A stretch of DNA of 44,805 nucleotides from a virus: IMG/VR virus record IMGVR_UViG_3300048838_001812, positions 1 to 44,805 of that record. One strand, written 5' to 3'. The notes under the pieces were generated by a model. The model was given only the letters and a program-made list of their open reading frames with translations. It ran no database searches and was not told where the DNA came from. The position numbers and the translations under genes were made by a program. Shown piece by piece: positions 1 through 44,805 of the stretch (position 1 is the first letter of the stretch; every line of letters begins with the position of its first letter).

Positions 1-477
1 TCACGGCGAGACCTCCTGGACACTCCCCCAGCGCATCGACCGGAGCGCGCCGATGTGCGATTCGTGTACAAGCTGAGACTTGCGCCGCTTCTTTGGGTCT
101 GCGGCGAGCTCGAGCGCGGCGGCACACGCGCCCCGGGACAAGTGGGAGAGCAGGGGTTCGCACTCGGAACACGTCACGAGCGCGCACTGCACAACGCGTG
201 GAAGCCGCTCGGCGCATTCAAGCATGGCCTCGAGCACAAGAGGCCGGGAGCGCACGGCACTCAGGAAGAGCAGGAGCGCTCGCGCGTCACCAAGATGTGC
301 GAGCGTATCGAATAGGAGAAGGAAATCTCGGTCGTCCTTACAGAGGTCTTCGAGGGCGACGACAATGGTGCCCCAGCAGGCATGCCCGGCCACGGCATGA
401 CCGAGTCGTCGAAGGTTTAGGCTGCTCTCTTGGCTGAGCGCCGAAGCGAGCGAAACGCGTAGTTGGTCTGCTTCCAT
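1..477 (-). CDS. Hypothetical protein downstream of the tail fibre
   Basis: A 158-residue protein whose ATG lies four bases below the fibre stop and whose TGA uses the first three bases of the window, so it appears complete. It is largely alpha-helical and leucine-rich (for example LLLFDTLAHL and LLLFLSAV) with scattered cysteines, including CSEC around residue 104. It has no signal peptide and no motif that I recognise. Its place as the last gene after the fibre suggests a fibre-assembly chaperone or host-range accessory, but that is inference from position only. Confidence 0.6.
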   Translation of the reverse strand: MEADQLRVSLASALSQESSLNLRRLGHAVAGHACWGTIVVALEDLCKDDRDFLLLFDTLAHLGDARALLLFLSAVRSRPLVLEAMLECAERLPRVVQCALVTCSECEPLLSHLSRGACAAALELAADPKKRRKSQLVHESHIGALRSMRWGSVQEVSP

Positions 478-480
478 CGC

Positions 481-2028
481 TCAGCCCACCTCGTAGCCGT
501 AGACCGTGACGAACAGGGCGAGGGAGTTTCGGTTCTGAACGTGGATGCGCACGCTCTGACCACCAGAGAGCTTGTCGAACCACACGCGGATGTTCGGAGT
601 GTAAGGTCCGTTGAACCAGCGCTTTGCGTTCGTGAGGTCTTGGTTGAACGTGTCATAGGAGTAGACCAAGACGTCCGGCACCGTGTTGAGCACATCGAAG
701 TCAAACGTCGTGTTCGGTTCGACGTTCTGACTCTGCAGGAACACTCGGCGCGCGTAGCGCCCGTCGTGGTCCCCCGAGCCCAGATGCGCGTTGAGCTGGT
801 TTACGATCTCGCGCAGCTGCGCGAGGAGCGAACCCGCTCCCACGCCCCGCGGTGAGCCGCCCAGCGAGGCTCCGCCGATCAGCGCAGTGCCTTCCGCCTC
901 GGCGTTCGAGGCGAAGTCGTCGAGCAGCTCCCGAATCTGAGCTTGCACGTTCGTGGTCGCCAGACTGCGGTAGGCGCTTGCGGCGATGCGGTCAGCGCGC
1001 AGGCCCTGGACAAGCTCCTGAAGCTGGGCCTGCACACTCTCGCTGACCAGCCAGTTGTGCGGCAGGGCTCTGATCGCCGCGGCGTTGTGTGCTGCCGACG
1101 TGGCAGAGAGATGCGCGTTCAAGTAGCCGAGCAACGTCGAGAGCTGGGCGTCGACGGATCCTGCGGCGAGCGCGCGCGGAAGTCCCACGACCGCGTCTGC
1201 GCCGACAAGCGCCGCACCAGGCGTGCCGTCGGCTGCGCTTGCGAGTTTCGCTGCAGTTTCGTCGATCGCGCCTTGCACCGTCGAGGCGGTCACGAATCCA
1301 GTCGGCGTGTGGTCGATGTCGCGCGAACGATGTCGTCGCGCTTCCCCTGCGAAGTGACGCGCGAACAACGCGTCGATGTCGTCCAGGGTCGCTTGCAGCT
1401 GCGGCGCTCCGGGTTCGAGGATTCGCCAGAGCTCGGTGAAGACACCCACCGAGTCACCGCGAGCGAACACGAACGCTTGGCGGCGCGACACGTCGATGTG
1501 CTCGGCGAGCACTCGATCCATGCCCCCCACTCGCTTCACATCGCAGAGCAAGAGCTCGTCCTCTTGCAGAGGAACACGAACGGCTTGTCCCTGTGCCGCC
1601 TCTGCCCCTTGCCGCACGACGATCTCGAATGACTCATCCTGGCGGAAGAACACCCGCTGGTTGTTGCCGTCCGTGCGCTCGTCCGAGAGCAGGCGGTCGA
1701 ACCTCAGAAACACTGCGAGCCACCGTTCGCCGGCGGCGCTTACCACGTCGGTCGACACGCCACTCACGTCGCGCGCAACGCCCACTGTCTGACCAGTACC
1801 AAAGAAGATGCGCTGTCCGAGATGATCGTACGCGCGTGCGGGCGCGGTGAAGTCCACCGACAAGTTCGGCACCGGCTGGTGGGGCGCGGGCACCGCCCCG
1901 CTCACGATGCCGAAGACTCCCAGGTCTGCGGCCAGGTTGCGGTCTGCTTTCTCGAGCAACTCCGAGGCGAGGTTGAGCTCTTGCTCCGAGACGCGCTGAC
2001 GAAAGAAGTATTGAACGCGATCAGCCAT
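481..2028 (-). CDS. Tail fibre / receptor-binding protein
   Basis: A 515-residue structural protein. The N-terminal half (about 1-225) is a conserved-looking globular region starting RVQYFFRQRV, probably the part that attaches to the baseplate. The middle (about 230-430) carries degenerate repeats built on VQAQLQEL-type helices (SVQAQLQELV, NVQAQIRELL, SLLAQLREIV), typical of a trimeric fibre shaft. The last 80 residues are beta-rich and aromatic, as expected for a receptor-binding tip. The ATG follows a clear AGGAG ribosome site. It lies directly downstream of the gpI-like tail protein, the usual fibre position in contractile phages. The fibre role is inferred from architecture and position. 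Confidence 0.75.
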   Translation of the reverse strand: MADRVQYFFRQRVSEQELNLASELLEKADRNLAADLGVFGIVSGAVPAPHQPVPNLSVDFTAPARAYDHLGQRIFFGTGQTVGVARDVSGVSTDVVSAAGERWLAVFLRFDRLLSDERTDGNNQRVFFRQDESFEIVVRQGAEAAQGQAVRVPLQEDELLLCDVKRVGGMDRVLAEHIDVSRRQAFVFARGDSVGVFTELWRILEPGAPQLQATLDDIDALFARHFAGEARRHRSRDIDHTPTGFVTASTVQGAIDETAAKLASAADGTPGAALVGADAVVGLPRALAAGSVDAQLSTLLGYLNAHLSATSAAHNAAAIRALPHNWLVSESVQAQLQELVQGLRADRIAASAYRSLATTNVQAQIRELLDDFASNAEAEGTALIGGASLGGSPRGVGAGSLLAQLREIVNQLNAHLGSGDHDGRYARRVFLQSQNVEPNTTFDFDVLNTVPDVLVYSYDTFNQDLTNAKRWFNGPYTPNIRVWFDKLSGGQSVRIHVQNRNSLALFVTVYGYEVG

Positions 2029-2094
2029 GGACGCTCCTGCCGGCGACGATGCGCCCGGCGAACGAGTGAAGTGGGGAGGCCGTGAAGGTAAGGT

Positions 2095-3417
2095 TCAGGC
2101 GAGAATCGTCGTCAGACCCAGCTCCGCTTCACCAAGCTCCCAATGGTCGATCACCACTGGGGCTGCGGGCTCTTGGATCTCAACGAGGTGCGTGTGCGCG
2201 GGTTTGCACCACAAAATGAGCGTGCGAAGTCGCCGCCGCTCTTCGGGGGTCAGCACGCGAGGAACCCGAACGCTGAAAGCATACAGAGCGAAGCGATTGG
2301 ACGGGCCGAGCTCCCAATCCACACCGAGGAGCGACTCGCCGAGCACGAGGGGCGTTCCTGCAAAGGTCGTGATTTCCTCGAGCTCGATGCCGAGCAGAAA
2401 CCTGGCAGCGCTGCGCAATCCTTTCTCGGTTCCCTTCAATCGGTACAGCGCGACGAGTGACGAAGCCAAACGTCTCTTCTCAATTTCATTAAACACCAAG
2501 TCGAAGGGATTGCCCAAGTCACGAAGCCACAACTCGACTACGTGCTCGGGAGCGCGCTCGACATCAAGCCTCTCGCTCATTCGATCGATGTCGACGAGCA
2601 GCAGATCCACCACCTCCTGTAGGCAGCGAATGAAGCGCGAGAGGTCGGCGGTCTGATCGGCGCGCCGCGCATAGAGCGGCATCATCTTCCATAGGTCGAA
2701 CCTCCGCTCGCTCGGCACAGGCGGGCGGTAACCGTGAAACCGCACAACGCCTTCCGCTGCTTCGTTCCCTGCACCGTCGCGTGCTGCTTGTGTGCGCAGC
2801 TCGTAGAGCACGCCCGGCGTCATCTCCGGCTGAGCCGTCAGCTCGATCCGGGTTCCGGAGCCTGCCGCTCCGACGAAGGTCAGGGGTACGGCCGGGCGCT
2901 CGATCGCGACGAACGTCGCAGTCATGTGCTCGGCGGTGACGGCCTCGTCGAAGCTGAGGGAGACGTGTGTCGGCGAGACTGCTTCGGCGGCTAGTAAGGT
3001 CGGCGCGGTGAAGTCTTCGACGTCGAAGCTCCACGACTCCTCTACGGCATCGGCGTCCGTTCCGATGAACGCGCGAACCTCAACCAACTCTTGGCTGCCG
3101 AATGGCTGGAGCGGATCAAGCGTGATCAGCTGCGAGTCGGTACCGAGTTCAACGCGTGCGCGTGGGCCATCGAATCCGGGTGCCATCGCGGGCACCCGAG
3201 ATCCATCGTACGCATCCAAGCCTCCGACGGTGATTCGTGTGGTAGCGCTCGCAGCCGGTTGGTCCCGAAGGTCCAAGACTTCGAGCGAGATGGTCGACCG
3301 GCGTGCGACTCCGCGCGCACCAGGAGCGGGGTCTCGGTTCGCCACGACCATGCGTGCAGTCGCTCGCGAAGCGGAGACCTCCTCGACAACCAACGTCGGT
3401 AGGGAGAGTTCAGACAC
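2095..3417 (-). CDS. Tail protein, gpI-like, with Ig/SbsA-like N-terminus
   Basis: A baseplate-periphery protein of about 440 residues. The C-terminal half resembles the P2 gpI-type tail protein family: an LYRLKGTEKGLRSAARFLLG segment followed by an LGESLLGVDWELG-like stretch and a hydrophobic ending containing TPEERRRLRTLI. In that family this domain links the baseplate wedge to fibres. The N-terminal half has two beta-sandwich-like segments; the second (DFTAPTLLAAEAVSPTHVSL onward) looks like a bacterial Ig/SbsA domain. I chose GTG at 3417, which overlaps the stop of the preceding gene (GTGTCTGA). A TTG at 3447 is the alternative and adds ten residues. Confidence 0.75.
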   Translation of the reverse strand: MSELSLPTLVVEEVSASRATARMVVANRDPAPGARGVARRSTISLEVLDLRDQPAASATTRITVGGLDAYDGSRVPAMAPGFDGPRARVELGTDSQLITLDPLQPFGSQELVEVRAFIGTDADAVEESWSFDVEDFTAPTLLAAEAVSPTHVSLSFDEAVTAEHMTATFVAIERPAVPLTFVGAAGSGTRIELTAQPEMTPGVLYELRTQAARDGAGNEAAEGVVRFHGYRPPVPSERRFDLWKMMPLYARRADQTADLSRFIRCLQEVVDLLLVDIDRMSERLDVERAPEHVVELWLRDLGNPFDLVFNEIEKRRLASSLVALYRLKGTEKGLRSAARFLLGIELEEITTFAGTPLVLGESLLGVDWELGPSNRFALYAFSVRVPRVLTPEERRRLRTLILWCKPAHTHLVEIQEPAAPVVIDHWELGEAELGLTTILA

Positions 3418-3802
3418 CTTCGTCGATGAGCTCCAGGCGAATGGCAACCGTGTGCATCCCGCGGTCGCGGGTCACGTTCGCCGCGAGGTCGTCGATGGCT
3501 TTCGTCTGCCCTCCGCGGACACGCAGACGTGCGCGCTTGACGCCATCGATAGAGAGCGAGACCTCCCACGCAAGAGCCACGGGAAGCTCCTCGAGAACGC
3601 GCAGGCTTCCGCGCGCGCGCACGATGCGCTCGTTGGTAAGGTCGACAGCTTGCTCTGCTTGAACGAAGTCACCGGGGGTGAGTTCGGCTACGCGCCGCAA
3701 CTGCAGATCTCCGAGCACAAGGACCGCACGACGGTCGCTCTCAGGCATGAGGATCCGCCCCTGCGAACGTCCGAGGTCACTTGTGAACACATCGAGCTCC
3801 AC
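3410..3802 (-). CDS. Conserved-type phage tail accessory protein
   Basis: A protein of about 130 residues, beta-rich (VELDVFTSDLGR, LRVLEELPVALAWEVSLSI), with no motif I can name. GTG at 3802 is chosen because it follows the preceding stop at once and has a GAGGCAGG ribosome-site-like sequence. The open frame continues to 3967, but that part lies inside the previous gene and its translation (arginine-rich) looks like a shadow. It is probably a small fibre or baseplate decoration protein, judged only from its place between a lectin-like protein and the gpI-like protein. Confidence 0.6.
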   Translation of the reverse strand: MELDVFTSDLGRSQGRILMPESDRRAVLVLGDLQLRRVAELTPGDFVQAEQAVDLTNERIVRARGSLRVLEELPVALAWEVSLSIDGVKRARLRVRGGQTKAIDDLAANVTRDRGMHTVAIRLELIDEGV

Positions 3803-3804
3803 GG

Positions 3805-4500
3805 CTACACCTGCCTCAGCACTTCGAGGTGATCGAAATACGCGCGCCGTGTCACGTCGCGCACCGCGAACCCGAAGCCAGCGCGTCCCGACGTGAAGGT
3901 CTGGGTACCGGTGTTGATGGCGAGCTGGTCGTCGATGAACCGCGGCATCCCGTCGATCTCGTGCCAATCCGGCGTGGTGCCCAAAGGATGCAAAGTAAGG
4001 TCATTCGTGAATGCTTGAAGGACGACATCTCCGTTGTCGTTCGCGATCGCGTCGAGCCTCAGGTGCAACCAAGATCCCTGTGCGAAGCTCTGCCCCGATC
4101 GAAGGAGCACGCCAGGACCGTCAGATTCGCCGATGCCGCCAATGATCGGCCCCTTCTTGAGCACGATGCGATGCGGGTCTTCGTCGGAGAGCCCGAGCTT
4201 GTACGCACTGTCGCGGACCGAGGGGCCTCGCGCGCACAGGAAGAAGAACGGCGAGAAGCCTGTCGCACCGCCCGAGGGTGCGCGCTGCACAGCTCCGCGC
4301 ACGGACCCGCCCTTGGGCATGGGCGCGAAGTTCGCCTGATTGATGAACAGCCCCACTGCTCCCTGCGCCACGAGCAGTGAGTTGAAGCCGAACACAAACT
4401 GCTCGCCGCCGGGCGGCGTGCCCACCCCGGCCGTTGCGCCGCGGTCGACCATGTTCACGTCGAGCCCGTCGCTCAAGTAGCTCCAATCGGTGCTAGCCAT
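3805..4500 (-). CDS. Beta-sandwich (LamG-like) tail-associated protein
   Basis: A 231-residue protein, beginning MASTDWSYLSDGLD at an ATG with ACGAGG upstream. The frame is open to 4548 but the extra codons cover the operator region. Alternating beta segments (WLHLRLDAIAN, VLQAFTNDL) and the ending AGFGFAVRDVTRRAYFDHLEVL resemble a concanavalin/LamG-type jelly roll. Such domains in phage tails usually bind carbohydrate, so receptor or capsule binding is plausible. It is the last minus-strand gene before the plus-strand AbiE-like cassette and is divergently arranged from it, so the 4501-4584 operators may also control it. Confidence 0.6.
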   Translation of the reverse strand: MASTDWSYLSDGLDVNMVDRGATAGVGTPPGGEQFVFGFNSLLVAQGAVGLFINQANFAPMPKGGSVRGAVQRAPSGGATGFSPFFFLCARGPSVRDSAYKLGLSDEDPHRIVLKKGPIIGGIGESDGPGVLLRSGQSFAQGSWLHLRLDAIANDNGDVVLQAFTNDLTLHPLGTTPDWHEIDGMPRFIDDQLAINTGTQTFTSGRAGFGFAVRDVTRRAYFDHLEVLRQV

Positions 4501-4513
4501 TGAAACCTCGTAG

Positions 4514-4584
4514 ATTTTCCAAATTCTGGAACTTGGAATTGGTCGCAAGACCTGCTAGATTCCAGATGCTGGAATCTGGAAAAT
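4514..4584. promoter_or_regulatory. Promoter and paired operator of the AbiE-like cassette
   Basis: Two 26-bp half-elements, 4514-4539 and 4559-4584, form an inverted repeat with 20 of 26 positions matching. Each also contains its own TTCCA...TGGAA dyads. Between them sits a plausible plus-strand promoter: TTGGAA at 4533-4538, a 17-bp spacer, and TAGATT at 4556-4561 preceded by TGC (extended -10). The left element covers the -35 and the right one covers the start region and the first codon. This is the layout expected of an autoregulated antitoxin promoter. Regulation is inferred. Confidence 0.65.
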
Positions 4585-5107
4585 GATGAAATCTCAAGAC
4601 GTTCTCGTCGCTTGCGTGCTGGCCGTCCATCAGGGGCGCGACTGGGGATTCGGCCCTATCGCCGAGGCCTCAGGGCTCAGCCAGTCCGCGGTATTCAGGG
4701 CGGTTCAGCGGCTGCGCGCTGCGCGCCTCGTCGTCCCCGATGGCTTTCGCGTGTTTGATGAGCGCCTGCTGCTCTTCCTCGAGCACGGCGTCCCTTACGC
4801 TTTTGCGGTCGCTCCGGGTAAGGTCGTTCGCGGGATGCCTACCGCTCATTCTGCTGCGCCGCTCGCCGAGCACATCAGCGCGGCGAACGCCGTCGTCTGG
4901 CCGTTCCCGCAGGGCAGTGTTCGCGGCGAATCTGTGACGCCGCTTGCGCCCAGCGCCCCATCGGCGGCACAGAAGGACCCGGCGCTGTACCGCGTGCTTG
5001 CATTGGTCGATGCCCTGCGTACCGGTCAACCACGCGAGCAGAAGCTCGCTGCTCGTCTGCTGAAGGAGGCACTGGGTCATGCGCGGCTCGTCACTACTGC
5101 TGGTTGA
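4583..5107 (+). CDS. Winged-helix protein, probable AbiEi-like antitoxin/repressor
   Basis: A 174-residue protein. Residues about 5-60 form a winged helix: FGPIAEASGLSQSAVFRAVQ is the helix-turn-helix, followed by a short wing. The rest is alanine- and proline-rich and ends in a helical segment. It overlaps the next gene, a nucleotidyltransferase, by 29 bp. This pairing is the hallmark of AbiE-type type IV toxin-antitoxin pairs and related cassettes. It is short for a classical AbiEi, so a family relationship is likely but not certain. The first ATG (4583) sits inside the right operator with no strong ribosome site; ATG 4586 is equally possible. It stands on the opposite strand to the surrounding tail genes, as a phage moron would. 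Confidence 0.7.
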   Translation: MMKSQDVLVACVLAVHQGRDWGFGPIAEASGLSQSAVFRAVQRLRAARLVVPDGFRVFDERLLLFLEHGVPYAFAVAPGKVVRGMPTAHSAAPLAEHISAANAVVWPFPQGSVRGESVTPLAPSAPSAAQKDPALYRVLALVDALRTGQPREQKLAARLLKEALGHARLVTTAG

Positions 5108-5762
5108 AAAGGTTGCCGACCGTCTGGGGCCGGAGCTGCGCGAGGAGGTGGCATTTCTTGGAGGTGCGACCATCGAGCTCCTCCTGACCGATCCCGCAGT
5201 TGCCGAAGTGCGCGTCACCAAGGACGTCGATCTGATTACTGCGGCTCGCTCGCGGGTGTCATTCCTCGTTGGCTTCGCCGACAGACTTCGCGCACGCGGC
5301 TTCCAGGAAGGTGGTGAAGGAGCGCACCGTTGGAAGGTGGCGGATGTCATCGTGGACGTCATGCCGGTGGAGGAGGACATCCTGGGGTTCTCAAACCGCT
5401 GGTACCCGGCGGCACTCCGCTGCGCGCGATCGCACATCCTGCCCAGCGGCACGTCGATCAGACTGGTCACGGCGCCCTACGTACTCGCTACGAAGATCGA
5501 GGCATTCCATGGCCGCGGCGAGGGTGACTACCTCATGAGCCATGATGTCGGGGATATCATCGCACTCGTCGATGGGCGACAGGAGCTTGTGGAGGAGGTG
5601 CGTGCTGACTCTCGCGAACTCCAAGAGTACCTGACCAGCCAGCTCACACCTTGGCTCGCAGATGATCGGTTCACGTTTCTCGCTGTGCCAGGGCACCTAC
5701 CCTACGACGCAGAGCGAACCGGGATCGTGCTCGATCGATTGCGCGCGATTGCCCGCACGTGA
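5079..5762 (+). CDS. AbiEii-like nucleotidyltransferase (probable toxin)
   Basis: A 227-residue protein of the nucleotidyltransferase fold. FLGGATIELLL (residues 26-36) supplies the GG signature, and VRVTKDVDLIT (45-54) the D-x-D catalytic pair. VDVMPVEE, about residues 89-96, is a candidate for the third carboxylate. This pattern (GG, then R-x-[ST]-x-D-x-D) is that of AbiEii/MenT-type enzymes, which transfer nucleotides to tRNA or other targets and arrest growth. The ATG has AAGGAGG nine bases upstream. It is translationally coupled to the winged-helix gene, and a phage-defence or superinfection-exclusion role for the prophage is inferred. A nontoxic accessory enzyme is the alternative. Confidence 0.7.
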   Translation: MRGSSLLLVEKVADRLGPELREEVAFLGGATIELLLTDPAVAEVRVTKDVDLITAARSRVSFLVGFADRLRARGFQEGGEGAHRWKVADVIVDVMPVEEDILGFSNRWYPAALRCARSHILPSGTSIRLVTAPYVLATKIEAFHGRGEGDYLMSHDVGDIIALVDGRQELVEEVRADSRELQEYLTSQLTPWLADDRFTFLAVPGHLPYDAERTGIVLDRLRAIART

Positions 5763-5775
5763 AGTCCTGTCCATG

Positions 5776-6327
5776 CTAGCCATGCAGATCCCCTCCTCGC
5801 GTGTCGTGCTCAGGCCAGGTGGCGTCGAACAACTCGGCCAACCTTCCGCCAAAGCGTGCCGGCGCCACCAGCACGCTGCCGAGGACCCACGCATACGCAT
5901 CATTGCGATAGCCCCGCTCGAATGCCTCGCGACTGGCTCCGCCAAACTGCGCGCCCGAAGCCACCACGTCTGCCCAACGGACTAAGAAGCTGTCGTTGCC
6001 ATAGCCGTGTCCGAAGGACTCGCTCGGTTCGCCTTCGAACAGAACTCGCTCGCTCGGAGTGTCCCCGAAGTGCCAGGCGAACGAGTCGGTGCCAAAGCCC
6101 TCCGCGAAATCTTCGAAACCCTCAGGTCGTGCGTCAAAGAACGCGCGCTCGGTTTGCTCGAGCGTGGTTCTGAGCGAGGTCCATCGCTCGAAATCCTCCA
6201 CCCCTCGCTCAGGCTCAGGGCCGAAGCCTGCGAGGCGCTCGGCGCGCACGAGCGACGTGAGCGCCCAGTAGCGGGGGAGACCCGGAGCCGAACCCGCCTC
6301 TGAGAAATTTGGATTGCGGATGGGCAT
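5776..6327 (-). CDS. Tail protein with 31-residue tandem repeats
   Basis: A 183-residue protein directly after gpJ (TAATG overlap). Four E-x-F units start at residues 72, 103, 134 and 165, exactly 31 residues apart; a fifth, less regular unit starts at 45. The consensus is E-x-F-x-x-G-[YF]-x-[ND]-D-x-[FY], followed later by FGG (for example EAFERGYRNDAYAW). The regular aromatic/acidic repeats suggest a stack of small domains in a baseplate or fibre-linking protein, occupying the place of gpI or a connector. I do not recognise the family with certainty. The stop is only 13 bp from the plus-strand cassette. Confidence 0.65.
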   Translation of the reverse strand: MPIRNPNFSEAGSAPGLPRYWALTSLVRAERLAGFGPEPERGVEDFERWTSLRTTLEQTERAFFDARPEGFEDFAEGFGTDSFAWHFGDTPSERVLFEGEPSESFGHGYGNDSFLVRWADVVASGAQFGGASREAFERGYRNDAYAWVLGSVLVAPARFGGRLAELFDATWPEHDTRGGDLHG

Positions 6328-7838
6328 TACAGGATCAGCCCCGTCTCGCCATCGACGAGTTCGACATTGCCGAGCACAGGGAACTGCTCGATGCGCAGCT
6401 TCACGTCTGCGGGCAGGCCGTTGAGCAAGAGGTCTGCGCTGTGGTCACCAACCTTGCGCACGCCCTGAGTGTCACGAATCACGTTGAAGACGTCGCTGTA
6501 CGCGACCTCGGGACGAGGGTTGCCCTGCGCATCGCGAACCGCAAAGCCAAAGTTCACGGTCGGATTGGGCGTCCCGTCTGCCAGGCTCAGGCGGAAGAAT
6601 TCGGAGAGTCGCGCTCGCACACGGTCGCGGACGACATCAGGCCGCTGCCCGGGCAGTACGAAGATGCGTGCGCGAACGTCGATGCGCCGATAGACGGGGT
6701 CACGCACTTCGACCTGGAAAGTAAGAGTCGACGGGTAGGTCTCGGTGACCTGGCGCTTCACCAGGTTCTTGAGTGCAGGCGTTGGCAGGCCGCCGCCACG
6801 AGGGATCACGTACAGCACGCCGCTGTTCTCGCGCACGGCGGCATCCTCGTTCGAAGTGAGCATCAGAGCGCGTGCGACCTGCGGCAGCTCGAGGGCGTGG
6901 ATCTCAAAGTCTTCGCGGCACACAGATCTCGTGGTCGCACGCAAGCTCAATGGAGCGAGCAACTTCGCTGACGCAACGCTCTGCCGCTCCGCTCCGCCGG
7001 AGGCACGCTCAGGGTTGGTGACTTGCAGCGCGACGGGTGCGCCCTCGGCATCCTTTGGGACGCCGTCGAAGACGGTAAGCTGGCCTGCCTCCACGTTGCC
7101 GCGTGCGCCGCCGCCAGTTTTGTACCGCACTTCGATGGAGCCACTCGGTGCCGCGCCGTTGCGTCCATTGCCAAAGCGTAAGGTGCCTCGGTCGCTCTGG
7201 TCCACGAGCACCGCAAAGTGTCGGTCATTCGGCCCCGACGTGAGGAGGCTCTCCACCTCGATGTAGTCACCGTTGGTCGCCGCCACGCGCGCGGAGCGGT
7301 CGAGGAACGGAACGCGGTCGAGCACGAGGTCAGATCCCCGCAAGCTTCGCGCATCGAACAGTTGTCGGTGGCTCGTCGAGTGTTCGGCCGTGGTGAGCGC
7401 AAGAGACTGACCGGCGGGGATCACGACGTCATTGAGGAACTGAAAGCGAGCCGGGTTCTGCGCCTCGCGCGTGCGAACGGTACTGCCTTGAGTCAGCGTG
7501 ACGGGTGCACGAGCGGGGGAGAGAAGCCGCAGCTCGAGCTGTGCCGTCGCCGCAGTCGCGCCCGACATTCGGTAGCCAAGCATCCTCGCGAGAGCGATCA
7601 CATTCTTACGTTGCGTCGCGGTGACGAGTCGAGACTCGCGGCCCTGTTGGTCCACGTAGTACCCGAGCACGTCACCCACGAAGGCGAACATCTCCACGAG
7701 CAGGTTTCCAAAGCCCGCTACTTCATGGTCGGTCCACTCGGGGAACACGCTCTCGATGAGTGCGTAGAGCCTCGCCCGCAGCGCATCGAAGTCGCGGCTT
7801 GTGTAGTCGGGGGAAGCGGCAAGCAGTGCTGCTGTCAC
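6327..7838 (-). CDS. J: Baseplate assembly protein J
   Basis: A 503-residue baseplate wedge protein of the gpJ/Mu gp47/T4 gp6 family. The N-terminus ([27 protein letters not shown]) and the [23 protein letters not shown] segment are typical of this family, followed by [13 protein letters not shown]. The C-terminal part ([24 protein letters not shown]) and the VNFGFAVR region match as well. It overlaps the gp25 gene by ATGA at its start and the repeat protein by TAATG at its end, so the three wedge genes look translationally coupled. Confidence 0.9.
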
Positions 7839-8191
7839 GGCACGACCTCCGTGCTCGCCTGCACTTGTGTCGTGCGCTCCCTCGCCGCGACGGCAAGAAC
7901 CAAAGCGCCGTCCCGACTAGGCGTTTCAACGGACCCGAGCTCGGCGCTGGGCATCCACGCAGCGAGGGCTCGACCAACGCTCGCTCTCGCAATCTCCCGA
8001 AGAACCGCGTCGTTGTTCTGGTGCCTCAAGCGTGAAAGCCCTGCTCCAAACGTCGTTCGCCATGGCAACTCGCCTGGCTCGGTGAGGAGCACGTGGCGCA
8101 GCTTCGACGAGAAGAGCTCGGCGCCAGAGCCCGCGACAAAGTCGACGGGGCCGCGATGCAGTGGCGCGATGAGTCCGTAAGGTTTGGTCAC
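7835..8191 (-). CDS. Baseplate wedge protein, gp25/W-like
   Basis: A 118-residue protein of the gpW/gp25 baseplate wedge family. The signature is a central segment around [20 protein letters not shown], then an [17 protein letters not shown] helix. In this family it joins gpJ and the sheath initiator to the hub. It overlaps the genes on both sides by ATGA, immediately upstream of J, which is the canonical W-J order of P2- and Mu-type baseplates. The family also resembles T4 lysozyme-like gp25, but no enzyme activity is expected. Confidence 0.85.
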
Positions 8192-8862
8192 GGTACAGGC
8201 ACCTGCGAGCGAACGGTTCTGAGGGTGGTAACCATCGCGTCGATCGGTTCGATGGCCTGCTCCAGCGGCTGGTTTTCAAGCGCCGCGAAGTCGGGGATCT
8301 TCGGTCCTCCGATGAGGTCCATGAAGACGTTGATGAGCCCGATGAGCTTTCCGAGGGACGCGAGCTGCTTGCCGAGGTTCGCGGCTTCTTGGTCGACGCT
8401 CTCGCGCACGCAGCCCCAGATCTTCTCGAGGTTCGGGTCGTTCAGCTCCCGGGCTCGCTCGATGATGCGGGCCATTTGCTCGAGCTCCACCTGGAGGTGG
8501 ATGAGCTGCGCCCGCACATCGGACAGAACAGCAATGAGAAGGTCAATGAGCCCGAGGATGAGGAGCGGGAGCGACAGAATGGGAACCAAGCCGAGGAGCT
8601 TCGACACCTTCTCCGCGAGCTCCGGAACGCACGCGGCAAGCTTGGAGGGGTCTGGCGGCGGCCCGAGGGCGTCCACGACTGCCTTCGAACAGGCATACAA
8701 GGCCGCGATGCAGTCGACGATGTTGAAGATCGGAACGAGAGGAGCAAGCGCGGGCTGGATCAAATCCGCGAGCTCGATGTGTTTCATCGAGATGCCGCCA
8801 GGGAGCGTGATCTCCAGAGGGTCCCGAAGTGCAGGGACGTGGATACACAAAGCTTGAGTCAT
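8188..8862 (-). CDS. Baseplate-region helical protein with hydrophobic hairpin
   Basis: A 224-residue, strongly helical protein between the spike and gp25 genes. It begins MTQALCIHVPALRDPLEITL and contains a hydrophobic stretch (LLGLVPILSLPLLILGLIDLL, about residues 89-109) that could be a membrane-active segment or a buried coiled core. This is followed by a charged coiled-coil-like region (HLQVELEQMARIIERARELN). No enzymatic motif is visible. Its place in the hub/spike block suggests a baseplate component. A membrane-contact role at injection is possible but unsupported beyond the hydrophobic segment. Confidence 0.6.
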   Translation of the reverse strand: MTQALCIHVPALRDPLEITLPGGISMKHIELADLIQPALAPLVPIFNIVDCIAALYACSKAVVDALGPPPDPSKLAACVPELAEKVSKLLGLVPILSLPLLILGLIDLLIAVLSDVRAQLIHLQVELEQMARIIERARELNDPNLEKIWGCVRESVDQEAANLGKQLASLGKLIGLINVFMDLIGGPKIPDFAALENQPLEQAIEPIDAMVTTLRTVRSQVPVP

Positions 8863-8873
8863 GAATCCTCAGC

Positions 8874-9455
8874 TCAAATGGGCGCGTCGATGGGTCGAAC
8901 GATTCGCCCGCGGATCGTGACTTGAGGCGCCTTGATCTCGACGGCGCCAACGGCGTGGATCAAAAGCGCGGTCGTCGCGTTCAGCGTGACCGTGTTGTCC
9001 TCGGCATCGAAGAGCAGATGATCGCCAGTCTTTTTGCTCGTCAGCTTCAGCTTGCGCCTGCCAGGCGTCTCATCGAGCTCGATGCGAAAGCTGGGCGTCG
9101 AGAGCACGCGATTGTCGGGCTGTGCCTGTGCCTCTTCTGGCAGCTCACTCTTGCCATTGGGCTTCGCAGCATGAGCTGACAGAAAGTGCGGGGCCTCGGG
9201 ACGCGCACCGCGGAAGAAAACCGCGACCTCAGCGCCCAGCTCAGGCACCGCATGAAATCCGCAGTCCTTCGACCCACCCCCCACCGTCCCGAGAGGCCAT
9301 GCCCACTCGCTGTGCGGCTCAATGAGCCCGGGGATGCAGACGCGTACGCGCCCCAGCCCTTCCGGGTCGTTGCGGTGTGTCACGTACCCAAGCTGCATTC
9401 CCATGAAGCGGGGATCTGGACCGCCGTCATCGTCGTCGAAGTGCGAGGCGCTCAT
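8874..9455 (-). CDS. V: Baseplate spike protein, gpV/gp5 OB-fold type
   Basis: A 193-residue puncturing-device protein. The N-terminal OB-fold signature is clear: [20 protein letters not shown] near residues 23-42 and [17 protein letters not shown] near 75-92. The C-terminal region ([20 protein letters not shown], then [13 protein letters not shown]) has the short alternating beta repeats of a trimeric spike helix. There is no lysozyme domain. It overlaps the hub gene gpD by ATGA. In the assembled baseplate this trimer sits under the hub and pierces the outer membrane. Confidence 0.85.
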
Positions 9456-10723
9456 GAGCCGCCTCCACCTGACGCGACGCTCATGCTCATGTGCGCCTCT
9501 GGGTCTTCTCCGCCAAGAGCGCGGCCATCGCGCCGGAACTCCACGCGGGTCCCGCCTGTCTCGGGGTCGACCACGCGTACTTGCGTCAGCGCGCCGTCCT
9601 TACGTTTCTCCGCTCGGTTGGGGTCGCCCGCCTGGGGTCTCAAGGCGGAACCTGCGCGCCGGCCGAGCGCGTCACGTACGAGCTTCAGGTCGCAGACGTA
9701 CCCGCCGTCTCCGAGCGAGTGCCGCACCTCTCGCACGTAGTACTTGCCTGCGAACAGCGGAGGCAGACCGCGAAGCTCCACCAGGGCCTTGGCCCGAAGT
9801 GTTGGGTCGCCAACCACCTGAACACTCAGCTTCGCGGTCGGGCGCTCGGCGCGTTTGAATCGGTCCTCCGCTTCGGCAGCTGCATCAGGCCCGGAGCCAA
9901 CACGCACCGCCTCGCTCGCATTGCGTACTTCCATCGAGATGGCGCCCGTTTCGGGGTCCACAACGGCCACGCCTTCGCCGAGTGTGGTTCGTTTGGCGGT
10001 GTCGCTCGTCGCCGAGCCTTCATTCGTGGAGCGCGTCATCGGGTCGCGCGTACGCACAGAAACCTTACCAACGCGGCGCATGACGTCGCTCTCCACGCGC
10101 ACGGACAGCACGCGGGCGTCGCCGGCAGTGCGCCAGCCAAGCACGTGCGTAGGCGCTGCCTCGAGGCGTTCGCGATGGAAGTGAAAGCCCGTGTCGTCGA
10201 CGTAGAAGACGTAGCCCTCGCGCTTGGCAAGCCGGCGCAGGAGCGCCGCGTCCGTTTCGGCTGCTTGGCTCACGAGCTCGAGCGTGGCTTTCGTTGGCTC
10301 GATGTCGGCCGCCGCCTCGAAGCCGTGCTCGCTTGCGATTGCGAGGGCGATGTCGCTCGCGCGGGCGTTCTCGAATCTTCGAGTCCGTTCGTGACGATGC
10401 ATCAACAGGCTCAGTGCGTACGCTTCGAGCGTGAGCACCTCGAAGCCCTTCACGCGTTGCACCACCGCGCGTCGCGGCGGGGTCATGCGCCCGCGGTAGC
10501 CCCAGGTGAGCTCGAGCAGCGCGCCTCCCAAGAGGTCCTCTCGACCAAAGAGCGACATGTCGCGGTTGTCGAGGTCGATCTCCACCTTGTCGGCGCGCTC
10601 TTCGGTGTCCTCGTAGCGCAACGCAAGCACACGACCATCAAGGCCCGCAGGGCGAGCGTCGCGGTCCTTCGGGTCGTCCAGAAGCCCGATACGAACACCG
10701 GCTGCACGGGAGTTGGGATTCAT
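9452..10723 (-). CDS. D: Baseplate hub, late control protein D-like
   Basis: A 423-residue hub protein of the gpD/T4 gp27/VgrG-N family. Family-like segments are LELTWGYRG (first barrel), the [16 protein letters not shown] helix, and [20 protein letters not shown], followed by beta strands and [20 protein letters not shown] near residue 330. The last 70 residues (after [13 protein letters not shown]) form a polar tail with [18 protein letters not shown], resembling a short additional beta repeat. It is coupled by ATGA overlaps to the LysM protein upstream and the spike downstream, the usual LysM-hub-spike order of contractile machines. Confidence 0.85.
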
Positions 10724-11058
10724 GCTCGCGCTCCGCGTGGGTCTCGCAGGATCACATCGGTCAAGACTCGTAGTGCGGGAACGACCACGACCGACGCGAC
10801 GGGCAGTGCCAGCGTTGGATCAATGATTGGCTCAGGTTGAAAGTCGGCGATGGCCCACCAATAGCCGCACGCGCGCGGTAGCGGAGCGAAGTACTGTCCG
10901 GCGAGGGAAAACAGAGTGTCTCCGAGCACAACCGTGTGCTCGCGATTGTCTTGATGCGCGACGTAGCTGTAGGGCTCGCGGTCGGTGAGATACATCGTGC
11001 CGAGGTCGTCCGTCTGCGCGTCGCAGAAGCTGTAGCGAGAGCCTACGTGCGGCGGCAT
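10720..11058 (-). CDS. LysM-domain tail protein (gpX/gp53-like)
   Basis: A 112-residue protein with one LysM domain: HTVVLGDTLFSLAGQYFAPL (about residues 41-60), followed by WWAIADFQPE and a hydrophobic PVASVVVVP strand. In contractile phages and injection systems a small LysM protein of this kind (gpX, gp53 or equivalent) staples wedge to hub. It overlaps the tube-initiator-like gene by TGATG and gpD by ATGA. Confidence 0.85.
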   Translation of the reverse strand: MPPHVGSRYSFCDAQTDDLGTMYLTDREPYSYVAHQDNREHTVVLGDTLFSLAGQYFAPLPRACGYWWAIADFQPEPIIDPTLALPVASVVVVPALRVLTDVILRDPRGARA

Positions 11059-11537
11059 CAGACAACTCCTCCGAGGGTTGGAAGTAGGACCTCTTCGAGC
11101 GTGCAGGTCGCGGTGTACATCAGCAGGTCTCCGTCAGCGCCGAACACTTGGTAGCGAAACTCAAGCTCCGACAGCACGCACTCCATGGACAGGACCTTGG
11201 GCCACACGAACAGGACCGTCGGAGGTGCGCTCGGGAGATCGACCTGCGCTGGCCGCGCAATCTTTCGAAGAAAGTCTCGGAATCGGATGATGTCCGGGTC
11301 GCTTGCAGGTTGCTTTCCGAGGCGCTTGTCGAGAACGAGTTCAAGGCTTGGAACTATACGGTTCGAGGTGGAGTCGTACTGAAGCATCTGATGCCCAACT
11401 CCCGGCACGGAGAGCCGTCGGTAGATGACCGAGAGCTTTTCGGTGAGGGTCTCCGGATTGATCAGGCACTCCATGCGCTCTTGCGTGTCGAGGTTGACGA
11501 GCGTGACGCGCGGCGATCGAGTCGCGAGGAAGTCCAT
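11058..11537 (-). CDS. Tail tube initiator / CIS tube-type protein
   Basis: A 159-residue protein resembling the N-terminal domain of the contractile-injection-system tube and hub-initiator proteins that accompany LysM proteins: an opening VTLVNLDTQERMECLINPET, a middle with SVPGVGHQMLQYDSTSN, and a VLFVWPKVLSMECVLSELEF strand pair followed by FGADGDLLMYTATCTLEEV. These proteins cap the hub and start tube polymerisation. It lies between the tape measure and LysM genes, the expected place. The assignment is by pattern and position. Confidence 0.75.
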   Translation of the reverse strand: MDFLATRSPRVTLVNLDTQERMECLINPETLTEKLSVIYRRLSVPGVGHQMLQYDSTSNRIVPSLELVLDKRLGKQPASDPDIIRFRDFLRKIARPAQVDLPSAPPTVLFVWPKVLSMECVLSELEFRYQVFGADGDLLMYTATCTLEEVLLPTLGGVV

Positions 11538-11545
11538 CGTCCACC

Positions 11546-13855
11546 TCAGAACGCAGGGAGCGGAGAGAAGGAGCGCGCCGCATCCGAGCGCGCACCCTGT
11601 CGCGTCACCCGCGCAAGCGTCTCGCCATCCGCAACCAGCGTCGCGGACACATGGATATCTTCCCGTCGCGCGCCCGCATCGGGGAGCGACATCAGCGCGC
11701 CTTCGAGCCGGTCCATCGCCCCTGTCCGCAGCTCGACCTCAGTGGCTGCCGGCATCGAACTCAGCGCTTCTGACGGTGATGATGCCGCGGTTCGAGATGC
11801 GCCTTGCGCCACCGCGACGTCGTATGAAGGTCTGAGCCATGGAGGCACGTAGCGCATGGCTTCGCCGACCGCGTCGACCGCGACACCGAGCTTCTCCGAC
11901 AACCAGCTGATTGCGTTGCTGATCGCAGAGACAATCGATGAAACTACGGACCACGCGAGGTTGAGGGTGCGAGCAGTCTCAGCGAACGTGTTGACGACGA
12001 CCGTCACGAGCGCGGTGAGCACCGCCGCGATGCCACCCACGACTCGTCCGACCACGAGCCCGAACGTTCGAAACCCCTCGCTTGGTAGATTGGCCACCGC
12101 AGAACCTATCGAACCGCCCGCCGCGCCGAAGGAGAAGCCGAGCTGCGCCAGACTTTGAGCGAGCGCTGCGAACACGGGCGCCGCGAACGTCAGCGCGTCT
12201 TGGATGCCCGCTTTAAATCCGTCCCACACCGCGCCCGCGCGATAGACGAGCTGCCACATGCGCGTCACGAACGCGAGCACGCCTTCGTTCTCTGCGCGCC
12301 CCAGTTCATCCATCACGGCGCCACTGAGCACACCGTCCTGCAGCAGCTGCGCGAGCCCGCGGAACGCGAGGGACACACGCTGTACTACACGGTCGACAAG
12401 GTCTCGGAAACCGCCGAGGTTCTTCTGGTACGCGAAGTAAAGGCTCGCGCCGACTGCCGTCAGAAGAGCGATTGCAGCGACGACCGGCAGCGCGGTCGCG
12501 GCAATACCTGCAAGGGTAAGGCCGAGGGCCTTCATGCCGATCACGGCGAGCGCGATCGAGGCCTTGGCTGCAATCACTCCGCCAACGATGGTAAGGAGCG
12601 TACCGATGAACAGGGTGGCTGCTGCGAATGCCTTCTTGAGTGGCGCCGGCATCGACCGGAAGACTTCGAGCACCACGTTGATGGCTGCGGTGACAGCGGC
12701 CACCACCGGCTTGAGTAGCGCCGCGAACGGTTCTCCCAACGTGATGCCCAGGGTCTGTAGAGAGCCCGCGAGCAGCTTCTTCTGCCCTTCGAAGGTGTCG
12801 AGCATCTTCTCGCGAAAACCGGCCGCTGTGCCTCCTGCTTGCTCGAACTGGGTGCGCAGGTGGGCAATAGCGTCGGCGCCGCGAAGGATCTCTCCCGTGC
12901 TGCCGGGCATACCGTTAGTGATTTGCGTCAGGATGGCGTTGACGCCGCCCAATGCTTCTCGCCCGAAGGCCTTCAGCAGAAATGCCGAGCGCTGCGCTTC
13001 GCTCATGCTCGCCAGGCGCGGTGCGAGGTCTCCGAGGACATCGAGGAAGTTACGAAACTGTCCCTGCGTGTTCACGACCTCTACGCCAAGGCCCTTGAGC
13101 CGCTTCTGGGCAGCGGGGTCTGCCATGCGCTCCATGGCGACCGCGACTGCGGTAGATGCGCGCTCGACGCCCGGAATGATGTTCTTCACGAGGCCAAGAG
13201 CGATCAGCGTCTCGGACAACGACTGTCCCAACGTCTGCGCGCCGCGTGATGCCGTGCCCAGCGCAAGCGGTAGCTCGCTCGCATTGAGCGCGAACACGTT
13301 GACCGCTTGCAGCATGCGGTCGACCGCAATGCCCGCGTCGTCGGCCGAGATGCCGAACGCCTTCATCGCCTGCGCTGCCAGGCCTGCGGCCGCTTGGGGC
13401 GACAGCTCGCCGAGGGAGCCCCCTGCGAGGTCCAAGACGGGCATCAGGAGCGCAATCGACTCCTTGGCCGTAAAGCCCGCCTGGGCGAGCTCACGCAGGC
13501 CCAGGGTCGCCTCCGTGGGCGAGAACTGCGTTGCGATGCCCGCCTGGATGGCGGCGTTGCGCAGGGCGTCGAGCTCCGCCGCCGAAGCGCCCGAGATGGC
13601 GCCCACCGCCGCGATGGCGCTCTCGAACTTCCCGGCGACGTTGGCCAAGGCAAAGCTCGCCGCCAGTGTGACGGCGCCCGCCGTGGCGATCGCTAGCCCC
13701 GCCCCCATTTCTCCAAAGGCCGAGCGCATGCGCTCTTCGCCGCCGGTGACGGCATCGTCGAGGCTTCGGAAGTGGCGCTCGACGCGGGCCATCGTGCCGG
13801 ACGCGAGGTCGCGCGCGGTAAACACGAAGCCCATCCCGAGCGAGCCATTGAGCAC
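11546..13855 (-). CDS. Tail tape measure protein, TP901 type
   Basis: A 769-residue tape measure. The first 330 residues match the TP901-type core: a GKFESAIAAVGAISGAS helix, the TQFSPTEATLGLRELAQAGF motif, LAGGSLGELSPQAAAGLAAQ, and MERMADPAAQKRLKGLGVEV. The centre holds long hydrophobic helices (TLFIGTLLTIVGGVIAAKAS, LPVVAAIALLTAVGASLYF) as usual for tape measures, which sit inside the tube and enter the host membrane. If about 1.5 angstrom per residue applies, 769 residues imply a tail of roughly 110 nm. It starts with GTG at 13855; ATG at 13834 is an alternative. It lies directly after the two chaperone frames. Confidence 0.9.
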   Translation of the reverse strand: MLNGSLGMGFVFTARDLASGTMARVERHFRSLDDAVTGGEERMRSAFGEMGAGLAIATAGAVTLAASFALANVAGKFESAIAAVGAISGASAAELDALRNAAIQAGIATQFSPTEATLGLRELAQAGFTAKESIALLMPVLDLAGGSLGELSPQAAAGLAAQAMKAFGISADDAGIAVDRMLQAVNVFALNASELPLALGTASRGAQTLGQSLSETLIALGLVKNIIPGVERASTAVAVAMERMADPAAQKRLKGLGVEVVNTQGQFRNFLDVLGDLAPRLASMSEAQRSAFLLKAFGREALGGVNAILTQITNGMPGSTGEILRGADAIAHLRTQFEQAGGTAAGFREKMLDTFEGQKKLLAGSLQTLGITLGEPFAALLKPVVAAVTAAINVVLEVFRSMPAPLKKAFAAATLFIGTLLTIVGGVIAAKASIALAVIGMKALGLTLAGIAATALPVVAAIALLTAVGASLYFAYQKNLGGFRDLVDRVVQRVSLAFRGLAQLLQDGVLSGAVMDELGRAENEGVLAFVTRMWQLVYRAGAVWDGFKAGIQDALTFAAPVFAALAQSLAQLGFSFGAAGGSIGSAVANLPSEGFRTFGLVVGRVVGGIAAVLTALVTVVVNTFAETARTLNLAWSVVSSIVSAISNAISWLSEKLGVAVDAVGEAMRYVPPWLRPSYDVAVAQGASRTAASSPSEALSSMPAATEVELRTGAMDRLEGALMSLPDAGARREDIHVSATLVADGETLARVTRQGARSDAARSFSPLPAF

Positions 13856-13861
13856 AGGGGC

Positions 13862-14161
13862 CTACTTCCTCTTCGCCGCCTTCTCGAGCGCGCGAGCCTC
13901 TTCCTTGCGTTGCGTGTTCACGCGCTCGTACAGCCAGTTGCGATCAGCGAGGTCGAGCTCAAGCGCGTCGGCCCAGGGCATCGCGAGCCCGGAGCCTCCG
14001 TGCTCATGCCAGCAGATCCGAAACATCACCTCGCGCCAGCCGTCGAGCTCGAGCGCAGGGAAGAGCTGCTCGACGCCGCGCTCGGCCTCTTCCTCTGCGG
14101 CAGGAAGAAGCCCTTCTCGAAAGGGAGCTCCACCGTGGTAAGGCCCAGGCAGTCGGGGCAT
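13862..14161 (-). CDS. Tail assembly chaperone, -1 frame extension (GT/E' analogue)
   Basis: An open frame lying in the -1 register of the preceding gene and overlapping its last 136 bp. It ends just before the tape measure. If made by a -1 shift at 14119-14125, only the residues after CCC-TTT are used: REGLLPAAEEEAERGVEQLF, then LDGWREVMFRICWHEHGG and a basic helical tail ending EEARALEKAAKRK. The codons before that point (MPRLPGPYHGG) lie inside the first chaperone. As in lambda G/GT and P2 E/E', the longer product would bind tube and tape measure. Independent initiation at ATG 14161 is possible, but I saw no good ribosome site. Confidence 0.65.
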   Translation of the reverse strand: MPRLPGPYHGGAPFREGLLPAAEEEAERGVEQLFPALELDGWREVMFRICWHEHGGSGLAMPWADALELDLADRNWLYERVNTQRKEEARALEKAAKRK

Positions 14162-14811
14162 TCCACCTCGATCTCCGTTTCCACACCGCAGTCGACGCGG
14201 TCGAACTCGCCGAGCAGGAAGGACACGTCGGCCATCTCGAGGTCCTCGAGAAAGCGCAGCTTGTCCTTCGTGTCCACGCCTTCGATGCTCTCGATGCGCA
14301 TCGCCAGCATGGTGGTAAGGGGGCGCTCGCCGGAAGCGCGGCGCTGTGCGCTCATCCGCCGCTCGTCGGCGCCTCGCAGCAAGCGGAACTCTAGCGCCCG
14401 GCCTGCTCTCGGCAGCGCCGTGCGAAACGTGCGGCCTGCGAGCAGAGCCGAGCGACTTTCGTCCGACAGCCGAGTCACGGGGAGGTCTCGAAGATCAAGC
14501 TCCCAGTCAATGCGAGACCGGCATTCGCGGTTCGAGCAGGTCACCCCAAACTCGTACATGGGACCGTAAGACACGGCGCGCACTTCAAGAAGCGCATACA
14601 ACCGGTCACCCACCAGCACCTCGGACCAGTTGGGCGCGGAAAGCCCAAAGCTGTACGGCCCCGGATCGAGCGTCTCCTCCCAGCACGCGCTGAGAATTTG
14701 CTCGACCTGTGCGCCGCTCTTCGCGAGCTTACGGTCCGCGAGGATGCGCTCCTCGCGTGCCTTCATGCCGCGAACGCGCCCAGACAGCCCCGAAGGGCAC
14801 GTGATCTCCAT
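14026..14811 (-). CDS. Tail assembly chaperone (G/E analogue) with zinc-type cysteine pairs
   Basis: A protein of about 261 residues between the tube and the tape measure, resembling T4-type baseplate/tail chaperone proteins: a VLVGDRLYALLEVRAVSYGP segment, a cysteine set CSNRECRSR, and a second CPDC near the C-terminus (VECPDCLGLTTVELPF), together like a zinc ribbon. RIESIEGVDTKDKLRFLEDL is also typical. The zero-frame ending after LPFEKGFF (serine/arginine-rich) looks like non-selected sequence, which supports a programmed -1 shift there. ATG 14811 has GGAG upstream; GTG 14817 overlaps the tube stop. Confidence 0.75.
   Translation of the reverse strand: MEITCPSGLSGRVRGMKAREERILADRKLAKSGAQVEQILSACWEETLDPGPYSFGLSAPNWSEVLVGDRLYALLEVRAVSYGPMYEFGVTCSNRECRSRIDWELDLRDLPVTRLSDESRSALLAGRTFRTALPRAGRALEFRLLRGADERRMSAQRRASGERPLTTMLAMRIESIEGVDTKDKLRFLEDLEMADVSFLLGEFDRVDCGVETEIEVECPDCLGLTTVELPFEKGFFLPQRKRPSAASSSSSLRSSSTAGAR
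14119..14125 (-). other. Candidate -1 ribosomal frameshift site C CCT TTC
   Basis: On the minus strand the zero-frame codons CTC-CCT-TTC contain C CCT TTC, an exact X-XXY-YYZ heptamer. Slipping by -1 gives CCC-TTT and joins the first chaperone to the downstream frame. About 25 nt below it, GGAAGAG and CTCTTCC (7 bp, 21-nt loop) could form a stimulatory stem. Position, frame and gene order all fit the known tail-chaperone recoding of contractile and siphophages. Confidence 0.65.
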
Positions 14812-14813
14812 CG

Positions 14814-15275
14814 TCACTGCTCCAAGGTGAAATAGTCATAAACGAGCGTCACCGACTCGATCACGACGTCGTCCGAGTCGTTGTCCCACTCGCCGGCCAC
14901 GAACTTCGAAGGCCAGGCGTTGAAGAGCGTCCAGCGCCTGAGCGTCTCCCCGTCGCGATCGAGCTGCACGATGTCGACCGAGCGCTTGTAGGCTGCGTCC
15001 GTCAGTCCGCGTCCGCTCGCGGCGTTCGCCACCTCCAGAAACCAATCGTAGAGGTCGCGGTCCTTCGTTGCGCCACGCTGCAGATCGACGTCCGAGAAGG
15101 TCAATCGCCCGGGCGCCTTGAATGGCACGAGCGCGCCGCCCTCCCAATGCGTCACGACGGCGGCCTCTACCGAGAGCTCCCCGCAGGAGGCGAACGACGC
15201 GGAGCCGACGCCTGGAATCTCGCAAACAAAGGCGCTCTTATGATGGAAGGAGCGCGGCGCACCGATGATGGGCAT
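14814..15275 (-). CDS. Tail tube protein (gp19/FII type)
   Basis: A 153-residue tail tube subunit of the T4 gp19-like family: an N-terminal [20 protein letters not shown] strand, [20 protein letters not shown], then [20 protein letters not shown], and the ending [20 protein letters not shown], which is highly typical. The protein forms stacked hexameric rings inside the sheath. Sheath and tube are normally adjacent; here they are separated by the gene at 15279-16388. Confidence 0.9.
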
Positions 15276-15278
15276 GCG

Positions 15279-16388
15279 TCACTCCGGTTCTTGCGGCGCC
15301 GCCTCGGTGCTGCACACGAACAGGCGCTTGTCACAGGAGGTCACGACCTTGGCCGCGCCGCTCAGGGCGGTGGTCAGGTCGCTCACGGCACCGCCGACGA
15401 TCTCCGAAACCTTCCCGAGCGGCGCCACCGCAGCGTCGAAGGCATCCGCGACTTCGCCGATCACACCATCCATCACGGGCGCGAGCACCACAGCATCGAC
15501 CGATTCACGAACGGCTTCGTGACTGAAGATTTCGCCGAGCGTCTTTTCCTCCGTCGCGCAGGCGCCAAGGACACCGACGACGCTCTCGCGGTCTTCAAAC
15601 ACCTCCCGCCAAATGCGGAAGATTTCGAGCGAGCGCGCTGCGTGGCACTTGATGGCGGCACCTACGCAGTCCTCGCCAAAGCGAGCCACGGAAGAACGCG
15701 CCGTAGCCCGCAGGTAGTGATGCTGAGGCAACGCGCTGTTGGCCACATCGTTTGAGTGCTCGATGTACACAACGCGCTCTGGGTCGAGCTTGTCTTTCAC
15801 GAGCTCCGCGAAGCTCTTGACGTATGCGTCATCGGCCCAGTGCGGCATGCAGAACCAGGGATCGAGCCCCGTTTGATTCGCGACATCCACCATCACTTCG
15901 ATGGGCACGCCCTGGGTTGCATCGACGTCTTGATCTGTGGGTTTCGGTCGCTGCTCCCAGCTGGCGGGAGGTGCCGAGTCGATGCGCTGCCAGAGCGCAA
16001 AGCGCACGATACCTGAGCTCGAAAGTGACTTGAGAAAGAGCGGCGAGTCGATCTTACTCAGTAGAGCGCGCATCGAGAGCTTAGTGCTCCAGTCGATGAC
16101 ACCGCTGAGGGTTGCCACCATCCTTGCATAGGCCTTGACGGCCCGAGCAGAGAGTAAGCCCGTCGCGGGCGGGCTCTTGGCCTTCGCCGTCGCCTCTCTG
16201 CGTGTCGGTGACGGCACGATACGCAGCACGGGAGGCCTCGATGGGCTGGGCGGCGGACTGGATGGTTCGGGGCTGGGCGAAGGCGCGTCCCAGCAACCGT
16301 CACAGGTGCGGCACAGCGTCCATTGCCGGAACAGAAAGAGCCAAAACGCGCACATCGCGCCGCGCGCCTTTTTCATCACGTTGAACAC
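15279..16388 (-). CDS. Glycoside-hydrolase-like protein inserted between sheath and tube
   Basis: A 369-residue protein starting at GTG with a strong AGGAGGT site. Residues about 1-24 are hydrophobic and Cys-rich (MCAFWLFLF, CRTCDGC), followed by a proline/serine linker. Residues about 125-290 resemble a family of glycoside-hydrolase/cellulose-binding TIM-barrel proteins: GVPIEVMVDVANQTGLDPWF, PHWADDAYVKSFAELVKDKL, then VVYIEHSNDVAN, where family members usually read Y-x-E-x-S-N-E-V-W-N. The usual Glu after Asn is Asp (N213-D214) and the Trp is missing, so catalysis may be impaired. The last 80 residues are helical and unassigned. This is a non-canonical insertion between tail genes. The family call is by eye and moderate. 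Confidence 0.6.
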   Translation of the reverse strand: MFNVMKKARGAMCAFWLFLFRQWTLCRTCDGCWDAPSPSPEPSSPPPSPSRPPVLRIVPSPTRREATAKAKSPPATGLLSARAVKAYARMVATLSGVIDWSTKLSMRALLSKIDSPLFLKSLSSSGIVRFALWQRIDSAPPASWEQRPKPTDQDVDATQGVPIEVMVDVANQTGLDPWFCMPHWADDAYVKSFAELVKDKLDPERVVYIEHSNDVANSALPQHHYLRATARSSVARFGEDCVGAAIKCHAARSLEIFRIWREVFEDRESVVGVLGACATEEKTLGEIFSHEAVRESVDAVVLAPVMDGVIGEVADAFDAAVAPLGKVSEIVGGAVSDLTTALSGAAKVVTSCDKRLFVCSTEAAPQEPE

Positions 16389-16400
16389 GCAAACCTCCTG

Positions 16401-16417
16401 CCCACCTGGTCGGTGGG
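16401..16417. promoter_or_regulatory. Leader hairpin before the glycoside-hydrolase-like gene
   Basis: CCCACC and GGTGGG form a 6-bp perfect stem with a 5-nt loop, 12 bases upstream of the GTG and immediately before its AGGAGG site. No U-run follows on either strand, so it is not a typical terminator. It could limit read-through or shape ribosome access between sheath and the next gene. Confidence 0.4.
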
Positions 16418-16447
16418 AAAACTAGGGAACGAGAAGTTTCGGAGCCG

Positions 16448-18658
16448 CTATGCAGCCAGCTCTGCCTCGAGCGAGCGCACGTCTTGGCTCAGCGCGACAA
16501 TCACCCACTCGGCGGGGCGTTGCGTCGCGAGGCCAACGCGAACCAAGAGTCGACCGCTATAGATCACGCTGGGCGTGTTGAGCTGCTCGCTCACGTCCAC
16601 GAAGAAGGCGGTCCTGGGATCCCTTGACCGGAACGCTCCCTGGTTCATTTGCTGGATAAGGAACGCCGTGATCGTGCGCTTCACTTCGGCTCGCAGGCGC
16701 GAGTCGTTGGCACGGTGCCTGGCGAACTCCAATCCGGCCTTCAGCGACCTCGCGATGAAGCTCACGCCCCTGCGCTCGGACACGAACGGGAAGCTCCCGT
16801 CGCCCTTGAGCGTGCGAGAGCCGTCGATGTAGCGAGGAAACCCGGGTGCCGTAGTCAGAGGGTTGATGCGGCGTGGATACACGACATCGCGCGTGGGTTC
16901 CTCGAGCACCTCGTCGGTCTCAAAGCCCAGCACCGTCAGCATGCGGCCCTTCTCAATACCCGCGGGCGGGTCGTAGACGCCTCCCGGACGGGCTCCATCG
17001 GTGCGCGCGTACACTCCCGCGATGATTCCTGACGGGGCCACAACGAGCCGCGTGTCGGAGCCGAACACGCTCCGATCAGGATTGAGCACCTCCACGCGCG
17101 GCCAGTAGATGGCTCCGTGCTCGCTCAAGCCGCCGAGCGCGGCGCTGTTCTCTACATACTCGACGATGTCCGCGCCGCTCATGCGCTCGGGCGGATCGAG
17201 CACGGGAAAGCACGTGCCGCTGCGCACGACCTCGCAGTATTGGACCATCCCTTGGTGCACTGCAGGCGTGGCTTGTCCGGGAACGAGCAGAATCGACAGG
17301 TCCTGAACGCGGTCGAGAGCGCGAAGCCCACTGCGCGCGGGAGCGGTGCCGAGAAAGTCGATGTCGGAGAGCCCAGCCAGGCCATCATCGCCTCCGAGCA
17401 GCGGCTGCGTCTGCCCGGGAATCGAACGCCCCCGCATACCAGGCGCTGGGGTGACACGGATGTACCGCGAGCCACTCACTCGGTCGTTGACGATGCTGGG
17501 TGCGTAGCGAAGTGAGGTCGGCTCGAACGAGAGTGAGGGCCAGGTCTCGCGCAACAGCGAGCGCTCATAGACCCGGAGGTCAAAAGCAAAGGGCTCTCGA
17601 CCATCCCCACTGGGTTGTGCCGATACGGAGAGCTGATTGCCATAGGTTCCGGGGTCACGACTCCGAACGTCCAGAAGCGTAAGATCGCCAGCGTCGCTGC
17701 CGCGGTGCTCATCGACGTCGAAGCCGAACGGGCCGCGCACTTCACCGACGACCTGCAACAGCGCGCTCTCGCCCACGGCCCGCGTGCGGAGCGTGAGCGT
17801 CTGGTCGGGGAGCACGGATACGAGCACCTCGCGTGCTTCGGACTCGACGAGCAGCTTCACTTCTTCGCCGGTCACCGCGCTGAGGTCAGCGACCGTACCG
17901 CTCCCCTCGCGCACGGGCAGAAAGCGTAGGAGCGGCGCCGCGCGGCCGCCGAGCACCTCCACGCGACTACGTCGGCCGCGAGTTTGGCTTTCGACGAGGA
18001 CGCCGACCTCGCCTTGAATGACGCGCACTCCCGTGAGTTGCGCAGCGAGCACCTGTTCGATCTCGCTCAACGACGCAGCGGCGATGTTCTCAAAATCCTC
18101 GGCGCGAAAAAGCACGGTCTGTACGGCACCGCTGTCAACGCGCAGTTGCAGGGTCATTGCATCGGCAAGCGCGACAGGTTCCGCCGCAGCGACGCGCACG
18201 GAGCCGGGCTCTCCGGTGAATCGCACGGACCGCGGTGGCCCTTCGAGTAGGCGAAGCTGAAGGTTGGTATCCTCGGTCAACCGAAATGGGGCGCGTGCGT
18301 TGCCTTCGACCATCGCGGGAGTTGGGACCTGGCCAGCGATGATCGCCGCGCGTGCGGAGCGCGCCGTAAGGCTCTGCGGATCCAGTGGGCGCTCATAGTG
18401 CGCGGTGCGGACCACCCAGAGCTGATTGCCGCCCTCGCCGAAGAAGCCCATCGCGGCGAGTGCAAGGTCGGAGTCCGGTGTGAACCCACCGAAGCGCTCC
18501 ACGAACGCAGGGAATGAGGTCACGCGCACGGCCTCGCCGACAGGACCTCGCTCGGTCACGCCGACCGCGCCCGCGACGCTGGTCGAGAGCGAAGGGATCC
18601 CGCGCACGGGAGGCGGTTCCTCGACGACGGCGACCTTACTCGCAAGAAGCTCAGCCAT
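16448..18658 (-). CDS. Tail sheath protein
   Basis: A 736-residue contractile sheath subunit. The N-terminus (MAELLASKVAVVEEPPPVRG, then SVAGAVGVTERGPVGEAVRV and FVERFGGFTPDSDLALAAMG) and C-terminus (NPLTTAPGFPRYIDGSRTLK; RDPRTAFFVDVSEQLNTPSV; VGLATQRPAEWVIVALSQDV) both match sheath proteins. The size is large: a domain of about 300 residues rich in beta strands (about 130-400) is inserted, probably exposed on the outside of the sheath. ATG 18658 overlaps the upstream small gene by 8 bp. In-frame sequence up to 18793 is a shadow. Confidence 0.93.
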   Translation of the reverse strand: MAELLASKVAVVEEPPPVRGIPSLSTSVAGAVGVTERGPVGEAVRVTSFPAFVERFGGFTPDSDLALAAMGFFGEGGNQLWVVRTAHYERPLDPQSLTARSARAAIIAGQVPTPAMVEGNARAPFRLTEDTNLQLRLLEGPPRSVRFTGEPGSVRVAAAEPVALADAMTLQLRVDSGAVQTVLFRAEDFENIAAASLSEIEQVLAAQLTGVRVIQGEVGVLVESQTRGRRSRVEVLGGRAAPLLRFLPVREGSGTVADLSAVTGEEVKLLVESEAREVLVSVLPDQTLTLRTRAVGESALLQVVGEVRGPFGFDVDEHRGSDAGDLTLLDVRSRDPGTYGNQLSVSAQPSGDGREPFAFDLRVYERSLLRETWPSLSFEPTSLRYAPSIVNDRVSGSRYIRVTPAPGMRGRSIPGQTQPLLGGDDGLAGLSDIDFLGTAPARSGLRALDRVQDLSILLVPGQATPAVHQGMVQYCEVVRSGTCFPVLDPPERMSGADIVEYVENSAALGGLSEHGAIYWPRVEVLNPDRSVFGSDTRLVVAPSGIIAGVYARTDGARPGGVYDPPAGIEKGRMLTVLGFETDEVLEEPTRDVVYPRRINPLTTAPGFPRYIDGSRTLKGDGSFPFVSERRGVSFIARSLKAGLEFARHRANDSRLRAEVKRTITAFLIQQMNQGAFRSRDPRTAFFVDVSEQLNTPSVIYSGRLLVRVGLATQRPAEWVIVALSQDVRSLEAELAA

Positions 18659-18917
18659 CAGACCTTGCCTTTCGTGAGCGTGAAGGAGACGGAGACGGAG
18701 ACTCAGGAGCCGGGAGGGATGAGGTTTTGGACACCTCGCGGCGCGCTTCGAGCTCGCCTGCACGGAGCGCGGTCTGCACGGCCGGTAGGTCAAGCACTGC
18801 GTCGTCGAGCCCGGTCGCGGTCTGCATGGAGGCGATGCGCACGGCGCGTTTGCCCGAGCCTTCGGGCGCGAGGATGGTAACGAGCCGCCTTCGCAGGTTG
18901 GTCAGCGAGATGCTCAT
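18651..18917 (-). CDS. Small hypothetical tail protein
   Basis: An 88-residue protein beginning MSISLTNLRRRLVTILAPEG at an ATG that overlaps the preceding stop (ATGA). The basic N-terminal helix is followed by a proline/serine/arginine-rich tail (PAPESPSPSPSRSRKARSDG). There is no recognisable domain. It overlaps the start of the sheath gene by 8 bp. It is probably a small tail-assembly factor or a connector between terminator and sheath; I infer this from position only. Confidence 0.5.
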   Translation of the reverse strand: MSISLTNLRRRLVTILAPEGSGKRAVRIASMQTATGLDDAVLDLPAVQTALRAGELEARREVSKTSSLPAPESPSPSPSRSRKARSDG

Positions 18918-19819
18918 TGGCGTGCCTCGAAGCGAAGCGACTCTGCAAGCACCGCGGTGCTCTCGACCGTGCGTGTAAGCGAGAGCGGCATCCCCTCTTC
19001 GATGTCCACGCCGCGCACGATCACAGCCGCCGTGAAGGCGCGCGTGCCATCGTTCGACGCCAACTTGGTGCGCATCTCCCCATCGGGATGAAGCTCCCAT
19101 CGCACCTGATCACTGGGGTCCTCGGGATCTCTGGGCACAGAGAGCCAGCGGTTGCGCGAGATGAAAGTCACCACAGCGCTCATGAGGTTCAAGAGCTCGA
19201 CGGTGCTCGCGCTCGTGCCTGTGATGGTGAAAGTAAGGTCTGCCGTGAAGGGCGGTCTACGCTTTCGGATCTCAGGGCCGTGCTCACCGAGAACGACTTG
19301 CTCCTTCGGCTCCACGGTTCGATAGAAGCGGTTCTCACGCAGGGTAGGTCCTGAGAGCACGAGCGAAGGCACGCGCGCGACGACCGCCGGGTCGCCGTCA
19401 TCATCGACAGGCTCCTGGTAGTCGACCGACACTGTGATGGTCGTGTTCTCGAGCACATCGCGCTTGAGCGCCTGCAGCATCGCGCGCACGATGCGGGTGA
19501 GCGTGGCTTCCGTCGTCAGTGGCGTGCGGAGGTATCGGTACGCCTGAGCGAGGGTTGAGCGCTCCCCTGCGATTGGAAGTCCGTCAGCATCGAGGTTCCA
19601 GACCACGACATCAACGAGAGCGGGAACGTGAGCCGGTGTCCGTACATCCACGAACGCGGTGGTGCTGGAGATGCGCACGACGCGCTGAACCTCGGCCTCG
19701 GCGCCACCGAACCACACCGCGACGCGATCGCCGAGGTCTGTGCCGTTGAGCCGGACCAGGTCTCCACCGGAGGTGGGACCACGGTCTTGCGAAATTCGAA
19801 TGAGGGTCGGTGTCGCCAT
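18914..19819 (-). CDS. IPT/TIG-domain protein, probable tail terminator
   Basis: A 301-residue protein. Residues about 5-75 form an IPT/TIG Ig-like domain (LIRISQDRGPTSGGDLVRLNG, GDRVAVWFGGAEAEVQRVVR). Residues about 110-300 contain a conserved-looking segment starting LTRIVRAMLQALKRDVLENT and later FTADLTFTITGTSASTVELL, resembling phage tail-terminator or neck proteins. ATG 19819 is close behind the upstream stop; the frame upstream to 19939 is shadow. The TIG domain may decorate the particle or bind surface glycans. Confidence 0.65.
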   Translation of the reverse strand: MATPTLIRISQDRGPTSGGDLVRLNGTDLGDRVAVWFGGAEAEVQRVVRISSTTAFVDVRTPAHVPALVDVVVWNLDADGLPIAGERSTLAQAYRYLRTPLTTEATLTRIVRAMLQALKRDVLENTTITVSVDYQEPVDDDGDPAVVARVPSLVLSGPTLRENRFYRTVEPKEQVVLGEHGPEIRKRRPPFTADLTFTITGTSASTVELLNLMSAVVTFISRNRWLSVPRDPEDPSDQVRWELHPDGEMRTKLASNDGTRAFTAAVIVRGVDIEEGMPLSLTRTVESTAVLAESLRFEARQ

Positions 19820-19823
19820 CTTA

Positions 19824-20423
19824 CTATCCGAGGACCTTCCACTGGGCTGCGACGCGGCGAAGAAAGCGCTTGCCGGCGTCACGCCGAAACTTGTCGAACA
19901 CAGGCCGCAAGAACGGCCGCGCGGGGATGCGTGTGACAATCACGCCCGGGGTGGACGTGCGCCCTGCGGAGGCTGAGTCACCTCCGGCCTCACGCCGGAG
20001 GACGTACAAAAACCTGCGCATCTTGGGAGTCACCGGGATGACGATGGGGTCGCTCCCAAACTCGTTCAGCTTCGCAACGTCCGCGAGCTGAGCACCATCG
20101 CGTCCCCTGGCTTTGCGGGGCACCCCTACGAAGGCCTCCCCATTCTTCACCGTTGCGACCACCGCGTTGCGGAGGTCCGCATTGCGCATGAGCGCTTTGG
20201 ACCCCGAGAACTTGCGCAACCTGCGCTTCGCGAGCGTGAGGCGCGCGAGCGGGCTGAAGGCTTCTCCGGCCGGCGCTTGCTTGGTGATGCCCTCGACCAC
20301 CTCGCTACGAAGTTGCTCCGCTTCCTGACGAAGCGCGCGGTCGGTCGCCGCCTTGAGTCTTGCGGGCGCTCCTTGCAGTAGCTCCCGTGCCAGGGTCCAG
20401 TCGCCCGTACGCTTGACCGCCAC
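19824..20423 (-). CDS. Tail completion protein (phage virion morphogenesis type)
   Basis: A 199-residue basic protein resembling gpS/HK97-gp10-like morphogenesis proteins: helical N-terminus (RLKAATDRALRQEAEQLRSE), a middle with FSPLARLTLAKRRLRK, then LADVAKLNEFGSDPI, and an IPARPFLRPVFDKFRRD motif. The RPFLRP motif is typical of this family. It starts with GTG at 20423. It lies between the neck genes and the tail terminator, the expected place. Confidence 0.75.
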   Translation of the reverse strand: MAVKRTGDWTLARELLQGAPARLKAATDRALRQEAEQLRSEVVEGITKQAPAGEAFSPLARLTLAKRRLRKFSGSKALMRNADLRNAVVATVKNGEAFVGVPRKARGRDGAQLADVAKLNEFGSDPIVIPVTPKMRRFLYVLRREAGGDSASAGRTSTPGVIVTRIPARPFLRPVFDKFRRDAGKRFLRRVAAQWKVLG

Positions 20424-20427
20424 GTGC

Positions 20428-21036
20428 TTACGCTTGGCCCACGCGGCGAAGGTCAGGCGCGTGGTCGTTCAGCCAGTCGATGGCGACGCGCCCGGCTTGC
20501 GTCAGCACAGCTCCGCGCTTCACCGCTTCTGCGTTGGAGCGAAGTGTGGTCAGCGCCGCCGCGATGTCGTTCTTGCCGAGCGAGTAGCTCGCTAGCCCTT
20601 CGATCGCGAGCTCCAGATGCGGGATGGAGTTGAAGCGCCAGAAGTGCAGCTCGAGCTCCGTCGTACGCGCCTCAGCCTCGTACTGGGCGCGCGCAGCGTC
20701 ACTCCGCAGGTAGCGGTAGCCGAAGCGCAGCGCGCCGTCACGGTCGAGCTGCACGACGTGCTGATGCTCGTGCGCGCACGTCCTCATCTGCTCCCACAAA
20801 TCCCAAGTCGTCTGATCGTCGCCCGGAGTGAACGGCAGATAAATTCGGCGACCAATGGTCGTCGCAAAGCGGCTCATGAAGTCGCGCTTGTCCGCCACGC
20901 CCATGGCATCGAGCGCAGCGCTGACCGCACGCATCTCGATGGCGTCCGCCTTCACGACAGCGCGCGTACGAAAGTGCTTCGTCATGAACGCCCAGAAGTC
21001 GCGAACGGGCGCGGCGTTGGGATGCTTGAAGGTCAT
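20428..21036 (-). CDS. HExxH metallopeptidase-like protein
   Basis: A 202-residue protein with HEHQHVVQ at residues 89-96, an HExxH zinc-protease signature. YEAEARTTELELHFW (119-133) supplies a plausible third ligand, E120. The rest is helical, with an N-terminal FKHPNAAPVRDFWAFM. No signal peptide is visible. ATG 21036 overlaps the lipoprotein stop (ATGA) with GGAGG upstream. It is unusual in a head-tail joining region. It could process a virion protein or act on host cell-surface protein at entry; both are inference. Confidence 0.6.
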   Translation of the reverse strand: MTFKHPNAAPVRDFWAFMTKHFRTRAVVKADAIEMRAVSAALDAMGVADKRDFMSRFATTIGRRIYLPFTPGDDQTTWDLWEQMRTCAHEHQHVVQLDRDGALRFGYRYLRSDAARAQYEAEARTTELELHFWRFNSIPHLELAIEGLASYSLGKNDIAAALTTLRSNAEAVKRGAVLTQAGRVAIDWLNDHAPDLRRVGQA

Positions 21037-21299
21037 CGGTCGACCTCCACGCACTCTGCCTCTGGAAGGCACGCGTGCAGGGCCTTACTATCTGCGCCGA
21101 CGCTCACCTCGCAGCAGGCCCAGGGCGCGTTCTGCTCAGTGCTGACCTCACGACAGTCCGCGACCTCGGCCCAGTGTCCGGCGCCGTCGCAGACCTCCAC
21201 CCTCACGTCGCTGCAGCGCGTCTCACCGACACTACAGTCCTGTCCCTTGCAGCCCAGCGCTCCGAGGAGCAGCAGCACCGCCAGCACCAACCATCCCAT
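21033..21299 (-). CDS. Cysteine-rich lipoprotein
   Basis: An 88-residue lipoprotein. Residues 1-17 (MGWLVLAVLLLLGALGC) form a signal peptide with lipobox LGALGC, giving lipidation at C17. The mature part carries eight cysteines (22, 29, 37, 49, 62, 63, 77, 83) in the pattern C..G...C.......C...G.W......C. I associate this with myxobacterial surface proteins. Virion assembly does not need a lipoprotein here, so it may act in the lysogen, for example as superinfection exclusion, or have come from the host. It is coupled to the HExxH gene. Confidence 0.7.
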   Translation of the reverse strand: MGWLVLAVLLLLGALGCKGQDCSVGETRCSDVRVEVCDGAGHWAEVADCREVSTEQNAPWACCEVSVGADSKALHACLPEAECVEVDR

Positions 21300-21309
21300 T
21301 CGTGTCCCC

Positions 21310-21807
21310 CTACGACGCGCCCAAGGCGCGATCTGAAAACGTCACGAGCAACAGATTTCGACGCGCGCGACCGGGGCCGAGACCGAACCCCGTTGGACGA
21401 GCCTCGGTCACGAACAGGCCGGATGGCGTCTGCACGGGAAGCACCAGCTCCCCGTCAAGCGTGTAAATTGCCGAGAGCCGGTCTCCCGAGCCGATGCGAG
21501 CTCGCCCCTCGGTGTCCACGAGCCCGAGTCGCGTGAGGTCTCGGAAGTGCATCACCAAATCGAGCGACGTTCGCGGTGCGCGCCCTGAGGGCAACATGCG
21601 CAGCTGCTCGAACGTCTGAGGTTCCACCTGGCAGGGGATGCGTACTTCGGGCAGTTCGCTGCGTGCGACTTCACCGATTCCGTCTTCATCGACGTCGAGA
21701 GGGAACGGCTCGCGAAAGTCGGGATCCATCAGCGGCGTCGTGCCGCCTCGGGTCCGGTCCAGTCTATGGAGGGCAGCCAGGAACGGATAAATCAGTCTGC
21801 CCGGCAT
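21310..21807 (-). CDS. Head-tail joining (stopper-like) protein
   Basis: A 165-residue protein whose ATG follows the upstream TGA directly. It has beta-rich stretches (RLSAIYTLDGELVLPVQTPS, LFVTEARPTGFGLG) and no specific motif. In the order capsid, connector, this gene, lipoprotein, completion protein, it occupies the stopper/neck place. The assignment is from order only. Confidence 0.55.
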   Translation of the reverse strand: MPGRLIYPFLAALHRLDRTRGGTTPLMDPDFREPFPLDVDEDGIGEVARSELPEVRIPCQVEPQTFEQLRMLPSGRAPRTSLDLVMHFRDLTRLGLVDTEGRARIGSGDRLSAIYTLDGELVLPVQTPSGLFVTEARPTGFGLGPGRARRNLLLVTFSDRALGAS

Positions 21808-22437
21808 TCATGCGGCGCCAAGCGTAAGAGGTCGTGCGTAGCGCGCGAGAATCAAATCGACCTCCGGGTCGCCGGTGATATCGGCGTGCTGCACGGGCTT
21901 ACTGAGAGAGAAGGACTGGTCACGCGTCCGTTGCTCGATGATTCTCCACGCGGACCGCGCGTCTCCCACGAGATCGCTATCGGCAAGCTTGGGCAGGGTG
22001 CGCATCACGAGCAGCATGCATGCGCGCCGAATCGCGAGCGGCGTGCGACCGAAGCGTGAACCGTCAGGCTCGGTATACCCCCACGTGCCCTGCAGCTCGA
22101 TGTTGCTGTCGCCGCGTGCGAAGCGCCCCTTTCGAAGCTCGACCCGTGGCTCGATGAATCCGGCCTGCACCGGCGCACCTATCCAACCTACGTCCGAAGG
22201 ATCCAGTGCCGCACCGTCGATGCTCACGCTCTCAATGAGCAGCGGCACCCACGGAACACTCAGTCTGGGTGTGCCACGCCCGTCAAGGCGCAGCGCCCGA
22301 GCACGCGGCTCGAAGAACCAACCCGTCACTCGGTCGATGGTATCGGTCGCCTCCGCGATGAGGGCGATGAGCCGAGCGTCTGAGGCTTCGGAAAGGGTTA
22401 CACCCTCATCGCGGAGGTCTTGCGCACTCGCGTACAT
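21808..22437 (-). CDS. Head-tail connector protein (gp6-like)
   Basis: A 209-residue protein that opens with MYASAQDLRDEGVTLSEASD, then LIALIAEATDTIDRVTGWFF. This is the typical start of head-tail adaptor proteins (DLR-E-G, helices with a W-F-F pair). The middle (IELQGTWGYTE) and LLVMRTLPKLADSDL helix fit the same group. It lies after the small head protein and before the neck protein. Confidence 0.75.
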   Translation of the reverse strand: MYASAQDLRDEGVTLSEASDARLIALIAEATDTIDRVTGWFFEPRARALRLDGRGTPRLSVPWVPLLIESVSIDGAALDPSDVGWIGAPVQAGFIEPRVELRKGRFARGDSNIELQGTWGYTEPDGSRFGRTPLAIRRACMLLVMRTLPKLADSDLVGDARSAWRIIEQRTRDQSFSLSKPVQHADITGDPEVDLILARYARPLTLGAA

Positions 22438-22446
22438 GGAAAGCCG

Positions 22447-22848
22447 TTAGTGCTTAGCGCGGGCTGCAGGCCGGTCTTTGTTCACATCGGCGGGCGCGAC
22501 TGCGGAGGCGGTCGACGAGGTGCCCGTTGCGGTGGCCTCATCGCGAGCCACCTGCACGCGCGCTTTCTCGACGGGCACGGCCACCGTGTTGAGCTCCGTG
22601 TCTTTGTCGTCGAGGCGACGTGCCTCGTCCTCGGTGCACACGTCAAAGGCATGCGGCGAGTAAGGATCTCGCTCTTGCTGACGAACGTTGCGCAGGTGCT
22701 CAGCCACGTTCTCTGCGACCTTCATCCAGCCCGCGCCGGCCTTGAAGATGATGCCGCGAAAAGAATAGTGGCGAAGCACGTGACCCGCGCGAGGCAGGTG
22801 CGCTTTGAGTCGAACGTAGATGAGGTTCTCGCTCATGTGCTTTTCCAT
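22447..22848 (-). CDS. Small head-region protein
   Basis: A 133-residue protein with ATG overlapping the capsid stop (TAATG). The first half has IYVRLKAHLPRAGHVLRHYS and a hydrophobic IIFKAGAGWMKVAENVAEHL. The second half is a charged, alanine-rich tail (ARDEATATGTSSTASAVAPA). There is no recognised domain. It could be a decoration or head-completion protein. Cotranslation with the capsid gene suggests a structural role. Confidence 0.55.
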   Translation of the reverse strand: MEKHMSENLIYVRLKAHLPRAGHVLRHYSFRGIIFKAGAGWMKVAENVAEHLRNVRQQERDPYSPHAFDVCTEDEARRLDDKDTELNTVAVPVEKARVQVARDEATATGTSSTASAVAPADVNKDRPAARAKH

Positions 22849-23786
22849 TAGGCAGCCACACGCAAGGCTTTGGCCGTACCCAGCTCATCGGCCAGGCGGA
22901 CGTCGAAGCGCAGGCTCACCACGATCTGCAAGACCTGCTGCCGGATGTCGCGCGCCCACTCGATCTTCACATCGCGCCAGATACCGAGATGAATGTTCTT
23001 GGGATGCGTGAGCAGGATGTTCGTCAGGTTGTTCGTAGGCCCAGTGTTCTCCGCGAACAGCGGGACCTCCTCGAGCGGAACACCGCTGAACGTGATCGGC
23101 GTGTTCCCCTCCAGAAACTTGTCGCCCACGTTGGTGAGACGCTCCGCGAGCGTGCGCCGGTAGCGCAGCTCCGCGTCCGAGCCGGTGTAGAACCGCATCT
23201 CCGTCTTGTTGCGGCGATACTCCTGCGGCAGCACGCGCAAGAGGTCGTGCAGGATGTTTGAGTCGATGCGAGCACCCGCCGCGTCCACGACGTGGCTTCG
23301 CGCCTGCACCAGGATTCCATCCAGCGTAGCGAGTGTCGGGTCGGCGCTCTGCGTGTCGCCGTTGATGGCGATCTCCTCCATGTCGACAGCAACGCGCTGA
23401 GCGATCAGACGCAGCACAGTCTGCCGGAGGTTATCGCCTTCGAGGTTGTCCTCGAGCTGCTCATCGGACAGGTGCACCTCGCCGATGAACGCCTTCGCAT
23501 CGAGCTCCACCATGCTGAGGCTCGGCTTGACGCGCTGCGCTTGCGTGAGCGCAACGCTTTCCTGGCGCGGTCGCAGGATGCGGTCACGAAAGCCGATGAA
23601 GGGGATCTCTTGCTTGGGCGCCTTCATGGGCACCGCCGTCACCTGCTTGAGCAGGGTCGACTGCTTGGTGACCATCTCGAGGAAGGCCTGCGCTTGGGCA
23701 GGCTTGAGAATGCCGCCACCCTGGACGAGGTCGCTCAGCGCAAGGTCGGCCTTCTCCAGAATGCTGCGATTGGACATATGGGCCAT
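22848..23786 (-). CDS. Major capsid protein, HK97 fold
   Basis: A 312-residue capsid protein of the HK97-fold type. The segments LAQRVAVDMEEIAINGDTQS-like (here LIAQRVAVDMEEIAINGDT), YRRNKTEMRFYTGSDAELRY and FSGVPLEEVPLFAENTGP are characteristic of P2/HK97 relatives. The opening SILEKADLALSDLVQGGGIL starts with a helix and is short, consistent with a separate scaffold. The ATG has AGGAG upstream. It lies directly after the protease-scaffold genes, as in HK97-like heads. Confidence 0.92.
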   Translation of the reverse strand: MAHMSNRSILEKADLALSDLVQGGGILKPAQAQAFLEMVTKQSTLLKQVTAVPMKAPKQEIPFIGFRDRILRPRQESVALTQAQRVKPSLSMVELDAKAFIGEVHLSDEQLEDNLEGDNLRQTVLRLIAQRVAVDMEEIAINGDTQSADPTLATLDGILVQARSHVVDAAGARIDSNILHDLLRVLPQEYRRNKTEMRFYTGSDAELRYRRTLAERLTNVGDKFLEGNTPITFSGVPLEEVPLFAENTGPTNNLTNILLTHPKNIHLGIWRDVKIEWARDIRQQVLQIVVSLRFDVRLADELGTAKALRVAA

Positions 23787-23818
23787 CGTTCAAAGCTCCT
23801 TTGCGGGGCGAGAGGCCC

Positions 23819-24604
23819 TCAGCGGCTCCGAGGACTGTTGAGATCAAGCGGCCACGACACGTCGTCCGGAACCGCGGCAGTAGCGCGCCCAGGTCGCTCG
23901 CCCGCAGGCTGACTGCTCGGCACACCCGCACGCTTCTCAAGGCGGTCGATGCGACGCGTCTGTTGCTCTACGTGCGAGCTGATCTTCTTCAGCTCGCCAT
24001 GGATGGCGGCGAGTCCCGTTGCGGAGGCCTCGGGCTCATCCGCCTTCTTGGCCTTGCCCTTCGGCTTACCGCCCTCGGGCGCATCGCCTTCCTCGTCGTC
24101 GGCCGAGGGTCGGGCTGACTTGCGCGAGGCGCGTAGCTCCGACACGAGCTCGCCGACGGCGGTGACCAGCGCATCCGCGCGAGTTGGGACGGGCGCAGCG
24201 CCGGGCCCAGGGCGTTCAGGCGCGGCCTCACTGCCGAGTTGCTCCTGAAGCAGATCGGCAGCGGCACGCAGCTCCTGCACCACGTCTCCAACGACCTTCC
24301 CGCGCCCCGTGCCGGCCTGAAGCTGCTCCACGGCCCGCGTGAGGCCTTCGAGGGCGTCGCACGCTACAGCGACGGCCCCTGCGGTATCACCCCCGTCGGC
24401 GTCGTTCGTATCGCCGTCGTCTCCATCCGATTGGGTGTCCTGCTCGCCCTGACCGTCTGCCGTATCACTCGTGCCTTTGTCGCCCATGCCCTCACTCCGT
24501 TTGACGATGAGAAACCGGCGCTTGTTGGCAGCGCGGTCCACCAGACTCACTTCTTGAACTTCCATATCGACCAGGCGATGGACCTGGTCCTGCGCTTTAG
24601 CCAT
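23819..24604 (-). CDS. Scaffold-like protein with N-terminal prohead-protease motif
   Basis: A 261-residue acidic protein. Residues about 10-34 contain VDMEVQEVSLVDRAANKRRF, the EVSLVD-AAN motif common at the N-terminus of phage prohead proteases and their scaffolds. The rest is an acidic, low-complexity linker (QSDGDDGDTNDADGG) and helical segments (VACDALEGLTRAVEQL; LVSELRASRKSARPS), ending in a coiled-coil-like tail (LKKISSHVEQQTRRIDRLEK). This is the composition of an internal scaffold. ATG 24604 is preferred. The protease itself is the C-terminal domain of the upstream fusion. Confidence 0.7.
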   Translation of the reverse strand: MAKAQDQVHRLVDMEVQEVSLVDRAANKRRFLIVKRSEGMGDKGTSDTADGQGEQDTQSDGDDGDTNDADGGDTAGAVAVACDALEGLTRAVEQLQAGTGRGKVVGDVVQELRAAADLLQEQLGSEAAPERPGPGAAPVPTRADALVTAVGELVSELRASRKSARPSADDEEGDAPEGGKPKGKAKKADEPEASATGLAAIHGELKKISSHVEQQTRRIDRLEKRAGVPSSQPAGERPGRATAAVPDDVSWPLDLNSPRSR

Positions 24605-24635
24605 GCACGCTCCCACTCGCGCGAAAGGCGAGTCG

Positions 24636-25925
24636 CTATGCGGCGTCTTCAGGCGTGCGGCGTGCGGACCCGCCAATGCTGAAGCCCGTGAGCGCGCCAT
24701 CTTTCACCATGCCCCACAACTCGTCGGACAAGACGCGCACACCGAAGAGCCAAGTGCCCTTCTTGATGGCGGTGCCCCCGATGCTCAGGTCATCCGGCGT
24801 CAGGTAGCTCTCGAGGATCTTCACGTCCCCGTTGACACGCTCCTGGTGCTGGAGCCCGAGGCCCTGGAAGTCCTCCATGAAGCGGTGGGCCGCGTTGCGG
24901 ATCTCCTCGGCCGAGTAGATGTCGCCTTGCGCGTCCACCACCTCAGGTTCGAGCACCACGCCGAGCACGAAGCGCTCGTCACCTGGATCGATGCCTTTGA
25001 ACAACATCGAAGTGGTCACAAACGCGGCCTTGCTCGTTACCGCCGCGTCGGGACACCAGTCCACGATCTCCACGCCGTCAGCATCGGGCCCATGAGCCTT
25101 GTGGGCGATGTCGTAGTTCGACACCAGGAGCTGCGTGAGCACGCTCGGCCCGCCCACACCCCGCATCGAGGCAATGGTGCGCGGCACACGAATCTGCTTC
25201 ACTGCGAAGCCCGCGTCCTTCACAAGCTTGGGAAGCTCACCGCGGATGCCATAGGTGATCAGGAACTTGCCCTTGATCGACTTGAGCATCTTGAAGAAGC
25301 GTTGCTCGTCAAACTTCTTCTCGCCGACGTTTACGTCGTAGCCGGTGTACGGAGGATCGAGGAAGAAGACCGTGTCCTTACCATCGAACTTGCGCACCAC
25401 GGGCTCGTAGTCACCGCTGAAGACGCGCACGTTCTTGAGGCGCGACAGATGCTTGTCGAGGCGCGCTGGCATCTGCGCTTCGACACCCTGCTGTGTGGGG
25501 CTGAAGCTCTTGCCGCGCATCTTGCCGTAGCTGAAGTGGGACAAGTAGAGGAACTTGTGAAGCTTCGCGACGTCGCTGGTTGGCGCGCTCTCGCGGAGCT
25601 TGTCGTAGGTCGCCTTGTCGCCGCGCCAAGCGAGCTTATTCAGCTTCTGAATGTCCTGTGCCGTGAGGCGCTTGAGGATCTTGTACGCCTCTGCGATCTC
25701 CGCATCCGCGTCGTTGATGACCTCTTCTGCAGAGGCCTCCTTCGCGAACAGCACAGCGGCCGAGCCGGCAAACGGCTCAACGTAAGTGCCGTGAGCAGGG
25801 AGCATCGCCACCAGGCGCTTCGCGAGCCGCTTCTTCCCCGCCGGGGACGCGAAGAGTGTCTTCTCGACTGGGAGCGGCAGGCGCGTCAGCAGCGCGCGGG
25901 CGCGTTCGACAGCAGGCGTGGCCAA
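24636..25925 (-). CDS. Fusion: D12-class DNA adenine methylase plus XkdF-type prohead protease
   Basis: A 429-residue fusion starting at TTG (an in-frame stop closes the frame just upstream). Residues about 25-275 are a D12-class DNA adenine methylase: YVEPFAGSAAVLF (49-61) is the AdoMet motif and FFLDPPYTGY (187-196) contains the DPPY catalytic motif. Residues about 300-425 match the XkdF-type phage serine protease: LGVVLEPEVVDAQGDIYSAE, a likely catalytic His in LQHQE (near 360), and Ser in TGFSIGGS (near 416). It precedes scaffold and capsid, so the protease half should mature the prohead. Joining a methylase to it puts DNA modification under head-gene control. The fusion is seen in one open frame. 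Confidence 0.85.
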   Translation of the reverse strand: MATPAVERARALLTRLPLPVEKTLFASPAGKKRLAKRLVAMLPAHGTYVEPFAGSAAVLFAKEASAEEVINDADAEIAEAYKILKRLTAQDIQKLNKLAWRGDKATYDKLRESAPTSDVAKLHKFLYLSHFSYGKMRGKSFSPTQQGVEAQMPARLDKHLSRLKNVRVFSGDYEPVVRKFDGKDTVFFLDPPYTGYDVNVGEKKFDEQRFFKMLKSIKGKFLITYGIRGELPKLVKDAGFAVKQIRVPRTIASMRGVGGPSVLTQLLVSNYDIAHKAHGPDADGVEIVDWCPDAAVTSKAAFVTTSMLFKGIDPGDERFVLGVVLEPEVVDAQGDIYSAEEIRNAAHRFMEDFQGLGLQHQERVNGDVKILESYLTPDDLSIGGTAIKKGTWLFGVRVLSDELWGMVKDGALTGFSIGGSARRTPEDAA

Positions 25926-25960
25926 AGGAGGATCCTCGTTGGGAAGTCAGTCTTCGCGGC

Positions 25961-26178
25961 GAGTCATCTCGCGCTTGCGTGGTCTGATTCTTTAATCATC
26001 GCATGCTCGTTCGCTTTGTCCAAATCGCGAACCTTGTGTTGGAGCAGTGACTCCGCTGCGAGTCAACTCGCGTTTGCGTCGTCTGATTCTTCAATCGTCG
26101 CACGCTCACTCGCTTTGTCCAAATCGCACCCCTTGCCTCGGGCGGTAGTGGCCTCGCGGCGAGTCATCTCGCGATGAG
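25961..26178. repeat. About 100-bp imperfect direct repeats
   Basis: Units begin at 25961, 26060 and 26161 (99- and 101-bp periods); the third is only the first 15-18 bp. Each full unit contains GAGTCA-CTCGCG-type GCGAG/CTCGC dyads, TGATT-N4-AATC dyads, and CGCTTTGTCCAAATCGC with its TTTG/CAAA dyad. The repeats fill the space between the regulator stop and the methylase-protease start. They also keep a short in-frame peptide pattern on the minus strand (see the small ORF). Confidence 0.75.
26063..26167 (-). CDS. Possible 34-residue ORF within the repeat
   Basis: A 34-residue frame whose ATG overlaps the regulator stop (ATGA). It reads MTRREATTARG, then DLDKASE, and ends with a TGA inside the next repeat. 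The neighbouring repeat contains a closely similar peptide (DLDKANEHAM) in the same local frame, differing mostly at single bases. The substitutions look like drift of coding sequence. It may be a small peptide or a decayed gene tail; coding is not demonstrated. Confidence 0.3.
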   Translation of the reverse strand: MTRREATTARGKGCDLDKASERATIEESDDANAS

Positions 26179-26820
26179 GTCATCCAACTTTCTCATCATC
26201 TCCTCCTCACACGCGATGCCCCAAATCGCGCGCTGATTCTCCCGGTCGTCGACCACCTCCATCGCTTCGACGGCGTCCGGTTCGATGGAAAGCTTCGCCA
26301 GCGCCTCAAGCTCGATCTGCCGAACGCGCTCTGACGTGTACCCCGTGAGGGCTGCGACCTGCTCGATAGTAAGACCGTGCGGATGGCAAGCCACTGCGTA
26401 CCAGCAGGCGTCATCCTCTTCCCACGAGAGCTCGTCCCAGCTTGAGCTTCCAGGCAGACCAGCCATGACCGCTGCGCGCTCTGTGTGGTGACGTGAACGT
26501 CGTTGCGCCTTACGATCCGCACGAGACTGTTGCTCGAGCGTCGCGAGGACGGATGCGTCCGCACCAAGTTCGATGAGCGGCCCCCAGCGGGTCGAATCGA
26601 GGGGGGCCTTCTCGTCGAACTCAATGCGGTGATAATGGCTGACGCTCAGACCGATCCTTGCCGCCATTTCGGTGAGGCTCAGACCCGCGCGCTTTCGGAG
26701 GGTCCGAATGCACGCGCCAAAGGATGTGCCCTCGAACTCGCTGCCCCCGATCTCGAGTGCGGAGTGTTCCGCAGAGGCTGAAACGTTCCCCTCGAACGTC
26801 GTGCTCGTTAGATCGCTCAT
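26164..26820 (-). CDS. Regulator with XRE domain and sigma-70 region-4-like domain
   Basis: A 218-residue protein. Residues about 33-70 are a Cro/C1-type helix-turn-helix (IRTLRKRAGLSLTEMAARIG, then SVSHYHRIE). Residues about 148-177 look like sigma-70 region 4: HGLTIEQVAALTGYTSERVR followed by QIELEALAKL. A basic linker (DRKAQRRSRHH) lies between them. The two domains suggest a protein that binds both a phage operator and a -35 element, for example a head-gene transcription factor. ATG 26820 has GGAGG upstream. It lies between minor head and methylase-protease genes and could bind the repeats just downstream. Confidence 0.7.
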   Translation of the reverse strand: MSDLTSTTFEGNVSASAEHSALEIGGSEFEGTSFGACIRTLRKRAGLSLTEMAARIGLSVSHYHRIEFDEKAPLDSTRWGPLIELGADASVLATLEQQSRADRKAQRRSRHHTERAAVMAGLPGSSSWDELSWEEDDACWYAVACHPHGLTIEQVAALTGYTSERVRQIELEALAKLSIEPDAVEAMEVVDDRENQRAIWGIACEEEMMRKLDDLIAR

Positions 26821-26923
26821 GTCTATCCATCCTCCACAACGTCGCAATGTCGCCTCCGAGCGGCGCCGACATCCGCTGAGGCAGCGGGCGGCGCTAGATT
26901 TTCTGCTCCGATCGAGCTCGAAC

Positions 26924-27976
26924 TCAGTCGACCGGCAGGCAGGTACTTCTGCAGAGCCCATGGTAAGGAGGGAATAAGGTTCCATTCGCCGCAGGGTCTG
27001 CGCGAGTGCGGAACTCCCCCGCATCATCACGTCGCCCAAGCCCCGAGCGAAGCTCATCCGCGACCGTGACGCGTTCGCCTCCGCGCTTGACGTACAGGAG
27101 ACGCCGCCCGGTCTCGGCATCGATGCGTTCGCGGACCCAGGGAGAGATCTCCTTCAGATCCTCGGGCCGCTCCTCGGCAGCCCTGAAGCTCGCGAGCGCG
27201 CTCTGCACAGTGAACTCTCGACCGTGCAGGAACCGACACGTCGGCGTGGTCTGCTCGTCGAGCACCGCCTCGATGCGGTAGCGCGTGATGCCCGCCTCGG
27301 TGAATGCCGATAGCTGTCCGTAGGATCGGCCTCGCCCGGTGAACGAGCCCGCGATGGTCTCCCAATAGTATCTGCTCGGCGCCTTGAGCGCACCGGCCGC
27401 AGCCTGCTCGAGCGCGGCAGCAATGTCGCTGCGCCCAAGCCCCTGCTCGAGTCCGTCTGCCACGACGCTTCTGGCTTGCGCCGACAGGCTCTGCAGTCGG
27501 CGCCCGTACGCGTCGCGCACGAATGCGGTCTCGCTCGTGCGCAGGTAGTCGATCATCCGTCGGTCGAGTGCATTGAAGTCGGCCGCGACCGTGAGTCCTT
27601 GGGCGCGCGCGCCCTGCCTCGCGGCACGCAGCACCTCCCTGGCTGCGGGACCGAGGTCGGCCTGCACGGGCCCAAGTCCGGCTTGCAGCGTGGCGCCTGC
27701 CCGTTGCATCGCCTGGCGCATGAGTCCTGCTCGCTGCTCGCGAGAGGTACGCGCCCAGTCGACGTCGAGCGCCGCCACCGCCTGCCGGAACGCCTCGTCC
27801 TCGGTCTTGGCTGTCGAGGCGCGCAGCTTCGCCGCCAAGCGAGCCACGGCCTGGTCGAAGCCCTTTGAGTTCGACAGATCGAGGGCCTTCGTGATCGGCA
27901 GGCGCAGATATCCGCCAAGCACCACATCGAGAGTCTGACGAGCGCTCGTCACCTGCAGCAGATGCTGATCGCACAT
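26924..27976 (-). CDS. Minor head protein (SPP1 gp7 / Mu F type)
   Basis: A 350-residue minor head/morphogenesis protein. The central helical part (about 100-190) and the C-terminal module with TAFVRDAYGRRLQSLSAQAR, GLGRSDIAAALEQAAAGALK and the cysteine/histidine region TTPTCRFLHGREFTVQ are the hallmarks of the SPP1 gp7/Mu gpF family. A final PPYHGLCRSTCLPVD matches the usual HxxCRCxxxxV-type ending. It starts by a TGATG overlap with the portal stop; GTG 27979 is the alternative. These proteins go in with the portal during head assembly. Confidence 0.85.
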   Translation of the reverse strand: MCDQHLLQVTSARQTLDVVLGGYLRLPITKALDLSNSKGFDQAVARLAAKLRASTAKTEDEAFRQAVAALDVDWARTSREQRAGLMRQAMQRAGATLQAGLGPVQADLGPAAREVLRAARQGARAQGLTVAADFNALDRRMIDYLRTSETAFVRDAYGRRLQSLSAQARSVVADGLEQGLGRSDIAAALEQAAAGALKAPSRYYWETIAGSFTGRGRSYGQLSAFTEAGITRYRIEAVLDEQTTPTCRFLHGREFTVQSALASFRAAEERPEDLKEISPWVRERIDAETGRRLLYVKRGGERVTVADELRSGLGRRDDAGEFRTRADPAANGTLFPPYHGLCRSTCLPVD

Positions 27977-29781
27977 CACGTACGCTCCGTCTCGGCGTGG
28001 TCGTCGAACCAGCGCTCAAACTCGGCAGTGGGAACCTTCACTCGCTCGGGCGCCCCCTCGCGGGTGTACTCACGGGCAAGCTCAAGCCGTCGAGCGCTCA
28101 AGCGTTGCTCCTCATCCTCGAGAGCGCTGCGCAGGGCCATCAAGCGCTTTGCCTGCGACGTAAGATCCTTACCGCTGTCTGGCCACAGGTCGACCGACGA
28201 CGTCTGCACCCCTGCGAGTGTCAGCGTGATCGGTCGCTTCACCCAGTCATCGCCAATCTTCGCTAGCTCGCGGTTGAAGATGTCGCTCGCGAGCATGCGC
28301 CCTTCTTCCGGCGTCAACACTCCGACGCGGACGAGCTGCGTGACCATGTCGCTTGTGCGTTCGGGATCTCGCGTGACGGGTGTCTGCGAGCGGAAGCGCC
28401 AGAAGCGGATCCCCATGTCGGGCAGGATGCGACGGTTGATCATGAAGTCGAACTCATCGCGCTCTGGTGCGAACACCTGGTCCTCGGCAAAGCGCAATGC
28501 AGCCTCCGCCGTCGAGCGATTCAGGTCGCGACTGTCTCCACGCAGCAGGCGCGGCACGCGGAACGAGCTGCCGACCTTGTCGATGTTGCGCTCGTCGTAC
28601 GCCTGAAAGAGTCCGTCCTGCTGTTGCACCTGCGTGAGGGGCACGATCTCGATCTTCGCCTTGGCGGTTTCGCTCGCGTTCGCGGCGCCCTCGGCCTCGA
28701 GGATCAGGATGCGGTGGAAGTTCTTCTTGCCCTTGATGTTCTCCTCGATGAAGCGCTCGATACGCGGCACCGACGACTCGGACAGTTTTCCGCCCGACAC
28801 CAGGAGCGCGAGCGGCGGCACCGATTTCGACTCGAAGTAGAGGTAGTTGACCTCTTCGCACGACCGCGATCCCAGCACGCTTAGTAGGTTTCCCACCCAA
28901 CGTGGAACACCGTAAGGTGAGCGTGGCGAGTGAATGGCAAAGTGAATCAGCTCGTGCGCCGGTCCATCGCCTTTGGCGAGCGCGTCCTCAGAGCCAACGA
29001 CTGCACCGGTCCGACGGGAAACGGTGCATGGGTCGCCGAATGAACGGAAGTAGACGCAGGCTGTGCCCTCAAGTTGCACATACCTACGAAGGCGTCGCGC
29101 GACCGTCGCGGTCTCGTAGTCGACAGGCGAGACACGCACTCGCTCTTCGATATCGACTGGCTCCTCATCCAAGGGCAAGAGCCGCACCGTATGCGCGGGC
29201 ACGTACACGAACCGTGCGATTTCTCCCCGTGCGTCACGCAGCACCTCCCAGTAGGCGTTGCCCGTGACCTCAAGGTCTTGCCGCGTACGTCTGCGCAGGT
29301 CGACAAAGCTATGCTCGTGGCAGCAGAAGTCGAAGAAGGTCTCGAGGCGAGCTTTCTCAATGCGTGCCAGGCGGCGGAGCTTGCGCTTGCGTTCTGTGAT
29401 CTCCTCAGGCGTCGGATCGTGAACCTCTCCCTCGCCGCCGTCACGCTCGTGCGCCGCAGCGCGCTCAAGGAACATGGCTTCACCGACACGACCGTCAGCG
29501 TCTTCGCCCTCGAGCTCGATCGCCGGCTCGTAGCGATGACCGAACCCGTCGATGTTCGTGACATAGGCGTCGACATTGGGTCGTAAGCTGCTTGAGTGCT
29601 CGAACAGGTGGCAGAGGACATCTGGATCGTAAGGCGGTGCGATTGCTCCCGCGGTCGCGAAGAGACCAGTGGCCGCCTCACCTGATCGCAATGCGGTGGC
29701 GCGTTCCACGGCATCGCCAACAATGTGAGCCTTGAGCAGCACCTCGAGACCTGCGCACGTGGGATCGTACTGACTATGCAT
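27976..29781 (-). CDS. Portal protein (PBSX family)
   Basis: A 601-residue portal. ATG 29781 follows GGAGGCGAAGG. Typical segments are FFDFCCHEHSFVDLRRRTRQ, DLEVTGNAYWEVLRDARG, VAFVY-like RFVYVPAHTVRL, and HELIHFAIHSPRSPYGVPRW, then YFESKSVPPLALLVSGGKLS, all found in PBSX-type portals. The C-terminal half (PRIERFIEENIKGKKNFHRI; VPLTQVQQQDGLFQAYDERN) fits the same. It ends by overlapping the minor head gene. Upstream it is cut off from the large terminase by the mercury cassette, an arrangement not seen in the conserved terL-portal order. Confidence 0.92.
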   Translation of the reverse strand: MHSQYDPTCAGLEVLLKAHIVGDAVERATALRSGEAATGLFATAGAIAPPYDPDVLCHLFEHSSSLRPNVDAYVTNIDGFGHRYEPAIELEGEDADGRVGEAMFLERAAAHERDGGEGEVHDPTPEEITERKRKLRRLARIEKARLETFFDFCCHEHSFVDLRRRTRQDLEVTGNAYWEVLRDARGEIARFVYVPAHTVRLLPLDEEPVDIEERVRVSPVDYETATVARRLRRYVQLEGTACVYFRSFGDPCTVSRRTGAVVGSEDALAKGDGPAHELIHFAIHSPRSPYGVPRWVGNLLSVLGSRSCEEVNYLYFESKSVPPLALLVSGGKLSESSVPRIERFIEENIKGKKNFHRILILEAEGAANASETAKAKIEIVPLTQVQQQDGLFQAYDERNIDKVGSSFRVPRLLRGDSRDLNRSTAEAALRFAEDQVFAPERDEFDFMINRRILPDMGIRFWRFRSQTPVTRDPERTSDMVTQLVRVGVLTPEEGRMLASDIFNRELAKIGDDWVKRPITLTLAGVQTSSVDLWPDSGKDLTSQAKRLMALRSALEDEEQRLSARRLELAREYTREGAPERVKVPTAEFERWFDDHAETERT

Positions 29782-29908
29782 CTTGCCTTCGCCTCCTATG
29801 CGATTGCAGAACGTGGTTGGCTCCCGGTTGCGAAGCCGGTCAGAGGCACTGGAGGTCCCTTCCCTGCGCGCGCGGGCCTGCATCGTGCTGGCCTCGTCCT
29901 CTCGCCCT

Positions 29909-29957
29909 TACTTAGAGATGGCGGTGACGCGTACTTAGGGATAGCCGCGTTGACGCG
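29909..29957. repeat. Two tandem 23-26-bp repeats before the portal
   Basis: The two copies read TACTTAGAGATGGCGG-TGACGCG (29909-29931) and TACTTAGGGATAGCCGCG-TTGACGCG (29932-29957). They lie in the roughly 400-bp gap between the portal start and the mer promoter, with TTCAC/GTGAA inverted half-sites at 29984-30003. They may be portal-promoter operators or the old boundary of the mer insertion. The rest of 29782-30137 has no convincing gene. Confidence 0.5.
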
Positions 29958-30137
29958 TTTTGCAGAGATTGTCGGACTCCGAATTCACTCGTAATTCCGT
30001 GAACTTCGAAAACCGCTCTCCGCCCTCACCGTCCTAGTGTGGGCAGCTTGCACTGTCCGCACTGAAGGCTGCAACCGGCCGGTCTTAGCCGCTGCAGGGC
30101 TGAAGCAGGCCAGTTCGATCAATTCGTCGATGCTAGC

Positions 30138-30169
30138 TTGACCCCGTACCATTGTACGGGGTTTAGACT
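30138..30169 (+). promoter_or_regulatory. MerR-type mercury promoter and operator
   Basis: TTGACC at 30138-30143 and TAGACT at 30164-30169 are separated by 20 bp, longer than the normal 17 and diagnostic of a MerR-family promoter. In between is a perfect dyad, ACCCCGTAC (30141-30149), CATT, GTACGGGGT (30154-30162), similar to the mer operator core CCGTAC/GTACGG. Binding of MerR would twist the spacer on Hg(II). It drives merR itself and the downstream genes. Confidence 0.85.
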
Positions 30170-30187
30170 CTGCTGATGGAGGCCGGG

Positions 30188-30610
30188 ATGGAGAGCGTCA
30201 CGATTGGCCAGCTGGCCAGAGAGGCGGGCGTCGGGGTGGAGACCGTTCGCTTTTACGAGCGGGAGGGGCTCCTAGCTGAGCCCCCGCGCAAGCGTTCGGG
30301 CTACCGACAGTATCCACCGGAAGCGATAGCTCGTGTGCGATTCATTCGGAGAGCGAAGGATCTCGGCTTCACGTTGCGAGAGATTACTGAGCTGCTGGAG
30401 CTACGGATTGATCCGAGCAAGAGCTGTGCGGACGTACGCGCGCTCGCCAAATCCAAGATCGCAGACGTGGATGCAAAGCTTGCAGACCTTACGCGCATCA
30501 AGGCCGCGCTGGAGATCCTCGCTCGTGCGTGTCGCGGCACCGGTCCAACCAGCGAATGTCCGATCTTAGATTCCATGATTGAGGCGGAGGCTGTGCATGC
30601 CGATCGTTGA
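30188..30610 (+). CDS. merR: Hg(II)-responsive MerR regulator
   Basis: A 140-residue MerR. The N-terminal winged helix (TIGQLAREAGVGVETVRFYE) is canonical. The three mercury-binding cysteines are C80, C115 and C124, with C115 and C124 separated by eight residues as C117 and C126 are in Tn501 MerR; the order C-x8-CP is that of Hg-type MerR, not ZntR. ATG 30188 has GGAGG upstream; ATG 30176 adds four residues. It is autoregulated from the operator just upstream and starts a four-gene plus-strand operon set in the phage late region. Confidence 0.88.
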   Translation: MESVTIGQLAREAGVGVETVRFYEREGLLAEPPRKRSGYRQYPPEAIARVRFIRRAKDLGFTLREITELLELRIDPSKSCADVRALAKSKIADVDAKLADLTRIKAALEILARACRGTGPTSECPILDSMIEAEAVHADR

Positions 30611-31349
30611 TCTCGTGTACGACCCAGCGTGCCCAAACGTCGCTCTCGCTCGCGCCAACCTCATGCGCGCCTTTTCGAAGGCGCGTATTTCTGCACGCTG
30701 GGAGGAGCATAGGATAGGCGCGCCGGATGGTGAGGCACGCGTTATAGGGTTCGGCTCTCCCACCGTCTTGGTGGATGGTCGCGACGTCGCTCAAGCCGAG
30801 GCTGGGGCAGATGCGTGCTGCCGAATATATACCTCAGGGGATGTAATGGTTGGTGCTCCACCAATCGACGCGATTGCTGCCGCCCTAACAGCCGCCGTGC
30901 CCGCCGGTCCGATGATTCTCGAGAAAGCTGCGGCAAAATCACTACCTTCCAAACGCTGGAGAATTACCGCCGCTGCACTACCGGGGCTTGGCGTCGCGCT
31001 CATGCCGAAAATCGTTTGTCCGCTCTGCTGGCCCGCCTACGCGGGCGTGCTCAGCGCGACAGGGTTGACGTTCTTGATGAACGACAAGTGGCTCTTCCCG
31101 ATCATGGCGCTGTGTCTGCTCGCTGCCCTAGCCGCGCTGACTTGGAATGCCAAAGCTCGGTGGGGCTACGGTCCTGTCGTGGTCGGCACTGCCGCGGCCG
31201 TCGCCATCCTGACAGGCAGGTTTGCCCTCGACTCTGAGGTTGCGGTTTACGGGGGCGTTGGCGCGTTGATTGCCGCGAGCACCTGGAATGCGTGGCCACG
31301 TAGAGCCACGACACCCAGGTGCTCCGGATGTGTAGAAGTGAAAAACTGA
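30597..31349 (+). CDS. Thioredoxin-fold plus MerC-like mercury transporter fusion
   Basis: A 250-residue protein that overlaps merR by 14 bp. Residues 1-100 form a thioredoxin-like domain of the type found beside mer transporters (VYDPACPNVALAR, GSPTVLVDGRDV, ACCRIY). Residues about 120-236 hold four hydrophobic segments in the MerC manner, with the CPLCWP pair (141-146) inside the first, then FPIMALCLLAALAAL, VVVGTAAAVAILTG and VYGGVGALIAA. The C-terminus adds CSGC. Role: carry Hg(II) from the periplasmic binder across the inner membrane. The thioredoxin part may hand mercury to, or take it from, cytosolic thiols. Confidence 0.78.
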   Translation: MPIVDLVYDPACPNVALARANLMRAFSKARISARWEEHRIGAPDGEARVIGFGSPTVLVDGRDVAQAEAGADACCRIYTSGDVMVGAPPIDAIAAALTAAVPAGPMILEKAAAKSLPSKRWRITAAALPGLGVALMPKIVCPLCWPAYAGVLSATGLTFLMNDKWLFPIMALCLLAALAALTWNAKARWGYGPVVVGTAAAVAILTGRFALDSEVAVYGGVGALIAASTWNAWPRRATTPRCSGCVEVKN

Positions 31350-31367
31350 CAAAGACGGAGAACACTC

Positions 31368-31637
31368 ATGGCCAAGAGAATCATCGAAGTATTTAGTGCG
31401 GGTTGCTCTGCCTGCGAAGAGACTATCAACTTGGTTAACAGCATCGCTTGTCCATCATGTGAGGTGAGCATCCTCGACATGAAGGACCCAAGCGTTGCAA
31501 GCCGAGCGAAACAACTTGGCATCGGCCGCGTCCCTGCGGTGGTCGTCAATGGTAAGTTGGCGAGCTGCTGCACTGGAGGCTCCGCAGGACCTACCGAGCA
31601 GGGCCTCCGAGCTGCCGGCGTAGGAGTGACTGCATGA
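31368..31637 (+). CDS. Small thioredoxin/glutaredoxin-like mercury-operon protein
   Basis: An 89-residue thioredoxin-fold protein with GCSACEE near the N-terminus (CSAC active-site-like pair), a second pair ACPSC, a cis-proline-like VPAVVVNGKL and ASCCTGG. No signal peptide is visible, so it is cytosolic. Such small redoxins in mer operons can bind or relay Hg(II). It is preceded by an 18-bp gap with GGAGA and overlaps the next gene by ATGA. Confidence 0.65.
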   Translation: MAKRIIEVFSAGCSACEETINLVNSIACPSCEVSILDMKDPSVASRAKQLGIGRVPAVVVNGKLASCCTGGSAGPTEQGLRAAGVGVTA

Positions 31638-32014
31638 TCATGGTCCGCTGCGCGGTGATGATTGCGCTGTTGTCCGCTTCGTGCGGAGGCAGCGGCCCCG
31701 CGACAGCTCCGACGCCGCCGGCGATCGAGACCAAGGCAGCGACGGCGGAGGTAGCGGCCACCTCTCCGAGTTCATCTACTCTATCGAGCACCGTTTTCAG
31801 GATTGAGGGGATGGTGTGCGAAGGGTGCGCCCAAGCGGCTCAACAAACGTTGAAGGACGTTGCTGGTGTGCAGGATGTAACGATCGATTTTCAAAACGGC
31901 ACGGCGCGTGTGGAATATGATCCTGCTCGAACCAACGCTGACGAGTTAGCGCTCGCCGTCGAGAAGGTAGAGCGCAGCCCGGCACCTCCATTTCGCGTCA
32001 CTCGCCGCGAATAG
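31634..32014 (+). CDS. MerP-like heavy-metal-associated lipoprotein
   Basis: A 126-residue protein. Residues 1-17 are a signal with lipobox LSASC, placing it at a membrane as a lipoprotein rather than free in the periplasm like MerP. A threonine/alanine-rich linker leads to a heavy-metal-associated domain (53-126) with FRIEGMVCEGCAQAAQQTL, where C62 and C65 are the metal pair (MerP reads GMTCxxC). It should bind Hg(II) and pass it to the MerC-like transporter. It may be anchored to the outer membrane. Confidence 0.78.
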   Translation: MIMVRCAVMIALLSASCGGSGPATAPTPPAIETKAATAEVAATSPSSSTLSSTVFRIEGMVCEGCAQAAQQTLKDVAGVQDVTIDFQNGTARVEYDPARTNADELALAVEKVERSPAPPFRVTRRE

Positions 32015-32025
32015 GCCACGGCGGC

Positions 32026-32160
32026 ATGGGCATGCGCGTCTCGATCCTGCTGGCGGCGTTGGCGAGTAGCCAATCGTTGTCGTGCGACTCATCGTCAGCT
32101 CCGCTTTCAACGGCGACAGCCTACCCAATAATGCGTGCACCCACCTCGACTCTACCCTGA
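32026..32160 (+). pseudogene. Truncated lipoprotein ORF at the mer-terminase junction
   Basis: A 44-residue ORF (ATG 32026 or 32032) with signal MRVSILLAALASSQSLSC ending in a lipobox-like LSC, then only about 27 residues before a stop inside the end of the large terminase gene, antisense to it. The last 40 bp are terminase sequence. It looks like the first part of a mer-cassette lipoprotein cut off where the cassette joins phage DNA. A short genuine peptide cannot be excluded. Confidence 0.5.
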
Positions 32161-33557
32161 GGCTTGAGGTCACGCTCTTTTTGGCAGGCCATCGCGATGG
32201 CCCAGAATCGGTCCGCGTGTCCGTCACCACGCACCGTCTTGTCGGCCTCGAAGGCGACCTTGCCGGACGGGAGGACCTTACGCTTGATGCCGTGGATCTG
32301 ACCGATCAGGTCGCGTCGCCGCGGAAGCGTTACGTCGCGATGCTGCAGCAGGATCTTGAAGTCGGTGCACCAGCGCTCCTTCGAGTCGTTCGTGAAGTTC
32401 TCGCCTACGACTTGCGGATACTGACGCTCGAGATTCTCGGCGAGGTTCATGCCGATGCCAGAGCGATCGATGGAGAGGCGTGCGACGGGCAGAATCTCAA
32501 GGAGTCTCCGCAGCTCGGCTTCCTGCTCTGCGAACGGAACCTGCTCGAAGCGGCGCAGCATGCGACAAATGAACCGCGCGCCTCGCTGCTCAAAGACCGC
32601 AAGCTCCGAGTAGTCCCTGGTACGTCCGACATCGAATCCAGCAACGATGCGACCTTCGGGTGCAGGAAGGTCCGTGAAGTCGTTGTACGTCGCAAGCTCC
32701 GCGCTCGTGCACGGCAGGATGAGGTCGTATTCGTAGTAGGAGTACGAGCCGTCGACGTGCGTGACCTCGAACTCCTGCTGAAAGTCGTCGAGGGGGAGCG
32801 TCTCGAGCTGCTGCTTGATACCGTCGGTCCCGAACGCGGCGACACGCTCGACCGTGGGCATGTTCGGCGCTTCGAGCGCCGCGCGCTTCACGTCTCGGCA
32901 GAAGAAGCTGCACAGCCACCACGGCACGAGCTGCCTTGAGTGGTGGGGATACTTGCGCAGCTCCTCGGTTGCGATTTCCCAGAAGATCCCTCGACGACCG
33001 AGCGGCGTGGAGCAACCGCTGAGCTGACCGTTGGTGCGAAGGATCAGGGCGGTCGAGCCCGTGTAGACGTCCTTGTCGTTCACGTAGTGCGCGAGCTCGT
33101 CGAGGTAGATGTCACCGCGACGACCGCGCGGCGGCTTCGACGGCACGGAGATGATGCGCGAGAGCCCGCCTTTGGAGCGGTTCGACTCGAACGCGAGCTC
33201 GGTGCGCGAGTCGATGACGAGCTTCTTCTGATAGGCCGCCGGGAGCTCCTCGAAGAGCTGCCGCGCGGTCACGATCTTTTCGGTAGCGTCGGCCTGGTTG
33301 TACGAGACGAAGATGGCCGTGTAGCTGTTTCGCAGGTGACATCGCGCGAGCGCCTCGAGCGCGAACAAGAACGAGAAGCCCACCTGTCGGCTCTTCGTCA
33401 CCCAGCGAAAGCGCGTGCGGTTGTTGAGGAACGCCTGCTGGTAGCCCTCAAGGCGTACGGGCTCTGATTCCCAGCGGCACAGCCCCTCGATGAAGCCCGC
33501 CTCGGTGGCGAGCCATGCCGAGAGATCATCCTCCGTCTGTTTGACCACGACAGGCAT
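32121..33557 (-). CDS. terL: Large terminase subunit
   Basis: A 478-residue terminase. Residues about 40-70 include the ATPase P-loop (TKSRQVGFS, 54-62, a Walker A variant); [12 protein letters not shown] follows, and [10 protein letters not shown] (149-158) is Walker B with the catalytic Glu. The nuclease half begins with [18 protein letters not shown] (D309) and continues [15 protein letters not shown] (D364). The end [13 protein letters not shown] is also typical. It packages DNA into the prohead with the portal. It converges with the mer operon, sharing 40 bp of 3' end with the truncated lipoprotein, and is not next to the portal. Confidence 0.92.
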
Positions 33558-33640
33558 CGGGAGCTGCTCGACCTCCGCTCTTGGAACTTGCTTCGTCGCG
33601 CAGAAGAAGCTCTGTGTGTGTCCACCAACGGAGACGACGC

Positions 33641-34258
33641 ATGACCCACTACGCGACCGACACCGCCCGCCCGCCGAAGACCCTCACCGAGGCCGAGCAA
33701 AAGCTCGTGCTGAAGGTGACTGGAGAGCACGCCCGGGGTTTTCGCGACCACATCATCCTGGCGTTCGCGCTTGGGACTGGACTACGGGAGCACGAGATCG
33801 CGGCCCTGAACGTGGGCGACGTGTTTCACCCGGACGGCCGCCCTCGGCGGCGCTTCCCGCTGCGGGTGTTCAAGCGGAGCGCGAAGCGACCGGCCCACCA
33901 GGAGGTGATCGTCCCGGACGACCTGCTCTACAAGCTCGAGAAGCTGTGGGCCTTCAAGAGGCGACTGGCCGAGCCCACCGCACCCGAGTCGCCGCTGTTC
34001 ATCAGCCGCCACGGCAAGCGCATCGCGACGCGCACCATGCGCCACCTCTTCGCGGTCTGGCAGGAGCGCGCCGGCCTTGAGCGCCGGCTCAACTTCCACC
34101 AACTTCGTCACGCCGCTTGTACGAACCTCTACCGGCGCCACCGAGACCCGACGATGGTCCAGCGCTTCGCCCGGCACACGAGCCTCAAGACCACCTCGAT
34201 CTACATGCACCCGGACGACGAGGAGATGATGCGGGCCATTCGCCAGCTCCCCTGTTGA
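33641..34258 (+). CDS. Short tyrosine recombinase (integrase-like)
   Basis: A 205-residue tyrosine recombinase made of the catalytic domain only. Arg in TGLREHEI (R49), the HQLRH box (H153-R156), H179 in [14 protein letters not shown] and the nucleophile Y188 are in order. The N-terminal core-binding domain is missing or very short, so it is shorter than usual phage integrases (about 330-400). It stands on the plus strand between the two minus-strand terminase genes. ATG 33641 has GGAGA upstream. It may be the phage integrase, a dimer-resolution enzyme, or cargo brought with the flanking region. Confidence 0.78.
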
Positions 34259-34387
34259 CGGATCAAGCGTGGCACCCAGCCCATCCGTGGGTACCAGGGG
34301 CGCGCCTGAGGCGACTTCGGACCTACTTGCACTCGATACCGAACAAGGTCGACTGCCTGGCTCCCGCGCGGCGCCAGGGGGCCCTTT

Positions 34388-34564
34388 GTTCGGTTGTTGA
34401 TCGGTTCGCTGTTCGGTTGCTGAGCCGCCCGCCTTTCGGGTGTGTGCCGTCGCGGCGCTCCGCCGACTCCCGGCGCCCTGTTCGGTTTCCTGGAGGTCGC
34501 ATCTTGCGGGGTCAACCCCTGTGCCGCCTTGCCGTTCGGTTTCCGGCATGCGCGGCGTTCGGTT
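34388..34564 (+). repeat. Left array of GTTCGGTT boxes
   Basis: Exact GTTCGGTT boxes at 34388, 34411, 34480, 34534 and 34557; intervals are 23, 69, 54 and 23 bp. A TCGGTTCG variant lies at 34401, and the reverse form TACCGAAC at 34337. By base composition I would expect less than one GTTCGGTT per strand in the whole window. All five point the same way. Confidence 0.85.
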
Positions 34565-34640
34565 TTCGAAAATCTGCCTGTTCGCTATCGGCGGTAGGGA
34601 GTGGGCCCGCGGGCAGCAGCTTTCCGCGAAAATTCGACTA

Positions 34641-34678
34641 CCCCCCCGCCCCCCCATCGGCCCCCCGCCCCCCGCCCC
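34641..34678 (-). other. G-quadruplex-like G tract
   Basis: On the minus strand this 38-bp stretch has five runs of G (4, 6, 6, 7 and 7 residues) separated by one to five bases. That meets the usual G4 rule several times over. It lies between the two opposed repeat arrays. It would fold in the strand equivalent to late-gene transcript. Confidence 0.7.
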
Positions 34679-34776
34679 GCGTCGCTGGAGCATCAGTCGG
34701 TGTGAAGTGTGTTCCGCCGAGGACTTGTGGCCGACAGTGCTCGCTGCAGTGCCTCATGCAGGCTCGACTTCGAGGG

Positions 34777-34885
34777 AAAGCGGCAACTCGCGTCCTGAAA
34801 ACCAGGGGCCTTGCGCGCGCAAATGCTCCGTCATTTCGGTCTCGGTCTCGATCCCAGTTGCCGCTTTGAGTGAAAAGCGGCAACT
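34777..34885. repeat. AAAGCGGCAACT triple repeat with alternative hairpins
   Basis: AAAGCGGCAACT occurs at 34777-34788 and 34874-34885, and its reverse complement AGTTGCCGCTTT at 34856-34867. The 34856 and 34874 copies make a perfect 12-bp hairpin with a 6-base loop. The 34777 copy can pair with 34856 instead (67-base loop). The two pairings exclude each other. No U-run follows, so it is not a typical terminator. Confidence 0.75.
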
Positions 34886-34966
34886 CAAACTCCCGGTTCT
34901 GAAGTGGGTTGTAGCGAGTGTGATCCGCGGTCGATGGCTCTCGAGCGAGCTCGTGGGCCGACTCGA

Positions 34967-35146
34967 AACCGAACAGCGCCGACGGCGGGGTCCGAGGCAA
35001 ACCGAACGTCGTGCACGCACGTCGCTTGGACGACAAAGCGAACACACAATCCGAACACTGATCATGCGTGGGCGCGAAAACCGAGCGAAACCGAACACAG
35101 CTCGGACCTCCACGCGAGTATCGCGAAACCGAACAGCAAACCGATC
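34967..35146 (-). repeat. Right array of AACCGAAC boxes (inverted to the left array)
   Basis: Exact AACCGAAC boxes at 34967, 35000, 35089 and 35127, with one-mismatch copies at 35049, 35079 and 35139. They are the reverse complement of GTTCGGTT, so the left and right arrays face opposite ways around a core of about 400 bp. Intervals among exact copies are 33, 89 and 38 bp. Confidence 0.85.
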
Positions 35147-35319
35147 GCGACCTGAGTGTGTTGGGTTTTCGACAACTCGCTCGAAGAATTTCGGCCGGGG
35201 CTGCCATCACACCCTGGGATGCTTCCTGAGACATCGATCACCTCGCGGTGTGCCTCCGCCACCGGAATCGATTTCTCCCAGGCATGCCTCCGCTCGCTGG
35301 CATGCCCCGGGGGATCGAT

Positions 35320-36003
35320 TCACTCCAGCTCGGCGTCGATGGCCTCGTGGCCCGTGTGCATGCCTGCTGGTACACGGTCCGGCTCCAGCGAGTCCTCAAA
35401 GCACAAGGGCTCGCTCGTCCCTTCGACAAGTTGCGGCCGTACGATCTCGCCGCGCTCTTCCACCGTGAGGACCTCCACGCGGCGGATAGAGAGACGGTGA
35501 CGTTCTTGCAACTCCTCCAGCTTGATTACCGTCTGCACTTCCGATCTGGAGTCGGCCTCTCCTTGCAGGAATGCCTTCAGCCGCAATGCCGTGTTCAAGT
35601 CAGCGATCGTGTCGCATCTTACCTTGCCTGCTTCGAGAGCCTTCGCGAAGTCGAGCAGGTACTTGTCGACCAGCCGGATCTCGTCGTCGCGCGTCATGGC
35701 GATTGCCTTGGCACGGAACTCGACAATCTTCTCCTCCACTCGTGACTGCACGCGGTCCTGCGCCGCTTGTCGCCGGTGCTTGACGTTGTGCCGCCTGGCG
35801 TAGTCGGACACGACGCTGGCCGTGATACCGAAGCGATCGGCAAGCTCGCGGTACGTGGGAAACTCCACCGCAAAGGTTCCATCCGCAAGCGGGATGTTTT
35901 CTCCATGGACGAGAAGCTGATCGAGCTGATCGCGCGGAAACCGTGGACCTTCGGCTCGGGATGGGCGGCCTCCGCCCTTCTTGGGTTCGGTGGTGTCAGT
36001 CAT
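35320..36003 (-). CDS. Small terminase-like DNA-binding protein
   Basis: A 227-residue protein. Residues about 50-80 form a helix-turn-helix (YRELADRFGITASVVSDYAR) followed by a basic linker (RHNVKHRRQAAQDRV), as in small terminase subunits. A helical oligomerisation region follows (KIVEFRAKAIAMTRDDEIRL, DKYLLDFAKALEAG, LNTALRLKAFLQGEADSRSE). It lies just after the lysozyme gene and in the terS position, although the recombinase region intervenes before terL. ATG 36003 has GAGGTC upstream. Confidence 0.7.
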   Translation of the reverse strand: MTDTTEPKKGGGRPSRAEGPRFPRDQLDQLLVHGENIPLADGTFAVEFPTYRELADRFGITASVVSDYARRHNVKHRRQAAQDRVQSRVEEKIVEFRAKAIAMTRDDEIRLVDKYLLDFAKALEAGKVRCDTIADLNTALRLKAFLQGEADSRSEVQTVIKLEELQERHRLSIRRVEVLTVEERGEIVRPQLVEGTSEPLCFEDSLEPDRVPAGMHTGHEAIDAELE

Positions 36004-36499
36004 GCGGGACCTCGGCCGCGCGCGCGAGCATCCGCGCTCGCACCGCGAGAACTCGCTCTGCTCCTGGGCCAGAGGTACAGCGCCCGGTTCTGTAGAATCC
36101 CACCGCGACAGCCTCACCACCGCACTCCTTCGTGCCGAGGGCGAGGAGCCTTGCTGCTTCGAGAACTGCGACCCGCTCGCACGAAGACGCCTCGCCCTTG
36201 CACAACGTGTTAGCCGCGCGTCCCCAGCGCGAGCGCGGATGAAGCTGCAGGATACTGAACTCCCCCTGAGCTCCGACCGCCCCTGCGTTCAGGCTGGATT
36301 CGCGAAAGGCCAGCGCAGCCAGCAAGTACGCATCGACACCGTACACTTGCTCTGCGAAAAGAAAGGTTGAGGCCAGCTCTTCAGCTCGATGTTCCGCTCC
36401 CCCCGCAGCATCGCGGAAGTGTGGGGCGTAGACCGGCGTGCCATTTGGCGTGGACGCAATGGTGACCACCGCCAGGATGGCGGCAACAAGCGCTTGCAT
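35996..36499 (-). CDS. Secreted lytic transglycosylase-like endolysin
   Basis: A 167-residue protein. Residues 1-20 form a signal or signal-anchor (MQALVAAILAVVTIAS). The SLT-type core is FRESSLNAGAVGAQGEFSIL, where E67 in ESS is the catalytic glutamate, then LHPRSRWGRAAN. Cysteines at LCKGEASSC and ECGG could form disulfides. It cuts the murein glycan strand. ATG has an AGGAGGAG site. A single muralytic gene before the terminases fits a lysis role; I see no holin, spanin or second lysin nearby. Confidence 0.75.
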   Translation of the reverse strand: MQALVAAILAVVTIASTPNGTPVYAPHFRDAAGGAEHRAEELASTFLFAEQVYGVDAYLLAALAFRESSLNAGAVGAQGEFSILQLHPRSRWGRAANTLCKGEASSCERVAVLEAARLLALGTKECGGEAVAVGFYRTGRCTSGPGAERVLAVRARMLARAAEVPHD

Positions 36500-36511
36500 G
36501 CGATCTCCTCC

Positions 36512-36850
36512 TCAGCTCTTGCGCGTGGACCACCACTCGCGGACGAGATCGAGGAAGTCCTCGAACGACATCGTCACGGTGGCAGGTTCGTTATCGTTCT
36601 TGCAGATGGCGATGGGCCACAGCCCCTTACCATTGGACGCCTCGGTCGCCTGCCTGAGTGCGGCGGTCGAGTTGGTGCGCTTGCCGCGCTTGCACTCAAC
36701 CCAGAAGCAAGGGGTGACGACGTCGGGAGCTTCGGCTCCATCGCGAAACTGCATGCCTCGGCGTACGTCGTCGCCGAACACCTCGCGCATCTCACGCGCA
36801 ACGGCCCGCTCGTAGTCGCACCCCTTCCGTCGTGACGAGCGACCGCTCAC
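36512..36850 (-). CDS. Small PD-(D/E)XK nuclease
   Basis: A 112-residue protein with the nuclease signature RRGMQFRDGAEAPDVV, then FWVECKRGKR: E14, D43, E52 and K54 are in the order of the PD-(D/E)XK fold. The family includes phage Holliday-junction resolvase-like enzymes. GTG 36850 overlaps the upstream stop (GTGA) with GGAGG before it. It probably resolves branched DNA before packaging. Confidence 0.75.
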   Translation of the reverse strand: MSGRSSRRKGCDYERAVAREMREVFGDDVRRGMQFRDGAEAPDVVTPCFWVECKRGKRTNSTAALRQATEASNGKGLWPIAICKNDNEPATVTMSFEDFLDLVREWWSTRKS

Positions 36851-37416
36851 GGAACCTCCGCCGCGCTGTCCATGAAACGCACAGGAATCCCGAGCAGCTC
36901 GGCAAAGCTGACCTCGATGCGCATCCCAGGCGTGAGCTCACGGCCGTAGACGCGAACCTCGTCGCATCCACGCAGCATCTCTTGGCAGAGACGCATCGCG
37001 ATGTCGCGCTCGGTGTTTTCGTCGAGGAACTGCGAGAGCGAGAGTTGCGGCGCGACCGGCAAACCGCCTTGTTCCACGATCTCGCGGCAGATGCGCTTGA
37101 GCGCCTTGGCAGCACCGACTTGGTCCGACGAAAACCGGTGGCAGGTGTAGATCCGGGGCATGCGAGCCCGCCCCCCAGGTCGTTGCTTGTGGTGACGAAG
37201 GCGCACGACCTCGGCCGCCACGTAGTGCAGCGTGTCGATCAGCTCCTCGAGCGCCTCTTCGAAGTTGTCGCGTGGGTCGTCAAGCGGCCACGGACCGTAA
37301 TCTTCGGCTCCACGCAGCAGACGGTCCACCACGAGATGCGCGATCTCCTGCTCCACAGGTCCGAGCCCACTCACCGCCGGTTTGCTCGCACAACACTCTT
37401 GCATCGTTCCCTGCAT
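36847..37416 (-). CDS. MazG-like / nucleoside 2-deoxyribosyltransferase-like protein
   Basis: A protein of about 189 residues. The N-terminal half has the MazG-like pattern RGAEDYGPWPLDDPRDNFEE-ALEELIDTLHYV (YG-W, DDPRD, E-E-x-D). The C-terminal half, PRIYTCHRFSSDQVGAAKAL onward with YGRELTPGMRIEVSFAELLG, resembles nucleoside 2-deoxyribosyltransferase-like phage proteins. Both point to nucleotide-pool adjustment. ATG 37416 has AGGGAG upstream; ATGs at 37422 and 37434 are alternatives. Confidence 0.6.
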   Translation of the reverse strand: MQGTMQECCASKPAVSGLGPVEQEIAHLVVDRLLRGAEDYGPWPLDDPRDNFEEALEELIDTLHYVAAEVVRLRHHKQRPGGRARMPRIYTCHRFSSDQVGAAKALKRICREIVEQGGLPVAPQLSLSQFLDENTERDIAMRLCQEMLRGCDEVRVYGRELTPGMRIEVSFAELLGIPVRFMDSAAEVP

Positions 37417-37491
37417 CGCCATTGCTCCCTTCATGCTGTGACCAGGCGAGGCGCGAGGCGCGTCACCGATGTTGAAGTTCCTCTGGGGGCG

Positions 37492-38670
37492 CTACGCCGC
37501 GCGCGTCGCGAACAGCCGCGTGCTGAAGTTCTTCTCGACGACTGCCTCGAGCTCTGCTTTGAGCATGTTGAGCTTGGGCTTGCCGACCTTCGGGCCCAGG
37601 CTCTTCACCAGTGCGTCGAGGTGGCCGTTCTCGATGCCAGCGATCTTCTCGAGCAGCTCGGCTTCAGACTTGCCGGATGCAACCGCCAGCAGTTGGAGCG
37701 TCTTGGCAACGGGGAAGTCTCGACGGGCGACCTGCCCCAGGCGGTACTTCATGCCAGCGAGCACGAGCTCGCCCTTGGATTCGAGTTGCGCCTTCAGAAT
37801 CCGGTCGAGTTCGTCGCGTCGCGCGTACAGAATTTTCGCGAGGACTGCGACCTCTTCGCGCTCCCGCGCGACATTTTCGATCTCCAGCTCATCTTCGCAC
37901 ACGAACAATCTCTTGCCCAAACGCGCGCGTTCGAACTCGGGGCACTGACCTCGGAAGTCGCAGTAGGTGCAGTTGCTGTTCAGCCGCGGTGCGAAGGTCG
38001 TGGTCGCACTCTCCGTTTGTTCGCCGAGCGAGGATGCATAGGCGAGCGCGGCCTCGAGCTCCTCCTCGCTGCGCTCGGTGCGCATGCGAATGCCCTGACG
38101 CAGCATGTGGAGCTCGAGCTTCACGTGTTTAGCCCACGGCCACAGCTGCTTGGCGGCAACCGCGTACAGACTCAGCTGCAGGCTTGCGTCGACCTCTTGC
38201 TGATCGGGGAGAGCGCGAAAGGTCTTGTAGTCGCGAACCAGCACCCCATCGCCCTCGATGCGCTCGGCCCGATCGATGTATCCGAGCACGTTGAAGCGCC
38301 CGACCTGGATCTCGAACGGCTGCTCGATACCGAGCACGTCGCCAGGGTCGACCACCCCCTCGTCGCGTACGAACGTGCGCAGGATGTCAGTTCCATCGAG
38401 GTACTCCTGAGCTCCGACCATCTCGTCGGCCGTCCACTGCAGCTCGAGCAGCTCGAGCGCACGCTCCTCGGACAGGGGTCCAACCACTTCGGCCTGGACG
38501 TGCTCGCGCAGCAGCTTCTCGAGCACTGCGTGCACCGTCTTGCCGAAACGCGCGGGCATGCCTGCCTCGCTTGGGAGCTTGTCGATGTACTTGAGCTTGA
38601 AGCTCAACGGGCACTCCTCGTAGCGCGTGAGGCGCGAGTAGCTCAGGTGCTTGTTTTGGAAGTTCGTCAC
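37492..38670 (-). CDS. RecB/Cas4-family nuclease with Fe-S cysteines
   Basis: A 392-residue nuclease. Cysteine C20 (YEECPLSFKLKYIDKLP) plus C234, C237 and C243 (CTYCDFRGQC) form the Cas4/AddB-type Fe-S set. The catalytic series is H47 (GKTVHAVLE), D133 (GYIDR), then D147-x-K149 in LVRDYKT and Q165 in LQLSLYA. The enzyme should be a single-strand exonuclease used in phage recombination or replication. GTG 38670 has GGGAG upstream. A further 126 bp of open frame to 38796 is shadow. Confidence 0.82.
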   Translation of the reverse strand: MTNFQNKHLSYSRLTRYEECPLSFKLKYIDKLPSEAGMPARFGKTVHAVLEKLLREHVQAEVVGPLSEERALELLELQWTADEMVGAQEYLDGTDILRTFVRDEGVVDPGDVLGIEQPFEIQVGRFNVLGYIDRAERIEGDGVLVRDYKTFRALPDQQEVDASLQLSLYAVAAKQLWPWAKHVKLELHMLRQGIRMRTERSEEELEAALAYASSLGEQTESATTTFAPRLNSNCTYCDFRGQCPEFERARLGKRLFVCEDELEIENVAREREEVAVLAKILYARRDELDRILKAQLESKGELVLAGMKYRLGQVARRDFPVAKTLQLLAVASGKSEAELLEKIAGIENGHLDALVKSLGPKVGKPKLNMLKAELEAVVEKNFSTRLFATRAA

Positions 38671-39448
38671 TGGTTCTTGCTCCCTTCGCTTGGAATAGAG
38701 GCGTCGCCCGAAAATCGAAGACAGGAAATCGACGGTGCGTGGTGGGAGCCCCGCACGTTGGTCATCGCGCGCACAGGGGTGATCCATCGCGGCCACGCCG
38801 AGTACGGAGACCTCGGAGGAGTGCTGGCCGGCGTCGGGCTGCTTGGCCTTGAGAGGAGTAGAGGCGGGCCACGCGATTTCGGAGACTCGGAAACGGCACT
38901 ACCCGCGCGCGGAGGGTCGAAAGTCGACCCAGGTAGAACACGCGCCTGGGAGCCGGAGATCGAGATGAGTCAGATCAGTCCTGAGGGGCGCTCAACCTGG
39001 CTGAGGCGGGACCAGGGCTCATCGGCGCGACGGCCACTGCGCGGTCCCGACAGGGTCCAGGAGACTGATTGAGCGTCCGGCCGAGCAAGGAGACGTCCTC
39101 GCACCCCAACCGCTTCTACGGCGCCCTGGGCGCCTTCGGCGTGGTTCTCAGACCGGTGAGTGAGTGACCGGCATCCCAGGAAGCGTTGAGCACGCTCATG
39201 TGGGGAGGCCCGGAGCTCCGGGGTGGTAACCTAGTTCCTTAAGAGAGAGTAATTCTTATTAAGCAACTAGGTTACCACCCAATCCGAGCCAGTTGCCCAT
39301 CCGCCGTGATCCAAGCGCGCTACCCCGATGACAACCGTCGAGACTACGGCGCGGCTTCGCGGCCGCCTCTGGTCGAGCGCGATCGAGACGACATGGGAAC
39401 TACGTCTGCGTCGAACGCCTCGTGCGACACGATCACCATGCGTACGCG
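38671..39448. other. 778-bp intergenic region
   Basis: No credible gene lies between the nuclease start and the primase stop. It holds the 60-bp palindrome at 39209-39280 and a CCCGGAGCTCCGGG palindrome immediately before it. A stretch of GC-rich sequence fills 38671-39180. A promoter for the nuclease operon probably lies here, but I cannot point to a -35/-10 pair. Confidence 0.6.
39209..39280. repeat. Composite palindrome
   Basis: CCCGGAGCTCCGGG (39209-39222) is a perfect 14-bp palindrome. It runs into a long hairpin: GGGTGGTAACCTAGTT (39221-39236) pairs perfectly with AACTAGGTTACCACCC (39265-39280), extended after a C/C mismatch by CTTAA (39238-39242) and TTAAG (39259-39263), with a 16-nt loop. 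The stem is 21 paired bases with one mismatch. No U-run follows on either strand. Confidence 0.85.
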
Positions 39449-42400
39449 TTAGGCGGCGCGCAGCTTGGCGGCGAGCTCCACGCTGATGTCGCGCTCTCCG
39501 GACATGCACCGCAGAAGCGCGACGTGAGAACATCCAACCTTGCGCGCCGTTGCCCGCACCGTGCCGTGACGTGCGATGACCTCCGTCAGCTCGAACTTGT
39601 CCATCGCGCCCGACTTCGGAGGGCCCGGCACGGGACCGTGGCGAGCTTGCCGCTCCAACACGCCTTGCTCCCACGCCCGTCCAGCCGGCCGTATGGCTCC
39701 CACATGCAGCGCGCGGCTAGGTCGTGTCCTTCGGACCGTTCTCAGGCGTCCTTGGGCCTGCTCCAGCTCGTTGGCGCAGCGTTCGTTCGCGAGCGCCCGA
39801 GCGCTCTTGTTGTAGCCCGCGAAGGCAGCTTCGATCGCTACGTCACCGAGGTTCGGGCGAGGGTCGCCGAGCGTGATCAAGGCGTCCACATGCTGCAGGT
39901 CGTTGCGACCACGGACGGCGCCGTAGTGCGCGAACAGGATCTCACCCTGCCAGGCTTGCATGATGTGACCGAGGCGTTCGCGAGCGCGAGCCAGGGCCTC
40001 CGGCGTCTGCCTGAGCGCTGCCCATTCCTTTTCGACCTCGCGGTCGTTTGGGGCACGCGCAGCGCGAAGCGCCACTTCGACAGCCTTCATCGTGATGATG
40101 GCGAGCGAGCGCGTGCTCGGATCTTCTCCGGCCCAGTGCATGGCGTCACTCACGGCACGTACGAGCGGGTCGTTTACCAGAAGCTGCTTGCCGTCGAACC
40201 AGTCGGTGCGTTTGGCCGACGTCATTCGCAGATGCGAGCGATCCACGTTCGCGGCGTCGCGCGCCTCGAGCACGTGTACGACGGGAGGATAGCTCACCAA
40301 GGCCTCGTACATGGGCAAGTGCGAGGCTGCGTTAGCGTCGAGTATGGCGACGGCACCCGATTCGCGCAGCACCCGACGCAGCGGCTCGTTTTGGAACGTG
40401 AAGCTGGCGCAGCGAGGGCCCTCCTCATCGACCTTCACACAGACTTTGGAATCGGTGGTCAGTACGTGCAGGAGTGTCTTCAAAAGCCGCGACGCACGGC
40501 CGATACGCCTGGATGCTTGGAGATTGCCCCGGAGCCTATGCATCGCAACCCGGTGATCTAGCGGAGGCACGTCACAGATGCGGCCATCCGGATCAATCGC
40601 GACAGCCTTGGCGAACGCGACGACGTCGTCGCTCTCGACGCCCGTCTGCACGCGCGCAAAGCGCAGGTCCTCGGCCGAGACGTGTGAACCGTGGGACGCG
40701 ACGATGTCCTGTACGCTTCGGACTGTGGTCGTGTCCTTCTCCTCGCGCAGCCACGCTTCGAAGGCATCGAGCGCGGGCCGCATGCCGGCCGCGAAGCGCC
40801 ACACGAAGTCGCTCAGGCTGACACGCGTGACCTCAAAGTCCTCTGCCGTGAAGGTCTCCGTGACGAGCACAGCGGCGTGCTCATCGATGAAGGTAAGATC
40901 TGACGGACCCACTTTCTTCATGAGCGCATGGGGAGCGATCAGGATCCGTGCGTTGCTCGGTCCCTCCGCTCCCTCGCGCGCGGGACAGGAGTCGTAGTGC
41001 TCACAACGGCCCAGATTCTGGCCCTCACAGAGCACGTGCTGCATCGACTGTCCGCCCGCCACCAGGTGCTGCGCCACGTCGTGATAGTGACAGACAGGCG
41101 TTCCGTCGCTGTTGCGGAGCGAGAGCGGACCAAACAGGCGTCGTACCGTGGCTCCTTGCCCCTGAATGTGCGCTTGGAGCTCGCGACCAATCTCGTGCTT
41201 ATCTACGAAGATCGTAGTTTTCGAGTGCGGTGGGGCGCGAAGACCCCGCGCGTCAGGTGACTTGTACGGGGTCAGGGCGCGCTTGATTGCGACGTCGGTC
41301 GCGGTGCGTGTCTTCGCGGTTCCAGGCGGCGAGGCGATCAGCGTCAGGCGTGCGTCGAGGTTCTCAAGCAGGGAAGCAATCTGCGTAGCGACATCGTCCG
41401 CGGTGGGGAGGTCCGGAGCAGCGATGGAGAGTCGCCATCGGTGGAGGTCGTCTTCGGTGTTGATCGCAAGGCTCGCGTCGAGCGCGATCGCGACCGCGTG
41501 GTGCTCGGCTGCGAGCTTGGTGAAGCCGACAGTGGAAAGAGCTGCGTAGTGCCGCTCGAGCGTGGTCGCGGCAGACGCGCGACGGTCTTCGATGCGCGTG
41601 TCGGCCCCGGTCTCGCGCGCGATGGCTTCGCAAATGGCGACGAGGCGACTCGGGGGCGCCCCCTTGTCGAGCAGTGCTCCCGCGAGGACGAGAAACAGCG
41701 AGTGCCACTCAGCACTTACCTGCTTCACTGCGTGGGCGATGACGACGGCCCGCCTGGCCCACAGTTCGCCGGGATCGGAGATGGGGTCGAAGCGTACGGG
41801 TCGAGGAGTCTGATCCCGCCGCGAGCGCTTACCTTGTTCGGAAGAACCGGCTTTGGGCGCCGGCGGCTCCGGCACGATGGGTCGCATGTCGAAGAGGTCG
41901 AAGATGGGCTCGTACCTCACGAGCGCGCCGCTCTCGGGATCGCGGCGAGTGACTCGCGCCGCTCGCCATACCCGCCCGGAGCGATCGCAGCTCTTGTCGA
42001 GCGTAAGGCCTGCTTCCTTCAGCTGCGCGAGCCAGAGCTGAAAGTAGTCATTGGCCTCGGCAAGTCGCAGGGGAGTGGCAAGAGGCTGGATGATGCGCGC
42101 GCCGCGTAACGTTGTATGAATGCCGGCGGTGCTGAGCATAGGGATCTTTTTCCACTCCACCATGCTCGCCCGTGGGTCACGGTTCAGTTTCTTCCAGCTC
42201 TCGTGTGGCTCGTTGTCGTAGTCAGCGAAGAACACGCTGACGTAGAGCTCCTTGGGGTAGATGGGCACGCCAGCGTTATTGACACGATGGATACGCGAGC
42301 CATCTGCTGGCGCGTACATCGTCATCATGGCGTCGGTATCGAACTCCGTGTCGAGCGCCTCCTTTAGCGTCATGACCTTCATGCGCGGGCGAGCGTCGTG

Positions 42401-42454
42401 CTGCGGACCATTCCAGCCACGAAACTCGAGCGTAGGCATGACGCCGACGAACAC
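39449..42454 (-). CDS. Primase-polymerase / helicase fusion
   Basis: A 1001-residue replication protein. The N-terminus carries an archaeo-eukaryotic primase pattern: VSVFFADYDNE (D78-x-D80), STAGIHTTLRG (H113) and DKSCDRSGRVWRAAR (D157). Residues about 370 onward are a helicase: SPPGTAKT (375-382) is the P-loop and LTFIDEHA the Walker B. A four-cysteine group (VCHYHD...HVLCEGQNLGRCEHYDSC) between them suggests a Zn or Fe-S site. The C-terminus ends with a helix-turn-helix-like segment (HGTVRATARKVGCSHVALLR). It should prime and unwind phage DNA. GTG 42454 is used; ATG 42439 is possible. Confidence 0.78.
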   Translation of the reverse strand: MFVGVMPTLEFRGWNGPQHDARPRMKVMTLKEALDTEFDTDAMMTMYAPADGSRIHRVNNAGVPIYPKELYVSVFFADYDNEPHESWKKLNRDPRASMVEWKKIPMLSTAGIHTTLRGARIIQPLATPLRLAEANDYFQLWLAQLKEAGLTLDKSCDRSGRVWRAARVTRRDPESGALVRYEPIFDLFDMRPIVPEPPAPKAGSSEQGKRSRRDQTPRPVRFDPISDPGELWARRAVVIAHAVKQVSAEWHSLFLVLAGALLDKGAPPSRLVAICEAIARETGADTRIEDRRASAATTLERHYAALSTVGFTKLAAEHHAVAIALDASLAINTEDDLHRWRLSIAAPDLPTADDVATQIASLLENLDARLTLIASPPGTAKTRTATDVAIKRALTPYKSPDARGLRAPPHSKTTIFVDKHEIGRELQAHIQGQGATVRRLFGPLSLRNSDGTPVCHYHDVAQHLVAGGQSMQHVLCEGQNLGRCEHYDSCPAREGAEGPSNARILIAPHALMKKVGPSDLTFIDEHAAVLVTETFTAEDFEVTRVSLSDFVWRFAAGMRPALDAFEAWLREEKDTTTVRSVQDIVASHGSHVSAEDLRFARVQTGVESDDVVAFAKAVAIDPDGRICDVPPLDHRVAMHRLRGNLQASRRIGRASRLLKTLLHVLTTDSKVCVKVDEEGPRCASFTFQNEPLRRVLRESGAVAILDANAASHLPMYEALVSYPPVVHVLEARDAANVDRSHLRMTSAKRTDWFDGKQLLVNDPLVRAVSDAMHWAGEDPSTRSLAIITMKAVEVALRAARAPNDREVEKEWAALRQTPEALARARERLGHIMQAWQGEILFAHYGAVRGRNDLQHVDALITLGDPRPNLGDVAIEAAFAGYNKSARALANERCANELEQAQGRLRTVRRTRPSRALHVGAIRPAGRAWEQGVLERQARHGPVPGPPKSGAMDKFELTEVIARHGTVRATARKVGCSHVALLRCMSGERDISVELAAKLRAA

Positions 42455-42624
42455 GATGAGTGAACTCCAGAGAAAAGGCGACCACTCGCAGCGCGTCGTG
42501 GGCGCCTGCTTGCGGGGGGACGTTCAGTTGAGGGCGGTTACGGTGACGAGAGCGCGGGGGCGGTTGGCGCGATATGCGCAGCCGTCGCGTGGTCGCAAAG
42601 GTCAGACAGTGAAATCCAATTGCA

Positions 42625-44208
42625 TCACGGATTGTCCGGTTGCCCAACTCGGCTCGACGGCGCCTTCTCCCCAAGCTCGGCGCGATAGCGAACGCGCGCC
42701 CATCGCGTGCTCGGCTCGTTCGCAAGTAAGGTCTCGAAGTACTTTTGCTTCTGCTGGTCGGTCTTCGGCCGCCACGTGGGAAGCGCGAAGTCCATGGGAG
42801 GTTCCTCGCCGAAGCGGTCTCGATATTTGTGAAGGATCCAGCGGGGATTCAGGCCGTGCCTCGTCGCCACGCCGCACAAGCGCTTCCAGTGCGCCATGCG
42901 CAGCTCAGGGCTGTTCTCGTTGACCTCAACGAGCTCGCCCTCGGCCTCGGTCGGCGCTTCGCGCTCGGCGGCGAGGGTGGTGTCGCACTCCGGGCAAGTG
43001 CGCGTCTGGATAGGCAGAAGCGCGCTGCACCCCGGACACTCGCGCAACGGAGGTGGTGCAGCGTTGTTTCGCTCGCGCTTGGGCTTTGGTTTGAGCGAGT
43101 ACTCGCGGTCGTCTTGCGGAAGACCGTGCTCGAGCACGCACCCGGCGTGATCAAGGATGATCGCGGGTTGCCACTGGTACGGGCGCAGGATGCGCCCTGC
43201 TTGCTGCAGGTACAGCCCAAGCGACTTGGTGGGGCGTGCGAGGATCGCGCACTTCACGCGCGGGATGTCGAGGCCTTCAGCTAGGCAGTTCACCGAGGAG
43301 ACGACCTGAGTATCGCCGGAGGCGAGGCGCTTTAGGATCGCGTCACGCACGGGGGTCTCCGTATTCCCGTCGAGGTGCTCGACTGTGATGCCTGCATCGC
43401 GAAAGCGCTCGGTGATGTGCTGCGAGTGCGCCACGCTGGTGGCGAATACGATCGTTGCAACGCCATCCGCGTGTTTACGCCAGTGGGTGACGAGGTTGCC
43501 GATGAGTGGCGAGCGGTCCATCGCATCGGCAAGCTCGCGCTCGTCGTAGTCACCACGGCGGACCTTCACTTGCGATAAGTCGGGGCGCTGGTCAGGAGGC
43601 ACCGTGAAGCAGCGTGGCTCCACGAGTGCGCCCTGCGCGATGAGCTCCTTCATGGTCGCAACGACCAGGAGATCGGAATAGACGTCACCGAGCGGTGTGC
43701 CATCGGCGCGAAACGGAGTGGCGGTCAGGCCCACTTTGACGGCGCCTGCGTAGTAAGCATGGATGGCGCGCACGCCTGCCGAAGTGGAGCGATGTGCCTC
43801 GTCGCATATGACGAGATCGGCGGCAGGAAGTCGTCGGTAGCGCAAGGTGTCGATGCTTGCGATTTGCACTGCGGCGCCAGGGCACCAGCGCGTGTCCGTA
43901 GCCATGATCACCCCGAGCTGCTTTCGGTCGATGCCCGCGGCAACGAATCGTTCATACGCTTGGTTGATGAGCTCGCGTCGATGAGCAAGAAACAGCACGC
44001 GCATGCCAGCGTCGAGCGCGCAGCGCACGACCCCCGCAGCAACCGAGGTCTTTCCAGACCCCGTCGACGAACAGAGCAAGATTGCAAGACTGCCCTCGCG
44101 AATACGCCCTGAAAGAGCCGCAAGAGCCCGGAGTTGGTAGTCGCGAAGGACAAAGCTGCCCAGCACTGCCGAGCGGGCGCCCAGCAGCGTGACGAATGCA
44201 TCACGCAT
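42625..44208 (-). CDS. SF2 helicase, RadD-like
   Basis: A 527-residue DEAD-like helicase. Motif I is SSTGSGKT (47-54), motif II DEAH (136-139), then TATPFRADG, and motif VI QQAGRILRP. A CPGC...CPEC zinc site follows the helicase core, as in RadD-type proteins, and an extra C-terminal region (MAHWKRLCGVATRHGLNPRW; LANEPSTRWARVRYRAELG) resembles the usual C-terminal arm. It is a branch-migration or replication-restart helicase. ATG 44208 is preferred over TTG 44211. Confidence 0.83.
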   Translation of the reverse strand: MRDAFVTLLGARSAVLGSFVLRDYQLRALAALSGRIREGSLAILLCSSTGSGKTSVAAGVVRCALDAGMRVLFLAHRRELINQAYERFVAAGIDRKQLGVIMATDTRWCPGAAVQIASIDTLRYRRLPAADLVICDEAHRSTSAGVRAIHAYYAGAVKVGLTATPFRADGTPLGDVYSDLLVVATMKELIAQGALVEPRCFTVPPDQRPDLSQVKVRRGDYDERELADAMDRSPLIGNLVTHWRKHADGVATIVFATSVAHSQHITERFRDAGITVEHLDGNTETPVRDAILKRLASGDTQVVSSVNCLAEGLDIPRVKCAILARPTKSLGLYLQQAGRILRPYQWQPAIILDHAGCVLEHGLPQDDREYSLKPKPKRERNNAAPPPLRECPGCSALLPIQTRTCPECDTTLAAEREAPTEAEGELVEVNENSPELRMAHWKRLCGVATRHGLNPRWILHKYRDRFGEEPPMDFALPTWRPKTDQQKQKYFETLLANEPSTRWARVRYRAELGEKAPSSRVGQPDNP

Positions 44209-44262
44209 CAACGAACCTTTCTGTGATCTGACTCGGTGGCCGAGGTACGGTGAGGAGGTCAG

Positions 44263-44805
44263 TTACGTCGATTCGCTCCGTGTAGGGGCGCGATGGAACT
44301 GCGTGACTTCCGCGCCCGGAAACACCGCGCACATCGCCGCGATGGTCGCGGCATCCCGAAATGTCATCTCGTTACGCTCCGCGCCTGTGTAAGCGGGCAC
44401 GAGCCACAGCTCGCCTATGGCGTCAGCCCGGACGCACAGCTCGATCCCAAGCGCCTCGAGCGCCCTGATCTGGTCCTCAGTGATCGGACGCGCGAGCGAT
44501 GGCGCGGTCTGCGCGGGCAAGGGGATGGCCGACGTGCGGGAGCGCTTGCTCTCCCCGGAAGTGCTCGACGGCTGCACGCGGACGACCTGCCCAAACAGGT
44601 CCGTCGACGCTGCCGGCACCTGCGGAGGGGAAGCCATCGGAGTAGATTGCTTCGTTGCGCGTTGAGGTGGGTTCTTACGAAGCCACTCGGTGCAGAGGAA
44701 CGTGTCCTCGCGCGCGCACCCGCCGCCGTCGAGGTAGCTCCGGCATCGCCTGGTGCCGGCGATGGCGACGTAGTGGGGGCACTCGATGGAGGAGTCACGC
44801 AACAC
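44263..44805 (-). CDS. Cysteine-cluster protein, partial at the window edge
   Basis: At least 180 residues; the frame may continue past the window, since the first codon is the final GTG. The N-terminus has four to five cysteines (CPHYVAIAGTRRCRSYLDGG, then CAREDTFLC), a probable Zn or Fe-S site. The middle is low-complexity proline/serine, and the C-terminus has a domain starting ARPITEDQIRALEALGIELC and ending DAATIAAMCAVFPGAEVTQF. I do not recognise the family. Its place before the helicase suggests replication or regulation. Confidence 0.55.
   Translation of the reverse strand: MLRDSSIECPHYVAIAGTRRCRSYLDGGGCAREDTFLCTEWLRKNPPQRATKQSTPMASPPQVPAASTDLFGQVVRVQPSSTSGESKRSRTSAIPLPAQTAPSLARPITEDQIRALEALGIELCVRADAIGELWLVPAYTGAERNEMTFRDAATIAAMCAVFPGAEVTQFHRAPTRSEST

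Follow-up and report, generated by a model that had tools for sequence, protein, structure and literature searches.

The window, by which we mean the whole 44,805-nt stretch of viral DNA analysed here, contains a convergent gap into which the 3' ends of the genes on both sides point. On the left is Rec (33641-34258, plus strand), a tyrosine recombinase of 205 aa with a catalytic domain only (Pfam Phage_integrase, residues 14-194), and upstream of it, on the minus strand, lies the gene for the terminase large subunit TerL (32121-33557), identified by domain and PHROG annotation. On the right is a minus-strand gene for an HTH protein (35320-36003). A sequence-only reading of this DNA had placed the region next to a recombinase and between two terminase genes. 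The recombinase and TerL are confirmed as neighbours, whereas the second gene belongs to a PHROG of unknown function, and we call its product TerS-like by its position and architecture only. Between the portal gene and TerL (30176-32014) the window also carries MerR-, MerC- and HMA-domain genes, an apparent mercury-type cargo.

The closest solved relatives of Rec, by sequence and by fold, are XerA and XerD. Its scores lie below the NCBIfam equivalog cut-offs (82 bits against 220 for XerA and 78 against 335 for XerC), and it matches the tyrosine-type DNA invertases of NCBIfam weakly, far below the family cut-offs. Residues R49, K78, H153, R156 and Y188 are invariant in 17 sequences, and the III-position His (FARH) is replaced by Gln in the Myxococcus/Corallococcus clade. 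Rec has no N-terminal core-binding domain: its 205 aa are all catalytic and the model consists of the catalytic fold alone. Several Rec genes or fragments stand close together on one contig in L039 and in L040/L136. The HTH of the TerS-like protein is confident in the AlphaFold model, with which a fold search returned no significant match, a Bacillus cereus phage protein being among the best of the non-significant ones. Most Myxococcus/Corallococcus TerS-like genes encode a tandem HTH pair (L020, L010, L028), and the gene in the window encodes a single one.

The gap holds an array of short boxes. The 8-mer GTTCGGTT occurs as an exact copy 10 times in the window, nine of these within 750 bp (34388-35134); shuffled sequence holds a mean of 1.23 per window and none of 100 shuffles reached 10. 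Five copies are on the plus strand, at 34388-34395 (box 1), 34411-34418 (box 2, 23 bp on from box 1), 34480-34487 (box 3), 34534-34541 (box 4) and 34557-34564 (box 5). Four are on the minus strand, at 34967-34974 (right box 1, AACCGAAC), 35000-35007 (right box 2), 35089-35096 (right box 3) and 35127-35134 (right box 4), and the tenth is an outlier at 712. Right box 4, the last exact box, is also the border of the module by comparison with relatives. Degenerate boxes occur as well, among them two right boxes on the minus strand, GTTCGCTT (35036-35043) and GCTCGGTT (35079-35086). The inverted arrays of five right-facing and four left-facing exact boxes previously described are thus present as stated, whereas the left block is not purely right-facing: it has a reversed box, CGATACCGAACAAG, at its left edge (34334-34347, minus strand; the counterpart in relatives is CACTTGCA..CGAAACCGAAC). 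The right boxes of the window lie within the gap; those of L013, L016, L017, L118 and L126 overlap the 3' end of the TerS-like coding sequence.

Between the two blocks lie a C-run element, GCGAAAATTCGACTACCCCCCC (34626-34647, plus strand), whose first run is 84 bp on from box 5 and whose motif and spacing are shared with relatives, and three copies of AAAGCGGCAACT, on the plus strand at 34777, on the minus strand at 34856 and on the plus strand at 34874. Copies 2 and 3 are inverted 12-bp half-sites which flank 6 bp and together make up a 30-bp core, AGTTGCCGCTTT-GAGTGA-AAAGCGGCAACT (34856-34885, plus strand). Copy 1, as GGAAAGCGGCAACTCG (34775-34790, plus strand), is an accessory half-site at a distance from the core that is fixed in relatives. 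The 12-6-12 arrangement in the window has the form of a dif-like site, with inverted half-sites of ~11-13 bp around a centre of 6-8 bp.

We gathered relatives of Rec from viral contigs, GTDB contigs and whole genomes, and they are found in 26 of the 96 genomes of the Myxococcus AM003 family and in 30 of the 195 of its phylum. Relatives with the same layout are Myxococcota prophages and metagenomic phages, and the order portal-TerL-Rec-array-TerS-exonuclease is kept in most of those with enough contig; a recognisable layout is missing in a few loci (L124, L128, L130, L136). The boxes of the first two relatives stand at the same place and read GTTCACTT, not GTTCGGTT. Elsewhere the variants GTTCATTT, GCTCAGTT, GCTCACTT, GCTCAATT and GTCCAATT occur, with the general form G[TC][TC]C[AG]NTT[TC]. 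Box counts are above those of dinucleotide shuffles in most lineages, many boxes are spaced 22-23 bp apart, and GTTCACTT is concentrated in the arrays, which hold 14 of its 17 copies in a 280-kb region of G045 and six of its seven in G075. Far from being absent or scattered in related phages, the outcome that the sequence-only reading had named as fatal to the array, the boxes occupy the homologous position in most relatives, written in lineage-specific letters.

The inner parts of the array behave in the same way. In 15 divergent regions that were read, and in the scan that followed, 12 bp separate GCCRC from NNGGC across lineages, equivalent to 12-bp half-sites with a 6-bp centre, and the right core partner stands out with a score of 5.1, other offsets scoring -28.5 +/- 4.3. 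The extra half-site, GGAAAGCGGC, is found 84-86 bp upstream of the core in 31 of 32 loci, a set dominated by one Myxococcus/Corallococcus clade and comprising ~15-20 independent lineages; in the sole exception, L127, the script that matched copy 1 to the core probably chose a wrong pair. A further 19 viral Rec loci were held out and scored against a matrix derived from the earlier ones: nine show no half-site pair, and all 10 with a detectable pair have it at 84-86 bp, a range in which none of 570 shuffles fell. The outer letters of the three half-sites agree more within loci than between them (169 matches where 126 would be expected, with 0 of 20,000 permutations as high). L222 has a full palindrome at copy 1 instead of at the core, and L118 has a copy-1 partner as well, so that either subsite can be the full one. 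The C-run, with the consensus GAAAAT..GAC..CCCCCC, mostly lies 80-84 bp after the last left box, and this distance is 78-88 bp in 25 of the 32 loci against 0-7 with shifted windows. Parts and spacings stay fixed across relatives while the letters change, and because the letters diverge the exact core pattern has no match in the viral contigs.

The sequence-only reading had seen in these inner parts a G-quadruplex tract and a hairpin that switches between two pairings. The former is the C-run, which is on the plus strand of the window so that the G-rich strand is the minus one; relatives usually retain a single run of at least five C, and a quadruplex is not a conserved feature. Copies 2 and 3 are non-complementary in several lineages (L118, L126, L222), so that the hairpin is not what is conserved either, and we rejected both as functional forms. 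An RNA element was likewise dropped, as Rfam gave no match in 30000-44805. Judged by sequence comparison, what looked like a hairpin is the core site of a tyrosine recombinase (12-6-12 bp) with a third half-site upstream.

Some relatives of the module lie in units without terminase genes beside Rec. In two of these, L023 and L024, homology to the standard loci begins 41-170 bp upstream of Rec and ends at about the last right box, and on this comparison Rec and its site persist in such units as a module of ~1.7 kb. Wadjet and type I restriction-modification genes are among its neighbours there. A second repeat, AAGTCCGGCA/TGCCGGACTT, is present in 7-11 copies downstream of the array in L023, L024 and L029, all without terminase genes beside Rec. 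Defence genes (Wadjet, type I restriction-modification, RtcR-CARF) adjoin the module in L024, L084 (G066) and L147 (G045).

In the complete chromosomes G036, G075 and G045, phage genes lie to either side of an uncut site. G045, the best-resolved case, contains tandem units of ~103, 95 and 52 kb, marked by repeats of a tRNA-Asn 3' end near 3002658, 3054440, 3149314 and 3252696, with the arrays in their interior, and the tRNA-Asn repeat of G066 recurs 79.3 kb apart, giving a 79-kb unit. A ~126-bp tandem repeat lies near a unit border (G045:C1:3049354-3051696). Each G045 unit has a large serine recombinase (domain content checked for one), which we infer to be its integrase. The units of G045 and G066 match the description of Mx-alpha, the polyploid prophage of Myxococcus xanthus, in passages of PMC6070905 and PMC5562445, where it appears as units of ~80-100 kb in tandem with phage genes, and where neither Rec nor its site is described; a passage of PMC5562445 also has prophages of this type carrying Myxococcus kin-discrimination toxins. 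Units of ~80-100 kb, often in tandem and at one chromosomal place, are seen in these relatives and not in the window contig. The genes of the window are syntenic with the Mx-alpha-like relatives, and to Mx-alpha itself the window is a distant relative (~35-74% protein identity).

When the halves of the array were searched for separately they were found together almost everywhere besides G045:3025593, the one clean hybrid among ~31 sites. Here the array match begins exactly at the left arm of the core, and the right array half (L162/G045:C1:3025593-3026096) is joined to an RtcR-CARF gene whose stop codon lies within the left half-site. A phylogenetic incongruence scan rises broadly around the core and reaches significance in other places as well; as a breakpoint test for a crossover at the core it was set aside, the signal being broad and unspecific to that place. 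The hybrid and the incongruence rise suggest that recombination may take place at the core. In L214, after position 6615, a left array half that has boxes and C-run but neither copy 1 nor core runs into serine-recombinase-like sequence.

We consider it fairly probable that Rec acts on the adjacent array as its DNA substrate, and that the two form a self-contained ~1.7-kb resolution or circularisation module of Mx-alpha-related myxobacterial prophages. A composite Rec site is favoured because of the fixed spacings, the Xer-like neighbour, the module borders and the interior position within prophages. Rec would occupy, and cut, the inverted half-sites of the core, and would also occupy the accessory half-site 85 bp upstream. 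The box arms, probably bound by the adjacent TerS-like HTH protein, would fold the DNA into an ordered complex and thereby control which cores are allowed to recombine. Such a complex would probably serve for multimer resolution or circularisation of the phage genome, a role like that of Cre/lox in P1 or of Xer at sites with accessory sequences, and not for chromosomal integration. Weighing against this reading are the single clean hybrid, the broad incongruence signal, the nine held-out loci without a half-site pair, the few loci without a recognisable layout, the Gln in Recs of the Myxococcus/Corallococcus clade, and the few independent contrasts behind box binding by the TerS-like protein, whose fold search gave nothing significant. 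The sequence-only reading was right that a functional array is present and had a recombination site on its list, whereas the last rank that it gave to recombination is not upheld. If correct, our reading would give Mx-alpha-type prophages, with their toxins and here defence systems too, a specific and testable DNA-rearrangement device. It would also provide a rare complex recombination site that keeps its geometry in many lineages although its letters are rewritten from one to the next, from which rules of protein-DNA co-evolution might be read.

The part assigned to the TerS-like protein comes from its recognition helix, in which Asp or Glu is found only with GG boxes (two lineages), Pro goes with the GCTC clade, and Arg or Lys go with GTCC/GCCC boxes. 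Only two of the 164 columns of the TerS-like protein set the GG lineages apart, and one of these lies in the recognition helix; Rec has one such column. We treat as a lead that this protein probably binds the boxes, the contrasts being few and partly clade-bound. The tracking of box type by helix residues, with its few independent contrasts, also suits the main rival reading, a pac/cos packaging site at which TerS would bind the boxes and TerL would cut the symmetric core, leaving Rec with a separate job. The site does sit between the TerS-like gene and TerL, and its 12-bp symmetric spacing is reminiscent of lambda cosN. However, Rec remains with the site in units without terminase genes beside it, we found no intact site that clearly lacks Rec (seeming cases are at contig ends), and half-sites around a 6-bp centre look recombinase-like. 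We consider a packaging site possible, though on balance unlikely; a composite site may also serve both packaging and recombination.

Rec and the composite site might instead be a cassette-exchange port of polyploid prophages, the core swapping islands of defence or other cargo against the block of virion genes between tandem units. The hints are that defence genes adjoin the module in units lacking terminase genes and that the RtcR hybrid is joined exactly at the core. We think this reading distinctly unlikely; if true, it would generate helper units and cargo units.

A replication origin or partition site, the first choice of the sequence-only reading, seems improbable. As an origin, the array would be a bidirectional start and its boxes would act as iterons on which a phage initiator binds. 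The boxes do come in arrays at one place per element, many of them 22-23 bp apart, replication-type genes are present in the element, and the Myxococcus box GTGAAC is like the iterons of P4. Iterons would leave the 12-bp core spacing and the 85-bp half-site spacing unexplained, however, and these are the geometry of a recombinase site. Rec stays beside the array whichever genes flank it, the flanking genes point in, and the boxes are nearly confined to the array. The GC-skew minimum that had been proposed as a check is not found as anything special to the site, which is a weak and uninformative test.

A classical attP, at which Rec would integrate the prophage and the boxes would serve as arm sites, is very improbable and largely refuted. 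A recombinase gene adjoining a core with arm-like boxes is the usual attP layout, but an attP would be split into attL and attR upon integration, and the site is intact inside the integrated prophages of G036, G075 and G045. The tRNA-Asn repeats that bound the units of G045 and G066, the interior arrays and the separate serine recombinase of the G045 units imply that the array is not the prophage attachment site. Least credible is an operator array for a phage repressor, which clustered boxes and a nearby HTH protein might suggest: both neighbouring genes converge on the array with their 3' ends, leaving no adjoining gene start to be controlled, and boxes are nearly absent from the rest of the element.

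The module has partial likenesses in several known systems. Invertases of the FimB/FimE type are, like Rec, proteins of ~200 aa with the catalytic domain only; no invertible segment is seen at the Rec locus, and Rec is far below the cut-offs of that family. The IRS site of TnpI (Tn4430, Tn5401) has a core of inverted motifs with adjacent extra recombinase-binding motifs, and so resembles the present site in having additional motifs beside an inverted-motif core. It differs in its transposon context, its other spacing and its lack of box arms of a second motif. Cre/loxP of P1 is likewise a phage-borne recombinase with a short symmetric site, and lox, which lies near pac, circularises and resolves the P1 genome. 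Yet lox, at 34 bp, is a simple site with neither arms nor an accessory half-site, and Cre has both domains, unlike Rec. Compared with Xer systems, Rec has no core-binding domain, the site has in addition a half-site at a distance of 85 bp and a pair of box arms, and the whole is phage-borne. Xer/dif, Xer at accessory-sequence sites (cer, psi) and XerS/difSL likewise combine inverted half-sites around 6 bp with the Xer fold, published dif sites having 11-bp half-sites and a 6-bp centre, and the gene lies beside its site as in XerS/difSL, where difSL directly adjoins xerS as one module (PMC5357621).
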